The notes: generated from the sequence alone by a model not told the origin. 64,000 nt of DNA from an uncultured Alphaproteobacteria bacterium (GCA_902588745.1 CACIQI010000007.1:1-64000); one strand, 5' to 3'. Shown: positions 1 through 64,000, counted from the first letter of the stretch. Numbers and translations: made by a program.

Positions 1-1
1 T

Positions 2-1087
2 ATACTTCACGAGGGTTTAATTAGTCTAATAAACGACGAATTATTGGAAAAAAATTATGATGATATTGCCGATGATTGTAATTCATCAATGCAAACAAAA
101 AAAGAGTTTTGCGATAATAAAACACAAGGAGGTTGGTTAGGTTTTACAGACAAATATTGGATGTCTGCTTTAATTCCTGATGCTGACCAATCCATTAACG
201 TCAATTATAGGTATGGTAATAATGGACGTGATAGCTATAGGGCAGGTTATGTTGGACAGATATATAAAATTAACTCGGGTGAAAATATATCTTACGGTGG
301 AAAATTATTTGTGGGTGCAAAAAAATTAAATGTCTTAAGTGCTTATGACGAAAATCTCTCTATACCAAGATTTACTGATGCAATTGACTGGGGCTGGTTT
401 AGTTTTTTAACTAAACCTGTTTCATATGCCATTAATTGGTTTTTTGGTTATGCAGGTAATTTTGGTCTAGCAATAATTGCCTTTACCATTTTAATGCGTT
501 TAATTTTATTCCCACTGGCACAAGCATCTTTTAAATCTATGGCAAAGATGAAAAAACTTCAGCCTGATATGCAAAGATTAAAAGAAACATATCCAAATGA
601 CAGACAAAAAATGCAGCAAGAACTAATGGCCTTGTATAAAAGAGAGGGAGCTAATCCTGTCGCGGGTTGTCTACCAATTTTAGTACAAATACCAATTTTC
701 TTCTCTTTATATAAAGTGTTGTTTGTTACGATAGAGATGTATCACGCTCCTTTTTATGGATGGATTCATGATCTTTCTGCACCAGACCCATTAGGCTTAA
801 TGACAATATTTGGATTAGTTCCTTGGGATGTTCCACCTATACTTTCAATAATTGATATTGGTATTCTTCCTATCATTATGGGATTCACTATGTGGTTACA
901 ACAAAAACTAAATCCTGCTCCCGCTGATCCAACACAGGCTAGAATTTTTGCATTACTTCCATTTGTATTTACTTTTGTACTAGCTGGTTTTGCAGCTGGT
1001 TTAGTTTTATATTGGTCAGTGAACAATATTTTATCAATTGCGCAGCAATGGTATATTCAAAGAAGAATTTTAGCCAAAAATGGCTAG
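2..1087 (+). CDS. yidC: Membrane protein insertase YidC, 5'-truncated by window edge
   Basis: Frame is open upstream of the listed TTG at 44 to the window edge (YLHEGLISLINDELLEKNYDD). C-terminal YidC/Oxa1 domain: NFGLAIIAFTILMRLILFPLAQASFKSMAKMKKLQPDMQRLKE, GCLPILVQIPIFFSLYKVL. Confidence 0.96.
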   Translation: MLHEGLISLINDELLEKNYDDIADDCNSSMQTKKEFCDNKTQGGWLGFTDKYWMSALIPDADQSINVNYRYGNNGRDSYRAGYVGQIYKINSGENISYGGKLFVGAKKLNVLSAYDENLSIPRFTDAIDWGWFSFLTKPVSYAINWFFGYAGNFGLAIIAFTILMRLILFPLAQASFKSMAKMKKLQPDMQRLKETYPNDRQKMQQELMALYKREGANPVAGCLPILVQIPIFFSLYKVLFVTIEMYHAPFYGWIHDLSAPDPLGLMTIFGLVPWDVPPILSIIDIGILPIIMGFTMWLQQKLNPAPADPTQARIFALLPFVFTFVLAGFAAGLVLYWSVNNILSIAQQWYIQRRILAKNG

Positions 1088-1700
1088 CTTAAATAAAAAT
1101 TTAAATAACTTTTTTAATAATAATAAGTTTTTGGGTTCCTTTCAGTCATTTAAAGACATTCCTTATTCAGGTATAAAAAAAGAATGTTGTTTTATAGGTA
1201 GATCTAATGTTGGAAAATCTAGTTTAATAAATTCGTTAACTAAAACAAAAAAACTAGCGAAAACTAGTAAAACTCCAGGAAGAACACAGGCTATAAATGT
1301 TTTTTTAATTAGTGAAAAAATAAATATGATTGATTTACCCGGTTATGGTTTTGCCAAAGTATCAAAAGTTGCACGAGAAAATTTAATGATCTTGATTGAA
1401 GAATATATAGAAAATAGAGATACACTTGATCATGTTTTTTTACTCATTGACTCAAAAGTTGGTATCAAAAATTCTGATATTGATATGTTGGATTTATTGA
1501 GCGATTGCTCAAGAAAATTTTCCATAATTTTAACTAAAATAGATAAAATATCTAATAACCATTTAGAATATCAAAAAAAATCAATTTTAAGTTTAATGCA
1601 AAATTATAAAAAATCATTTACGAAAATATATCAATCTGAGACCAAAAAAAATAATGGTATTACAGAGATTCAAAGATCTATATACGGGTTATCACAATAA
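1080..1700 (+). CDS. engB: Ribosome biogenesis GTP-binding protein EngB/YsxC
   Basis: GRSNVGKSSLINSL P-loop, DLPGYGFAKV, LTKIDK; overlaps the yidC 3' end. Confidence 0.93.
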   Translation: MASLNKNLNNFFNNNKFLGSFQSFKDIPYSGIKKECCFIGRSNVGKSSLINSLTKTKKLAKTSKTPGRTQAINVFLISEKINMIDLPGYGFAKVSKVARENLMILIEEYIENRDTLDHVFLLIDSKVGIKNSDIDMLDLLSDCSRKFSIILTKIDKISNNHLEYQKKSILSLMQNYKKSFTKIYQSETKKNNGITEIQRSIYGLSQ

Positions 1701-1702
1701 AT

Positions 1703-2614
1703 ATGAAATTTGATTTTTTATCAGAGAGTGATCAGGCTTATTTTATACATAAAGCCTCAACCTTAGTTGAAGCTCTTCCATACATTCGAGAACATAGTGG
1801 TGATACCATTGTAATAAAATACGGTGGACATGCAATGGGAGATAAAAAACTGTCTGAGAGTTTTTCAAGAGATATTGGATTATTAAAAGAAGTAGGTGTG
1901 TCACCAATTATTATTCATGGTGGAGGACCTCAAATTGGCGAGAGACTTAAATCAAAAAATATATCAACACAATTTGTTGAAGGATTACGAGTTACTGATA
2001 AAGAAACAATTAAGGTAGTTGAAGAAGTATTATCTAAGGATATCAATTCAGAAATTGTAGAATCTATAAGTGCCTCAGGAGGAAAAGCGATAGGAGTATC
2101 TGGTAATGATAACTTAGTCACTGCAACTAAATTGAACGTGGAAATTAAAAATAGTGATTCAAATATTGAAAAGATAATTGATATTGGTTTTGTTGGACAA
2201 CCAATAAAATTAAACAAAGATATGCTAACTAACATTATAAAAAATGGTCAAATACCAGTCATATCTCCTTTAGGTAAGGATGAAAATAATTTTACATATA
2301 ATATTAATGCTGACACTGTTGCGGGTTTTATAGCAGGTGAGTTACAGGCAAGTAAATTATTATTACTAACCGATGTACCTGGAATTTTAGACAAAGATGA
2401 AAAATTAATCTCATCAATAACTTTAGAAGAAGCTAAAAGTATTGCTAATAAAGAATATATTTCTGGAGGTATGAAGCCGAAAATTAATACATGTATTGAT
2501 GCAATGAAAAAAGGTGTTAAAAAATCTACTATTTTAGATGGAAGAATTCCTCATTCAGTAATATTAGAGTTATTCACTGAACATGGAATTGGTACACAAA
2601 TAACAAGTAATTAA
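1703..2614 (+). CDS. argB: Acetylglutamate kinase
   Basis: IVIKYGGHAMGD, PIIIHGGGPQIG, YNINADTVAGFIAGEL, SGGMKPKI motifs. Confidence 0.96.
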   Translation: MKFDFLSESDQAYFIHKASTLVEALPYIREHSGDTIVIKYGGHAMGDKKLSESFSRDIGLLKEVGVSPIIIHGGGPQIGERLKSKNISTQFVEGLRVTDKETIKVVEEVLSKDINSEIVESISASGGKAIGVSGNDNLVTATKLNVEIKNSDSNIEKIIDIGFVGQPIKLNKDMLTNIIKNGQIPVISPLGKDENNFTYNINADTVAGFIAGELQASKLLLLTDVPGILDKDEKLISSITLEEAKSIANKEYISGGMKPKINTCIDAMKKGVKKSTILDGRIPHSVILELFTEHGIGTQITSN

Positions 2615-3289
2615 ATGAGCTTTAAAGATAACATCAATACCTGGATATTTGATCTAGACAACACACTTTACTCTGCTGACAGTGGAATTTTTCAGCAAGT
2701 ACATAAGTTAATGGGTGAATTTGTAGCTAAAAATTTAAATATGGAATTAGCTGAAGCAAAAAAACTACAAGCAAAATATTACAAGCAACATGGCACAACT
2801 CTAAGAGGTATGATGGATAACCATGGCGTAGATCCTGATTATTTTTTAGAAGAAGTTCATAAGTTAGATTACTCAATTGTTGATCCAAATCAAAATCTTA
2901 ATGATGAATTATATAAACTTGAGGGAAGAAAAATTATTTATACAAATGCAAATAAGCAACATGTCTTAGATGTATTAGAAAAAATAAATCTAACAAATTT
3001 TTTTGATGAAATATATGATATTAAAATGGCTGATTATATTCCTAAGCCAGAAATTTCTCCCTATGAAAAAATTATCGACTTATTTAATATAGAACCAAAT
3101 AAATCAGCAATGTTTGATGATATCGCAAAAAATTTAGTTCCAGCAAAAAAAGTTGGTTTTACACCTGTCTGGGTTGATGCTGGTTATGAGAATTTTTCCG
3201 ATGATATTGAAGCATCTAAAGAATATTTAGATTTTCAAACAAGAGATTTGAGTTTATTTTTAAAAGATGTAAATGAGGGTAAAATATGA
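2615..3289 (+). CDS. HAD-superfamily pyrimidine 5'-nucleotidase-like hydrolase
   Basis: [47 protein letters not shown]; start directly abuts the argB stop. Confidence 0.88.
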
Positions 3290-4110
3290 GTGATCTCGAA
3301 AAAATTATAAATGATGCCTTTGAGGATAGAGATAATATTAATGTCAATACTACAGGTGATATTAGAAATGCAGTAGATGAAACTTTAAACAAACTTGATA
3401 GTGGAAGCTTAAGGGTTTGTGAAAAAATTAATAATGAATGGCAAGTTAATCAATGGATTAAAAAGGCAATTCTTTTAAGTTTCAGATTAAATGATAATGA
3501 AATTATTAAAGCATCGCATGCCACTTGGTTTGACAAAGTAGAAAGTAAAACTGCAAATTGGACTAAAGATGATCATCTGAAAGCAGGATTTCGATATGTA
3601 CCAGACGCTGTTGTAAGAAAATCTGCATTTATTGCTAAAGGTGTTGTTTTAATGCCCTCCTTTGTAAATCTTGGTGCATATGTTGATGAAGGAACAATGA
3701 TTGATACTTGGGCAACAGTTGGCTCATGTGCACAAATAGGTAAAAACTGTCATATTTCTGGAGGCGCTGGTATTGGCGGTGTACTTGAACCTCTTCAAGC
3801 AAATCCTGTGATTATTGAAGACAATTGTTTTATTGGAGCAAGAAGTGAAGTGGCTGAAGGTGTTATTATTGGTGAAGGTGCGGTTTTATCAATGGGTGTA
3901 TTTATTGGAGCATCTACAAAAATAGTTGATCGATCAACTGGAGAAATTCATATGGGAAAAGTTCCAGCGTATTCAGTTGTGGTACCAGGTGCGTTACCAG
4001 GAAAAAAAGAGGGGGATATTAATCCTTCTTTATACTGTGCTGTTATTGTTAAAAGAGTTGATGAAAAAACTAGAAGCAAAACATCAATCAATGATCTTTT
4101 AAGAGATTAA
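3286..4110 (+). CDS. dapD: 2,3,4,5-tetrahydropyridine-2,6-dicarboxylate N-succinyltransferase
   Basis: Left-handed beta-helix hexapeptides, [40 protein letters not shown]. Confidence 0.97.
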
Positions 4111-5288
4111 TGTCAGAAATTAATTTTGATCCAGTTACTCTTACACAATCCTTAGTTGAATGCGCAAGTGTAACTCCAAAAGATGAGGGTGCTTTAACAG
4201 TCGTTGCAAATCATCTAAATGCTATAGGATGTGAATGTCATCCATTAACTTTCTCTGGAAACAATTCTTATGAAGTAAATAATTTATTTGCAACAGTAGG
4301 AAATGAAGGAAAACATTTTGCTTATGCTGGTCATACAGATGTAGTTCCTGTAGGTAATGAAAGTTCATGGAAATACCCTCCTTTTTCTGCACAAATAGAT
4401 GGAGGCAAACTTTATGGAAGAGGTAGCGAAGATATGAAAAGCAGTGTTGCTTGTTTCATCAGTGCCACTAAAAGATTTGTAGAAAAATATAAAAATTTTC
4501 CAGGAAAGATTTCCTTTATTATTACAGGTGATGAAGAAAGAGATTCTGTAAATGGCACACCAAGAATTCTAGAATGGGCAAGTAAACAAAATTATAAATT
4601 TGATCATTGCCTTGTTGGTGAACCAACTTCTAAAAATGAGGTCGGCGATAAAGTTAAAATTGGAAGAAGAGGATCAGTTAGTTTCTTTTTTCAGGTAAAA
4701 GGTATTCAAGGACATACGGCGAATTCTCATTTAGCTGAAAATTCTTCACATCACTTAGTGAATTTATTAAATAGTATATTAGAAGAGCCGCTAGATGAAG
4801 GTAATAAAAATTTTTTACCAACATCAGTTCAAATTGCTACTATTGATATTGGCAATCCTGTTCAAAACGTAATTCCAGAATTAGCTAAAGCAACAGTTAA
4901 TATTAGATTTAATGATATGCACTCATCAGACTCACTTATTAAATGGATTGATAATAAAATAGAAAAGATTTTCTCTAAACTGGAAAACGCTAGTTGCACT
5001 TATACATATGATGCAACAGCTGAGTCATTTTTGAATAAAGCGGGTGATTTATATAATATTATTTCAAAATCAATTTCTGATGTTACAGGCAGAAATAGCC
5101 CGCCTGAACAAGCAACCGATGGTGGTACTTCTGATGCAAGATATATAAAGAACTATTGTGAAGTAGTAGAGCTAGGTCTAAGAAATCAAACTCTTCATAA
5201 AGTAGATGAATTTGTTTTTGTTGAAGATATTATTAAACTAGAAAGTATTTATTTTAGAATTTTAGAAAATTATTTTGATGTCAATTAA
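4110..5288 (+). CDS. dapE: Succinyl-diaminopimelate desuccinylase
   Basis: M20 peptidase: YAGHTDVVPVG, GRGSEDMKSSVACF, TGDEERDS, GGTSDARYI; next to dapD. Confidence 0.96.
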   Translation: MSEINFDPVTLTQSLVECASVTPKDEGALTVVANHLNAIGCECHPLTFSGNNSYEVNNLFATVGNEGKHFAYAGHTDVVPVGNESSWKYPPFSAQIDGGKLYGRGSEDMKSSVACFISATKRFVEKYKNFPGKISFIITGDEERDSVNGTPRILEWASKQNYKFDHCLVGEPTSKNEVGDKVKIGRRGSVSFFFQVKGIQGHTANSHLAENSSHHLVNLLNSILEEPLDEGNKNFLPTSVQIATIDIGNPVQNVIPELAKATVNIRFNDMHSSDSLIKWIDNKIEKIFSKLENASCTYTYDATAESFLNKAGDLYNIISKSISDVTGRNSPPEQATDGGTSDARYIKNYCEVVELGLRNQTLHKVDEFVFVEDIIKLESIYFRILENYFDVN

Positions 5289-6217
5289 TATCCATTAGAT
5301 GGATTAACATCTGATTTTACGTTTTTATTTTTCCTTAGTTTTTTATATTTGGAGTGCATGTATTTAACAGAAGGCTCTATCGCGGTTACACCTGCTACAT
5401 GTGGTGTAATTGTTACATTTGGTAATTTCCAAAATTGACTACTTGATTTTAAAGGTTCATTTTTAAAGACATCCAAATAAGCATAAAAATTTTTGTTTTT
5501 CTTTAAATGATTTAAAAGGTCATTCTCTTGAATTACATTACCTCTACCTATATTTATTAAGCAAGAATTTTTTTTCATATTCTTTAAAAACTTTTTATCT
5601 ATTATATTATTCGTTTGAGGTGTTGATGGTAAAATAGACACAATAACATCAGAGCTTTTAATAAAACTTATAATATTTTTACCGGTATATATTTTTATGT
5701 TTTTTACTTTTTTTTGATTTTTTTTATACGCTATAACATTATAATTTAATTTATTTAGTAATCTTGCAATATGATTACCAAGAAAGCCTAGACCTAAAAT
5801 ACCTACTGTTAAATTTTTATTATCAATTGGTGTCCTTTCTCCAGACCAGTAATGTTTACTTTGAGAATTTTGAAAAATTTTAAAATTTAATTGATAATTT
5901 AGTATTTGAGCTAGAGAATAATTAGCTATTCTCTCACCCATTTCCTCATCTTTTATTCTGATTATAGGAATTTTCTTATTATAATTCTTTAGTTTTAAAA
6001 TATGATCTACACCAGCACCCATAGAAAAAATAACTTTAAGATTTTTTAGTCTTGAAAGAATATCATCTGGCAGATTCCAAATTATAGCACAGTTTACATC
6101 ATTAAATTTTTTATAATCTTTTATAGAAATTATTTTTTCTTTTTTAAAATATTTTTTTATTGTTTTTTTCCAAACATCTATTTTATCAAATGTTGTATTA
6201 TGAAATAATATTGTCAT
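5285..6217 (-). CDS. D-2-hydroxyacid dehydrogenase, glyoxylate/hydroxypyruvate reductase A-like
   Basis: VGILGLGFLGNHIARLLNKLNYNV Rossmann motif, LINIGRGNVIQENDLL, LDVFKNEPLKSSSQFWKLPNVTITPHVAG. Confidence 0.88.
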   Translation of the reverse strand: MTILFHNTTFDKIDVWKKTIKKYFKKEKIISIKDYKKFNDVNCAIIWNLPDDILSRLKNLKVIFSMGAGVDHILKLKNYNKKIPIIRIKDEEMGERIANYSLAQILNYQLNFKIFQNSQSKHYWSGERTPIDNKNLTVGILGLGFLGNHIARLLNKLNYNVIAYKKNQKKVKNIKIYTGKNIISFIKSSDVIVSILPSTPQTNNIIDKKFLKNMKKNSCLINIGRGNVIQENDLLNHLKKNKNFYAYLDVFKNEPLKSSSQFWKLPNVTITPHVAGVTAIEPSVKYMHSKYKKLRKNKNVKSDVNPSNGY

Positions 6218-7317
6218 TGAATTTCTTTAATTAAATCATTGTATTTTTTGATTTGAATATCCCAGTTAAGTTCATTTTCTGCTCTAATTTTAGCATTTTG
6301 ACCAAGTTTTAATCTGTTTTCTTTATTATCTATTAAGCTTTTTATTGCTTCATCTAATTCATCAATATCTTTTATTATTAAGCCTGTTTTATTGTGTATT
6401 ACTGCTTCAGGAGTACCACCTATATTAGATGCTATTGATGGTATTTTGAAATTTGCTGCCTCTATGTAGGCTATACCAAATCCTTCAATTGATTTCGCTG
6501 AACTCTCATCTAGAGTTGGCATTATCATTAAATCAGTATTAGAGAATATATAATTTTTTTGGTTTTCATTTACTGTACCAACTAAATTTACATGATCTTG
6601 AAGATTGTATTCTTTAATTTTATTTTTAATACTATCTAGCTCGTCACCTTCACCAGCAATTATGTATTGAATATCAGGAAAATATTTTTTTAAGTTCATT
6701 ATAGATTTTAAGATTAAAGCATGACCTTTTCTCTTTTCAAGTCTTGCAAGAGTAAGTAATGTTGGTGAGCCTTGATTTAAATTTATATTTTCTTCAATAT
6801 AATTTTTTTTAATATTTATACCTGGGTATATTATTTTAACATTTTTAAAATTATTACTTAATTTATTTAGTAAATTTTTCGTGTAGCTTGAATTTACTAC
6901 TATTGCATTTACTTGTTCTAATATTTTTTTTACACGTTTATGATGTTTATCGTTTTTAATTATTATTTCATTACCATGAGCTAAACTGATAACTGGTATT
7001 TTATTTTTCTTAAGAAAATCTATTGCTACTTCAAGGCTTTTCCAACTATCACTAATTACTGCATCAATTTTTGATGAAACATGTATTTTTTTAAGTTCAT
7101 TAAATTTTTTTCTATTTCTTAAAAACTTTATACCTCGAAATCTTTTTGTAGAAAAATTTATTTCATTTTGATCAAAAATATTATCTTCTTTAAAATTTTG
7201 TTGATCTGCTAATACAATTACATCTTTGAAACGACTTAGATGCAATGCTAAATTGTACATTAGGGTTTCTATCCCTCCAACTCTTGATGGAAAACATTGT
7301 GTTAATATAATTATCAT
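6214..7317 (-). CDS. Glycosyltransferase family 4 protein
   Basis: N-terminal GGIETLMYNLALHL, LTLARLEKRKGHALILKS, YIAGEGDELDSIK, EGFGIAYIEAANFKIPSIASNIGGTPEAV. Confidence 0.9.
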   Translation of the reverse strand: MIIILTQCFPSRVGGIETLMYNLALHLSRFKDVIVLADQQNFKEDNIFDQNEINFSTKRFRGIKFLRNRKKFNELKKIHVSSKIDAVISDSWKSLEVAIDFLKKNKIPVISLAHGNEIIIKNDKHHKRVKKILEQVNAIVVNSSYTKNLLNKLSNNFKNVKIIYPGINIKKNYIEENINLNQGSPTLLTLARLEKRKGHALILKSIMNLKKYFPDIQYIIAGEGDELDSIKNKIKEYNLQDHVNLVGTVNENQKNYIFSNTDLMIMPTLDESSAKSIEGFGIAYIEAANFKIPSIASNIGGTPEAVIHNKTGLIIKDIDELDEAIKSLIDNKENRLKLGQNAKIRAENELNWDIQIKKYNDLIKEIQ

Positions 7318-7338
7318 TAAAATTTAAAGAATTTAAAA

Positions 7339-8346
7339 TTACGATATATTAATATCGATTGGAGTACCTTTAGCAATTGATTCCTTCATCGCAAATACGA
7401 CTCTTTCTGCTTCTAAAGCAGCCTGTAAATTTACTGCTGGTTTTTGATCAAAAACGCAATCCTCAATAAATTTATCTAAGCCTCTCTTTAAGCACCCATC
7501 AACTTTTGAATCTATAGTTGGCCAATTAGCAATATCTGGCTTCATATAATTTGTTTCTGTTTGCATCTGCAAACCCATTGATGATCCTTCTATAATAATT
7601 GATCCTTTATCACCTATAACATGAAGTGCTGGGTCTAGTGGTTCAGGTTGATTTTTAGGCAAAACCCAAGATGTTTCAAAGGATGCTAAACTTCCATCAT
7701 CAAATTTCATGATTGCCATTACAGCATCATGCGAGTCATATTCCTTACATTCTCTAATAACTGCCTCTGCAAAAACTCTTACTGGCTTTGATTTATTAAT
7801 GGACATAGTCATTTGAATATCATGAATCAAAGTTGAGGATAAAAGGTCAGTCCATGGAGCATAAATTTCAATTCCAAACCTGTTACCCCTTCTTCGTGCA
7901 AAACAAGATACGATATTGCCAATTTCATCATTTTTAACTTTTTCTTTCATTAATTTATATCGCGGATCTTCATGAAGAATAAAATTTACAGAAATAATTT
8001 TTTTATGATCTTTTATTTTATCAACTAACTCATGTATTTTTTCCAAATTTCTACCGAGAGGTTTTTCTAGTAAAATTTTTAAACCTCTTTTTACTGACAT
8101 AACAGCAGGCTCTATTCTGATTTGTTCAGGTGTAGCAATACTAATAGCATCTAATGTCTCAGTGTTTATTAATTTTGTAAAATCTTCATAAGCTTTACAA
8201 TTAAATGATTGTGCAACAGAATTAACCTTTTCTTTATCAACATCACAAACAGCTACAAGCTCAGAATTAGGATTTCTAAAAAAAGCTTCTGCATGAAATG
8301 TACCAACTAGACCAGTTCCAATAACTGCAATTTTTAATTTACTCAT
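7339..8346 (-). CDS. Gfo/Idh/MocA family NAD(P)-dependent oxidoreductase
   Basis: IAVIGTGLVGTFHAEAFFRNPNSELVAVCD, ISIATPEQ, LLEKPLGRNL, TLIHDIQMTM. Confidence 0.92.
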   Translation of the reverse strand: MSKLKIAVIGTGLVGTFHAEAFFRNPNSELVAVCDVDKEKVNSVAQSFNCKAYEDFTKLINTETLDAISIATPEQIRIEPAVMSVKRGLKILLEKPLGRNLEKIHELVDKIKDHKKIISVNFILHEDPRYKLMKEKVKNDEIGNIVSCFARRRGNRFGIEIYAPWTDLLSSTLIHDIQMTMSINKSKPVRVFAEAVIRECKEYDSHDAVMAIMKFDDGSLASFETSWVLPKNQPEPLDPALHVIGDKGSIIIEGSSMGLQMQTETNYMKPDIANWPTIDSKVDGCLKRGLDKFIEDCVFDQKPAVNLQAALEAERVVFAMKESIAKGTPIDINIS

Positions 8347-9179
8347 TATTTATCACTTCCCGATAATACTACTTTTGTAATATATTGTTGGAAAAAAATC
8401 ATTAGTATTGTGACTGGAATTAAAGTAATTATTGCTGCTGCAGCTTGTTGACCAATTTTAATGTCTATAGTGCTCCTAAACAATCCAAGAGCTACTGTAG
8501 AAATTTTCAAATTATTAGTAAATATTAAAGGTGTTAAAAATTCAACCCAAGATAAAATAAATGCAAATATGAAGGCTGCTATTAAACCAGGTCTCAATAA
8601 AGGGAAAATGATGTGAATTAAAAGTTGTAGAGTAGAACAACCATCAATTTTTGCAGCCTCCTCCACCTCAACAGGTAGTTTATCAATAAATGATTTTAAA
8701 ATCCAAATAACAAAAGGTAATGTAAAGGCAGTATACGGAACAACTAGACTTAAAATAGTGTCATCTAGTTGATATGAAACTAATATAACAAATAAGGGAA
8801 TTACAAAAAGTATTGTTGGAAGAAAATAAATAGAAATTAAAGTTCCAAGAATAATATTTTTAGCTGGTAAATTTAATCTTGCAAGTGAGTATGATGCCGG
8901 AAAAGCTAAAATTATGCATAAAAAAGACGTGAGGAATGAAACAATAAGACTATTTTTAATACCCTCATAAATATTAGATATATGATTAGGTTTCAAAACC
9001 TCAGCAAAATGAGTAAATATAATTTCTGTTGGAAAAAAAGACAAATTTCTAGATCTAATTATATTTTCAGGTTGTATGCTTGTTAATATTAAACCGTATA
9101 GTGGAAAAAACATTATCAAAAATACTATGAGAGCAGAAAAATAAATAAAAAAATTTTTTAGAATCAAATTTTTTTTCAT
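8346..9179 (-). CDS. Carbohydrate ABC transporter permease (MalG-like)
   Basis: Six hydrophobic segments and EAA motif EEAAKIDGCSTLQLLIHIIFPLLRPGL. Confidence 0.93.
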   Translation of the reverse strand: MKKNLILKNFFIYFSALIVFLIMFFPLYGLILTSIQPENIIRSRNLSFFPTEIIFTHFAEVLKPNHISNIYEGIKNSLIVSFLTSFLCIILAFPASYSLARLNLPAKNIILGTLISIYFLPTILFVIPLFVILVSYQLDDTILSLVVPYTAFTLPFVIWILKSFIDKLPVEVEEAAKIDGCSTLQLLIHIIFPLLRPGLIAAFIFAFILSWVEFLTPLIFTNNLKISTVALGLFRSTIDIKIGQQAAAAIITLIPVTILMIFFQQYITKVVLSGSDK

Positions 9180-10105
9180 TTATTACCCCAAAAAAATTTT
9201 ATTAAAAATCTTGAAATAGTTGGAATTAATACAACAGCTAAAGTAATTATTAGCAAAACATAGGCTGCTGCTGAAGCTCGGCCTAGATTAAAAGTTTCAA
9301 ATGCTTCTTGATAAATAAAATAATTTAATGTTGTTGTTCCACCCCCTGGCCCCCCTCTTGTAAGAACAAAAATTGTATCAAATGATTTCATTGCTAAAAC
9401 AAATTGTATCAAGAAAAGTGGTATCGCAATTGGTAACATTAAAGGAAATAAAATGTTAGAGAACCTTTGAAATACATTTGCTCCATCAACAGCAGCAGCC
9501 TCAAAAACTTCCGAGGGTAAACTTTGAAGTCCTGATAAAAAAAATAATGTCATGAAAGGAATTGCTTTCCAGATTTCAGCAATAGCTATTACATGAAGGG
9601 CTACTAATGGATCTGCTAACCAAATTTTGTAACCTGATATGACCCCTAATTGATATAATAAAGCATTTAAAAACCCAGTATCAGCATGAAACATTTGTCC
9701 CCACAGTACACCAGAAACAACAGATGGCACTGCCCACGGTAATACAATCATGACTCTTAAAAATGCTTTTCCAATAAATTTTTCATTTAAAAGAAGTGCG
9801 ATCAAGAAAGAAAGTATTGTTGTACACACGCAGATCAAAAACCCGAAGTAAATAGTTCTTAAGACAGAACTTGTAAAAAAATAATTACTTATTAAAAATT
9901 CAAAGTTTTTAAATTGAATAAATTTTTTTATTTTTAAGCGAATTATATCATATTCGGCAAAACTTATTACAAAAGTAAATATAGCTGGATATAAATAAGT
10001 TATAAAAACTAGAATTAAAGAAGGAAGTATTAGTGTGAAAGCAAGAATTTTTTCTCTTGAAAATTTGAATTGAGAATTACTTGGTTGATTTAAAAGATCT
10101 GTCAT
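9176..10105 (-). CDS. Carbohydrate ABC transporter permease (MalF-like)
   Basis: EAA motif FEAAAVDGANVFQRFSNILFPLMLP; TRGGPGGGTTTLNYFIYQEAF. Confidence 0.93.
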   Translation of the reverse strand: MTDLLNQPSNSQFKFSREKILAFTLILPSLILVFITYLYPAIFTFVISFAEYDIIRLKIKKFIQFKNFEFLISNYFFTSSVLRTIYFGFLICVCTTILSFLIALLLNEKFIGKAFLRVMIVLPWAVPSVVSGVLWGQMFHADTGFLNALLYQLGVISGYKIWLADPLVALHVIAIAEIWKAIPFMTLFFLSGLQSLPSEVFEAAAVDGANVFQRFSNILFPLMLPIAIPLFLIQFVLAMKSFDTIFVLTRGGPGGGTTTLNYFIYQEAFETFNLGRASAAAYVLLIITLAVVLIPTISRFLIKFFWGNK

Positions 10106-10838
10106 GTCCTGGAATTACAAGATCTGGTTTATAGCTTTGTGCTTTATCTAGTGATTCGTTTAATTGTTTTAAATTTGCTTCTGGATACCATCTAGAAAAT
10201 TTTCTTTCACAATACTCTTCCTTTGTCATAGTTTGATCACCAGCAATTAAAATAGTTTCATCATTACTTTTAACTATAAAAGATATATGGCCATTTGTAT
10301 GTCCCGGAGTGGTTATTGCATAGACATTTTCCATAATTTTTGTCTCATTATCATCTGAGATTTCAATGATTTCTCCCATCATTGATTTTTTAGCATCTAC
10401 AATTTCTTTCCCCTCAATAGCAACCATATCATCAAATTCTTTGCTTCCAATAATCCAAGGTTTATTTCTAAAATGAACAATAGAAGCTGCATGATCAGAA
10501 TGTGTATGAGTAGTAGCTACTATATCGATATCTTCATATGTTAAATTTTTTGAAGCCAGTGCTCTCTTTAATATAGAATAAAAACCGATATGATAATTAC
10601 CAGGATCAACTAAAATATTTTTCTCACCTCTAATTAGTGTAGTTGAGGCTACTGGTAAAAAACCAACATTTGTATCAAAAATTGGTCCATCATCAGTAGT
10701 TACACCCATAAGCTTTTCCATCTCATCAAGTTGTTGTTCTGGATGTGAAGCAAACATATAAATTAATTCGCTATTGTGATAACTAAATCTTAAAGTTACG
10801 GGATTTATTAAAATATCAACAGTAGTATTCATTCTCAA
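10077..10838 (-). CDS. MBL-fold metallo-hydrolase (lactonase/MBLAC1-like)
   Basis: TTHTHSDHAAS (HxHxDH), TPGHTNGHISF, IAGDQTMT, VIPGHDRSF. Confidence 0.88.
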   Translation of the reverse strand: MRMNTTVDILINPVTLRFSYHNSELIYMFASHPEQQLDEMEKLMGVTTDDGPIFDTNVGFLPVASTTLIRGEKNILVDPGNYHIGFYSILKRALASKNLTYEDIDIVATTHTHSDHAASIVHFRNKPWIIGSKEFDDMVAIEGKEIVDAKKSMMGEIIEISDDNETKIMENVYAITTPGHTNGHISFIVKSNDETILIAGDQTMTKEEYCERKFSRWYPEANLKQLNESLDKAQSYKPDLVIPGHDRSFKSTK

Positions 10839-12055
10839 ATATCTCCATTTTCAGACAGACTTTGATTAATCCAGTCTAAGTTTTCATAATTCATAAATGA
10901 GTAGTTATAGAAGCTAAATCCTGATGCATCTTTATTAAATACTTGAAGTTGGTTTTTAAGATCTAATTGATTAGAAACTTGTGGGAGGATTGTTCTCATT
11001 GCAGGTATCATTTCAACTTTGTTATTTAATACTTTTTTATAAACATCATATTTTTCTTTTATAAGATCTAAATCTGCAAAATAAAAAGTTGGATGAATTT
11101 CATCAATCAAGGGCAATAGAGAATTTAAATTTACACCATTTTGCCATCTCTGATTATTAGGACCAAGTGGATATAATGGACCAAAGTCAACTAAACCAAT
11201 TTTTAAATTTTTATCTTTTCGTAATTCATTGACTACCAAAGTATTGATGTTTGTGATACTTTCTTCTCTTGCCAAATAGTAATTCCAAAACTCACCATCA
11301 AGAATACTTTGAAAATCAGACCAATTCATAACTTCTTTATTTGTTTTTTGATTAAAATAATCATCTGTAGTTTTTTTAACCCAGTTTCTAATCATTTCAC
11401 CATCAATATTTTTTTGCTTCAAAGTCTCTAAACATTTATTACTAAAGTTAAGTGACATAATAAAATCGATATCAGCTGAAAAATCTACTCCAATTACTTC
11501 ATGGTGATGTCCGTGTCTTAATGGAAGATATTCAAGAGATTCAATTAGAATTTTATCAAATACACCTAGATTTACTACATCTCTTGATAAATTTACAAAA
11601 TGATCAACTACATCCGAATTAAAGGGACATAGAGAGTGTGTGATCGGATCACCCCAAGCATTATATACAGATGTATTGGGATAATTATTTCCAATTCCAG
11701 AATTATGAGTACCAAGCATCCATGCGCATAATTTGATATTATTTTTTTTACATTGATTTGATAATTCTTCCCAAAACTGACTCCAATTCTCAGTAAGATT
11801 ACTTATAGGGGATTGAAAACTATGATTATTATGCCAACTACTTGGATTGAAGTATAAAGCCCCAGGTTCAGGAAAATATATTTTTCTTTTTTTACTATGA
11901 GGTAAAAAAAACATTCCTGAGTGATAATTTACAGTAATATAAATTGCATTAAGTCCACTTCTCTTTACTGCATCAATAATTGCATCATAACCTTCATCAA
12001 TTACGTCCCAGGGATAACAAAATAAGGCTAAATCTTTTTTATTCATTTTTACCAT
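10835..12055 (-). CDS. Uncharacterised 406-aa protein, possibly a TIM-barrel glycosidase-like fold
   Basis: Long ORF with ATGA-type overlaps to neighbours. Contains KLCAWMLGTHNSGIG, DKILIESLEYLPLRHGHHHE, IGLVDFGPLYPLGPNNQRWQ. Coding is convincing; the fold is a guess from alternating beta/alpha texture. Confidence 0.7.
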   Translation of the reverse strand: MVKMNKKDLALFCYPWDVIDEGYDAIIDAVKRSGLNAIYITVNYHSGMFFLPHSKKRKIYFPEPGALYFNPSSWHNNHSFQSPISNLTENWSQFWEELSNQCKKNNIKLCAWMLGTHNSGIGNNYPNTSVYNAWGDPITHSLCPFNSDVVDHFVNLSRDVVNLGVFDKILIESLEYLPLRHGHHHEVIGVDFSADIDFIMSLNFSNKCLETLKQKNIDGEMIRNWVKKTTDDYFNQKTNKEVMNWSDFQSILDGEFWNYYLAREESITNINTLVVNELRKDKNLKIGLVDFGPLYPLGPNNQRWQNGVNLNSLLPLIDEIHPTFYFADLDLIKEKYDVYKKVLNNKVEMIPAMRTILPQVSNQLDLKNQLQVFNKDASGFSFYNYSFMNYENLDWINQSLSENGDI

Positions 12056-12833
12056 TTAAAGGTTTTTTCCATTTTGAAAAATCTTCAATAAAGTCTGAAA
12101 CTTTATCTGTTATTATCTCATAAAGTTCAGTGCCTTTCTTTTTGGAAGCAAGACTTGGTGAGCCAATAACTCCATGATCTGAAAGCTCTTTAAAGCTTGC
12201 ACTTACTCCAACTGAACCGCCTGATAAAAGGTCAACTCCTGTATATGAAGATCTTTTTAATGGGTTGTCGACAATTTTATCTTTTTTAACTATCTCCTCT
12301 TGCATATGTAACATAAGTGCTGTTTCCATTTCACATGCATGATTTATTCCACCAAGATCAGAATCTCTCCACTCATTAATTTCTTTCATGGCAAAATCCC
12401 AATATGATGCTGTAGCTATATAAATATTTTTATCGTATTTTAACTTTTGTCCAACATTTTTAAGAATAGCAATATTGCCTCCATGCCCATTCAAAATAAG
12501 TATTCTCTCTAATTTATTTTTTACCAAACTCTCAACTATATCCAATATAACGTTTGTTAATGTTTCATCCTTAATAGAAATTGTACCAGGAAAATCCATA
12601 TGATGTGGTGAATAACCTGACCAAATAACTGGTGCCACAACTGCATAAATATTCTTTTGGTGAGATTTTTTTACAGACTCATTGGCAATATTATTAACCA
12701 TAAATTCATCTACTTTGAGCGGTAAATGTTTTCCATGCTGCTCGAATGCACCAAGAGGAAGAAGAACTACCGGATCTTTATCTGATAAGTCCTTAACTTC
12801 CTCCCATGTATAATTACCCAAATTAACTTTCAT
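12039..12833 (-). CDS. Creatininase family protein (creatinine amidohydrolase-like)
   Basis: VVLLPLGAFEQHGKHLPLKVDE, APVIWSGYSPHHMDFPGTISI, ILNGHGGN, GGINHACEMETALML. Confidence 0.93.
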   Translation of the reverse strand: MKVNLGNYTWEEVKDLSDKDPVVLLPLGAFEQHGKHLPLKVDEFMVNNIANESVKKSHQKNIYAVVAPVIWSGYSPHHMDFPGTISIKDETLTNVILDIVESLVKNKLERILILNGHGGNIAILKNVGQKLKYDKNIYIATASYWDFAMKEINEWRDSDLGGINHACEMETALMLHMQEEIVKKDKIVDNPLKRSSYTGVDLLSGGSVGVSASFKELSDHGVIGSPSLASKKKGTELYEIITDKVSDFIEDFSKWKKPLNGKNE

Positions 12834-12852
12834 AATTTGTGTATTTTATTAT

Positions 12853-14175
12853 TTATGATCTGCTCGCATTAATTTGCTTAACAGCATCATTTAAAGCATC
12901 TTTAGCACTTTTCTTTTGAGTCAATGCTAATGAAACTTCATTTGATAATAATTCAACCCATTGATTTCTATCTGCAGAAAAACCTGCGTCTACAGGATAT
13001 AGATATGAGTCTTTAATAACACCTGCCATTGATATATTTTTCAGAACATCTGGATGATCTAGAGCAGGTTCTAAAGATGGTGCCCAAGGCGACGTTGAAC
13101 CTTGCAATATCTGATTGTCAGGACTTAAAGCCATTTCAATAAATTGCATTCCTGCCTCAGGATTATCTGAATATTTAGGTATTGCTAAAAATTCTGATCC
13201 ATCCACAGATGCAGAAGTTTCTAATGCAGGAAGTGGTGCTATACCACTCATCCCTTGCACTGCAGAATCTTCTGTGAAATTTGCAATTCCACTAATAAAT
13301 GGCCATGTTAAGAAAAATCCTCTTTTCCCTGCCATATAGCTTGGAGATGCATCAAATACCCAAGTGTAAGTAGGCGTAGCTGGGTCAATGATTTTATCTT
13401 TATGTAAAAGATCAACCATCATATTTAAAGCTTCAACACCCGCATCACTATTCATGATCGGATCTAGATTTTCATCTAAGAAACTTCCTCCATTCGCTTG
13501 AAGTAAAGCTCCAAAAGTCCAAAAACTATGAGTACCTGCCCAAGCATCAACAATACCATATATATCATTATCAGGATCGTTAATTTCTTTAGCAAAACGA
13601 ATAAGTTCGTTCCAAGAATTTTTTGTACGATGCCAATTATTAGGCGCTTCTGTATCCAATCCTGCATTTTTAAGTAAATTTTTATTCCAGTGCAGTACTG
13701 GGCAACCAATCGTAATTGGGGCAGCATAGACTTTGCCTTTGTAAGTTGCGGCAGTTAGACTGTTTTCCATAACGCCATTTGGTTTTAATGTATCATTTAC
13801 AAAATCACTCATATCCATCAACCAACCCTTATCAGCTAAACCAGCAATTTCTGAAGCAGTCACAAATATTGCATCACCTACACTTTTTCGTGCAATATAC
13901 GCTGAATTTAATTTAACAGATAGATCTGGTGTTGTTACTGTTTCTATACTTGGTGTAACACCATATTTTTCTGCATAAGCAGGAGCTAAAGCTTGCAAAT
14001 AATCCATATGTGAACCAAGCAAAAGACTAACTGGTTTAGTGTTAGCAGCAAATGCATACTTCATACCAACTTGCGATAATAGAGTACCTGCAAGAGCAGC
14101 AGAACCTGTATGGTTAATAAACTTTCTCCTAGAGATCTTTTTTTTCATTTTACCCTCCATTAAAATGATTATCAA
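12853..14175 (-). CDS. ABC transporter family-1 extracellular solute-binding protein with Tat-type signal
   Basis: MKKKISRRKFINHTGSAALAGTLLSQVGMKYAFA leader (start likely at an internal Met); SBP body with YKGKVYAAPITIG, GKRGFFLTWPFISG. Confidence 0.9.
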   Translation of the reverse strand: MIIILMEGKMKKKISRRKFINHTGSAALAGTLLSQVGMKYAFAANTKPVSLLLGSHMDYLQALAPAYAEKYGVTPSIETVTTPDLSVKLNSAYIARKSVGDAIFVTASEIAGLADKGWLMDMSDFVNDTLKPNGVMENSLTAATYKGKVYAAPITIGCPVLHWNKNLLKNAGLDTEAPNNWHRTKNSWNELIRFAKEINDPDNDIYGIVDAWAGTHSFWTFGALLQANGGSFLDENLDPIMNSDAGVEALNMMVDLLHKDKIIDPATPTYTWVFDASPSYMAGKRGFFLTWPFISGIANFTEDSAVQGMSGIAPLPALETSASVDGSEFLAIPKYSDNPEAGMQFIEMALSPDNQILQGSTSPWAPSLEPALDHPDVLKNISMAGVIKDSYLYPVDAGFSADRNQWVELLSNEVSLALTQKKSAKDALNDAVKQINASRS

Positions 14176-14403
14176 AAGATTGAACCGTATTTAAAATATA
14201 AAGTCAATAATGAACGAATTTAATTTCTCTAATTTATTTAAACTTAAACTTTAATAGTAAAAATTAATTAAAAATCTGTATTTTTGATATTCTATAAAAT
14301 TATATATATATTTCTTATATGCATTTTATGCATATCAAAATTCAGAAATTTATACTGTTATTGCATATAAAAGTTATTATATAAAACATGAAAGGAATTT
14401 TAT

Positions 14404-14580
14404 ATGATTAATGTTTTTAATTTTTTTAACAAAGTATATGAAGATTTAAGTGAGAAAAACTACAATAGTGATCAGGATTTAATAAAATATTTTAAATCTG
14501 AATATGGAAAGGAATGGAAAATAGAATTAGATAAACATCTTTTAAAAACTGAATTTGATATAAATAAGAAAGCCGCATAA
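14404..14580 (+). CDS. Small ORF, 58 aa, unknown function
   Basis: MINVFNFFNKVYEDLSEKNYNSDQDLIKYFKSEYGKEWKIELDKHLLKTEFDINKKAA; AAAGGAA Shine-Dalgarno-like motif just upstream of the ATG; not in the supplied track. Confidence 0.45.
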   Translation: MINVFNFFNKVYEDLSEKNYNSDQDLIKYFKSEYGKEWKIELDKHLLKTEFDINKKAA

Positions 14581-14590
14581 TCGGCGGCTT
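14570..14590 (-). terminator. Rho-independent terminator-like hairpin downstream of the minus-strand peptidase gene
   Basis: Perfect 7-bp arms AAGCCGC/GCGGCTT with a 7-nt loop. On the minus strand it is followed by TTTCTTATTT and lies just after the stop at 14594. Confidence 0.7.
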
Positions 14591-14593
14591 AAC

Positions 14594-16360
14594 TTAAATT
14601 TTCACAGTTACTCTCTTAAGCCAATTTCTCTCTTCTTCTTCAAGGAAAGACTCTAATTTTTCATACACCTGTGAGTGATATTTATTTAGCCACTCCTTCT
14701 CAATTTCATTTAATAGAGTGCTATCAATAAGATCTGAATCAATTGGACACCAAGAAATGGTTTCAAAGTATAATTTTTTATTAGCATTTTCATTAATAAC
14801 AACTAAGTTTTCAGTTCTTATCCCATATTCATTTTCTTTATAATATCCAGGTTCATTGGATAAAATCATTCCTGGAAGTAACTCAACGTTATCAAACATT
14901 GATTTTTTTGCAATACGTTGTGGGGCTTCATGAACACTTAAAAAACTTCCAATACCGTGACCAGTCCCATGATCATAATCTAAATTAATTTCTTGCAAGC
15001 TTTTTCTTGCCAGATAATCAATATCAGTGCCTTTTGTTCCTTTGTCAAAAACATGATTTGATAGAGCAATATGACCTTTAAGAACTCTCGTAAATCTATC
15101 TTTTTGTTCTGTTGTTGCTTGTCCTAAAATTATAGTTCTAGTTATATCTGTTGTTCCATCTAAATATTGCCCTCCTGAGTCAACAAGATAAATATTATTA
15201 TCTGAGAAAGATGACTTTCCTTCTTCAGTAACACGGTAATGGGGAAGGGCTGCATTTTTATCAATTGCTGATATTGTATCAAAAGATAGAGAATGAAATA
15301 ATTCATTTTTTTTTCGAAGATTTTCTAAATGATGTGCAACACTTATTTCATCATTTGATTTAGGATCCATTATATTTTTTAACCAATAAATATATTTAGT
15401 TATACTAACACCATCTCTTATATTTGCTTTTTTAGCTCCTTCTAGTTCAATTTCATTTTTTATAGCTTTTAACAAAATACATGGATTTTCTAAATTTTTA
15501 GTTTTTATTTTTTGTTTTTTTAGAAGATCCAAAAAATAATATGTTGTTGAATTAAAATCTAAACCAATTGATTCAGATGCATTAATGTTATTGAAAATTG
15601 ATCCTATGTTTTCAATATTATTAATATTTATTAGTGTTTGGATTTCCTTTTTTAGTATTTCTGGCATTGCAGACTTTTTAATATAGAAAGAATGTTTATT
15701 ATTTTTTGAAATTAGAAGATAGGAATAAAGCAGCGGTGTATATTTAATATCATCTGCTCTCAAATTTAATACCCAAGCAATATTATCAAGCCCAGAAATA
15801 AAATAATGATCAATTTCATTTTTATCTAAAAATTTTTTTAAAATGTCTAATTTTTCACGTCTTCCCTGACCAGCAAAACTTGTTGAGTGGTCGAATATAT
15901 CTGTATACTGAGTTTTTGGTTGATTTTCCCATATTAAATCAACAAAATTTTTATCTATTAATTGAAGTTTAGATTTTGAATTCTCTAACATTTTCTCCAC
16001 TTTTTCAATTTCTACAATTGAATGAAGAGTTGGATCTAATGCAATTTTATGTTCTTCTTCTAATAAAATTTTTTCTAAATCTGTCCAAAAGCTTTTTAAA
16101 TGTTTTGCTTGAATTTGTTTGGCATTAATTTGAGTGTTTGCTTGAAATGTATATCGTCCATCAACATACAAGAAGGCATCTGTTGGCGTTATAATTGCTC
16201 TTCCTGCAGAACCAGAAAAGTTTGTTATAAAATTTAATCTTTCTGCATTTGGAGAAATATATTCATTTAAATATTCATCACTTCTATTAATGACAAATAT
16301 ATCGATATCTTTTTCTTTTAATAGTTTTTGTAATTTTTCTAAATTTGATTGATTGATCAT
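14594..16360 (-). CDS. Aminopeptidase P family (M24) Xaa-Pro aminopeptidase
   Basis: LVDSGGQYLDGTTDITRTI, GTGHGIGSFLSVHEAPQRI, MILSNEPGYYKENEYGIRTENLVV. Confidence 0.94.
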   Translation of the reverse strand: MINQSNLEKLQKLLKEKDIDIFVINRSDEYLNEYISPNAERLNFITNFSGSAGRAIITPTDAFLYVDGRYTFQANTQINAKQIQAKHLKSFWTDLEKILLEEEHKIALDPTLHSIVEIEKVEKMLENSKSKLQLIDKNFVDLIWENQPKTQYTDIFDHSTSFAGQGRREKLDILKKFLDKNEIDHYFISGLDNIAWVLNLRADDIKYTPLLYSYLLISKNNKHSFYIKKSAMPEILKKEIQTLININNIENIGSIFNNINASESIGLDFNSTTYYFLDLLKKQKIKTKNLENPCILLKAIKNEIELEGAKKANIRDGVSITKYIYWLKNIMDPKSNDEISVAHHLENLRKKNELFHSLSFDTISAIDKNAALPHYRVTEEGKSSFSDNNIYLVDSGGQYLDGTTDITRTIILGQATTEQKDRFTRVLKGHIALSNHVFDKGTKGTDIDYLARKSLQEINLDYDHGTGHGIGSFLSVHEAPQRIAKKSMFDNVELLPGMILSNEPGYYKENEYGIRTENLVVINENANKKLYFETISWCPIDSDLIDSTLLNEIEKEWLNKYHSQVYEKLESFLEEEERNWLKRVTVKI

Positions 16361-17322
16361 AATTTATTAAATAAATTTAAATCAATATTACCACCAGAAA
16401 TCATAACGATAATCTTTTTATTTTTCACATCAATTTTATTGTTTAGTACTGCAGCTGCAGCAACAGCTCCTCCTGGTTCGACTACTATTTTAAGTTGTTC
16501 AGCTAGTAAAATTATGGTCTCTGTTACTTCTTTATCAGATACACTTAATCCTCCTTCAAGATTATTTGAATTAATTTGAAAGGTTATATTTCCAGGTTGT
16601 GGTGCTAATAGTGCATCACAAAATGATTTAGCATTTTTTTTATTTTCAATAAGTTTACCAGCTTCTAAAGATCTTTTAGTATCATCAAATTCGTCAGGCT
16701 CTACAGAATATGATTTTATATTTGGGTAGATATGTTTTAAGTATGTTGATGTTCCTGCAATAAGCCCTCCACCTCCACAACAACATAAATAAAAATCAGG
16801 TTCAATTGATTGCTCTTTCAAATCATTTACAATTTCTATAGCTGCAGTTCCCTGACCAGCAATTACATCTTCATCATCATAAGGTTTAATTAGAGCTCTA
16901 TTATCCTTCTTTTGAATTTCATTTCCTATCTGTTCTCTGCTTTGAAAATAAGTGTCATATAATATCACCTCTGCTCCATATTTTTTTGTATTTTCAATTT
17001 TTATTTTAGGTGCAGTTTTAGGCATTATTATTTTTGCACTAATGTTATTAATCATAGATGCATAAGCAACAGCTTGTGCATGATTACCTGATGAATATGC
17101 CACTACACCTGAGTCTTTTACATTTTCTATTAATTTTGTAATTTTATGTGTAGCTCCACGTAGTTTAAATGATCCAGTATTTTGTAAATTTTCAAGTTTA
17201 AAATAAATTTCTGCTTCTAAAAGATTATTTATATAATCATTAGTTACCAAAGGAGTTTTTGTTACCTTTTGATTGATTAATTTATAAGCATTATCAACAT
17301 TTAAATAGCTAAAATCAGTCAT
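16357..17322 (-). CDS. Threonine/serine dehydratase (PLP-dependent, fold type II)
   Basis: FKLENLQNTGSFKLRGATHKI (PLP-lysine), YSSGNHAQAVAYAS, CCCGGGGLIAG. Confidence 0.92.
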   Translation of the reverse strand: MTDFSYLNVDNAYKLINQKVTKTPLVTNDYINNLLEAEIYFKLENLQNTGSFKLRGATHKITKLIENVKDSGVVAYSSGNHAQAVAYASMINNISAKIIMPKTAPKIKIENTKKYGAEVILYDTYFQSREQIGNEIQKKDNRALIKPYDDEDVIAGQGTAAIEIVNDLKEQSIEPDFYLCCCGGGGLIAGTSTYLKHIYPNIKSYSVEPDEFDDTKRSLEAGKLIENKKNAKSFCDALLAPQPGNITFQINSNNLEGGLSVSDKEVTETIILLAEQLKIVVEPGGAVAAAAVLNNKIDVKNKKIIVMISGGNIDLNLFNKL

Positions 17323-17371
17323 AATTTTAAAGTTTTACATCGTTTTAATGGAATAAACTAAAAAAAAATAT

Positions 17372-17656
17372 ATGTATATTATCATGGAACAGAACAAAGT
17401 AACTTCGCCTTGCATTAGCGTATGTAAAACTGACCCAATCTCGGGGTATTGCTATGGCTGTGGAAGAACTAATGAAGAGAAAGCTATTTGGAAAGATGAA
17501 AATACTTCAAATGAATGGAAACAAAATAATTTATCTGAACTAAAATCTAGATTATCAGATTGGCAGTTAGAGGCATTTGAAGAATCTTATAAATCTAAGG
17601 TTGAAACAGGTTTATCTCTTATTAAGAAAAAATTAGCAGAAAATCGTAAAAATTGA
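17372..17656 (+). CDS. DUF1289 domain protein (Cys-rich, possible Fe-S)
   Basis: SPCISVCKTDPISGYCYGCGRTNEEKAIW. Confidence 0.88.
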   Translation: MYIIMEQNKVTSPCISVCKTDPISGYCYGCGRTNEEKAIWKDENTSNEWKQNNLSELKSRLSDWQLEAFEESYKSKVETGLSLIKKKLAENRKN

Positions 17657-18216
17657 AAAGTTTAATAATTTTTATTTTTATTTTATTTTTTTCATTCAAT
17701 CTTCAATCTCAAAATAAAATGATACTTGATAACTTAGAAACACCTGGAATTTCTTCTCAAGGTCAAAATTGGGCTTTTTTTACTGACGGAGTAATGGGTG
17801 GATTATCCCAAGGTAAAGCGATCATCTCAAAAGTTAATGATGTTAATTGTTATCATATGACAGGAGATGTCACGACTGAAAATAACGGTGGCTTTATACA
17901 AATAAGAAATCAATTAAAACCTTCAATATCAACAGAAGAGTTTGAGGGTATTTATTTTAAAGTGTTTGGTAATAATGAAGAGTATTCAATTCATGTAAGA
18001 ACCGCTCTAACGATGGCTCCATGGCAATATTATAAATATAGTTTTAAAACTAATTCTGAGTGGAAAGTAATAAAAGCACCCTTTAGTGAATTTAAAAAAT
18101 CAAATGCATATCAACCTAAAAAATTAGTTGGTCAGAATATCAAGACATTAGGTCTGGTTGCTGGATTTAAAGATTTTCAAGCAGATATTTGTTTATCAGA
18201 GATTGGCTTTTATTAA
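17653..18216 (+). CDS. CIA30 family protein (complex I intermediate-associated 30-like), TTG start
   Basis: WAFFTDGVMGGLSQGKA, GFIQIRNQL, signal-like N-terminus; overlaps the DUF1289 stop. Confidence 0.8.
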   Translation: MKSLIIFIFILFFSFNLQSQNKMILDNLETPGISSQGQNWAFFTDGVMGGLSQGKAIISKVNDVNCYHMTGDVTTENNGGFIQIRNQLKPSISTEEFEGIYFKVFGNNEEYSIHVRTALTMAPWQYYKYSFKTNSEWKVIKAPFSEFKKSNAYQPKKLVGQNIKTLGLVAGFKDFQADICLSEIGFY

Positions 18217-18947
18217 TAATCTATTTTCAATAAATACAATCCTTCGGGTGGCGCAGTAACCCCAGCAAATTCTCTTTTTTTGGATTGAATAATTTCTGTA
18301 ATTGATTTTTCTATTTTACTAAGTCCTATATCAACCAGTGTACCAACCATGATTCTAACTTGAGAATGTAAAAAGGATTTAGCTGATATTAAAAAATTTA
18401 TTTCATCATGATTAAAATTTATATCCAATGAATTAATAGATTTAATTGGTGATTTCGATTGGCAATTTATTGACCTAAAAGCAGACAAATCAAATTTTCC
18501 TATAAATTGTTGTGATTGTTTTATTATTTTTTCAGCATCTATTTTTTTATGTACACACCAAACTTTGTTTTGCTCTAACGTAATTGGTGACCTTCTATTT
18601 AAGATCTTGTATTCATACCATCTTAATTTTGCTGAAAATCTAGAATTAAAATCTTTATCTACTTTTTCAGCATGTAAAATAGATATGGGCTGGGGTCTTA
18701 GATAATGATTAATGCCATCTCTAATAGTATCGGTATCAAAATTTTGCTCTAATTCAAAATTAGCTACCTGCCCTCTTGCATGAACGCCTGCATCTGTTCG
18801 ACCAGCACCAAAAAGTATTATTTTTTGTTTTGATAGTTTTGCTATTGCCTCTTCAACCAATTGTTGAATAGAAGAACCATTTTCTTGACGTTGCCAACCA
18901 ACATAATTAGTCCCGTCATATTCTAATATTATCTTGTAGTTAGGCAT
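18213..18947 (-). CDS. truA: tRNA pseudouridine(38-40) synthase
   Basis: YDGTNYVGWQRQ, GAGRTDAGVHARGQVANF, FLHSQVRIMVGTLVDIG. Confidence 0.97.
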   Translation of the reverse strand: MPNYKIILEYDGTNYVGWQRQENGSSIQQLVEEAIAKLSKQKIILFGAGRTDAGVHARGQVANFELEQNFDTDTIRDGINHYLRPQPISILHAEKVDKDFNSRFSAKLRWYEYKILNRRSPITLEQNKVWCVHKKIDAEKIIKQSQQFIGKFDLSAFRSINCQSKSPIKSINSLDINFNHDEINFLISAKSFLHSQVRIMVGTLVDIGLSKIEKSITEIIQSKKREFAGVTAPPEGLYLLKIDY

Positions 18948-19863
18948 TTATTATATCATTAATCTTAAGGCTATAACCTCGAAGAAAATCATCTTTAGAA
19001 ATAGCATTTTTGCCTTCTCTTTGTAAAATTAGTGGTTCAATACTTCCATCATTGCAACCAATATCAAAGGTCTCGTTAAGAATTGTCGATGCATTACCAA
19101 TAGAATTTGATTTTCTTGCTTTAATGATCTTAATTCTTTCATTTTGTATAGTAAACCAAGCACCAGGTTTAGGAGAATGTGCTCTTATAAGATTTAAAAC
19201 TTCATTTACAGATTTATTAAAATTAATTTTTCTGTTTATTGAAGAAATTTTATTTGCATACGTTGCATCATTATCATCCTGGTCAGAATAAGAAATTTTT
19301 TTGTCAAATATAAGAGGAATAGTTTCTATTAATAATTTTATTCCAACGTCTGTTAATTTTTGACTTAATTCATTTTTATTACAATCATCTTCTATATCTA
19401 CTTTTTTTTGCTTAATAATTGGTCCAGCATCTAATTTTTCGATTAGCTGTATTATTGATATACCTGTCTCTTTATCACCATTCATTAAAGAATGCTCTAT
19501 TGGGGCTGCACCCCTCCATCTAGGCAACAAAGAGACATGGATATTGATACAACCAAATGGTGGTAAATCTAAAATATCTTTTGGCAATATTTTACCGTAT
19601 GCCATGACAATAATTAAATCAGGATTTAATTCTTTCACTGTCTCAATAGTATTTTTATCAAATATATTTGGACAAAAAACTTCAATGTTATTTTTATTAG
19701 CAAGTTGATGGACATCAGATTCAATTATTTTCATTCCTCTAGATTTCTTTTTTGGGGGTTGTGAAAATACAGCGGTAATTATGAAATTACTTTTAATTAA
19801 AGCCTCAAGATAGTCAGAGGCTATTTTTGGTGAACCCATAAAAATTATTTTCTTATTATTCAT
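18940..19863 (-). CDS. fmt: Methionyl-tRNA formyltransferase
   Basis: IFMGSPKIASDYLEAL, CINIHVSLLPRWRGAAPIEHSLMNGDKETGISI. Confidence 0.97.
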   Translation of the reverse strand: MNNKKIIFMGSPKIASDYLEALIKSNFIITAVFSQPPKKKSRGMKIIESDVHQLANKNNIEVFCPNIFDKNTIETVKELNPDLIIVMAYGKILPKDILDLPPFGCINIHVSLLPRWRGAAPIEHSLMNGDKETGISIIQLIEKLDAGPIIKQKKVDIEDDCNKNELSQKLTDVGIKLLIETIPLIFDKKISYSDQDDNDATYANKISSINRKINFNKSVNEVLNLIRAHSPKPGAWFTIQNERIKIIKARKSNSIGNASTILNETFDIGCNDGSIEPLILQREGKNAISKDDFLRGYSLKINDIINA

Positions 19864-20372
19864 TATTTTTTGTTTTTTAAAAATTTTTGTACCTTTTTGA
19901 TCATTATATTCCTTTTTAATGAAGAAAGATAATCTACAAATAATTTTCCAGAAAGATGATCAATTTCATGTTGTAAAATTCTTGACTCCACTCCACTAAC
20001 TTCTTTTGTTATTTGTTTGTTATTTTCATCCAAGTACTCGACTACTATATTTTGAGGTCTCTCAATTTCTGCAAATTGTTCAGGAAGAGATAAACAACCC
20101 TCTTCCATGACAATTTTTTCTTGAGAGTATGAAACAATATTTGGGTTAAACAATGTATATTGTTTTTCTTTTTTAGTCTCTTGATCTACAAAAAATATAG
20201 TCACAATTTGTTTTAGAATTCCAATTTGATTTGCTGCTAAACCTACACCTGGTGCTTTTATCATTATTTGCATCATTTTTTTGGCAATTTCTTTTTCCTT
20301 AATTCCAACAGACTGAATTTTATCTGCTTTTTGGCGTAATAATGGATTTGGTACGTAAAGTAATTTATCCAT
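19863..20372 (-). CDS. def: Peptide deformylase
   Basis: GVGLAANQIG, EEGCLSLPEQ, LQHEIDHLSGKLFVDYL. Confidence 0.97.
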   Translation of the reverse strand: MDKLLYVPNPLLRQKADKIQSVGIKEKEIAKKMMQIMIKAPGVGLAANQIGILKQIVTIFFVDQETKKEKQYTLFNPNIVSYSQEKIVMEEGCLSLPEQFAEIERPQNIVVEYLDENNKQITKEVSGVESRILQHEIDHLSGKLFVDYLSSLKRNIMIKKVQKFLKNKK

Positions 20373-20378
20373 TTTTAT

Positions 20379-20978
20379 TTATGTAATTTTTTTTCTAGAT
20401 TGGAATGCTGTATTTAATGTGTTTTCATCTAAGTAGTGTACTTCTCCACCCATAGGGATTCCTTGTGCAAGTCTTGTTACATTTAAATCTTTAAATTTTT
20501 CCAGCTTATCTGCAATAACAAAAGATGTTGTTTGTCCTTCCATAGTTGTACTTAAGGCAAGAATAATTTCTTTAACATTGTTTGTTTCAATTCTCTTTAG
20601 TAGATGTTCTATTTTCAATTCATCAGTTCCTATACCTTGTATTGCTGATAATGAACCACCTAAAACATTATAGAGGCCACGATAAAATCCTACTTTTTCT
20701 AATGTCCACAAATCTGACACATCCTCAACAACACAAATAGTTGCTTTATCTCTTTTAGGATTTGCACAAATATTGCATGGATTTACCATGTCTATATTTC
20801 CACATTCTGAACACTCAATAATTTTATTATAAGATAAGTTTAAACTCTCAATTAAAGGAGATAAATTTTTATCTTTATTTTTTAATAAAAAAAGAGCAAT
20901 TCTTTGAGCCGATCTTCTTCCTAATCCTGGAAGTTTTGAAATATCGTTTATTAGTTTATCTATTGGGGATTGCTCCAT
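20379..20978 (-). CDS. recR: Recombination protein RecR
   Basis: LPGLGRRSAQRIALFLL, zinc finger CSECGNIDMVNPCNIC, Toprim VVEDVSDLW, GIPMGGEVHYLDENTL. Confidence 0.96.
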   Translation of the reverse strand: MEQSPIDKLINDISKLPGLGRRSAQRIALFLLKNKDKNLSPLIESLNLSYNKIIECSECGNIDMVNPCNICANPKRDKATICVVEDVSDLWTLEKVGFYRGLYNVLGGSLSAIQGIGTDELKIEHLLKRIETNNVKEIILALSTTMEGQTTSFVIADKLEKFKDLNVTRLAQGIPMGGEVHYLDENTLNTAFQSRKKIT

Positions 20979-20980
20979 TT

Positions 20981-21304
20981 TTAGAAAGGAAGTTTCATTC
21001 CTGGAGGTAATGGTAGACCACCTGTGAGATTTTTCATTTCTTCTTGAGCTGCAGCTTCTCCTTTTTCTTTGGCATCATTTATTGCAGCTACAATCAGATC
21101 TTCAAGTATTTCTTTCTCCTCTTGCTTGATTAAGCTATCATCAATCGAAATTCTTTTAAAAATACCTTTTGCTGTAGCTGTTACTTTAATAAGACCTCCT
21201 CCAGAAGTACCTTCAACTTCAATATCATTTAATTTATTCTGTGCTTCAGCCATTTTCTTTTGCAACTGTTGAGCTTGCTTCATCATATTACCTAAATTAA
21301 CCAT
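20981..21304 (-). CDS. YbaB/EbfC family nucleoid-associated protein
   Basis: NLGNMMKQAQQLQKKMAEAQNKL, EGTSGGGLIKVTATAKG; dnaX-ybaB-recR synteny. Confidence 0.94.
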   Translation of the reverse strand: MVNLGNMMKQAQQLQKKMAEAQNKLNDIEVEGTSGGGLIKVTATAKGIFKRISIDDSLIKQEEKEILEDLIVAAINDAKEKGEAAAQEEMKNLTGGLPLPPGMKLPF

Positions 21305-22992
21305 TATTTCTCCTTTTTCATCTTTGGTTGATTTATATCCGTGTCATCATCATTTATTTCACCGAGTTCTGTAATAGCGTGAATTTTACTTTCAGGAAAT
21401 TCTTTTAATATTTTTTTTATCTCTGGATGATTTTTCATTATTTCAATTTCTTTTTGTTGGTTAATAATATCTTCATCATGCAAACTTTTTCCAAGATTGC
21501 TTGTAGATGAATGTATCTGCCATATTCTTCCAGTCCATTTAGAGATTAATTTTGCAACAGTTCTATTGAAGCCAGTGTCATTAATTTTAGATGTGTTTAG
21601 GGTAACTTCTCCTTCTTTAAAAGAGACTAACTGCACATCATTGTATAATTTAGTGTGAAGTAATCCTTCTCTATTTTTAAAAAACATATCGACAAAATGT
21701 CTGAAGTCTTGAATATGTTTTATATTTACATTTTCTTTTGGTAAAATTTCTTTTTTATTTTCATTAAAGTTTAAAACTTTGTTACTTTCATTAGTTTCAT
21801 TTTGTATTTTAAGATTTTTTTCTAAGGATTCTTTTTCTACGACTTCTTTGTCCATTTTTTTAATTAGATCTTCTGGGCTTGGACCATTATGTAAATAAAT
21901 AATTCTTAAAATAATCATTTCTCCATGTTGGTATAAATGAGAGCTATTTTGTAATTCTTGATAACCTTTAAATAAAATTTGCCATATAATATTCAAATTA
22001 TTTAATGTCATTTTTGATGACAATTCAGCTCCTTTATTTCTTTCAAATTCAGGAATGTAAATGTCATCTTTTAAATCTGGTGCTATCTTTATTTGAACAA
22101 GAAAATGTACTACGTTTAATAGTTCATCAAATATCATTGCTATATCTGCCCCTAACTCATACAACTCTTTATATTTATTAATTGCACCAAGAGCATCTCC
22201 TTCTAAAATAATTTCAATTAAGTTAAATATTTTTTCTCTATCAGCTAATCCCAGCATGCTTATTACAGTTTGCGAGTCAACTTTTTCATTTGGACTAGTT
22301 ATTGCTTGATCTAATAGACTAAGACCATCTCTTACAGATCCATCTGCTGATCTTACAAGTAAAGAGATAGCATCTAAATCTATAGCGATATTTTCTAGTT
22401 TGGAAATTTTTAGTAAATGATCTGATAAAATTTTGTTTTCTATTCTATGTAAATCAAATCTCTGACACCTTGATAAAACAGTTATTGGCACTTTTTTAAT
22501 TTCTGTTGTGGCAAAAATAAATTTAACATGTTCTGGTGGTTCTTCTAAAGTTTTAAGCAGGGCATTGAATGCACTTTTTGAAAGCATATGAACTTCATCA
22601 ATGATAAATATTTTATAATCACCGATAACAGGTTTATATTTTACATTGTCAATTATTTCTCTAATGTCATCAACGCCAGTATTAGAAGCTGCATCAATCT
22701 CAATAACATCAAGATTACTATCCAAAGTCGTTGATTTGCATGAATCACAATTTCCACATGGTTCACAATTTTTTTTATCTCTATTCTTACAATTAATACT
22801 CATAGCTATAAGTCTAGCAGTTGTGGTTTTTCCAACACCTCTAACACCTGTTAGAATATATGCGTGAGCTAATCGGTCATTATTAATAGCGTTTGATAAA
22901 ATTTTTACTAATAATTCTTGACCAATTAAATCTTCAAATTTTTGAGGTCTGTATTTTCTAGCTAAAACTTTATATTTTTTTTCTTCTGTCAT
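21304..22992 (-). CDS. dnaX: DNA polymerase III subunit gamma/tau
   Basis: MTEEKKYKVLARKYRPQKFEDLIGQ start chosen inside the track ORF (21304-23025); GVRGVGKTTTARL, zinc Cys cluster, IIDEVHMLSKSAFNALLKTLEEPP. Confidence 0.96.
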   Translation of the reverse strand: MTEEKKYKVLARKYRPQKFEDLIGQELLVKILSNAINNDRLAHAYILTGVRGVGKTTTARLIAMSINCKNRDKKNCEPCGNCDSCKSTTLDSNLDVIEIDAASNTGVDDIREIIDNVKYKPVIGDYKIFIIDEVHMLSKSAFNALLKTLEEPPEHVKFIFATTEIKKVPITVLSRCQRFDLHRIENKILSDHLLKISKLENIAIDLDAISLLVRSADGSVRDGLSLLDQAITSPNEKVDSQTVISMLGLADREKIFNLIEIILEGDALGAINKYKELYELGADIAMIFDELLNVVHFLVQIKIAPDLKDDIYIPEFERNKGAELSSKMTLNNLNIIWQILFKGYQELQNSSHLYQHGEMIILRIIYLHNGPSPEDLIKKMDKEVVEKESLEKNLKIQNETNESNKVLNFNENKKEILPKENVNIKHIQDFRHFVDMFFKNREGLLHTKLYNDVQLVSFKEGEVTLNTSKINDTGFNRTVAKLISKWTGRIWQIHSSTSNLGKSLHDEDIINQQKEIEIMKNHPEIKKILKEFPESKIHAITELGEINDDDTDINQPKMKKEK

Positions 22993-23002
22993 TATAATTA
23001 AT

Positions 23003-23090
23003 GGAAGGAGTTGAGACCCAAACAAGATTGTTACAGCTGCTTCTTTTCAGATCTGACTGGATTAGCAATTTATTTGCCCTCAATCCTCCC
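23003..23090 (-). ncRNA. ffs: Bacterial small (4.5S-type) signal recognition particle RNA
   Basis: Reverse complement contains AGTCAGATCTGAAAAGAAGCAGCTG, matching the conserved SRP apical loop GGUCAGGUCCGGAAGGAAGCAGCC. Terminal arms GGGAGGATTGAG ... CTCAACTCCTTCC pair. Adjacent to dnaX, a known alphaproteobacterial arrangement. Confidence 0.9.
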
Positions 23091-23096
23091 TGTAGC

Positions 23097-23102
23097 AATA
23101 TA
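23097..23102 (-). promoter_or_regulatory. Candidate -10 box for the SRP RNA
   Basis: TATATT on the minus strand about 7 nt upstream of the inferred RNA 5' end; no convincing -35. Confidence 0.35.
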
Positions 23103-23144
23103 ACATTAATGTAAATAAAATATAAATAGACTTTTCAAAAAATA

Positions 23145-23987
23145 CTATTTTTTCCTGAATGAAGATTTCTCATATACCCCAAGGATTTCTATCTTCTTAC
23201 AAAAAAATTTCATCTCTTCTAATGCTAATTTTACAGATGTATTTTCAGGATGTCCCTCAAAATCTACATAAAATTGTGCAACATCAAAACCCTGTGGGTG
23301 AATATAACTCTCAAGCTTAGTTATATTAACACCATTACTAGCAAATCCACCAAGACATTTATATAAAACTGCTGGAATACTTCTAACTGTAAATACTAAT
23401 GTTGTAAGAATATCATTTGTTTCTGGATTTATATCTAATAAATTTTTTTGCATAACAAGAAATCGGGTTACGTTATTTTGGGTATCTTGAAAATTTTTTT
23501 CCAATATATCAAGATCATATATATTAGCAGCAAGTTCAGATGCGATAGCTGCATCTTCGATATTATTTAACTCTGAAATTAATTTAGCAGATCCAGCTGT
23601 ATCAGCTTCAACAATCATTTGCTTATCTAATTTTAAAATTTTGTTTCGACATTGAGCAATTCCCTGTTCATGACTTCTTATTCTTTTGATATCTGAGATT
23701 TTCGCACCTCTAATTCCAAGTAAGTTATGATTTACTTCATGAAAATATTCATAAGTTATTTTTAAATCAGAGTCGGGTATCAATCTTTGAGTATCCGCTA
23801 CTCTTCCTGCAAGAGAGTTTTCTATTGGAACCATTGCTGCTTCTGATTTTCCTGATCTAACATGTTCAAACATATCTTCAAAAGTTGCACACGGCATACC
23901 TGTTGCGTTTGGAAAAATATTTTTTCCTGCTTGTTCGCTATAAGCACCACCTACACCTTGAAATGAAAAACTGTTAACTTTAATCAT
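23145..23987 (-). CDS. pheA: Prephenate dehydratase
   Basis: SFQGVGGAYSEQAG, MVPIENSLAGRVADT, QNNVTRFLVM, ACT-domain KLESYIHPQGFDVAQFYVDFEG. Confidence 0.95.
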   Translation of the reverse strand: MIKVNSFSFQGVGGAYSEQAGKNIFPNATGMPCATFEDMFEHVRSGKSEAAMVPIENSLAGRVADTQRLIPDSDLKITYEYFHEVNHNLLGIRGAKISDIKRIRSHEQGIAQCRNKILKLDKQMIVEADTAGSAKLISELNNIEDAAIASELAANIYDLDILEKNFQDTQNNVTRFLVMQKNLLDINPETNDILTTLVFTVRSIPAVLYKCLGGFASNGVNITKLESYIHPQGFDVAQFYVDFEGHPENTSVKLALEEMKFFCKKIEILGVYEKSSFRKK

Positions 23988-24708
23988 TGTGCTCTCTTAT
24001 ATTAGTTTGAATATTTATTAAATCCTCTTTTGTATCTACACTTATTGGAACTTCAGGAACATATGTAACTCCAATTGGAATATTAGAGTCCATAGCTCTC
24101 ATTTGTTCTAAACTTAGATCTATTTCATTTTTTGATTTAGGAAGATTGATAAATGTATTTATTGAATCTGGAGTATAACTGTAGATACCAACATGATGGT
24201 ATAAGTTTTTATTTTCTATAGTAACTTCTCTATAAAAACTTAACGCCTGCGCAATTTCATTTTTTTTAAAATCAACTTCAACTTTTGTTACATTGGGATT
24301 ATTTAATTCATTATCATTTAAGTTTGTTGCAAGTGTGCCAATAGTAAAATTTTTTTTTATTGGATCAATGGCTTTAAGAATATGGTCTGGATTTATAAGA
24401 GGCATATCACCTTGTAGATTGATTATTACATCAATGTCTTTGTTATTTTTTATCTTTAAAAAAGCGGAATGAACTCTATCAGTTCCAGAGGGGAGATTTG
24501 GATCTGTCATAATAGCTTTACCACCATTACTTACAATTAAATCATGAACTTCAATTTCAGAACAAGCAACAAATACTTCTCCAATATTTGATTCAATTGC
24601 CTGTTGCCATACTCGTTGTATCATTGGAATACCATCTATAGCCATTAATGGTTTGCCTGGCAGTCTAGTGGAGGCCATTCGTGAAGGTATAATAACTACG
24701 CTTTTCAT
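23980..24708 (-). CDS. kdsB: 3-deoxy-manno-octulosonate cytidylyltransferase
   Basis: IIPSRMASTRLPGKPL, INLQGDMPLINPDHI, HHVGIYSYTPDSI, LEQMRAMDSNIPIGV. Confidence 0.96.
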   Translation of the reverse strand: MKSVVIIPSRMASTRLPGKPLMAIDGIPMIQRVWQQAIESNIGEVFVACSEIEVHDLIVSNGGKAIMTDPNLPSGTDRVHSAFLKIKNNKDIDVIINLQGDMPLINPDHILKAIDPIKKNFTIGTLATNLNDNELNNPNVTKVEVDFKKNEIAQALSFYREVTIENKNLYHHVGIYSYTPDSINTFINLPKSKNEIDLSLEQMRAMDSNIPIGVTYVPEVPISVDTKEDLINIQTNIREHND

Positions 24709-24799
24709 AATTTATGCGACAATTAAGCAAGAGAATTTAAATTTCATACTTACGACAAATATATTCTTTCTTCTAAAAAATCTGTATATGTACTTATAC

Positions 24800-25345
24800 A
24801 TGTCTGGGCTTGAAGTTAATAAAATTTTAGCATCAATTATACTAGCAGTATTAATTGTTACCCTAATTGGGCATTTTGGAGATTTAGTCATTAATATTGA
24901 GCATGATGATAAAAAAGAAACAGCTTATAAAATAGACGTTCCTGAAGATTCTGCTGGTGTAGGAGTTGTAGAAAAAAAAGAAGAAATAATTGAACCAATT
25001 TCAATATTACTAGCAAGTGCTTCTCTCGATAATGGGGAAAAATTATTCAAAAAATGTGCAACATGCCATAATTATGAGAAAGGTAGTGCAAATAAAGTAG
25101 GTCCACACTTATGGAATATCATAAACAGACCAAAGGCAAATGTTGAAGGTTTTGCTTATTCTAAAGCTCTAGCTGAATATGGTGGAGAATGGGGATATGA
25201 AGAATTAGCAGAATTTTTATACAAACCAAAAAAATATATAAAAGGTACAAAAATGAACTTTGCAGGTTTAAAAAAAGTAAAAGATAGAGCAGACTTAGTT
25301 TATTTCCTAAGAGAACACTCAGATAACCCAGCACCACTTCCATAA
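24800..25345 (+). CDS. Membrane-anchored class I cytochrome c
   Basis: Start set at MSGLEVNKILASIIL (track ORF starts at 24653 inside kdsB). CATCH heme motif: GEKLFKKCATCHNYEKGSANKVGPHLWNII; distal TKMNFAGL. Confidence 0.92.
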   Translation: MSGLEVNKILASIILAVLIVTLIGHFGDLVINIEHDDKKETAYKIDVPEDSAGVGVVEKKEEIIEPISILLASASLDNGEKLFKKCATCHNYEKGSANKVGPHLWNIINRPKANVEGFAYSKALAEYGGEWGYEELAEFLYKPKKYIKGTKMNFAGLKKVKDRADLVYFLREHSDNPAPLP

Positions 25346-25354
25346 ACTAAAGTA

Positions 25355-26128
25355 ATGATCTTAGATACAGAAGAGTTTTCAAAATTTGCAAACTCTTTAG
25401 CCGATGATGCATCTAAAACTTCAATGCATTATTTTAGAAACAAAATTGAAATAGAAATTAAAGACGATGAAAGTCCTGTGACTCTAGCAGATAAAGAAAC
25501 AGAACAAGTATTAAGAGAGAGAATAAAAAAAAAATATCCAGATCATGGAATTTTAGGTGAAGAGTATGAAAATGAAAAAATAGACGCTGAATTTATATGG
25601 GTATTAGACCCTATAGATGGCACAAGAAGCTATATAGCTGGACATAAAGATTTTGGTAATTTAATTGCTTTACTTCATAATAAAAAACCAGTTTTAGGAA
25701 TTATTAATTGCCCTGCACATGGTGAGCGATGGATGGGAATTAAAAATCAAAAGACAAAATGTAATGGAAAAGATGTTCAAACTAGTGCAATTAAACAAAT
25801 TAAAGATGCCTATCTTTTTACATCTGGATTATATTTTGATGAACCTCAAATCAGAAAAGGATTAGAATTACTAAAAGAAAAATCACGATACTATAGACTT
25901 GGTGGTGATTGTTACATGTATGGAATGTTAGCCTCAGGTCTAATTGATATTGTTTTAGAAGATACATTAAAAGTGCACGACTATATGGCTCTTGTAAATG
26001 TAATTGAAGGAGCTGGTGGAGTAATTACTGATAAGTTTGGACAAGATATATCTTTAGACTCAGATGGCAGTTTAGTTGCATCCAGTACAGGCTCTCTTCA
26101 TGATGAAATAATTAAATTAATAAACTAA
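25355..26128 (+). CDS. Inositol monophosphatase family protein (histidinol-phosphatase-like)
   Basis: DESPVTLADKETEQVLRERI, GEEYENE, WVLDPIDGTRSYIAGHKDFG, DYMALVNVIEGAGGVITD. Confidence 0.9.
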   Translation: MILDTEEFSKFANSLADDASKTSMHYFRNKIEIEIKDDESPVTLADKETEQVLRERIKKKYPDHGILGEEYENEKIDAEFIWVLDPIDGTRSYIAGHKDFGNLIALLHNKKPVLGIINCPAHGERWMGIKNQKTKCNGKDVQTSAIKQIKDAYLFTSGLYFDEPQIRKGLELLKEKSRYYRLGGDCYMYGMLASGLIDIVLEDTLKVHDYMALVNVIEGAGGVITDKFGQDISLDSDGSLVASSTGSLHDEIIKLIN

Positions 26129-26169
26129 AATTTATTTTAATTTTTAATAAATAGACATATATTACAAGT

Positions 26170-27996
26170 ATGAAAATACTCACTTTGATCTTTACATTTA
26201 CTCTAGTTTTTCAATTAAAAGCACAAGCAAATACTAATATATCTCATGCAATTGCAATGCATGGTGAGCCAAAATACTCAAAAGAATTTGAAAACGTTGA
26301 ATACATTAATCCAAACTCAATCAAAGGTGGATCAATAGTAAGAAGTGCCATTGGAACCTATGATAGTTTTAATCCATTTATTTTAAAAGGTACCTCGGCA
26401 GCTGGAATTGGAGGATTGTATGAAACATTAACAACGGGATCGAGTGATGAAGCATTTACGGAATACGGCTTATTGGCAGAAACGATTGAATGGCCAGATG
26501 ATAGATCTTGGGTTTCATTTACATTAAGAAACGAAGCGTATTGGCACGATGGGAAAAAAATTACAGCTGACGATGTTGTTTGGACATTTAATACTCTAAT
26601 GGAGAAAGGTCACCCATTTTATAAATACTACTATGGAGATGTAAAAGAAGTAGTTAAAGAACAAGAAAATAAAGTTAGATTTAATTTTACAACAAACACG
26701 AATAAAGAATTAGTATTAATTGTTGGTCAATTACCTGTACTGCCAAAACATTATTGGGTAAATAAAAACTTTGAAGAAACATCTCTGGAAATACCAATTG
26801 GAAGTGGTCCATATAAAATTAAATCATTTGATAGTGGAAGATCAATTACTTACGAACTAGATCAGAATTATTGGGGTTTTGGTGCATCAATACCAATTAA
26901 AATTGGTAAAGATAACTTCGGCACAATCAGATATGATTATTACAAAGACAGAGGTATTGAAAGAGAAGCTTTTAAATCTGGTGAGATTGATTTCTTTTCT
27001 GAAAATTCATCAAAAGAATGGGCAACCGCGTATGATATAAACGCAGTGAATGAAGGCCTAATTAAAAAAGAATTAATAAGTCATGAAAATCCACAAGGTA
27101 TGCAAGGTTTTGCATTTAATATAAGAAAAGATAAATTTAAAGATAGAAGAGTAAGAAAGGCTCTTTCTTATGCTTTTGATTTTGAATGGTCTAATAAAAA
27201 TTTATTCTTTGATGCATATAAAAGAACAGATAGTTTTTTTGAAAATTCAGAACTTGCTTCGTCTGGTCTACCTTCAAAAGAAGAATTAAACTATTTAAAT
27301 CCATATTTTGATGTACTGCCAAAGGAAGTATTTACAGAAAAATACACTAATCCAGTCACAGATGGTTCAGGTTATATGAGGATGCAACTGCAAGAAGCTT
27401 CAAAACTTTTAGAAGAATCTGGATGGGAATTAGTTGATGGTAAGCTTCTACATTCTAGTACTAAAGAACCTTTTGAATTTGAAATCTTACTACGATCACC
27501 AGCGTTTGAGAGAATAGTTTTCCCATTTAAAGATAATCTTGAAAAATTAGGAATAATTGCCGAAGTAAGAACGATTGATAGTGCACAATATCAAAAAAGA
27601 ATGGAAACATTTGATTTTGATATGGTTGTGCAAACCTTTGGTCAATCTTTATCTCCAGGTAACGAGCAAAGAAATTTTTGGGGTTCTGATGCAGCAGATA
27701 CTGATGGCTCCAGAAATGTTGTTGGTATAAAAAATTATGCTGTAGATGGATTAATTGAAAGTCTAATTAATGCTAGTGATAGAGAAGAATTAATTACAAT
27801 AACCAAAGCTTTAGATCGAGTTCTTCTATGGAATTATTATGTTATTCCACAATGGCATATCTCCTCATACAGAGTTCTATATTGGGATTTTTTTGATCAA
27901 CCAAAAATAAAGCCAAAATATTCACTAGGCTTTGATACATGGTGGATTAATCAGAATAAATTTGAAACAATCCAATCTAATAGAACATCAAACTAG
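26170..27996 (+). CDS. yejA: ABC transporter family-5 substrate-binding protein (YejA-like)
   Basis: Signal peptide, HAIAMHGEPKYSKEFENVEYINPNSIKGG, GSGPYKIKSFDSGRSITYELDQNYWG; followed by yejBEF. Confidence 0.93.
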   Translation: MKILTLIFTFTLVFQLKAQANTNISHAIAMHGEPKYSKEFENVEYINPNSIKGGSIVRSAIGTYDSFNPFILKGTSAAGIGGLYETLTTGSSDEAFTEYGLLAETIEWPDDRSWVSFTLRNEAYWHDGKKITADDVVWTFNTLMEKGHPFYKYYYGDVKEVVKEQENKVRFNFTTNTNKELVLIVGQLPVLPKHYWVNKNFEETSLEIPIGSGPYKIKSFDSGRSITYELDQNYWGFGASIPIKIGKDNFGTIRYDYYKDRGIEREAFKSGEIDFFSENSSKEWATAYDINAVNEGLIKKELISHENPQGMQGFAFNIRKDKFKDRRVRKALSYAFDFEWSNKNLFFDAYKRTDSFFENSELASSGLPSKEELNYLNPYFDVLPKEVFTEKYTNPVTDGSGYMRMQLQEASKLLEESGWELVDGKLLHSSTKEPFEFEILLRSPAFERIVFPFKDNLEKLGIIAEVRTIDSAQYQKRMETFDFDMVVQTFGQSLSPGNEQRNFWGSDAADTDGSRNVVGIKNYAVDGLIESLINASDREELITITKALDRVLLWNYYVIPQWHISSYRVLYWDFFDQPKIKPKYSLGFDTWWINQNKFETIQSNRTSN

Positions 27997-28035
27997 TTAT
28001 TAAAGTTTATTAGAAATAATATAAAATAGCACAAT

Positions 28036-29139
28036 ATGGGTGCTTACTTAATAAAAAGACTTCTTTTAATTATCCCAACTCTTTTTGGGATAATGGTTAT
28101 AAATTTTGCAATCATTCAAATTGTTCCAGGAGGCCCAGTAGAACAAATGATTGCACAAATGACTGGGACAGCTGTTGAGTCAACAGCTCGATTTTCTGGT
28201 GGTGGCGAGGGTGAAACTTTAGAGTTTAATCGAGATAATTCTGCATCAGTTAATGATAGCAAATATAGAGGAGCACAAGGCCTAGATCCAGATGTTATAA
28301 AGGAAATAGAAAAGATGTATGGAATGGACAAACCAGCCCATGAACGATTTATTAAAATGCTTAGAGATTATCTAACATTTGATTTTGGTGAAAGTTTTTT
28401 TAGAGATCAAAAAGTTACCTCTATTGTTTTAGATAAAATGCCAGTTTCAATATCACTTGGTTTATGGACAACTTTATTAGTGTATTTAATCTCCATACCT
28501 TTAGGTATTAGAAAAGCAATTAAAGACGGATCAAAATTCGATATTGTATCAAGTTCTATTGTAACAATAGGTTATGCAATTCCAAATTTTTTATTTGCTG
28601 TAATATTAATTGTATTTTTCGCAGGTGGAAGATTTTATGATATTTTTCCCTTACGCGGTTTATTTTCTGAAAATTTTGATGAATTAACTTTGTTTCAAAA
28701 AATGATAGATTATTTTTGGCATTTAGCTTTGCCTCTAATTGCTATGCTTGTGAGCGGATTTGCAGGTTTAACATTTTTAACAAAAAATTCATTTCTTGAT
28801 CAGGTAAATCAACAATATGTAATTACAGCTCGATCAAAAGGTTTGACTGAAAGAAAGGTTCTTTATGGTCATGTTTTTAGAAATGCAATGTTAATAGTTA
28901 TTGCTGGATTTCCATCAGCATTTATTGGAATTCTTTTTTCAAGTTCTCTGTTCATTGAGGTTATTTTTTCATTAGATGGATTGGGATTACTGGGGTACGA
29001 AGCAGCTCTGACTAGAGATTATCCAGTTATATTTGCAACACTTTATTTTTTCTCACTACTTGGTTTGGTTATGGGAATAATTGGCGATTTTATGTACTCA
29101 GTTATTGATCCCCGTATAGATTTTGAATCCAGACAATGA
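28036..29139 (+). CDS. yejB: ABC transporter permease YejB
   Basis: [41 protein letters not shown]; characteristic YejB N-terminal region. Confidence 0.95.
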
Positions 29140-30164
29140 AAAAATTATCAAAATTAAATCAAAGAAGATTAAATAATTTTAAGAGCAACAAGAGAGGTTA
29201 TTATTCTTTTTGGATATTTAGTTTTTTATTTATTATTTCTTTGTTTGCTAATTTTATTGCTAATGAAAAACCATTATTAGTACAATATAACTCAAATTTT
29301 TATTATCCAATATTTTCTTTCTATTCAGAAACAACATTTGGAGGAGATTTTGAAACAGAGGCAGATTATAAAGATCCATATGTTAAAAATTTAATTGAGG
29401 AAAATGGATGGATGATTATGCCTATAATTCCATATTCATATAATACCATAATTAGAGATTTATCCGCTCCAGCACCTTCACCGCCTTCAAATAAAAATTG
29501 GCTTGGTACTGATGATCAAGCTAGGGATGTTCTATCAAGATTAATTTATGGTTTCCGAATATCCATATTATTTGGGTTTACCTTAACATTTTTTTCAATG
29601 ATTATAGGAGTCTCTGCTGGAGCAATACAAGGTTATTTTGGAGGAAAGACTGATTTATTTTTCCAAAGATTTATGGAGGTTTGGTCAGCAATACCAACTC
29701 TATATGTGTTAATTATTTTAGCTAGCGTAATTCAACCAAATTTTTGGTGGCTACTAATCATTTTATTACTTTTTAGTTGGATGGGTTATGTTGGCGTAGT
29801 TCGTGCAGAATTTTTAAGAGCAAGGAATTTTGACTATATAAGAGCAGCAAGAGCATTAGGAGTGTCAAATACAAAAATTATTATAAGACATATGTTACCT
29901 AATGCAACTATAGCTACAGTTACTTTTCTTCCATTTAGTTTAAGTGCTTCTGTCACAGCATTATCTGGTCTTGATTTTTTAGGTTTTGGGTTACCACCAG
30001 GATCTGCATCCTTGGGGGAAATGGTTAACCAAGGAAGAAATAATTTACAAGCTCCTTGGCTTGGAATTACGAGTTTCTTAACTTTAGGTTTAATGTTAGG
30101 CCTTTTAGTATTTGTTGGTGAAGCTATAAGAGACTCATTGGATCCAAGAAAGACTTTTAATTAA
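29136..30164 (+). CDS. yejE: ABC transporter permease YejE
   Basis: [69 protein letters not shown]. Confidence 0.95.
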
Positions 30165-30165
30165 A

Positions 30166-31743
30166 ATGGAGAAAATAATATCAATAAGTAACTTAAGTAT
30201 AGCGTTTAATAAATATTCTGACGTAGTTAAAAATGTAAATATTGATGTAGTAAAAGGTAAAACTACAGCAATAGTTGGGGAATCTGGGTCAGGCAAAACA
30301 TTATCAGCTCTAAGCATATTAAAATTATTACCGAATGGGGCTAGCATTAAGACAGGAAAAATAGAGTACAATAATAAAAATTTATTAAATTTAAGTCAAA
30401 AAGAAATCCAAAATATAAGAGGAAATAAAATTTCAACAATATTTCAAGAGCCAATGACAAGTTTAAACCCTCTGCATACAATAAATAAGCAAATTGAAGA
30501 AATTATTACAACGCATAATATATTAAGTAAAAAAGAGACTAAAAAAAGAACTATAAAATTACTAAATGAAGTTGGTCTTAGTGATATTTCATCAAGACCA
30601 AAAATATATCCATATGAATTATCTGGTGGACAGAGACAAAGAGCTATGATTGCAATGAGTATTGCAAATGAACCAGATTTGTTAATAGCTGATGAACCGA
30701 CTACAGCTTTAGATGTAACAATACAGTTACAAATCTTAGAGTTACTTCAAAATATTCAAAAAAAAATGGGTATGTCTATGGTTTTTATAAGCCATGATCT
30801 CTCTGTTGTGAAAAAATTATCAGATTACATATATGTAATGAAAAATGGAAAAGTAATTGAATTTGGGACAAAAGAAAAAATATTTAACAATCCTAAAAAT
30901 GAATATACTAAAGAATTAGTATCCAATCAAAGTAATATTAAAAAAAATAACAGTCAAAAAAGTGAATCTATAATAAAAATTAAGGATCTAAACGTTTGGT
31001 ATCCCATAAAAAAAGGATTGCTTAAAAGAACAATTGATCATGTAAAAGCAATTAACAATGTTAGCTTTAATTTAAAAATTGGAGAAACGGTTGGAATTGT
31101 GGGTGAATCTGGCTCAGGAAAAACTTCACTTATTTTGGCAATTCTAAAATTAATTCAATCCAGAGGAGAAATAATAATAAATAAAAAAAATTTAAATAAG
31201 TTAAGTAAAAAAGAGCTTTTAGATTTAAGAAAAGATATTCAAGTTGTATTTCAAGATCCGTTCTCATCCCTAAGTCCTAGAATGAATGTCGAAGATATTA
31301 TATCAGAAGGTTTAATGGTGCATTATCCCAATATTGGCCTAGTAGACAAAAGAAAAAAATTAAAAAATATTTTGGAAAAAGTTGGTTTAGAATATGAAAA
31401 TACAATAGAAAAATATCCTCATGAATTTTCTGGTGGTCAACGACAAAGAATTGCAATTGCTAGAGCTTTGATTTTAGAACCTAAGATACTAATTTTAGAT
31501 GAACCAACCTCTGCTTTGGATGTAACAATTCAGAATCAAATATTAAGTTTATTAAATAATTTACAAAAAGAATTAGATTTAAGTTATATTTTTATAAGTC
31601 ATGATATGCGAGTCATAAGAGCCATTGCTAATAAAATAATTGTTTTAAAAGATGGCTTAATTGTTGAAGAAAATTATAGTAGAGATATTTTTAATTCACC
31701 TAAATCAGAATATACAAAGAAACTAATATCTTCAGTTATATAA
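30166..31743 (+). CDS. yejF: Dual-domain ABC transporter ATPase YejF
   Basis: Two Walker A (GESGSGKT), two ELSGGQRQR/EFSGGQRQR signatures, two Walker B. Confidence 0.95.
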   Translation: MEKIISISNLSIAFNKYSDVVKNVNIDVVKGKTTAIVGESGSGKTLSALSILKLLPNGASIKTGKIEYNNKNLLNLSQKEIQNIRGNKISTIFQEPMTSLNPLHTINKQIEEIITTHNILSKKETKKRTIKLLNEVGLSDISSRPKIYPYELSGGQRQRAMIAMSIANEPDLLIADEPTTALDVTIQLQILELLQNIQKKMGMSMVFISHDLSVVKKLSDYIYVMKNGKVIEFGTKEKIFNNPKNEYTKELVSNQSNIKKNNSQKSESIIKIKDLNVWYPIKKGLLKRTIDHVKAINNVSFNLKIGETVGIVGESGSGKTSLILAILKLIQSRGEIIINKKNLNKLSKKELLDLRKDIQVVFQDPFSSLSPRMNVEDIISEGLMVHYPNIGLVDKRKKLKNILEKVGLEYENTIEKYPHEFSGGQRQRIAIARALILEPKILILDEPTSALDVTIQNQILSLLNNLQKELDLSYIFISHDMRVIRAIANKIIVLKDGLIVEENYSRDIFNSPKSEYTKKLISSVI

Positions 31744-33720
31744 ATGATTAAACAAGAACCTGATAAAAAATTAATTGATAAAGTAATATTGTTATTTAAT
31801 GAAAAAAAATATTTAGAAGCTCTTGATTTATCTAATAAGATTATCAGTGAATACCCTAATTCAATCTTAATTAATAATATTTTAGGAGTAATTCATACTG
31901 AGCTTAAAAATTACACTCAAGCAAGAGATTTATTTATTAAAGTTGTAAATTTAAATCCAAAATACAACGATGGTTTTTACAATCTAGCAAATATTTATAA
32001 CAAACTTGGTGAAGAAGACAATGCAATCAAAAATTATGAAAAAGTTATAGAATTAGATAAGAGTTATTATAAGGCTTACAATAACTTAGGAAATATATTT
32101 AGAAAAAGAAATTTAAATAAAAAAGCTCTTGAATATTATATATTAACACTGACCATAAATCCAAATTATATTAGAGGATTTTATAATTTAGCCGGAGTTC
32201 TTCAGCATTACATATTAGACGAGAAGAATAAACACATAAACAAGTTTTTATTGTATCTTCTTGAAAAAAAAATAATTGTTAGACCAAATGCTATAGCCAC
32301 AAATGTAATAAATGGTTTATTTTTAAATACTAATGTAAAAGATAATTTTTCATTATTAGAAAATAACATCTATCCAAAAAATTTTAATAAAATTATTGAA
32401 TTGTTAAACGAGAATAAACTTTTGTTACAATTTATGAAAGTTTGTCCTATTCCTAATTATTATTTTGAAAAAAATTTCAAAAAAATTAGAAATGAAATTT
32501 TAAATCAGATTTATAATTTAAATTTTAAAAAAATTTATTTGAAATTCTTAATTTCTTTATCAGCCCAATGTTTTTTAAATGAATACGTGTATTATGAGAC
32601 AGATGAAGAAAAATTTAAGATCAATAAAATTAATGAAAGAATTAGGAATAATGTTAATACAAAAGAAATAAATGATTTAGAAATTCTTATTTTATCTTGT
32701 TACTCTCCGTTATATAGCTTTGATTGGTGTAAGAAAATAAATCCTTCAAGTCAAATTGAAGAGACATTTATATTACAATATAGAAATTATAATGAAGAAA
32801 AAAAATATACTCAAAAAATAAAATCAATTTCAGAGATTAATGATAAAATTTCAATAAAAGTCAAAAATCAATATGAAGAGAATCCATATCCTAGATGGAC
32901 TAATCTTGGTTTAAGTATTGAACCTAGAGTTATAAAAGAAGTAATTGAAGATATAAATTTAGATGTAGATTTAAAAAAATTACACTTTTCTAAGAATACA
33001 GAAATTTTAATTGCTGGATGTGGTACTGGTCAACACGCAATAACTACAGCTTCTAAATACAAAAATGCAAAAATTTTTGCCTTAGACTTAAGTTTTAATA
33101 GCTTAGCCTATGCAAAAAGAAAAGCTAAAGAATTAAATTGTGAAAATATAAATTTTATCCAAGGAGATTTATTAGACTTAAGAAAATTAGACAAAAAATT
33201 CGATATTATAGAATCTGTTGGCGTTCTACATCATATGGCAGATCCACTAGCAGGATGGGAATGCTTAACTGATTGTTTAAAAAAAGATTCTTTAATGTTA
33301 ATTGGTTTATATAGCGAAAAAGCTAGAGAAAATATTGCAAATATAAGAGAAAATATAAAAAGTTTTAGAATCAAAACTACAAAAAAAAATATTATTAATT
33401 TTAGAAAAGATATTTTCGAAAATAATATTACAAAATGGGATAATGTTAAATATAGTCCAGATTTTTATTCAATAAGTGGAGTCAGAGATTTGTTATTTCA
33501 TGTACAGGAGCATAGATTTACAATTAAAAAAATAAGAAGTCATATGAATAAATTAGGATTAATTTTTTTAGGATTTGAAGACACATATGTTTTAAATCAA
33601 TTTAAAAAAAAATATGGTCAAACAAATGATCTATATGATCTAGATAAATGGGAAGATTTTGAAAAAAATAACTCAAGAATCTTTTCAGGTATGTACCAGT
33701 TTTGGTGTAAGAAAATTTAA
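31744..33720 (+). CDS. TPR-repeat protein fused to class I SAM-dependent methyltransferase
   Basis: N-terminal TPRs (NPKYNDGFYNLANIYNKLGEEDNAIKNYEKVIELD); C-terminal ILIAGCGTGQHAITTASKY, DIIESVGVLHHMADPLAGWECL. Confidence 0.87.
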   Translation: MIKQEPDKKLIDKVILLFNEKKYLEALDLSNKIISEYPNSILINNILGVIHTELKNYTQARDLFIKVVNLNPKYNDGFYNLANIYNKLGEEDNAIKNYEKVIELDKSYYKAYNNLGNIFRKRNLNKKALEYYILTLTINPNYIRGFYNLAGVLQHYILDEKNKHINKFLLYLLEKKIIVRPNAIATNVINGLFLNTNVKDNFSLLENNIYPKNFNKIIELLNENKLLLQFMKVCPIPNYYFEKNFKKIRNEILNQIYNLNFKKIYLKFLISLSAQCFLNEYVYYETDEEKFKINKINERIRNNVNTKEINDLEILILSCYSPLYSFDWCKKINPSSQIEETFILQYRNYNEEKKYTQKIKSISEINDKISIKVKNQYEENPYPRWTNLGLSIEPRVIKEVIEDINLDVDLKKLHFSKNTEILIAGCGTGQHAITTASKYKNAKIFALDLSFNSLAYAKRKAKELNCENINFIQGDLLDLRKLDKKFDIIESVGVLHHMADPLAGWECLTDCLKKDSLMLIGLYSEKARENIANIRENIKSFRIKTTKKNIINFRKDIFENNITKWDNVKYSPDFYSISGVRDLLFHVQEHRFTIKKIRSHMNKLGLIFLGFEDTYVLNQFKKKYGQTNDLYDLDKWEDFEKNNSRIFSGMYQFWCKKI

Positions 33721-33731
33721 ATAATTAGTTA

Positions 33732-33821
33732 TGGCGGAGAGAGAGGGATTCGAACCCTCGGTAGTATTGCTACTACACACGCTTTCCAAGCGTGCTGATT
33801 AAACCACTCTCACATCTCTCC
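33732..33821 (-). tRNA. tRNA-Ser (anticodon GGA), CCA encoded
   Basis: Reverse complement GGAGAGATGTGAGAGTGGTTTAATCAGCACGCTTGGAAAGCGTGTGTAGTAGCAATACTACCGAGGGTTCGAATCCCTCTCTCTCCGCCA: acceptor GGAGAGA/TCTCTCC, anticodon loop TTGGAAA, long variable arm, GGTTCGAATCC T-arm. Confidence 0.97.
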
Positions 33822-33826
33822 TAAAT

Positions 33827-35629
33827 TTAGTTATCATTCATTTTCAAAGCATTTAAAAAAGTGTTTTGTGGAATATCAACCTTTCCAAACTGCCTCATTC
33901 TTTTTTTACCTTTTTTTTGTTTATCTAAAAGTTTATTCTTTCTTGTAACATCTCCACCATAAAGTTTTTGTGTTACGTCTTTTCTAAATGATGCTACAGT
34001 TTCACGGGCAATTACTTTGCCTCCAATTGCTGCTTGAATTGCAACTTTAAATTGTTGTCTTGGAATTAAATCTTTTAATCTTTCACAAAGTGCTCTACCT
34101 CTTTGCTCAGATCTATCTTTGTGAACAATTAAAGATAGAGCATCTACAGGATCGCCATTGATAAGTATCCCCACCTTAACTAAATTATTTATCTCATATC
34201 CAGTAATTTCATAATCAAAGCTTGCATAACCTTTTGTAATTGATTTTAATCTATCATAAAAATCAAAAACAACTTCATTAAGTGGAAGTTTATACTCAAC
34301 TAAAGGTCTATTTCCTGCATAACTCATATTTAGTTGAATACCTCTTTTTGAAGTACATAATTCTAATACTGACCCCAAAAATTCTTCGGGTACAATAATT
34401 GTTGCCTTTATCCAAGGCTCTGAAATATTTTCCACTTTTACTGGATCTGGCATATCAGTTGGATTATGAAGATTTATAGTTGATCCATCTTTCATTAAGA
34501 TTTTATAAACAACTGATGGGGCAGTAGTTACAAGCTCTAAATTAAATTCTCTTTCAAACCGATCTCTTATAATTTCTAAATGCAACAAACCTAAAAAACC
34601 ACAGCGAAAACCATAACCTAGTGCAGGACTTACTTCTGGCTCATAAGAAAAACTAGAATCATTTAATGCAAGCTTAGCCATACTATCCCGCATGTGTTCA
34701 TAATCATCTGAGTCGACAGGAAACATTCCACAAAAAACTACTGGTTGTGATGGTTTAAAACCTGGAAGAACTTCTTCTGTTGGAAATTTATCATCTGTTA
34801 TTGTGTCACCAACTTTACAATCAGAAACACTTTTAATACCAGAATTAATGAAACCAATTTCTCCAGGCCCAAGTTTGTCAACTTCAGTTGCCTTAGGAGA
34901 AAATACACCTACTCTATCAATTGTATATGTGGCACCTGTTGCCATAAATCTTATTTTTTGACCTTTTTTTAGCTCTCCATTTATAACTCTTACAAGTACT
35001 ACAACACCGAGATAACTATCATACCAACTATCAACTAACATACATTTCAATTCTTTACTTATTTCACCTGATGGCGATGGAAGCAGTGTTATGATTTTAT
35101 TTAATAAATCTTCTATCCCAACACCTGTTTTAGCTGAAACAAGAGAAGCATTGTTAGTTTCAATACCTAGCACATCTTCAATTTGTGATTTTATTTTATC
35201 TGGCTCAGAAGAAGGAAGGTCAATTTTATTTAGGACAGGCAAAATTTCATGATCATTATTAATTGCCTGATACGCATTAGCTAATGTTTGAGCTTCAACA
35301 CCTTGTGTAGAATCAACTATTAATAAAGATCCCTCACATGCTGCTAAAGATCTTGATACCTCATACGAGAAATCAACATGCCCTGGAGTGTCCATAATAT
35401 TAAGTATGTAGGTCGTGCCGTCATTTGATTTGTAAGAAAGTCTAACTGTTTGAGCTTTAATCGTAATACCTCTTTCTCTTTCTAATTCCATAGAATCTAA
35501 AACCTGCTCTTTCATCTCTCTATCAGTTAAACCTCCACAAAACTGTATGAGCCTATCGGCTAATGTTGATTTTCCATGATCAATATGAGCAACAATTGAG
35601 AAATTACGAATAGAACTAAGTTCTGTCAT
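33827..35629 (-). CDS. lepA: Elongation factor 4
   Basis: [63 protein letters not shown]. Confidence 0.98.
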
Positions 35630-38019
35630 TAGTTTCTTATAGAACCATCAAGCGATTGAGATATTTCATCAATTATTTTTTGTGATAATTCTTCAATTTC
35701 TTGATCGTTGAAGGTTTTATCTTGAGGTTGTAGTAAAACCCTAAAAGCAATACTTTTTTTATTTTCTGGAAGTTTATCACCCTCATAAACATCAAATATT
35801 GTTACATTTTGAATTATATTTTTATCTATTTTTTTTACTTTTTTAATTATCTCAGTAGCCTTAACATCTTTTGGAAACAGAAAGGCAAAATCTCTTTCAA
35901 CCATTTGATAAGGATTATTGGCAAAACCACCTTTAGAGGAAGATTTATTTTCTTGAAATTGTGAAATATTCTCCAAATATATTTCAAAACCAAATACCTT
36001 GAAATTAACGTCAATTGTTTTTAATAGAATTGGATGCAACTCTCCAAAATTAGCTATTTTATTTTTACCAAGTCTTAAAGAAGATGATTTACCAGGATGA
36101 TAGATTTGACCTTCAAGTTTTTCATATAACAAATTATCTATTGGCACATTTAAGTTTGCTAAAATAGAAAATAAATCAGCCTTTATACTAAAGACATCAA
36201 TGTTTTTTTTATTTGATAACCAGTTTTGTTCATCAGACGAGCCATAAGCTATAGCAGTAGCAACATTTTCTTGTTGGTCTGGTAATGATTTAGAAAAATT
36301 TGGACCTACTTCAAATATTTTAGCTCTCAAATACATTCTAGCTTTATTTTGATTAATTGCCTCTAACAAATTTGGAAGCGTTGATGGTCTCATTGTACTT
36401 AAATCGGCACTTATTGGATTTTTTAAACTAATTATTTCATCTGAAATAATTTTTGCTTTTTTTTCATCCATAAATGACCATGTTACAACTTCAGAATATC
36501 CATTAAGGGCTATAGTTTTTTTGCTTTTATAAAAGGTTTTTGTTATATTATTTAAAATCTGCTTTTTTTCTTCTTGATTAGTTACTTTTTTTAGAGGAAT
36601 TTTATTATAACCATAAATTCTAACTATTTCTTCGACGATATCTGCCTCACCAATAATATCTGGTCTAAAAGTAGGGCTTTGAATTTCAAATTTTGAATTT
36701 TTTTCATTAACAGAAAAACCAAGTGAAGCTAAAATTTTTTTCTGTTCCTTATTATTGATTTCGATTCCTCCAAAAGTCTTTATTTTATTTGTGTCAAACA
36801 TAAATGGTTTATTTTTTTCTATATTAATTTCTGAAGAAACGAACTCACTTACTTCTCCTCCACATAATTTCAAAATCATTTGAGTTGCTGCATCGACACC
36901 CCAATAGATAGAATCAGTATCAATCCCTCTTTCAAAACGGTAACGTGCATCACTTTGAAGATTTAGTTTTCTTCCAGTTTTAGTGACAGAAATCGGATCA
37001 AATAACGCAACTTCTAGAAAGACATTTTTAGTCTCCAAACTACAACCACTATCGAGACCACCCATAACTCCACCAATTCCATGAAGCTTTTTTTCATCGT
37101 CAGAAATTACAATCATGTCACTGTCACATTTATAATTAATCTCATTAAGTGCTAAACACTCTTCATTTTTATTGGCTAATCGCATTGTTAAATTGCCTGA
37201 CACTTTATCAGCATCATAAACATGTAGCGGTCTTCCTAAGTCAAAAGTAATGTAATTTGTAATGTCAACAAGCGCTGAAATGGGTCTTAATCCGATTGCA
37301 GTTAATCTATCTTGAAGCCATTTAGGACTTTCTACATTTTTGACATTTTTGAAATATCGACCTGCTACTCCGGGACATAGATTATTATTTTGAAAATCTT
37401 TTTTCCACGTAATTGGGCTTTTAAATGTTTCTTTAGATTTTTTATAATTTAAATTTTTTAATTTACCAATTCCTGCTGCTGCTAAATCCCTTGCAATACC
37501 TCTAACTGATAAACAGTCAGATCTATTTGGTGTTAAATTAATTTCTATAATAGGTTCATCTATTGCAAAGATTTTACTAAATAAATCACCAATTTTATAA
37601 TTATCTTTTATTTCAATAATTCCATCGTGTTCATTAGAAATACCCATCTCTCTTTCTGAGACAAGCATTCCGCAAGACTCAACTCCTCTAATTTTAGTTT
37701 TTTTTAAATGTAAGTCAGTTCCAGGAATGTAACTATTTTCTGGTGCAAAAATTCCAAGCATGCCTTCTCTTGCATTTGGAGCACCACACACAACTTGATA
37801 ATTTCCATTTATTGTTTCAACCTGACATACTTTAAGCTTATCTGCATCTGGATGTTTTTCTGCTTTTAAAACTTTAGCGACTGTAAAATTCTTAAATATT
37901 TCTGATTTATCTTCTACACTTTCAATCTCTAAACCAATATTGGTTAAAGTATCTGTTATGGTATTTAAATTTTCAGAAGTATCTAAATGATCTTTTAGCC
38001 AGTCTAGTGTAAATTTCAT
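35629..38019 (-). CDS. pheT: Phenylalanyl-tRNA synthetase beta subunit
   Basis: [13 protein letters not shown], tRNA-binding domain [32 protein letters not shown]. Confidence 0.97.
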
Positions 38020-39081
38020 TTATAGTCCTGATCGTGTTTGGTTATCCAAAATACTAAAACCATAATGATCCAGCCATCTATAATTTGGATCAAAAAAACT
38101 TCTTAAATCTGTAATACCATATTTAAGCATCGATAAACGTTCGATTCCCATTCCAAAAGCAAAACCCTGATACTGTTTTGAATCAATATTACAATTATCT
38201 AAAACTATAGGATTGACCATTCCACAACCCAATATTTCTAACCATTTATCTCCTTCACCAATTTTTATTTTATTATTAACTTTAGTATAAGCTACATCCA
38301 TTTCTGCACTGGGCTCAGTAAAAGGAAAGTAACTAGGGCGAAAACGGTATTGTAAGTTTTTTACTTCAAAAAATTCTTCTAAGAATGAAACGAGTGTTGA
38401 TTTTAAATCAACCATAGTAGAACTTGTATCAACGACTAAACCTTCTACCTGATGAAACATAGGAGCATGTGTAGCATCTGAGTCACTTCTATAAGTTCTG
38501 CCAGGCACAATAATTTTAATAGGTGGTTTTGTGTTGAGCATAGTTCTCACTTGAACAGGGCTAGTATGGGTGCGAAGAACATTTTTGTCTCCGTTATCCT
38601 GAATATAAAAAGTATCCTGCATTTCTCTTGCTGGGTGATGTTCTGGTATATTTAAAGCTGTAAAATTATTAAAATCTGTTTCTATATCTGGACCTGTTTC
38701 CACTGCATAATTTAAATTTCCAAAAATTTCTATAATATTAAATATTGTTTGACTAATTGGGTGTATTTTTCCTTTTTCAGAAATATTAGGTGGTAAAGTA
38801 ACATCAATAGATTCTAAATTAATCCTGTTTGAGATTTCAATATTTTCAATCTCTGTTCTTTGGTTTTTAATACCTTCTTCAATTTCTTTTTTAATAATAT
38901 TTAATTCCTGTCCTTTCGATTTTTTTTCTTCAATCGACAAAGAACCTAATCCTTTTAAAGCTTCAGGTATTAATCCTTTTTTACCTAAATAATATAATCG
39001 AAGTTTTTCTAAATCTTCGAAGGATTTTGAAGCTTTAATTTTTTTTAGAACATCAATTTTATTTTCAGCAAATGCCATCAA
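38020..39081 (-). CDS. pheS: Phenylalanyl-tRNA synthetase alpha subunit
   Basis: HPAREMQDTFYI, LRTHTSPVQVRTM, RPSYFPFTEPSAEMDV, FGMGIERLSMLKYGI. Confidence 0.97.
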   Translation of the reverse strand: MMAFAENKIDVLKKIKASKSFEDLEKLRLYYLGKKGLIPEALKGLGSLSIEEKKSKGQELNIIKKEIEEGIKNQRTEIENIEISNRINLESIDVTLPPNISEKGKIHPISQTIFNIIEIFGNLNYAVETGPDIETDFNNFTALNIPEHHPAREMQDTFYIQDNGDKNVLRTHTSPVQVRTMLNTKPPIKIIVPGRTYRSDSDATHAPMFHQVEGLVVDTSSTMVDLKSTLVSFLEEFFEVKNLQYRFRPSYFPFTEPSAEMDVAYTKVNNKIKIGEGDKWLEILGCGMVNPIVLDNCNIDSKQYQGFAFGMGIERLSMLKYGITDLRSFFDPNYRWLDHYGFSILDNQTRSGL

Positions 39082-39107
39082 TATCTATTATATTTTATTA
39101 ATTGAAA

Positions 39108-39461
39108 TTATCTAGCAGATTGAGCTTTATCAACTAAAGCTTTAAAAGCTTCTGGCTGGTTAACTGCAAGATCCGCTAAAATCTTTCTATCTATTTCAAT
39201 AGATGATTTTTTAAGACCAGATATAAATTGCGAATATGTTAAACCATGCAGTCGAACACCAGCATTGATTCTTTGAATCCATAAACCCCTAAAATCACTT
39301 TTTCTTTTTTTACGATCTCTATAAGCATATTGCATGCCTCTTTCGACAGCTTGCACAGCAACTCGAAAAACATTTTTTCTTCTACCGTAATAACCTTTTG
39401 CTCTTTTAATTACTTTTTTGTGTCTAGCTCTTGCTGTAACACCTCGTGATACTCTTGCCAT
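39108..39461 (-). CDS. rplT: 50S ribosomal protein L20
   Basis: [35 protein letters not shown]; start trimmed from the track ORF (39500). Confidence 0.97.
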
Positions 39462-39471
39462 TGATTTCCCC

Positions 39472-39672
39472 TTACTTGTTGTATGGTAACATATGATCAA
39501 TCAAAGCAGAGTCACCTGGTGACATAATTGCAGATCTTTTAGTGTTACGAATAAATTTATTGGAACGTTTACTCATTCCATGTCTCTTTCCAGCAGGTTT
39601 AAATTTAATTTTACCAGTACCTGTTCTTGAAAATCTTTTTTTTAAACTGCTCTTAGTTTTAAGCTTGGGCAT
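39472..39672 (-). CDS. rpmI: 50S ribosomal protein L35
   Basis: [37 protein letters not shown]. Confidence 0.96.
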
Positions 39673-39774
39673 TACTATCTCCTATATTATAAGTTTACCC
39701 GTTAGGCTGCCCTGCAGGCCATAACAAGTTTTGAAGGCTTATACTGATAATTGAGTATTTTGCAATATGTAGAA

Positions 39775-40314
39775 TTATTTAGCAACTTGAGGAACAAGTA
39801 TCATCATTATTTGTCTTCCCTCAAACTTAGGAGCTACTTCAACTTTTGCATATTCCTCAACTTCTGAAGTTAGTTTTTTTAGAAGATCAAAGCCTAAATT
39901 TTGATGCTCCATTTCACGTCCTCTGAAACGCATAGAGACTTTAACTTTATTACCACCGCCTATAAACTTTGAAAGTGCTTTAATTTTAACATTGTAATCG
40001 TGGGTATCAATGCCAGGTCTCATTTTAATCTCTTTAACTTCAATTGTTTTTTGTTTCTTTTTTGCTTCTTTTTTACTTTTTTGCTCTCTATATTTTAATT
40101 TTCCATAATCTATAATTTTACAAACTGGTGGATTAGCTTCAGGAGACACTTCTACTAAATCAAAACCTTCATCTTCTGCTTGAATTAAAGCTTCACGAAT
40201 GCTTAAGATCCCCATTTGTTTGCCACTACTAGATATTAATCTGACTTCACTTGCAGTAATCTGCTCATTGATTCTTGGACCAGTATCTTTCTTTGTTTTG
40301 AAATTTACAGCCAA
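39775..40314 (-). CDS. infC: Translation initiation factor IF-3 (non-ATG start)
   Basis: GPRINEQITASEVRLISSSGKQMGILSIREAL, DYGKLKYREQKSKKEAKKKQ, RPGIDTHDYNVKIKAL; start is TTG (40314) or ATT (40317). Confidence 0.96.
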   Translation of the reverse strand: MAVNFKTKKDTGPRINEQITASEVRLISSSGKQMGILSIREALIQAEDEGFDLVEVSPEANPPVCKIIDYGKLKYREQKSKKEAKKKQKTIEVKEIKMRPGIDTHDYNVKIKALSKFIGGGNKVKVSMRFRGREMEHQNLGFDLLKKLTSEVEEYAKVEVAPKFEGRQIMMILVPQVAK

Positions 40315-40469
40315 AATTATATAGAGATTGAGTTAAAGCTATTATTTAATAGCATATTAGGAAATTAAGTCTTTTGTCATATTTTGTTAGGATATAATCT
40401 CAAATGAATTTAAATTCAAGGGCTGATTTAAAAAATATAAACTGTTTTTTAAGTTATTAAATACACTTT

Positions 40470-41477
40470 ATGAAAATTTGTTTAGTTAGAAACGATAAAA
40501 TGGGAGATATGATCCTTACTCTTCCAATTGTTCAAGGACTAAAACAAGCTAATCAGGATTGTAAAATTGATATTGTATGTTCTAAAAAAAATCAAAAAAT
40601 ATGTAAAAACTATAAATCTATTAACAAAATTTTTTTACTTCAAAATAAATTTTATCAAGTCTTAAAAATAATTTCAAAATTAAGAAATGAAGATTATGAT
40701 TATATTTTCACATTTAGTCCTGGTCTATTCAGTATATTAATATCAATGTTTTCTAAAAGTAAAATAAAGTCATTGTTAATTTTTAAATCTCGATACAAAA
40801 ATAATTATATGAGTAAATTTTTTGATAGAATTTTGGGTAAAATCTTTTTTACTCACTGCTTAATAATTGATCGCCAATTAAGATATTCCAAAAAAATCCC
40901 AATTCATCAAACAGAAATTATGATGGAGTTAGTTACTAAAAGTGGATTAAGTTGTAATAATACTGCAGAGATTAAGAATGAATTAGGATTTAATAAAATA
41001 GAAATAAGTTCTAAAAAATTATGCTTAATTCATTTATCTTCAAAATGGATCAATAAATATTTTTCTGAAGAAAACTTTATTAATCTATTAGACAATCTTA
41101 AAAATTTGAAAATCAATATTGTAATGACAACTGATGGAACATCAAAACATGTATTCTATGAAATATTTAAAAAATATGAAATTATTACTAATGAAGAGTT
41201 TGAAAATCTTAAAAGTATAAATAATATTTTAATCTTAAATCAATTAAATTTTGATAATTGGACATCAATAATAAACTCTTCAACATATGTAATTACACCT
41301 GAATGTGGATGCACACATATTGCATCACTTTCTGAAACAAAACTTTGTGTTATTTATGATTCGGATAATCTTCCAAGTATGATTGCAGAAGAATATGCAC
41401 CCTGGAACAAAAAATATACTAAACTATTCTCTAATAACCAAAATTTAGAAAAAGAATTAATTTCATTTATTAGTTAA
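40470..41477 (+). CDS. Glycosyltransferase family 9 (heptosyltransferase-like)
   Basis: VRNDKMGDMILTLPIVQGLKQ, YVITPECGCTHIASLSETKLCVIYD. Confidence 0.82.
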   Translation: MKICLVRNDKMGDMILTLPIVQGLKQANQDCKIDIVCSKKNQKICKNYKSINKIFLLQNKFYQVLKIISKLRNEDYDYIFTFSPGLFSILISMFSKSKIKSLLIFKSRYKNNYMSKFFDRILGKIFFTHCLIIDRQLRYSKKIPIHQTEIMMELVTKSGLSCNNTAEIKNELGFNKIEISSKKLCLIHLSSKWINKYFSEENFINLLDNLKNLKINIVMTTDGTSKHVFYEIFKKYEIITNEEFENLKSINNILILNQLNFDNWTSIINSSTYVITPECGCTHIASLSETKLCVIYDSDNLPSMIAEEYAPWNKKYTKLFSNNQNLEKELISFIS

Positions 41478-42398
41478 TTTACTATCGTGTAAAAAATCTA
41501 AAACTTGTTTTACTGAAATTGAGTCCATTGTATCGGTTAGAATTGTATGAGCATTTTTATATTCAGATAAGTTTGATTTTGAGATAACATTATCTTTAGC
41601 TAAAAAAAGAATAGGTGAATTACTTAGAGCTGCTATATGACCTGGGCCAGTATCATTACTAATTATAAAATCACTTTTTTTAGCTATGGAATAGATAATT
41701 TCAGGAGGTGATTTATCGCTTAAATCAATAACCTTCTGACATGCATTATTGATCGCTTCTACTGTTTGTATATCTGATTTTTGCCCAATAACACAAATAT
41801 GATATCCTTTTTTTTCTAGAGTACTTGCAAGTATTGCAAATTTATCTGGTGACCATTGCTTGTCCTTGCCTGATTTAGAAACACCAGGTATTATTAAGAT
41901 TATTTTATCTTCATTAATTGCCGTAATATCTCTGGAAAGCCAATCTATATTTTGATAAATTTCATTTATTCCAAGTAACTTTAGTTGATTGTATAAACCT
42001 TGTTGTGGAGATTCAGTTCCTTGTGGAGGAATTACATATTGAATATCACAATTAGAACGAGATCCGTTAATTTTTACATCTGAAATAAATTTTAAGAATG
42101 ACCAATAATTATTTGTTCTTTTAGAATTCTGTAAATCTATGATTAGATCGTATTTATTTTGATTAATTTTTAATATAACCTTAACTGAATCAATTATTCC
42201 TTTTCTATTATCTTTAAAAATCGAATTAAAATAATTTGAATTGCTTAAAAAATTTGCGTATTTTTCTTCAGTGAGCAAGTCAATAGTGGCATTACTAAAA
42301 AATTGCTTAATTGATGCCATAGCAAGTAAAGAAAATGCAATATCCCCAAGTGATCCATGCTTTACAACTAGTATTTTGTTAAATTGACTGCTGTTCAT
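41463..42398 (-). CDS. Glycosyltransferase family 9 (heptosyltransferase-like)
   Basis: ILVVKHGSLGDIAFSLLAMASIKQFF, DFIISNDTGPGHIAALSNSPILFL. Confidence 0.88.
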   Translation of the reverse strand: MNSSQFNKILVVKHGSLGDIAFSLLAMASIKQFFSNATIDLLTEEKYANFLSNSNYFNSIFKDNRKGIIDSVKVILKINQNKYDLIIDLQNSKRTNNYWSFLKFISDVKINGSRSNCDIQYVIPPQGTESPQQGLYNQLKLLGINEIYQNIDWLSRDITAINEDKIILIIPGVSKSGKDKQWSPDKFAILASTLEKKGYHICVIGQKSDIQTVEAINNACQKVIDLSDKSPPEIIYSIAKKSDFIISNDTGPGHIAALSNSPILFLAKDNVISKSNLSEYKNAHTILTDTMDSISVKQVLDFLHDSKLTNK

Positions 42399-43506
42399 AT
42401 AAGTCTACGTAACTTTGTACCATTTGGTATTTTGAAAATGTTTTTGATATATAGTCTTTACTTTCTAATGAAATATTAGAATATTTTTCTTTATCTATTT
42501 TGATAATATTTTGAAGTTTTATGTTTATTTCATTATATTTATGAGGATCTACTTTATAAATATCATCTAATTTATTGAGCTGATCTTTAACACCACCATA
42601 GTTAAAGGCTAGTACCCTTTTTTTCATTATTAATGCTTCGCTTATAATTCTTCCAAAGCCTTCAGCCTGTAAAGGAAAAGAGGTAATAATTGATGATAGG
42701 TAATATAAAGTTTTCAAATCATCTCTTGGTAGATTGCCTATAATCTTACATTTATGACCAAGGTTAAAACTTTGAATTTTATTTTGTAATTTCTCTGTAT
42801 AAGATTGATTTTTTGTATCACCTGCAAAATAAAGTAAAAAATTATCATTTTGCATCTTATTAAATATATCTAAAAACTCAATTTGACCTTTCCAGTTTGT
42901 TAGCCTTGCAGGATATAGAATAATATTTTTTGAGGTATCAATTTGATACTTATTTATTATATTTTCTATTTGAGAATCTAAAATTGGTTTTTCAAAATAT
43001 TTAACATCAACTCCTCTATTAATCACTTTAATTTTATTTGAATCCAAATTGTATTTTTTACTAATTTCATTTTTTACATAATTTGAAATAGCAACAATCT
43101 GATCAACTTTGGATAATTGCTTATTATAGATTTTTTTAAAATAAGAATTACCACTATACACATTATGAAATGTAGATATTGTTTTGAAGTTTCTATTTTT
43201 TATAAAACTTAAAATCCATGCTGGTGCTCTTGATCGTAAATGAACAACATTAATATTTTGATTAAAAATTAATTTTTTTAATTGATTAGCAATTAATGGA
43301 TAAATAAAAAAATTTTTTGAGTTAACTGGTAAATGAAAATGATCAGTATAATTTTTATCAATTTCCTTAATTAAACGCCCTCCATTTGAAATAATATTAT
43401 TTTTTAAATTTAATTCAGATAAATAATTTGCAACTTCAATAGTGCCTCTTTCGACACCACCAGAATCTAAAGAGGGAAGAATTTGAGCGACATTAAATGA
43501 TGACAT
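42379..43506 (-). CDS. Glycosyltransferase family 4 protein
   Basis: Start set at MSSFNVAQILPSLDSGGVERGTIEVANYL; ILYPARLTNWKGQIEFLDIF, EGFGRIISEALIMKKRVLAFNYGGVKD. Confidence 0.9.
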   Translation of the reverse strand: MSSFNVAQILPSLDSGGVERGTIEVANYLSELNLKNNIISNGGRLIKEIDKNYTDHFHLPVNSKNFFIYPLIANQLKKLIFNQNINVVHLRSRAPAWILSFIKNRNFKTISTFHNVYSGNSYFKKIYNKQLSKVDQIVAISNYVKNEISKKYNLDSNKIKVINRGVDVKYFEKPILDSQIENIINKYQIDTSKNIILYPARLTNWKGQIEFLDIFNKMQNDNFLLYFAGDTKNQSYTEKLQNKIQSFNLGHKCKIIGNLPRDDLKTLYYLSSIITSFPLQAEGFGRIISEALIMKKRVLAFNYGGVKDQLNKLDDIYKVDPHKYNEINIKLQNIIKIDKEKYSNISLESKDYISKTFSKYQMVQSYVDLYEQQSI

Positions 43507-43535
43507 TTTATTAAAATATAAGTATTTTATCAAAG

Positions 43536-44267
43536 ATGCCTTACTTTATTAATAAGAAAAAAGAAAGAATTCGCTATAAATCTATAAAGGGTAAGGGGCC
43601 TGGTATCATCTTTATCCATGGCCTTAACTCAGATATGAGTGGTCAAAAAGCTTTGTCTTTAGAAAGATTTGCGCGAAAAAATAAATTGCAGTTTATCCGT
43701 TTTGAATGCCGTGGTCATGGTAAATCTGATGGAAAATTCGAAGATTTTACAATTTCAGATTGGAAGAAAGACTTAATTGATATCATTGATAATATTGCAA
43801 AAGGACCACAAATTCTGGTTGGTAGCAGTATGGGTGGATGGTTAATGTTTTTAGCAGCCAAAGCAAGACCAAAAAGAATTGCTGGATTAATTGGCCTAGC
43901 GGCAGCACCTGATTATATCGATGGGTTTTACAAAAAACTCCCTTTAAAGAAAAAACAAGAAATGAAGAAAAAAGGAATTATTAAATATTCCTCCTACGGG
44001 TTTAGTTATCTTATAAAAAAGAAATACATTATTGAAGGTAGAAAAAATAAAATTTTAAATAAAGAATTCAAATGGAATAAGCCCTTAATTTTAATACAAG
44101 GACTAAAAGATAATGTTGTCACTCCAGATGTTCCAGAAAAAATAGTAAAAAAAATTAAAGGAAAGCAAATACAAATAAAATTATTAAAAAATAGTGATCA
44201 TAGATTATCCGATCCATTTGATTTAAAAATAATGAATGATTCTATTCAATCAATAATAAAAAACTAA
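43536..44267 (+). CDS. Alpha/beta hydrolase
   Basis: IIFIHGLNSDMSGQKA, FRFECRGHGKSDG-type strand (IRFECRGHGKSDG), LVGSSMGGWLMFLAA nucleophile elbow, NSDHRLS. Confidence 0.88.
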   Translation: MPYFINKKKERIRYKSIKGKGPGIIFIHGLNSDMSGQKALSLERFARKNKLQFIRFECRGHGKSDGKFEDFTISDWKKDLIDIIDNIAKGPQILVGSSMGGWLMFLAAKARPKRIAGLIGLAAAPDYIDGFYKKLPLKKKQEMKKKGIIKYSSYGFSYLIKKKYIIEGRKNKILNKEFKWNKPLILIQGLKDNVVTPDVPEKIVKKIKGKQIQIKLLKNSDHRLSDPFDLKIMNDSIQSIIKN

Positions 44268-47200
44268 GCAGATTTTTCTTCTTGAATTAATACAGGTTGA
44301 TCAAATTTATTGATCATTTCTTTTGGAACAATCTGCCAGAAGAGTAATTTCTCATTTTCCCAATTTTCGAGTAAATTTTTTGCATACATTGAATTTGTTT
44401 CCTTGATATGTTCTTCAATTTTTTGATATAAAACTTTTTCCCAATAAGTTGTCATTTGTTGTTGATAGAAAATATCCTCAAGATTAATTCGAAGTGGTAG
44501 AGTTCCTTCTTTATCGTACACAAATGCCATACCTCCAGTCATTCCAGCTCCAAAATTATTTCCTACTTCGCCAAGAATAACTGCACTTCCTCCAGTCATA
44601 TATTCACATCCATTATCACCACATCCTTCAATAACAGCGTGTGCGCCAGAGTTTCTAACAGCAAATCTATCACCAGCAGTTCCAGCTGCAAAAAGTTTAC
44701 CACGCGTTGCTCCATATAAGACAGTATTCCCAATGATAACATTTTTGTTTGTTTTTAGTTGTGAAGATGAGCTTGGTTGTATAACAATTTTACCCCCTGA
44801 TAATCCTTTTGCAACATAATCGTTAGCGTCACCAAAGACTTTAAGAGTAGTTCCTTGCACGCTCCATGCTCCAAAAGATTGCCCAGCAGAACCATGAAAA
44901 TTAACTGTAAAGAAATCCTCTGGAAGAGAACTCATTCCTTTTGTAGTAGTAATTTCTGATGCAAGTCTTGTACCAATAGCTCTATCAGTATTTTTGATAT
45001 TATAGTTTAGTTCAATTTTTTGATCTGTTTCAAAGAAAGACTTAGCGTCCCCTATGATTTTAATATCAAGGCTATCGCTAACTTTATTAATTGTATTTTT
45101 CTTTATGTCAAATTCTCCAACTGATGAATCAATGGTTTGAATAATTGGATTTAAATCTAAATCATCAAGATCAGAACTTCCTCTACTAACTTGATACAAA
45201 AGATCAGATCTTCCAACTACTTCATCAAGAGAAGAAAAGCCTAGTGATCCTAAAATTTCTCTAACTTCATCAGCAATAAAACTAAAAAGATTAATTACTT
45301 TTTCTGGTGTTCCGGTAAATTTTTCTCTAAGTTTTTCATCTTGTGAGCAAACTCCAACGGGACAAGTATTTGAATGACATTGTCTAACCATGATACAGCC
45401 CATAGCAACTAAACTTGCTGTACCAATTCCATATTCTTCTGCCCCAAGCATAGCCGCAATAACAATATCTTTTCCTGTTTTCAAACCCCCATCAGTTCTA
45501 AGAACAACTTTATCTCTTAAGTTATTTAGAGATAGAACTTGATGTACTTCACTTAATCCGAGTTCCCAAGGAAGTCCTGCATACTTAATGCTTGTTTGTG
45601 GGCTTGCTCCAGTTCCACCATTGTGACCAGAAATGAGTATCGTATCAGCTTTTGCTTTTGCAACACCAGCTGCGACTGTTCCAATCCCTGACTGAGCAAC
45701 TAACTTAACGCATACTTTAGCTCTTGGATTAATTTGTTTCAAATCGTAAATAAGCTGAGCTAAATCTTCAATAGAATAAATATCATGATGAGGAGGAGGA
45801 CTAATAAGCGTCACACCTTCGGTTGAATGTCTTAGTTTAGCAATTAATTCTGTAACTTTTCCTCCTGGCAATTGTCCACCCTCACCAGGTTTTGCACCTT
45901 GTGCAACTTTAATTTCAATTTCTTCACAATTATTTAAATATTCCGCTGTTACACCAAATCGTCCACTTGCAATTTGTTTAATTTTTGATGATGCATTATC
46001 TCCATTTGGCTTAGGTTTAAATCTAATCGGATCTTCACCACCTTCACCTGAATCAGATTTAGCTCCTATCCTATTCATTGCTACAGAAAGAGTTTCATGC
46101 GCTTCTGGACTCAGGGCTCCAAGTGATATTCCTGGCGCAACTAGCCTTTTTCTAATTTCTTGAGAAGGTTCTACTGTGTTAGAGTTACTATTATTGTTAT
46201 TTTTTTTGAAGTCTAAAAGATCACGAATATTTATAGGATCCATTTCATCAATCATCGAAGAATATTTTTTAAATAAAGAATAATTATTAGAAGTTACTGC
46301 AGTTTGAAGCATGTGAATTGATCTTGCTTCAAAAGCATGTTTTTCACCACCAAATCTATAGCGATAGTTTCCTCCAATCGGCAGCGTAATAACACTTTCT
46401 TCATAAGCATTATCATGAGCTAATCTTGATCTTCTTTCAATACCGCTGATACCGATACCGGATATTTTAGAACTCATAGAAGGGAAATATTTGCTCATTA
46501 AATTTCTACTGAGTCCAATCGCTTCAAAATTACAACCACCTCGATATGAATTAATCACTGATATTCCCATCTTACTCATAGTCTTAAGCAAACCATTATT
46601 TATAGAATTAATAAATCTCTCTACACATTCTTCATATGAGAGATTTTTAAATAATCCTTTTTTATGTCTTTCCGCTATAGCTTGTTGTGCCATATATGCA
46701 TTCACACTTGTTGCTCCAACTCCGATAAGCACTGCAAAATATTGTACATCTAAACATTCTGCAGATTGAACATTTAAGGAAATAAAAGTTCGAAGATTTT
46801 GTTTAATTAAATGATGATGAACAGAACTTGTAACTAATATCATAGGAAGAGCTATTCTTGTTTTAGACATTTCTTTGTCACTTAAAATTATATGAACATA
46901 CCCCTCTCTAACAGCTTGTTCTGCTTCTCGGTTTATTCTTGAAATTTCTATCTCAAAATTATTTTCAGGATTTGTTTTATCCATTGTTGTGTTAATGATC
47001 TTCACACTATCTTTCATATATCTTCGCATAGATTTGAATTGCTCAATTGAAAGAACAGGAGAGTTCAATTGTAAATGATCGCATTGATCTTCATCTTCAT
47101 CAAGAATATTACTTAAGTTTCCAATCCTAGTTCGAAGACTCATAACAACTCTTTCTCTTAATGAATCAATTGGTGGATTTGTAACTTGACTAAAATTTTG

Positions 47201-48781
47201 TCTAAAAAAGTGATGAAGTCCTCTATATTTATTTGAGAGCACAGCTAGTGGAGTGTCATCTCCCATCGATCCCGTTGCTTCTTTTTTTTCAGCAATCATA
47301 GGATGAAGTATTAATTCTATGTCTTCTACTGACCAGGCAAAGCATGCCATTCTTTTTCTTAGATCTCCAGAGTCTAAATCTCTAAATTCCTCATCAACAG
47401 ATTGAACAAGTTTATCAATATACGTAATTTTTTTAGTCCAATCACCAAATGGTTTAGTTTCTGCTAAATACTTTTTTATCTCATGATCTTTAAAAAATTT
47501 TTTCTCTTTAAAGTTGACTGCTATTAATTGACCTGGTCCTACCCTACCTCTTTCTACTATTTCATTTTCTTTAATATCAACCATTCCAGTTTCAGAACCA
47601 GCAATGAGAAGATTTTTTGTCAGAGTATATCTTATAGGTCTAAGGCCATTTCTATCCATTCCAGCAATGGCCCAATCACCGTACGCGCCACATATTGCTG
47701 CTGGACCATCCCATGGCTCCATAACTGCTCCACCATAAGCGTATAAATCTTTTATTTTTTTTGGAAAATCTCTTCTGTGTGACCAAGCTTCTGGAATTGT
47801 TATTATTTTAGCCATAGGTAAAGAACGATTAGCTTTAACTAATAACTCTATTGTTGAATCTAATGCAGCAGAGTCAGACGCTTTAGCATCAATTATGGGT
47901 TTTAAATCATCTACATTATTGCCAAAATTTTTATGTTCCATTCTTGGCTCGTGCGCAGCCATCCAATTTTTATTACCTTTAAGTGTATTTATTTCACCAT
48001 TATGAGCAATCACTCTAAAAGGCTGTGCTAAAGACCAAGTGGGAAATGTATTGGTTGAATAGCGCTGGTGATAAACTGCATACTTAGAAATAAAATTCTC
48101 ATTTTGGATGTCTGGATAAAAATTGGAAAGCTGTTCTGCTAAAAACATACCTTTATAAACAATGGACTGACAAGATAGTGAGCAAATATAAAAGTCTGAA
48201 ATATTTTGATTTCTAATTTCTTTTTCTATTCTTTTTCTAATTATATAAAGTTTATTATCAAATTCTTTTTCATCTTCTAGTTCTTCATTACAAATTAGTA
48301 TTTGTTCTATTTCAGGCCTTGTTGCTTTTGCTTTATCACCAATAATCGATGAATTAATTGGAACGTGTCTCCAACCATATATTTTCAAACCTTCTTTAAT
48401 TATTTCAGATTCAACAATTGTACGAGCGTTTTCTTGAGCGGCAAAATCTGTACGTGGTAAAAAAATCATGCCGACCCCGAAAGGTAAATCATTAGGAGTG
48501 TGGCCAGTTCTTTCTATTTGTTGAGTAAAAAAATTCTTTGGTATGGATAACTGTATTCCTGCACCATCACCTGTTTTACCATCAGCATCAACTGCTCCCC
48601 GGTGATACAAAACTCTTAAAGCTTGAACTCCTAGCTCGACTATTTCTCTTGTCTCAGAGCCATCTAAAGATGCTATTAATCCAACACCACATGATGAATG
48701 TTCATCTTGTTCATTATAAACATGATTTTCTTCTAAGAATTTTTTATCCTTTTTATACTTTTCAATAAAGTGATTAGGCAT
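44264..48781 (-). CDS. gltB: Glutamate synthase large subunit
   Basis: SSCGVGLIASLDG (Cys nucleophile), YHQRYSTNTFPTWSLAQPFR, SGHNGGTGASPQTSIKYAGLPWELGL, QCHSNTCPVGV. Confidence 0.98.
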   Translation of the reverse strand: MPNHFIEKYKKDKKFLEENHVYNEQDEHSSCGVGLIASLDGSETREIVELGVQALRVLYHRGAVDADGKTGDGAGIQLSIPKNFFTQQIERTGHTPNDLPFGVGMIFLPRTDFAAQENARTIVESEIIKEGLKIYGWRHVPINSSIIGDKAKATRPEIEQILICNEELEDEKEFDNKLYIIRKRIEKEIRNQNISDFYICSLSCQSIVYKGMFLAEQLSNFYPDIQNENFISKYAVYHQRYSTNTFPTWSLAQPFRVIAHNGEINTLKGNKNWMAAHEPRMEHKNFGNNVDDLKPIIDAKASDSAALDSTIELLVKANRSLPMAKIITIPEAWSHRRDFPKKIKDLYAYGGAVMEPWDGPAAICGAYGDWAIAGMDRNGLRPIRYTLTKNLLIAGSETGMVDIKENEIVERGRVGPGQLIAVNFKEKKFFKDHEIKKYLAETKPFGDWTKKITYIDKLVQSVDEEFRDLDSGDLRKRMACFAWSVEDIELILHPMIAEKKEATGSMGDDTPLAVLSNKYRGLHHFFRQNFSQVTNPPIDSLRERVVMSLRTRIGNLSNILDEDEDQCDHLQLNSPVLSIEQFKSMRRYMKDSVKIINTTMDKTNPENNFEIEISRINREAEQAVREGYVHIILSDKEMSKTRIALPMILVTSSVHHHLIKQNLRTFISLNVQSAECLDVQYFAVLIGVGATSVNAYMAQQAIAERHKKGLFKNLSYEECVERFINSINNGLLKTMSKMGISVINSYRGGCNFEAIGLSRNLMSKYFPSMSSKISGIGISGIERRSRLAHDNAYEESVITLPIGGNYRYRFGGEKHAFEARSIHMLQTAVTSNNYSLFKKYSSMIDEMDPINIRDLLDFKKNNNNSNSNTVEPSQEIRKRLVAPGISLGALSPEAHETLSVAMNRIGAKSDSGEGGEDPIRFKPKPNGDNASSKIKQIASGRFGVTAEYLNNCEEIEIKVAQGAKPGEGGQLPGGKVTELIAKLRHSTEGVTLISPPPHHDIYSIEDLAQLIYDLKQINPRAKVCVKLVAQSGIGTVAAGVAKAKADTILISGHNGGTGASPQTSIKYAGLPWELGLSEVHQVLSLNNLRDKVVLRTDGGLKTGKDIVIAAMLGAEEYGIGTASLVAMGCIMVRQCHSNTCPVGVCSQDEKLREKFTGTPEKVINLFSFIADEVREILGSLGFSSLDEVVGRSDLLYQVSRGSSDLDDLDLNPIIQTIDSSVGEFDIKKNTINKVSDSLDIKIIGDAKSFFETDQKIELNYNIKNTDRAIGTRLASEITTTKGMSSLPEDFFTVNFHGSAGQSFGAWSVQGTTLKVFGDANDYVAKGLSGGKIVIQPSSSSQLKTNKNVIIGNTVLYGATRGKLFAAGTAGDRFAVRNSGAHAVIEGCGDNGCEYMTGGSAVILGEVGNNFGAGMTGGMAFVYDKEGTLPLRINLEDIFYQQQMTTYWEKVLYQKIEEHIKETNSMYAKNLLENWENEKLLFWQIVPKEMINKFDQPVLIQEEKSA

Positions 48782-50219
48782 TTACTGCTTTCTTATTAAT
48801 ATTATTTTGATCAGAAAAATTATTTTCTAAATATTCATTAATATTTTTTGCTGCATCACGACCATCTTTGATTCCCCAAACAACTAAACTTGCACCGCGA
48901 ACAATATCTCCAGCAGCAAATACTCCATCAATTGATGTCATCATATTTTTATAATTAATTTTTAGCGTACCCCATCTTGTAACTGTCAGGTCATTATAAT
49001 CAAAAAGCTTAGGTAAATTTTCAGGTTCAAAACCCAAAGCTTCTATAGCTAAATCAACATCTAGCTCTTTTTCCGTACCTTCTTTTGGCTCTGGCTTCCT
49101 TCTACCTGACTCATCAGGTTCTCCAAGTTGCATTAAAACAGTTCTGACATTTTTCAATGAGCCGTTTCCCGAATACTCAGTTGGTAAAGTCAACCATTGA
49201 AAGTCGACGCCCTCTTCTATTGCATTTTGAACTTCTCTTTGCGAACCAGGCATATTTGTCTTATCACGTCTGTAAAGACACTTAACAGATTTTGCTCCTT
49301 GTCTTACAGCCGTTCTAACGCAATCCATAGCGGTATCACCGCCACCAATGACAACTACATTTTTTCCATTTGCGTTTAATCTTCCATTTGTGAAATCTTC
49401 AACTTTATCTTTTAAACCAGTCTTGTTACTCGCTATTAGGAAATCTAAAGCTGGTACAACATTATTAAAATTGGATGTATTTAGATTTATTTCTCTAAAT
49501 TTGTAAACCCCGGTTGCTATAAGAACTGCATCATGCTTATTTTTAATATCTTCAAAAGTAATGTCTTTTCCGATATCGCAGTTTAACTCAAACTTAATTC
49601 CACTTTCTTTAAGTCGATTTGTTCTTCTTATAACAATATCTTTTTCTAGTTTAAAATTTGGAATACCATAAATTAAAAGACCTCCTGGTCTATCGTAGCG
49701 ATCATATATTGTAACTTGAAATCCTTTTTTACGAAGTTCTTCTGCTGCAGCTAATCCAGCAGGACCAGAACCAATAATTCCAACACTTTGATTTCTTTCT
49801 TCAACTGGTTCTATATTTTGAACCCAACCTTCTTCCCAAGCTTTATCCGTAATATATTTTTCTATCGATCCAATAGTAACAGTACCGTGGCCAGATTGTT
49901 CAATTACACAGTTACCTTCACACAAACGATCTTGGGGACATATACGACCACAAATTTCAGGCATGTTATTTGTAGAGCTGGAAATTTCAAATGCCTCCTG
50001 CATTCTATCCTCAGCAGTTAGTTTTAACCAATCTGGAATATTATTGTGTAAAGGACAATGAACTTGGCAGAAAGGAACACCGCATTGAGAACATCTGGAA
50101 GCTTGTTCTTCTGCCTTTTGTGAAGCATATTTAGCATAAATTTCATCAAATGATTTAACCCTCTCTTTGGCAGATATTTTACTAGGATTTTCTTTGTTTA
50201 TTTTTGTAAATTTTAGCAT
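48774..50219 (-). CDS. gltD: Glutamate synthase small subunit
   Basis: RCSQCGVPFCQVHCPLHN, CGRICPQDRLCEGNC, GSGPAGLAAAEELRKKGFQVTIYDRYDRPGGLLIYGIPNFKL. Confidence 0.97.
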   Translation of the reverse strand: MLKFTKINKENPSKISAKERVKSFDEIYAKYASQKAEEQASRCSQCGVPFCQVHCPLHNNIPDWLKLTAEDRMQEAFEISSSTNNMPEICGRICPQDRLCEGNCVIEQSGHGTVTIGSIEKYITDKAWEEGWVQNIEPVEERNQSVGIIGSGPAGLAAAEELRKKGFQVTIYDRYDRPGGLLIYGIPNFKLEKDIVIRRTNRLKESGIKFELNCDIGKDITFEDIKNKHDAVLIATGVYKFREINLNTSNFNNVVPALDFLIASNKTGLKDKVEDFTNGRLNANGKNVVVIGGGDTAMDCVRTAVRQGAKSVKCLYRRDKTNMPGSQREVQNAIEEGVDFQWLTLPTEYSGNGSLKNVRTVLMQLGEPDESGRRKPEPKEGTEKELDVDLAIEALGFEPENLPKLFDYNDLTVTRWGTLKINYKNMMTSIDGVFAAGDIVRGASLVVWGIKDGRDAAKNINEYLENNFSDQNNINKKAVNA

Positions 50220-50337
50220 TTAGTTATCATTTGTTTACTATTTTATCTAGATCGAACCAAATACACATTCAAGATGAAAAAAGAAACAATAATTTTGTAA
50301 TAATAGTACCATCTATGTACTAAAACTGAGAAAACCC

Positions 50338-51243
50338 TTAATTCACAACAATATTTTTAAGTATTTGTAGTGTATCCTGTGGATTAATATCAAGATTTTG
50401 GAACGATTTATCGACATTTACGAGAATATTATCCTTTTCAAATAATATTAACTGTTCTGAGGTAAGAGGAGAAATTGGAGTTTTTTCAGCAATATTTATC
50501 ATAGGTTTCATAAATGCCATAGGAACAGGAACTAAAACTCGAGTTTTGTTTAAAAAATTAGAAATATGATTAAAAAATTCTTTGTAAGAATAAATCCTAG
50601 GGCCAGCAAGTTCGTAAATATTTTTCCCCTTAATATTGGAATTAATTATTTCATCAACGGCTAAAGAAACATCATCAATAAATACGGGTTGGAATTTTGT
50701 TGAACCATCTCCAAAAAGTGGCACAAAAAAAGAAGCTTTAAATATTGGCAAAAGTCTTTTCATGAAGATATCGCCACCACCTATAATAACACCAGGTCTA
50801 ATAATAATTACATTATCTAGTTGTTTAAAAGCTTCCTTTTCAGATTTATATACTGCAATACTTCTTGTTGAATTTCTATCAATATCTACACCAAGACCAG
50901 AAAAAAAAATGAATTGTTTTAATTGCTTACTAGATTTTAAAATTCTAATAAGTTTCTGATTAAACTTAAATATTGTATTATTAAAATCACCTTTCTTTTG
51001 ATCGTATGTAGTTTTCAAATTAATGCATACATCTGCATTATTTAAAACAGATTTAAGCCTTTTTTCTTCTAATGAAGAATAACGAAAAGGAACTACCTGT
51101 CCTGTAACACCTAAGAGTCGGATTTTAGCTTCTTGTACTGATCTTTGATATGGAACAATAATTTTATACCCTTTTTTGGAAAGTCTTCTTATTATATGTT
51201 TTCCAACAAAACCTGCACCTCCAAAAATTACTATTGATTTCAT
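50338..51243 (-). CDS. NAD-dependent epimerase/dehydratase, complex I NDUFA9-subunit-like
   Basis: IVIFGGAGFVGKHIIRRLSKKGYKIIVPYQR, IIRPGVIIGGGDIFMKRL, QPVFIDDVSLAV. Confidence 0.87.
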   Translation of the reverse strand: MKSIVIFGGAGFVGKHIIRRLSKKGYKIIVPYQRSVQEAKIRLLGVTGQVVPFRYSSLEEKRLKSVLNNADVCINLKTTYDQKKGDFNNTIFKFNQKLIRILKSSKQLKQFIFFSGLGVDIDRNSTRSIAVYKSEKEAFKQLDNVIIIRPGVIIGGGDIFMKRLLPIFKASFFVPLFGDGSTKFQPVFIDDVSLAVDEIINSNIKGKNIYELAGPRIYSYKEFFNHISNFLNKTRVLVPVPMAFMKPMINIAEKTPISPLTSEQLILFEKDNILVNVDKSFQNLDINPQDTLQILKNIVVN

Positions 51244-51306
51244 GGCCTTTAATTAAATAAATGATATAGAGGAAAAAATATAAATTAAACAGTTAATATA
51301 ATCAAA

Positions 51307-51915
51307 ATGAAAATAAATGTCTATCATGGAGATCTCCCAGAAAGTTTTAAAGCTGCTAGTATTGTTGCTTTAGATAGCGAAACAATGGGTTTAAATCCTA
51401 AAAGAGATAAACTATGTTTAATACAGATTTCGAATGGAGATGAAATATGTCATCTGGTGACAATTGATTTATTAAATAAAAAACCTGTAAATTTAATTAA
51501 AATTCTTAAAAATAATAAAATACAAAAAATATTTCATTATGCTAGATTTGATGTTGCAGTTTTTAAACATAATTTCAAAATAAATATAAAAAATATTTAT
51601 TGTACTAAAATTGCATCAAAACTTGTCAGAACCTATACAGATAAACATGGATATAAAGATCTTTGTAGTGAATTATTAGGTAAATCAATTTCAAAAACTG
51701 AACAATCTTCTGATTGGGGTGGAGAATTAACTAAAGATCAACAACAATATGCCGCAACTGATGTTCTTTATTTACATAAAATAAAAGATCATCTTGATAG
51801 AATGTTATTAAGAGAAAAAAGAATAAAACTTGCCAAAGCTTGTTTTGACTTTATTCAATATAGAACAGATCTAGATAATAGTGGTTGGGCTGATCAGGAT
51901 ATTTTTAAGCATTAA
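51307..51915 (+). CDS. Ribonuclease D-type 3'-5' exonuclease (DEDD), short form
   Basis: IVALDSETMGLNPKRDKLCLIQIS, FHYARFDVAVF, AATDVLYLHKIKDHLDRML. Confidence 0.9.
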   Translation: MKINVYHGDLPESFKAASIVALDSETMGLNPKRDKLCLIQISNGDEICHLVTIDLLNKKPVNLIKILKNNKIQKIFHYARFDVAVFKHNFKINIKNIYCTKIASKLVRTYTDKHGYKDLCSELLGKSISKTEQSSDWGGELTKDQQQYAATDVLYLHKIKDHLDRMLLREKRIKLAKACFDFIQYRTDLDNSGWADQDIFKH

Positions 51916-52877
51916 TGAAGAATTATAATAAAAAAATAATTGATAGTGCAAAAAGAACTTTAAATCGGGAACTCAATAGTATTAAAAATTTAAAGTCTGT
52001 ATTTAATAGTAATTTTTGTAAAGCTATAAATTTAATTTATAATACTAAAGGTAAAATTGTTGTAACAGGTGTGGGCAAGAGTGCACATATTGGTAATAAA
52101 TTTTCAGCCACACTTACATCTACTGGTACACCTTCTTATTTTGTACATGCAACTGAGGCTAGTCATGGTGATTTAGGAAGTATTAAAAAAGAAGACTGTG
52201 TTATTGCAATTTCCAACTCTGGTGAAACATCTGAGTTAAATAATATTATTCAATTTACAAAAAGATTTAATATTAAACTGATTAGTATTACTAGTAATTC
52301 AAAAAGTACTTTAAATAAGAATTCAAACGTAAGTATTGTTTACAAAAAACCAATAGAAGCATGTCCTCTAAATTTAGCTCCCACCAGTTCTACATCAATG
52401 TCTATGATAATTGGAGATTGTATTGCAATAGCTTTATTGGAACTTAGAGGATTTAAAAGTACTCAGTTTAAGAGTCTTCATCCTGGAGGTAATCTAGGTA
52501 AAGATTTAAAAAACTTAAGTGAAATCATGCATAAAAACAAAGAAATTCCATTAGCAAAATTAAATGAAAAAATGTCAAAAGCTCTTCTTACTATGACAAA
52601 AAAGAGTTTTGGATGTATTGGTGTAGTTAATGAAAAAAATCAAATTGTTGGGATAATTACTGATGGTGACTTGAGAAGAAAATTAAATTCGAAGTTTTTT
52701 GATAAAAAAGCATCAGAAATAATGACTAAAAAACCAACATTGGCAAATAAGAATATGTTAGTAGGGGAAGCAATTAATTTAATGAATACAAAAAAAATAA
52801 CAAGTTTATTTATTTGTGATAATAAAAGACCATTAGGAATAGTTCATATCCATGATTTGTTAAGATTGACGAGTTAA
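51915..52877 (+). CDS. kdsD: Arabinose-5-phosphate isomerase (KdsD/KpsF), SIS + CBS domains
   Basis: IVVTGVGKSAHIGNKFSATLTSTGTPSYFVHATEASHGDLG, SNSGETSEL, CPLNLAPTSSTSMSMIIGD, two CBS repeats. Confidence 0.95.
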   Translation: MKNYNKKIIDSAKRTLNRELNSIKNLKSVFNSNFCKAINLIYNTKGKIVVTGVGKSAHIGNKFSATLTSTGTPSYFVHATEASHGDLGSIKKEDCVIAISNSGETSELNNIIQFTKRFNIKLISITSNSKSTLNKNSNVSIVYKKPIEACPLNLAPTSSTSMSMIIGDCIAIALLELRGFKSTQFKSLHPGGNLGKDLKNLSEIMHKNKEIPLAKLNEKMSKALLTMTKKSFGCIGVVNEKNQIVGIITDGDLRRKLNSKFFDKKASEIMTKKPTLANKNMLVGEAINLMNTKKITSLFICDNKRPLGIVHIHDLLRLTS

Positions 52878-52878
52878 T

Positions 52879-53328
52879 TTGAATTTTTTTTTACATATAA
52901 ATAGTAAATTAATATTTTTTTTAGGAATTCTGGTTATATCTTTTTTTTTATTAATAATATTTTCAAAACAAATTAGTCTTACAAATATTGAAGTTGAAAA
53001 AATTAAAAAAAATTTAACTAGCGCTGATATTGCAGAACCAAAGTTTGCTATAAATAATGAATCCAAAAAAATATATATTACAGCAAAAGAAGGAAATTTT
53101 TTGAATAATGATGAAATTCTATTAAAAAAAAATGTCAGATTTAAATCAAATGATTTTAGTATTGAAACTGAGAGAGTTATTTTTGATAGAAATAAACAAA
53201 CTGCAAAAAGTGAAACTAAGTCACTTTTTAAATCAAAAAATACTACAATTTTTTCAAATGGATTTAATATATATGATAAAGGAGACAAGATAATCTTTTT
53301 TGGTAAATCTTTTGTTGTTCTTAAATGA
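52879..53328 (+). CDS. lptC: LPS export protein LptC-like, TTG start
   Basis: Single N-terminal TM, AEPKFAINNESKKIYITAKEG; located between kdsD and lptA. Confidence 0.75.
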   Translation: MNFFLHINSKLIFFLGILVISFFLLIIFSKQISLTNIEVEKIKKNLTSADIAEPKFAINNESKKIYITAKEGNFLNNDEILLKKNVRFKSNDFSIETERVIFDRNKQTAKSETKSLFKSKNTTIFSNGFNIYDKGDKIIFFGKSFVVLK

Positions 53329-54095
53329 AATTAATTTTTAAAGTTATAATTTTGCTAGTTTTATCAATTAGTATTTCAGCTAGAGAAAAAGGTGAGACTG
53401 AAATCACTACTGATGATGGAATTGAAGTATTTCAAAATGAAAAATATTATTTACTAAAAAAAAATGTTAAAATTGAGTCAGATAATTTCATTCTAACGGC
53501 TGATGATGTAAAAATCAATTTTAATAAAAGTTTGTATGATATTACCATACTTGATGCCAAAGGTAATGTTGATTTTGTTTCTCAAGAATTTCAAATGAAG
53601 GGTAGTGGTGAAAAGTTAAATTTTGAAGTCAAATTCGAAAATATTAAAATTGAAGGATTAGATTCAGAACTTTTAACAGAAGATATTGAAATGTATTCTG
53701 ATGGCTACATTGAAGTTAATAATCAAAATGGAAGATTTTCATTAAAAGGGTCAAATTCGAAATTAATTAATGAAGAAATTTTTATTGAGGGATTTTCAAT
53801 AGATGGAATTTTTACTAAAAATACAAATTCCAATAAAAAAGAAATCACCTTATTAAATGTCGTTGATGATAAAATTTCGTTCGCAAAGAATAATGATACT
53901 GAAATGTATGCAAAAAAAATAAATTTTGACAATAATACATCACTTATTGAATTAATTGACACGGTTACTATAATTCGTAATGGTGAAAATATAACAGGTG
54001 ATTATGGAACTCTTGATACAAAAAATAATTCGTATAAAATTAAATCAAATGACCAAAAAAAGGTTAAAGCATTAATTCTAAATAATGAACAATAA
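53325..54095 (+). CDS. lptA: LptA/OstA-like LPS transport periplasmic protein
   Basis: Signal peptide; beta-jellyroll-type repeats (NVKIESDNFILTADDVKINF, AKGNVDFVSQEFQMKGSGEKLNFE); followed by lptB. Confidence 0.8.
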   Translation: MKLIFKVIILLVLSISISAREKGETEITTDDGIEVFQNEKYYLLKKNVKIESDNFILTADDVKINFNKSLYDITILDAKGNVDFVSQEFQMKGSGEKLNFEVKFENIKIEGLDSELLTEDIEMYSDGYIEVNNQNGRFSLKGSNSKLINEEIFIEGFSIDGIFTKNTNSNKKEITLLNVVDDKISFAKNNDTEMYAKKINFDNNTSLIELIDTVTIIRNGENITGDYGTLDTKNNSYKIKSNDQKKVKALILNNEQ

Positions 54096-54831
54096 ATTTA
54101 AAATATTAGAAAATGGTCTAATAATAAATAAAGTTTCTAAAACTTATGGAAGCAAAAAAGTTGTAAGAGATGTAAGTATATCTATAAATAGGAACGAAAT
54201 AGTTGGATTATTAGGCCCAAATGGCGCAGGAAAAACTACTACTTTTTATATTATTGTTGGTTTAGTAAAACCAGATAGTGGAAGTATTGTTTTAGATAAG
54301 TTAGATGTATCTAGTCTTCCAATTTATTTAAGAGGAAAACTTGGTATAAGTTATCTTCCTCAAGAAGCTTCTATTTTTAGAGGTATGAATGTTGAAGATA
54401 ATCTTCTTTCAATAATTGAAATCACTGAGAATGATAGAAATAAACAAAATATAATTTTACAAAATTTACTTAATGAATTTGATATTAATCATGTGAGGAA
54501 GTCTAGATCAATTGTATTATCAGGTGGAGAAAGAAGAAGGTTAGAAATAGCAAGAACTCTAGCTACCAACCCAAAATATTTATTACTTGATGAACCTCTT
54601 ACAGGTATTGATCCAGTATCTATTGAGGAAATAAAAATTATAATTAAAAAATTAAAAGAAAGAAATATCGGAATATTAATTACAGATCATAATGTTAGAG
54701 AAACTTTAAAGATTGTTGATAGGGTGTATATTGTTAATGAAGGAGCAATATTTTACGAAGGAGATCCTGTATCAGCTGTAAACGATGATAAAATAAAAAA
54801 ATTTTATTTGGGTTCAAATTTTAAACTTTAA
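54085..54831 (+). CDS. lptB: LPS export ABC transporter ATP-binding protein LptB
   Basis: GLLGPNGAGKTTTFYIIVGLVKPDSG, YLPQEASIFRGMNVEDNL, VLSGGERRRLEIARTLATNPKYLLLDEPLTGIDP. Confidence 0.97.
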   Translation: MNNKFKILENGLIINKVSKTYGSKKVVRDVSISINRNEIVGLLGPNGAGKTTTFYIIVGLVKPDSGSIVLDKLDVSSLPIYLRGKLGISYLPQEASIFRGMNVEDNLLSIIEITENDRNKQNIILQNLLNEFDINHVRKSRSIVLSGGERRRLEIARTLATNPKYLLLDEPLTGIDPVSIEEIKIIIKKLKERNIGILITDHNVRETLKIVDRVYIVNEGAIFYEGDPVSAVNDDKIKKFYLGSNFKL

Positions 54832-56130
54832 ATGATTAGTAATGCAATTAAAGAAGGTATAAATGGTACACCTAATATACCAGGAGATAAATCTATATCT
54901 CATAGATCAATAATAATTCCTTCAATTTCAAATGGAATTTGTGAAATAAATAATCTTTTAAAATCAGAAGATGTTTTACATACACTTAATGCTTTTAGAT
55001 CTATGGGGGTCAAAATCTTAGAAGAAGACAGTAAAATAATTATATATGGGAAAGGTTTAAATTCCTTAAAACAACCAAAGGATGATATTTATCTTGGTAA
55101 TTCTGGAACAAGCGCTAGATTGTTAACTGGCCTTTTGTCATCTCAAAAATTTAATTCCATTATTACAGGTGATAAATCTCTATCTAAAAGACCAATGGAG
55201 AGGATTTCAAATCCTTTAAGTAAAATGAATGCAAAAATACAAACTACTAATGGATCTTTGCCACTAAAGATTAAAGGAAATAATTTAATATCATGTGAAA
55301 TTGATCTGGAGATACCATCTGCTCAAATTAAATCAGGTTTATTATTAGCAAGTTTAAACACAAAAGGTGAAACTAGAATTACTGAATATAAAGTAACAAG
55401 AGATCATACAGAAACAATGCTAAAAGCGTTTGGTGCAGATATAGAAATAAAAAAAACTGATATTAAGAAAGTAATTAAAATAAATGGAGGTAAAGAACTA
55501 AAATCTAAAAATATTGATGTTCCAAATGATTTATCCAGTAGTGCCTTCTTTATAGTGTCTGCGTTAATTAATCATAATTCACATGTAGTTCTTAAAAAAA
55601 TAAACAATAATCCTACAAGGAATGGATTGATCAATGCTTTAAAAAAAATGGGTGCAAAAATTTCTTTACTAAATAAACGAATCACTAACGATGAAGAAAT
55701 TTGTGATATTGAAGTTACATACTCCAAATTAAATGGATGTGATCTTGGGCCAGAATTTGCAGACTTAATGATAGATGAATATCCTATATTAGCTGTTGCT
55801 GCTTCTTTTGCAAATTCTCCAAGTATATTCCGTGGATTAAATGAGTTAAAAGTTAAAGAGAGTGATAGATTAAAATTAATTTTAGTTAATTTAAAAAATT
55901 GTGGAGTGAATTGTAAAGTAGAAAATAATGATCTTTATATTTATCCTTCTGAAAAATATGAAATTAAAAATAATGTTATTCAAACTGATTTCGACCATAG
56001 AATTGCAATGTCATTTGCAATAATGGGAACAAGAATTGGGCCGCTAGAAATTAGTGAATCAGGGTCTATAAATACTAGTTTTCCTACATTTAAAGATGAG
56101 TTGAATAGGTTAGGTGGTAATTTTTTTTGA
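54832..56130 (+). CDS. aroA: 3-phosphoshikimate 1-carboxyvinyltransferase
   Basis: PGDKSISHRSIII, LGNSGTSARLLTGLL, GDKSLSKRPMERI, DHRIAMSFAIMG. Confidence 0.97.
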   Translation: MISNAIKEGINGTPNIPGDKSISHRSIIIPSISNGICEINNLLKSEDVLHTLNAFRSMGVKILEEDSKIIIYGKGLNSLKQPKDDIYLGNSGTSARLLTGLLSSQKFNSIITGDKSLSKRPMERISNPLSKMNAKIQTTNGSLPLKIKGNNLISCEIDLEIPSAQIKSGLLLASLNTKGETRITEYKVTRDHTETMLKAFGADIEIKKTDIKKVIKINGGKELKSKNIDVPNDLSSSAFFIVSALINHNSHVVLKKINNNPTRNGLINALKKMGAKISLLNKRITNDEEICDIEVTYSKLNGCDLGPEFADLMIDEYPILAVAASFANSPSIFRGLNELKVKESDRLKLILVNLKNCGVNCKVENNDLYIYPSEKYEIKNNVIQTDFDHRIAMSFAIMGTRIGPLEISESGSINTSFPTFKDELNRLGGNFF

Positions 56131-56762
56131 AGAATTTAATTGTTACAATTGATGGTCCAGCTGCCTCAGGAAAAGAAAAGATTTCAAAATATATTAGTAG
56201 AAGATGGAGACTTAAACATTTAGATTCAGGTATACTATATAGAAGATTAGCTTACATTTTACTAAAAGACAGTATTAATATTAATAATTTAAATGAAATT
56301 AAAAACAAATTACAAGAAATAAACAGTATATCCTTTCAAAAAAGTAAAAAAATCAGAACTCAAGAAATAAGTAAATTTGCTTCAAAAATAGCTGTATACG
56401 GTTTTGTTAGAAACTTTATAAATAAATTACAACATAACTTCGTTAAAATTAATAAAAATAAGAAAGGTTTCGTTATTGATGGAAGAGATATAGGCTCAGT
56501 TGTTTTTAAAAAAGCTGATTTAAAACTATATATAGACGTAAATCCTGAAATTAGAGCAAAAAGAAGATATAAACAGTTGATTGATAGTGGTGAAAAGTCT
56601 ATATACCCAAAAATTTTGAAGGATATAGAATTGAGAGATAAAACAGATATATTGAGGAAAAATTCACCCTTAGTTATACCGAAGAACTCGTTTATTATTG
56701 ATAATAATGGTAGTTTTAAAGAAACTATAAATCAAATAAAAAAAATATTACCTAAAATTTAG
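56127..56762 (+). CDS. cmk: Cytidylate kinase, atypical P-loop, TTG start
   Basis: VTIDGPAASGKEKISKYISRR, HLDSGILYRRLAY, FVIDGRDIGSVVFKKADLKLYIDV; aroA-cmk-rpsA synteny. Confidence 0.9.
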   Translation: MKNLIVTIDGPAASGKEKISKYISRRWRLKHLDSGILYRRLAYILLKDSININNLNEIKNKLQEINSISFQKSKKIRTQEISKFASKIAVYGFVRNFINKLQHNFVKINKNKKGFVIDGRDIGSVVFKKADLKLYIDVNPEIRAKRRYKQLIDSGEKSIYPKILKDIELRDKTDILRKNSPLVIPKNSFIIDNNGSFKETINQIKKILPKI

Positions 56763-56763
56763 A

Positions 56764-58464
56764 ATGAAACAAGAGTCGATTAATAAAATTTCTAATTCAC
56801 AATACGATGATCTTATAAGTAACTCATTAAAAAATTCATCAGCAAAAGAAAAAAGTATTGCTAAAGGAAAAATTATATCAATTGAAAATGAAATAGTTAC
56901 AATTGACGTTGGTCTTAAAAGTGAAGGTCGAGTTCCTTTGAGTGAGTTTTCAAGACCAGGTCAAAAATCTGAAATAGAAGTTGGAGATGAAACAGAAGTA
57001 TTTATAGAAAATGTAGATAATGCAAATGGTGAAACATTACTCTCAAGAGAAAAAGCTGTAAAACAAAAAGCGTGGCATAATTTGCAAATAAGCTTTAATG
57101 ACAATAAAGTTGTAACTGGAATACCTTTTAATAGAGTTAAAGGTGGGATGAGTGTTGATTTAGATGGTGTTGTTGCATTTCTTCCTGGAAGTCAAATTGA
57201 AACCAGACAAATTATAAAAGATACAAAAGAATTATTAAATAAACCTCTAGAACTGTTAATTTTGAAAATGGATAAATATAGAGGAAATATTGTTGTTTCC
57301 AGAAAAGCTATTACTGAAAATGAGCTCAAAGAACAAAGAAGTGAACTTCTAAAAAATATTAAAGAAGGCTCAATTATAGAAGGCAAAGTTAAAAATATTA
57401 CTGACTATGGTGCTTTTATTGATTTGGGAGGTATAGACGGTCTCGTTCATGTAACTGATATTTCTTGGACAAAAATAAGTAACCCTTCAGAAGTTCTTGA
57501 ATTAAACTCTACTATCAAAGTAAAAGTTCTGAAATTTGATGAAGAACTATCTAGATTAAGTCTTGGAATTAAACAGTTATCAGAAAATCCATGGGATAAT
57601 GTTAAAGAGAATATTAGAACAAAAGAAAAGATTTTAGGTAAAGTTATTAGTATCAGTGACAACAATGTTAATATTATTCTTAATGAAAAATATGATGGAA
57701 TAATTTCAGTAAATGAACTTAGTTGGTTAAAAAAACCACCTCACCCATCTAAAATTGTTAGCTTAAATGAAGAAATTGAGGTGTTAATTTTAGAGATTGA
57801 TGATGATAAAAAAAGAATAAATTGCAGCTTAAAACAAATGAAAGAAAATCCTTGGATTAAACTCAATGAAAAATTTAACATTAATGATACTTTTGAAACT
57901 GAAATAGTTAACATTGTAGACTTTGGAATTTTTGTAAAAGTACTTGATGAGATTGATGGAATGGTTCATATTTCGGATTTAAGCTGGGATGAAAAAGAAT
58001 GTGAAACGATCATAAAAGATTTTAAAAAAGGTGAGAAAGTAAAAGTTAAGATATTAGATATCAATGTTGAGAAAGAAAGAATAAGTCTTGGAATAAAACA
58101 CTTAAAAAACGATCCTGTACAAGCATTTATTGAATCTAATCCTGTTAAGTCAAAAGTTACTGGAAAAATTGTTGATATTGATGAAAAGGGTTTGAAAATT
58201 GAACTCGATAAAGAAAATCAAATATTTGGTTTTATTAGAAAAACAAACTTATCTAATGATAAAAATGAGAATAAAACTGAACGTTTTGCTTTGGAAGAAA
58301 ACATCGATTCAATAATTTTGTCAATAGATTCAAAAACAAGAACATTAAATCTCTCGATTAAGGAACTAGAGATAAGGGATGAAAAAGAAGCTTTATCAAA
58401 ATATGGATCAAGTGCGTCTGGTGCTTCGTTAGGTGATATTTTAGGATCTGTTCTTAAAAAATAG
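56764..58464 (+). CDS. rpsA: 30S ribosomal protein S1
   Basis: Multiple S1 domains: EGKVKNITDYGAFIDLGGIDGLVHVTDISW, ETEIVNIVDFGIFVKVLDEIDGMVHISDLSWDE. Confidence 0.97.
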   Translation: MKQESINKISNSQYDDLISNSLKNSSAKEKSIAKGKIISIENEIVTIDVGLKSEGRVPLSEFSRPGQKSEIEVGDETEVFIENVDNANGETLLSREKAVKQKAWHNLQISFNDNKVVTGIPFNRVKGGMSVDLDGVVAFLPGSQIETRQIIKDTKELLNKPLELLILKMDKYRGNIVVSRKAITENELKEQRSELLKNIKEGSIIEGKVKNITDYGAFIDLGGIDGLVHVTDISWTKISNPSEVLELNSTIKVKVLKFDEELSRLSLGIKQLSENPWDNVKENIRTKEKILGKVISISDNNVNIILNEKYDGIISVNELSWLKKPPHPSKIVSLNEEIEVLILEIDDDKKRINCSLKQMKENPWIKLNEKFNINDTFETEIVNIVDFGIFVKVLDEIDGMVHISDLSWDEKECETIIKDFKKGEKVKVKILDINVEKERISLGIKHLKNDPVQAFIESNPVKSKVTGKIVDIDEKGLKIELDKENQIFGFIRKTNLSNDKNENKTERFALEENIDSIILSIDSKTRTLNLSIKELEIRDEKEALSKYGSSASGASLGDILGSVLKK

Positions 58465-58469
58465 GACTG

Positions 58470-58778
58470 ATGTTAAAGTCCCAAATTCTTGAAGAACTTC
58501 ATCAAAAACATAATAACTTAAGCAAAGAAGATATTGATACTTTATTTGAAATTTTTCTAAAAAAATTAGTTAACTCTCTTAAAAATGGACGAAATATTGA
58601 AATAAGAGGCTTTGGAACATTAACTAGAAAGATTAATAAAGAGAAGATTGTAAGAAACCCAAAAACTAACGAAAAATTATTTAAAAATCAAAGTTATAAA
58701 TTGCATTTTAAAATTGGAAAAATATTACATAAAAGAATTAATCCTTTAATAAATATTAATAAAGAAGATGAGTTCTAA
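58470..58778 (+). CDS. ihfB: Integration host factor beta subunit (HU/IHF family)
   Basis: NGRNIEIRGFGTLTRKINKEKIVRNPKTNEKL; immediately after rpsA as in many Proteobacteria. Confidence 0.88.
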   Translation: MLKSQILEELHQKHNNLSKEDIDTLFEIFLKKLVNSLKNGRNIEIRGFGTLTRKINKEKIVRNPKTNEKLFKNQSYKLHFKIGKILHKRINPLININKEDEF

Positions 58779-59451
58779 GAAAGTAATTGTAGCATTAGAT
58801 AATAACAACTTAAAAAAAACATTAAGATTAGTAAGAGTTTTAAAAAGTGAAGTATATGCATTCAAAATTGGTTATCAATTTTTTTTTAGCTTTGGATTAC
58901 AGGGTTATAAAAAAATTTACTCAATTTGTCCCAAAATATTTCTTGATTTAAAATTACATGATATACCCAATACCGTTGAAAAGGGTCTAGAAGCAATCTT
59001 AAAAATGAAACCTTTTTTTACTACAATACACGTTTCGGGTGGTGATAAAATGATGAAAGTATCTAGCTCATATAAAAAAAATACTAAGATTTTAGGTGTG
59101 TCAATTTTAACAAGTATGGATAGCAGACAAACAGCTAAATATTATAATCAAAAAAATGTTACAAAATTAGTTAGAAGTTTTACAAAAGCTGCTAAAAAAA
59201 ATAAATTAGATGGTGTAGTCTGCAGTCCTCAGGAAATAAAATATATCAGAAAAGAAGTGGGAAAAAATTTTATAATAGTAACTCCTGGGATTAGAATATA
59301 TAATCAAATAAAAAATGATGATCAAAAACGAGTTGAAACACCAGAAAAAGCTATTAAGTTAGGTGCAAATTATTTAGTTATAGGTAGACCAATTACTAAA
59401 TCTAAAGATCCACTTAAAGTTTTAAAAGAAATTAATAAATCTCTATCATAA
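58768..59451 (+). CDS. pyrF: Orotidine 5'-phosphate decarboxylase
   Basis: VIVALDNNNLKKTLRLV, IFLDLKLHDIPNTVEKGL, VTPGIRIYNQIKNDDQKRVETPEKAIKLGANYLVIGRPI. Confidence 0.95.
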   Translation: MSSKKVIVALDNNNLKKTLRLVRVLKSEVYAFKIGYQFFFSFGLQGYKKIYSICPKIFLDLKLHDIPNTVEKGLEAILKMKPFFTTIHVSGGDKMMKVSSSYKKNTKILGVSILTSMDSRQTAKYYNQKNVTKLVRSFTKAAKKNKLDGVVCSPQEIKYIRKEVGKNFIIVTPGIRIYNQIKNDDQKRVETPEKAIKLGANYLVIGRPITKSKDPLKVLKEINKSLS

Positions 59452-59454
59452 AAA

Positions 59455-60084
59455 ATGATTATAAAAATTTGTGGAATACAAAATGAAGATACACTTCTTT
59501 GCTGTGAAAGAAATAAAGTAAATTTTTTTGGTATGATTTTTTATCCAAAAAGTCCAAGAAATATATCATTTGAGAATGCAAGAATGCTACAAAATATATC
59601 TAAGGACTTGAAAATTAAAGGTGTTGGTGTCTTTGTTAATAAAAATATTGATGAATTAGAACAAATTATAAAAAATTTAAAATTGAAATTTGTACAATTA
59701 CATGGATCAGAAGATGAGCAATATATTGAATCTTTAAAAAAGATGGATGTGAAAATTATTAAATCAATTTCTATAGATAACAATAATGACTTAAATAAAA
59801 TTGATAAATATGAAAGTGTTGATTATTTTTTATTTGATTACAAGCCTTTGAAAAATGAGTTACCTGGTGGGAATTCTAAGAGCTTTGATTGGAATATATT
59901 AAAAAATCTTAAAACTAAAAAACAGTGGTTTTTATCTGGAGGGATTAATACAAATAATATTAAGCAAATAGTTGATGATATAAATCCATTTGGAGTAGAT
60001 TTATCATCAGGAGTAGAAAAAGAGCTTGGCATTAAAGATAATCAGATTATAAATAATTTTATCGGGAAATTAAACAATGCTTAA
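59455..60084 (+). CDS. trpF: Phosphoribosylanthranilate isomerase
   Basis: [55 protein letters not shown]. Confidence 0.95.
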
Positions 60085-61285
60085 GAACACATATAAAAAT
60101 TATCCAAATGAAAAAGGATATTTTGGTCAATTTGGTGGAAGATATGTATCTGAAACTTTAATGCCTTTAATTCTTGAAGTAGAAAAGGAATATGAAAAAA
60201 TAAAAAATGACAAAAATTTCATTAATGAGTTCAATCATTATTTAAAAACATATGTTGGGAGACCAAGCCCATTATTTTTAGCTGAAAGAATTACTAATGA
60301 TCTTGGAGGGCCAAAAATTTATTTTAAAAGAGACGAATTAAACCATACAGGTGCCCATAAAATCAATAATTGTATGGGTCAAATCTTAATGGCAAAAAAA
60401 ATGGGTAAGACTAGAATTATAGCAGAAACAGGAGCAGGACAACACGGTGTTGCTACAGCAACGGTATGTGCTTTATTTGGATTACCTTGTATAGTCTATA
60501 TGGGAGAAAAAGATATTGAAAGACAATCACCGAATGTCTTTAGGATGAAATTGCTTGGTGCAGAAATACGATCTGTCTCTACTGGTTCAAAATCCCTGAA
60601 AGACGCTATGAATGAAGCACTAAGAGATTGGGTTACAAATGTTAGAGATACTTTTTATATAATAGGAACAGCAGCAGGACCCCATCCATATCCAGCAATG
60701 GTGAGAGATTTTCAATCTGTGATTGGAAAAGAAGTGCGTGAGCAACTTGAAGATATGGAAGGAAGAGCTCCAGATTTATTAATGGCTTGTATTGGTGGTG
60801 GTTCAAACGCTTTAGGGTTGTTCCATGAATTCTTAGATGATTCTAGTGTTGAAATGATTGCTGTTGAAGCAGCAGGACATGGAATAGATACAGATAAGCA
60901 TGCGGCTAGTTTAACTGGAGGAAAACCAGGTGTATTGCATGGTAATAAAACCTATTTGTTACAGTCAAACACAGGACAGATTCAGGAAGCACATTCTATC
61001 TCTGCAGGATTAGATTATCCAGGAATTGGTCCTGAACATTCATTTTTATTTGAAGAAAAAAGAGTTAAATATATGTCAGCAACTGACAAAGAAGCATTAG
61101 ATGCCTTTCAATATTGTTGCAAGTTAGAAGGTATAATTCCAGCCTTAGAACCTGCGCATGCGTTAGCTGTATTAAAAAAAATATCAAAAAACTATAGTAA
61201 AGATAAAATTATTGTAATGAATATGTGTGGTCGAGGAGATAAAGATATTTTTACAATAGCTGATGAATTAAATATAAAGATCTAA
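60077..61285 (+). CDS. trpB: Tryptophan synthase beta subunit
   Basis: [57 protein letters not shown]. Confidence 0.98.
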
Positions 61286-62080
61286 ATGACTAATTTAATT
61301 AGTCAGACATTTAAAAATAATGAAAAAAAACTAGTAACATTTATTACTGGGGGTGATCCTGATTTTGATACAAGTTTAGAAATTATTAGGACAATAATTA
61401 ATAATGGGGCTGATATTGTAGAAATTGGAATGCCCTTTTCTGATCCAATGGCTGATGGCCCAACAATTCAGCTATCAAGTAATAGAGCGATAAGTAAAGG
61501 AATTGATTTAGAAAATATTTTCTCTTTAGCCGCTGAAGCAAAGAAAATAAAAAATGATCTCCCTATTATTTTAATGGGTTACTATAACTTGATTCTATAT
61601 TTTGGAATTGAGAAGTTTGTAAAAAGATGCAAAGAAAATGGGGTTGATGGTTTAATTATTGTTGATCTACAACCTGAAGAAGATGATGATTTGATTAATG
61701 AAGTAAAAAAAAGCCATATTGATCTGATTAGATTGATTACTCCAACAACTAACGAGGAGAGACTAAAATTGATATTAAATAATGCTAGTGGTTTTTTATA
61801 TTATGTTAGTGTTATGGGAATTACTGGACAAAAATCTGCTGATCTTAATGATCTTGAAAATTCAGTGGCTTTTATCAAAAAACACACAAACTTACCAGTT
61901 ATCCCTGGATTTGGTATTAAAAACTCAACTGATGTAAACAATATATGCAAAATAGCTGATGGTGCAGTTGTTGGCTCGAGTATAATTAAAATTATTGAAG
62001 AGAATTTAAATGACAAAGACAAAATGTTATTAGAAATTAAAAAATTTACAAAAGATTTGAAGGATGGAACTAAATTATGA
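61286..62080 (+). CDS. trpA: Tryptophan synthase alpha subunit
   Basis: FITGGDPDFDTSLEII, IVEIGMPFSDPMADGPTIQ, GFGIKNSTDVNNICKIADGAVVGSSII. Confidence 0.97.
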   Translation: MTNLISQTFKNNEKKLVTFITGGDPDFDTSLEIIRTIINNGADIVEIGMPFSDPMADGPTIQLSSNRAISKGIDLENIFSLAAEAKKIKNDLPIILMGYYNLILYFGIEKFVKRCKENGVDGLIIVDLQPEEDDDLINEVKKSHIDLIRLITPTTNEERLKLILNNASGFLYYVSVMGITGQKSADLNDLENSVAFIKKHTNLPVIPGFGIKNSTDVNNICKIADGAVVGSSIIKIIEENLNDKDKMLLEIKKFTKDLKDGTKL

Positions 62081-62919
62081 ATTGGTTAACAAATTTTGTA
62101 AAACCTAAACTATCCTTACTTGTAAAAAGAAGGAATGTACCAGAAAAATTATGGAATAACTGTATTTCATGTGGAAATATGATTCATCATAAAGATTTAA
62201 AAGAAAATCTATACGTTTGTGTAAATTGTAATTATCATTTTAGAATGTCTGCAGAAGATAGGATAAAATTGTTTTTTGAAGATGGAAATTATAGTGAAAT
62301 TAGCCCTGATAAGATTTCTGATGATCCACTAAAATTCACAGATAAGAAAAAATATAAAGATAGATTAAAAGAATACAGAAAAAAAACAAACAGAGATGAT
62401 GCTTTCATACTTATTAAAGGAAAGATTAAAGATAAAGAAATTATTTCAGGACTAATGAATTTTGAATTCATGGGTGGTTCTATGGGTAGAGCAGTTGGGG
62501 GGGCAATAGTTAAAGGAGCTAAGATCGCTATAGAAAAAAAATTACCTTATGTTGTTGTTACCTCATCTGGGGGAGCAAGAATGCAGGAAGGAATTGTAAG
62601 CTTAATGCAAATGCCAAGAACAATAGCAGCGGTTGATTTGTTAAATGAAAATAATATACCTTACATAGTAGTTCTTACCGAGCCTACTACTGGTGGAGTG
62701 ACAGCTTCTTTTGCAATGTTAGGTGATATAACAATAGCAGAACAAGGTGCTACTATAGGTTTTGCAGGTAAAAGAGTTATACAAGACACTATCAGAGAAG
62801 AATTACCTGTAGATTTTCAAAAAGCTGAATATCTAAAAGATCATGGAATGGTAGATATTGTTTCTCATAGAAGAGATCTTAAAGAAACTTTATACAAAGT
62901 ATTAAATCACATAAGTTAA
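62077..62919 (+). CDS. accD: Acetyl-CoA carboxylase carboxyltransferase subunit beta
   Basis: Zinc finger CISCGNMIHHKDLKENLYVCVNC, YRMSAEDRI-type region, SSGGARMQEGIVSLMQM, EPTTGGVTASFAMLGDI. Confidence 0.97.
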   Translation: MNWLTNFVKPKLSLLVKRRNVPEKLWNNCISCGNMIHHKDLKENLYVCVNCNYHFRMSAEDRIKLFFEDGNYSEISPDKISDDPLKFTDKKKYKDRLKEYRKKTNRDDAFILIKGKIKDKEIISGLMNFEFMGGSMGRAVGGAIVKGAKIAIEKKLPYVVVTSSGGARMQEGIVSLMQMPRTIAAVDLLNENNIPYIVVLTEPTTGGVTASFAMLGDITIAEQGATIGFAGKRVIQDTIREELPVDFQKAEYLKDHGMVDIVSHRRDLKETLYKVLNHIS

Positions 62920-62922
62920 TAA

Positions 62923-64000
62923 GTGAAATCTAAAACAGAAAAGTTGTTAGATGAACTTGTTAAACTTCATCCCAAATATATTGATCTTTCATTAGATAGA
63001 TTAAAATTATTATTAAAAAAATTAGATAATCCTCAAGATCATCTTCCAAAAACTATCCATATCGCAGGAACAAATGGTAAAGGCTCTGTACAAAGTTTTA
63101 TAAGAAATATTTTGTTGAAGAATGGATATAAATGTGACGCATATATCTCACCTCATCTATCTAGATTTAATGAAAGAATAATTCTAAATAATAAGGAAGT
63201 AAGTACAAAGAAACTTTATGAAACTCTTATTTTTGTAAAAAAAATAAATAATAATAGACCAATAACTTTCTTTGAAATAACGACAGCTGCAGCATTTATA
63301 TTGTTTAAACAATCAAAATCTGACTTTCTTATTTTAGAGACAGGATTAGGAGGAAGATTAGATGCAACTAATGTAATACCAAAAAAGATTTGTAGTATTT
63401 TAACACCAATTAGTTTTGATCATGAGGAATTTCTTGGAAAAACACTTAAGAAAATTGCTAATGAAAAATTGGGTATAGTTAAAAATTGTGATTTTGTTTT
63501 AGTTGGTAAACAAAAAAAAGAGTTAAAAGATCACATTCAAAAAAAATTAAATAAGTTTGAAAATAAATATTTTTACGGGAAAGAATTTCAAGTAACAAAA
63601 TCATTAAAAAATAAGTTTGAAATGAAAGTAGATGGAAAAAAAATTCTCTATACTCAACCTTCATTGAATGGAAAATATCAGGAAGAAAACGCATCAATAT
63701 CTATATATTTTTCAAAAATCATGAAAAGAATGGGTTATAAATTAAATACAAGAGAAATTAATTCAGCGATAAAAAAAACGGTATGGCCAGGAAGATTGGA
63801 AATTATTAATTATAAAAATAAAAAAATTATTCTTGATGGATCGCATAATATCGATGGAGCTGATAGACTAAATGAATTTTTACGAACTAATAGAATAAAA
63901 CCTATAGTCTTGTTTGGAATGCTGAATAATAAAAAAGCAAGTTTATTTTTGAACAAAATAAAAAAAAGAGTGTCCAAAGTTTTAGCTATAAAAATCCCAG
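62923..64000 (+). CDS. folC: Bifunctional folylpolyglutamate synthase/dihydrofolate synthase, GTG start, truncated by window end
   Basis: Translating GTG at 62923: KSKTEKLLDELVKLHPKYIDLSLDRLKLLLKKLDNPQDHLPKTIHIAGTNGKGSVQSF; later LETGLGGRLDATN and DGSHNIDGADRL. Follows accD; open to window edge. Confidence 0.94.
   Translation, partial: MKSKTEKLLDELVKLHPKYIDLSLDRLKLLLKKLDNPQDHLPKTIHIAGTNGKGSVQSFIRNILLKNGYKCDAYISPHLSRFNERIILNNKEVSTKKLYETLIFVKKINNNRPITFFEITTAAAFILFKQSKSDFLILETGLGGRLDATNVIPKKICSILTPISFDHEEFLGKTLKKIANEKLGIVKNCDFVLVGKQKKELKDHIQKKLNKFENKYFYGKEFQVTKSLKNKFEMKVDGKKILYTQPSLNGKYQEENASISIYFSKIMKRMGYKLNTREINSAIKKTVWPGRLEIINYKNKKIILDGSHNIDGADRLNEFLRTNRIKPIVLFGMLNNKKASLFLNKIKKRVSKVLAIKIP

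Follow-up and report, generated by a model that had tools for sequence, protein, structure and literature searches.

The described systems closest to the locus considered here are the CUT1 (MalEFGK-type) sugar importers with linked enzymes, the creatininase family, which besides creatininase, MftE and ArfB includes the C-C hydrolase IolN, the inositol pathway of Thermotoga, in which IolG is paired with IolN, the AiiA-type N-acyl-homoserine lactonases and the GH153 domain of PgaB, a hydrolase acting on an amino-sugar polymer, partly de-N-acetylated PNAG. The DNA analysed (the window) is a stretch of 64,000 nt from an uncultured Alphaproteobacteria bacterium (GCA_902588745.1 CACIQI010000007.1:1-64000), and all coordinates are counted from its first letter. 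An earlier note proposed that it holds an undescribed uptake and catabolic cluster of nine tightly packed minus-strand genes, many with overlapping starts and stops, built around a creatininase-family enzyme. ORF check found nine frames at 5285-14175, all on the minus strand, overlapping by 1-29 bp or separated by gaps of ~20 bp (Table 1), exactly where the note had placed them. The Pfam domains detected (2-Hacid_dh_C, Glycos_transf_1, GFO_IDH_MocA, two copies of BPD_transp_1, Lactamase_B, Creatininase and SBP_bac_1) confirm every family that had been named, the 406-aa protein (hereafter U406) being the one without a match. Chance reading frames are ruled out, since the products of seven of the genes, the core, have orthologues 46-68% identical to them in distant genera.

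Table 1. Genes and other features of the locus (coordinates of the window; bits, Pfam scores)
Feature	Position	Strand	Description
Solute-binding protein (SBP)	12853-14175	-	440 aa; CUT1 MalE-type; PF01547 119.5 bits, PF13416 92.3 bits
Creatininase-family metallohydrolase	12039-12833	-	264 aa; PF02633 225.7 bits
U406, predicted glycoside-hydrolase-like (beta/alpha)8 barrel	10835-12055	-	406 aa; no Pfam/NCBIfam match
MBL-fold hydrolase, AiiA-lactonase-like	10077-10838	-	253 aa; PF00753 61.6 bits
MalF/UgpA-type permease (PermF)	9176-10105	-	309 aa; PF00528 62.2 bits
MalG/UgpE-type permease (PermG)	8346-9179	-	277 aa; PF00528 70.3 bits
Gfo/Idh/MocA NAD(P)-dependent oxidoreductase (Gfo)	7339-8346	-	335 aa; PF01408 89.3 bits
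GT4 glycosyltransferase, resident gene	6214-7317	-	367 aa; PF00534 131.5 bits
D-2-hydroxyacid dehydrogenase (HADH), GhrA-like, resident gene	5285-6217	-	310 aa; PF02826 154.4 bits
Accessory island, approximate extent	7340-14297	.	empty-site DNA alignment
Terminator-like hairpin of upstream M24 peptidase gene	14570-14590	-	7-bp stem, T-rich tail

The hairpin of the M24 peptidase gene separates the operon from what lies upstream, which suggests that the operon is a transcription unit of its own. A promoter scan gave fewer sites than shuffled sequence, and for this reason no promoter is claimed; the Rfam search of positions 4000-17000 returned no RNA elements.

The composition of the cluster is decided by comparison with related genomes. 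In all eight sampled loci (L160-L167) GT4 and HADH are flanked by the genes for the M24 peptidase and DapE, and none of the core genes is present. Positions 14600-14297 of the window align at ~83% to resident intergenic DNA upstream of GT4 in these empty loci, and on the other flank the match picks up again at ~7353-7318, towards GT4. Because GT4 and HADH stand without them at the aligned empty sites, the inserted segment comprises seven genes rather than nine, in the order SBP-creatininase-U406-MBL-PermF-PermG-Gfo, and by this alignment it is an accessory island placed between the resident intergenic region and GT4. The membership of GT4 and HADH claimed in the earlier note thus has to be given up, both genes being resident backbone. 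Shared strand and tight spacing would agree with a single functional cluster of all nine, in which HADH might, for example, reduce a hydroxypyruvate-like product, but we regard this as very improbable, given not only the empty sites but also the presence of an HADH no less than 85% identical in 21 or more genomes of the genus where U406 was not found, and the lack of both GT4 and HADH beside the operon in five other loci that carry it (L027-L030 and L032). U406 itself was found in 7 of 101 close genomes, all seven within the genus of the host.

The host assembly (1.5 Mb in 40 contigs, 80% complete) has low GC content, and its relatives' names, size and GC fit a HIMB59/AEGEAN-169-like organism, a group with 27.0-32.5% GC and genomes of 1.26-1.84 Mb (PMC10308909). 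The nearest named relatives of U406, at 97-100% identity, come from marine single-cell genomes (AG-...), followed at 80-82% by one more AG- genome and a MarineAlpha5 bin.

Six further alphaproteobacterial loci keep the seven genes together in an operon. MarineAlpha5_Bin7 (L027) has all seven genes in the order of the host island; the order SBP-PermF-PermG-Gfo-creatininase-U406-MBL is found in Roseitalea (L028), a Rhodobacterales MAG (L029), Rubellimicrobium (L030), Pelagibacterium (L032) and genome G781 (L092), each with a gene for a MalK-type ATPase immediately after MBL. These rearranged operons are adjoined by genes for IclR, M81 (MlrC-like) and RidA and mostly also for a class-III aminotransferase; RraA-like proteins are encoded in L025, L027 and L030. 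At the host locus no ATPase, M81, RidA or IclR gene was found, and elsewhere in the host genome there are at least five MalK/UgpC-type ATPases, 41-51% identical to those of the operons, together with a contig (C4) carrying RraA, RidA and M81 at 62%, 57% and 38% identity to the operon versions in L025. No known amino-sugar enzyme was recognised in the alphaproteobacterial operons, and tblastn with the MBL protein in the plasmid collection returned distant MBLs only.

Its recurrence as one operon in distantly related bacteria marks the gene set as a real pathway of uptake and breakdown. The earlier note had made its proposal depend on co-occurrence of these genes in other genomes, which is what is seen in distant genera. 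Its claim of novelty also stands: the literature searched holds no description of this gene combination, and the creatininase, MBL and Gfo proteins all score below the curated cut-off of every characterised NCBIfam enzyme. That the accessory island carries a real and conserved catabolic operon, to all appearance not yet described, is well supported at the level of sequence comparison.

Like CUT1 sugar importers, the locus combines a MalE-type SBP with MalF- and MalG-type permeases, and in the distant operons a MalK-type ATPase completes the set; it differs in that the host locus lacks the ATPase gene and in that no characterised family is matched above cut-off. The closest solved chain to SBP is the trehalose/maltose-binding protein of Thermococcus (1eu8, E 1.4e-27), and its orthologues in L027-L030, L032 and L092 are 57-85% identical. 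Translation of SBP most likely starts from ATG at 14148, preceded by GGAGG, rather than from TTG at 14175, and the N-terminus (KKKISRRKFI...AFAA) reads as a twin-arginine signal.

The creatininase-family protein exceeds the PF02633 gathering cut-off of 31.3 bits by far and shares with creatininase, MftE, IolN and ArfB the E-x-H, D and GH motifs of the metal-site region, but it falls below all four NCBIfam cut-offs. Its scores of 121.6 against 235 bits for TIGR04448 (creatininase, EC 3.5.2.10), 134.7 against 172 for TIGR03964 (MftE) and 85.9 against 245 for NF041098 (IolN) lead us to reject assignment to any of these three equivalogs, and its orthologues likewise stay under these cut-offs. It differs from creatininase in that Tyr-Glu after GH is replaced by Gly-Gly, and from the family in its own SPHH motif: GxSPHH occurs in 16 of 16 U406-linked creatininases and in two further haloarchaeal ones sampled, and the motif search found none in the remaining creatininases, several of which are fragments. 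The U406-linked alphaproteobacterial members form a clade with 100/98 support. A single clade uniting bacterial and archaeal U406-linked creatininases is not supported; there are two separate well-supported clades and four label changes on the tree, so that the link between U406 and creatininase recurs but is not demonstrably inherited from one event. As the family includes a C-C hydrolase, cleavage of an amide bond by this enzyme is not certain.

The MBL protein resembles AiiA-type lactonases in its HxHxDH metal site and C-terminal GHD, and all residues of a dinuclear site (H111, H113, D115, H116, H180, D201 and H245) are invariant. It departs from them in a score far under the equivalog cut-off of NF045699 (AHL lactonase AiiA; 58.5 against 375 bits) and in a match to AiiA (PDB 2br6, E 2.8e-9) covering residues 98-247 only; the structure model of MBL (mean pLDDT 65.7) was too poor for a fold search. 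Tight grouping of the creatininase and MBL proteins with enzymes of known unrelated function, which the earlier note named as grounds for refutation, is not indicated by their scores, which stay under the curated NCBIfam cut-offs.

The pairing of a Gfo/Idh oxidoreductase with a creatininase-family enzyme is common to this operon and the Thermotoga inositol pathway, and IolG (TIGR04380) is the best NCBIfam match of Gfo, with IolN among the matches of the creatininase. One may accordingly imagine a cyclitol route in which Gfo makes keto-inositol, the IolN-like creatininase splits a diketo ring by C-C hydrolysis, and U406 and MBL handle derivatives or glycosides. We consider it distinctly unlikely. 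Both scores lie far under the cut-offs (131 against 355 bits for Gfo, precisely 131.4, and 86 against 245 for the creatininase), which excludes Gfo as IolG proper, and the MftE and creatininase models outscore IolN. The catalytic Asp of IolG-type enzymes, which we take to occupy the position four residues before the active-site His, is Ser in 8 of 8 Gfo orthologues, within a conserved SSTLIHD. Furthermore, the operons showed no recognisable dehydrogenase of the IolM type, and the glycoside-hydrolase-like and MBL enzymes are extra relative to the Thermotoga pathway.

U406, which matches no family in Pfam or NCBIfam, was modelled with AlphaFold2 from ten operon-type sequences (pLDDT 81.7, pTM 0.85). 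Foldseek placed the GH153 domain of PgaB first (E 1.9e-12 to 1e-10), followed by GH35, GH14 and GH20; the likeness to GH153 (TM ~0.6, 12-13% identity) is of superfamily level. Against a viral library U406 retrieved barrels of the hexosaminidase and GH5 types, besides a single protein that bears the name of PgaB, and the relatives of U406 show faint Pfam matches, below cut-off, to GHL6, GHL10 and DUF4015, all putative glycosyl hydrolases. U406 thus shares with PgaB a (beta/alpha)8 barrel and an acid at the strand-4 position; this residue, E172, lies where core strand 4 ends and is the sole acid identical in 25 of 25 diverse U406 rows. The differences are equally plain: phmmer against PDB did not list PgaB among the matches, U406 has I-E172-S in place of the H473-D474 pair of PgaB, and it is a single-domain protein without visible signal peptide. 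D474, the acid proposed for PgaB, corresponds in alignment to D183 of DspB (PMC5933820). Since sequence match and His-Asp pair are both missing, U406 is rejected as a member of GH153, and the model indicates that it is probably a glycoside-hydrolase-like enzyme. E172 is its putative catalytic acid; an equally tenable role is that of a metal ligand alongside the invariant H45, H117 and H185, the further invariant residues of the 25 rows being Y14, W16, Y44, W112, Y325 and Y383. In the tree the operon-linked U406 proteins group together with 100/100 support, at the end of a long stem. The creatininase is a core member of the cluster, as had been claimed, but not its sole centre, since U406 is probably as central.

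Distant relatives of U406, mostly at 21-28% identity, are encoded on plasmids of Rhizobium, Aminobacter, Aureimonas and haloarchaea. U406 and creatininase occur together in eight haloarchaeal loci, several of them with a CUT1 importer, RidA and IclR. Such a locus in Haladaptatus (L037) carries NamZ, AnmK, a GH3 annotated nagZ and GH18, and that in Halomontanus (L034) two NamZ, with serine hydrolase genes also among the neighbours; in Natrinema (L039), without creatininase, U406 is accompanied by GH20 and a PIG-L deacetylase. These two sets of NamZ-containing neighbours bring to mind muropeptides or MurNAc-containing sugars from bacterial cell walls as the substrate. The reading is improbable, as this context is seen in just two haloarchaeal loci and no such gene lies in the alphaproteobacterial operons, and MurQ was not found above cut-off in the host genome. 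NagB gave the same result, and at ~80% completeness the absence of both does not speak for or against an alternative oxidative route.

A further rival reading draws on other neighbourhoods. Rhizobium-type U406 clusters hold a CUT2-like importer, an alanine-racemase-like protein, RidA, an AstE-like protein and an amidohydrolase; D-serine-dehydratase/alanine-racemase-like proteins, D-aminoacylase and RidA are found in distant U406 clusters; and Halobaculum (L170) retains IclR-RidA-M81-aminotransferase-creatininase without U406. Together with M81, RidA and class-III aminotransferase accompanying the operon, this could mean a D-amino-acid or peptide-like N-acyl compound as the substrate, these three enzymes and the creatininase being the main ones and the MalE-type importer having drifted. 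Such a substrate seems unlikely, for the importer belongs to the sugar (CUT1) class, and the HIMB59-type island, devoid of M81, RidA and aminotransferase at the locus, yet keeps importer, Gfo, U406 and MBL.

Since the neighbourhoods share import and C-N chemistry, often with sugar enzymes, our preferred reading, with a probability of roughly 0.4, is that the products of the seven-gene operon take up a small N-acylated (amino-)sugar glycoside and degrade it step by step. SBP and the two permeases would import the compound, energised by a MalK-type ATPase encoded elsewhere in the genome; U406 may cleave the glycosidic unit with E172 as acid, Gfo would oxidise the sugar ring, yielding a lactone or keto-sugar, MBL would open the lactone, and the creatininase-family enzyme would cleave an amide (or C-C) bond, RidA-, RraA- and M81-type functions possibly being supplied from contig C4. 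The comparisons establish gene content, conservation, fold and the island boundaries; substrate and reaction order are inferred. Against an amino sugar counts that the supporting context comes from haloarchaeal-plasmid relatives just 21-27% identical. Of the amide- or lactam-containing sugar-like substrate suggested in the earlier note, the amide or N-acyl version is plausible and slightly strengthened by the neighbours elsewhere, a lactam being hypothetical. A bolder extension, which we hold to be doubtful, is that U406 founds a new glycoside-hydrolase family and that, with the creatininase as amidase, Gfo as dehydrogenase and MBL as lactonase, it would oxidise amino-sugar glycosides, possibly derived from cell walls, by a route that needs no phosphorylation and is common to HIMB59-type bacteria of the open ocean and Rhodobacterales/Rhizobiales, with a variant in haloarchaea.

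Heterotrophs of the HIMB59/AEGEAN-169 group are found widely in the surface ocean, and of their wider use of sugars only the outline is known; a study of this group lists sugar transporters but is silent on creatininase, inositol and amino sugar (PMC10308909). The gene set of the island is well defined and open to experiment, and a named organism in culture, Pelagibacterium montanilacus CCL18, carries it too. The U406 family, which carries neither family name nor function, is widespread, from HIMB59-type bacteria through Rhizobium plasmids and haloarchaea to Deinococcota, where a Trueperaceae record contains a creatininase tail followed by U406 and MBL, the DNA upstream of the tail being given as N.

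The genome that carries the window (G000) also holds, on contig C4, a second catabolic island (L077, G000:C4:10000-29500), to which the Rhizobium clusters encoding U406, the 406-aa GH-like barrel protein, are similar in gene content, and a sialic-acid-type island (L078, G000:C4:29400-48500). A second creatininase-family gene of this genome, a divergent one, is located on contig C3 (L079, 7848-8615), and the encoded protein lacks the SPHH motif common to U406-linked creatininases.

Gene content of the islands on contig C4
Feature	Locus	Position within locus	Bits
RraA	L077	within 8855-17696	
Gfo (n=2)	L077	within 8855-17696	
SDRs	L077	within 8855-17696	
HpcH aldolase	L077	within 8855-17696	
D-serine-dehydratase-like protein	L077	within 8855-17696	
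RidA	L077	within 8855-17696	
Amidohydrolase	L077	within 8855-17696	
NanA-like DHDPS	L078	within 1704-18019	
NanE	L078	within 1704-18019	249.8
ROK kinase	L078	within 1704-18019	
ABC importer, dipeptide-type	L078	within 1704-18019	
BNR sialidase-like protein	L078	within 1704-18019	
M81 peptidase	L078	within 1704-18019	
Class-III aminotransferase	L078	within 1704-18019	

In the island-bearing relative G049, the adjoining HADH copy (G049:C26:8054-8984) is split into two separate matches with in-frame stops, representing either decay of the resident gene or an assembly error.

Among haloarchaeal plasmids, the Halobaculum locus L170 has the accessory module without U406, ordered IclR-RidA-M81-aminotransferase-creatininase-ALDH and accompanied by a dipeptide-type importer. 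Genes for NamZ, AnmK, GH3/NagZ and GH18 on the Haladaptatus and Halomontanus plasmids (L037 and L034) suggest that these haloarchaea may scavenge cell-wall sugars from bacteria.
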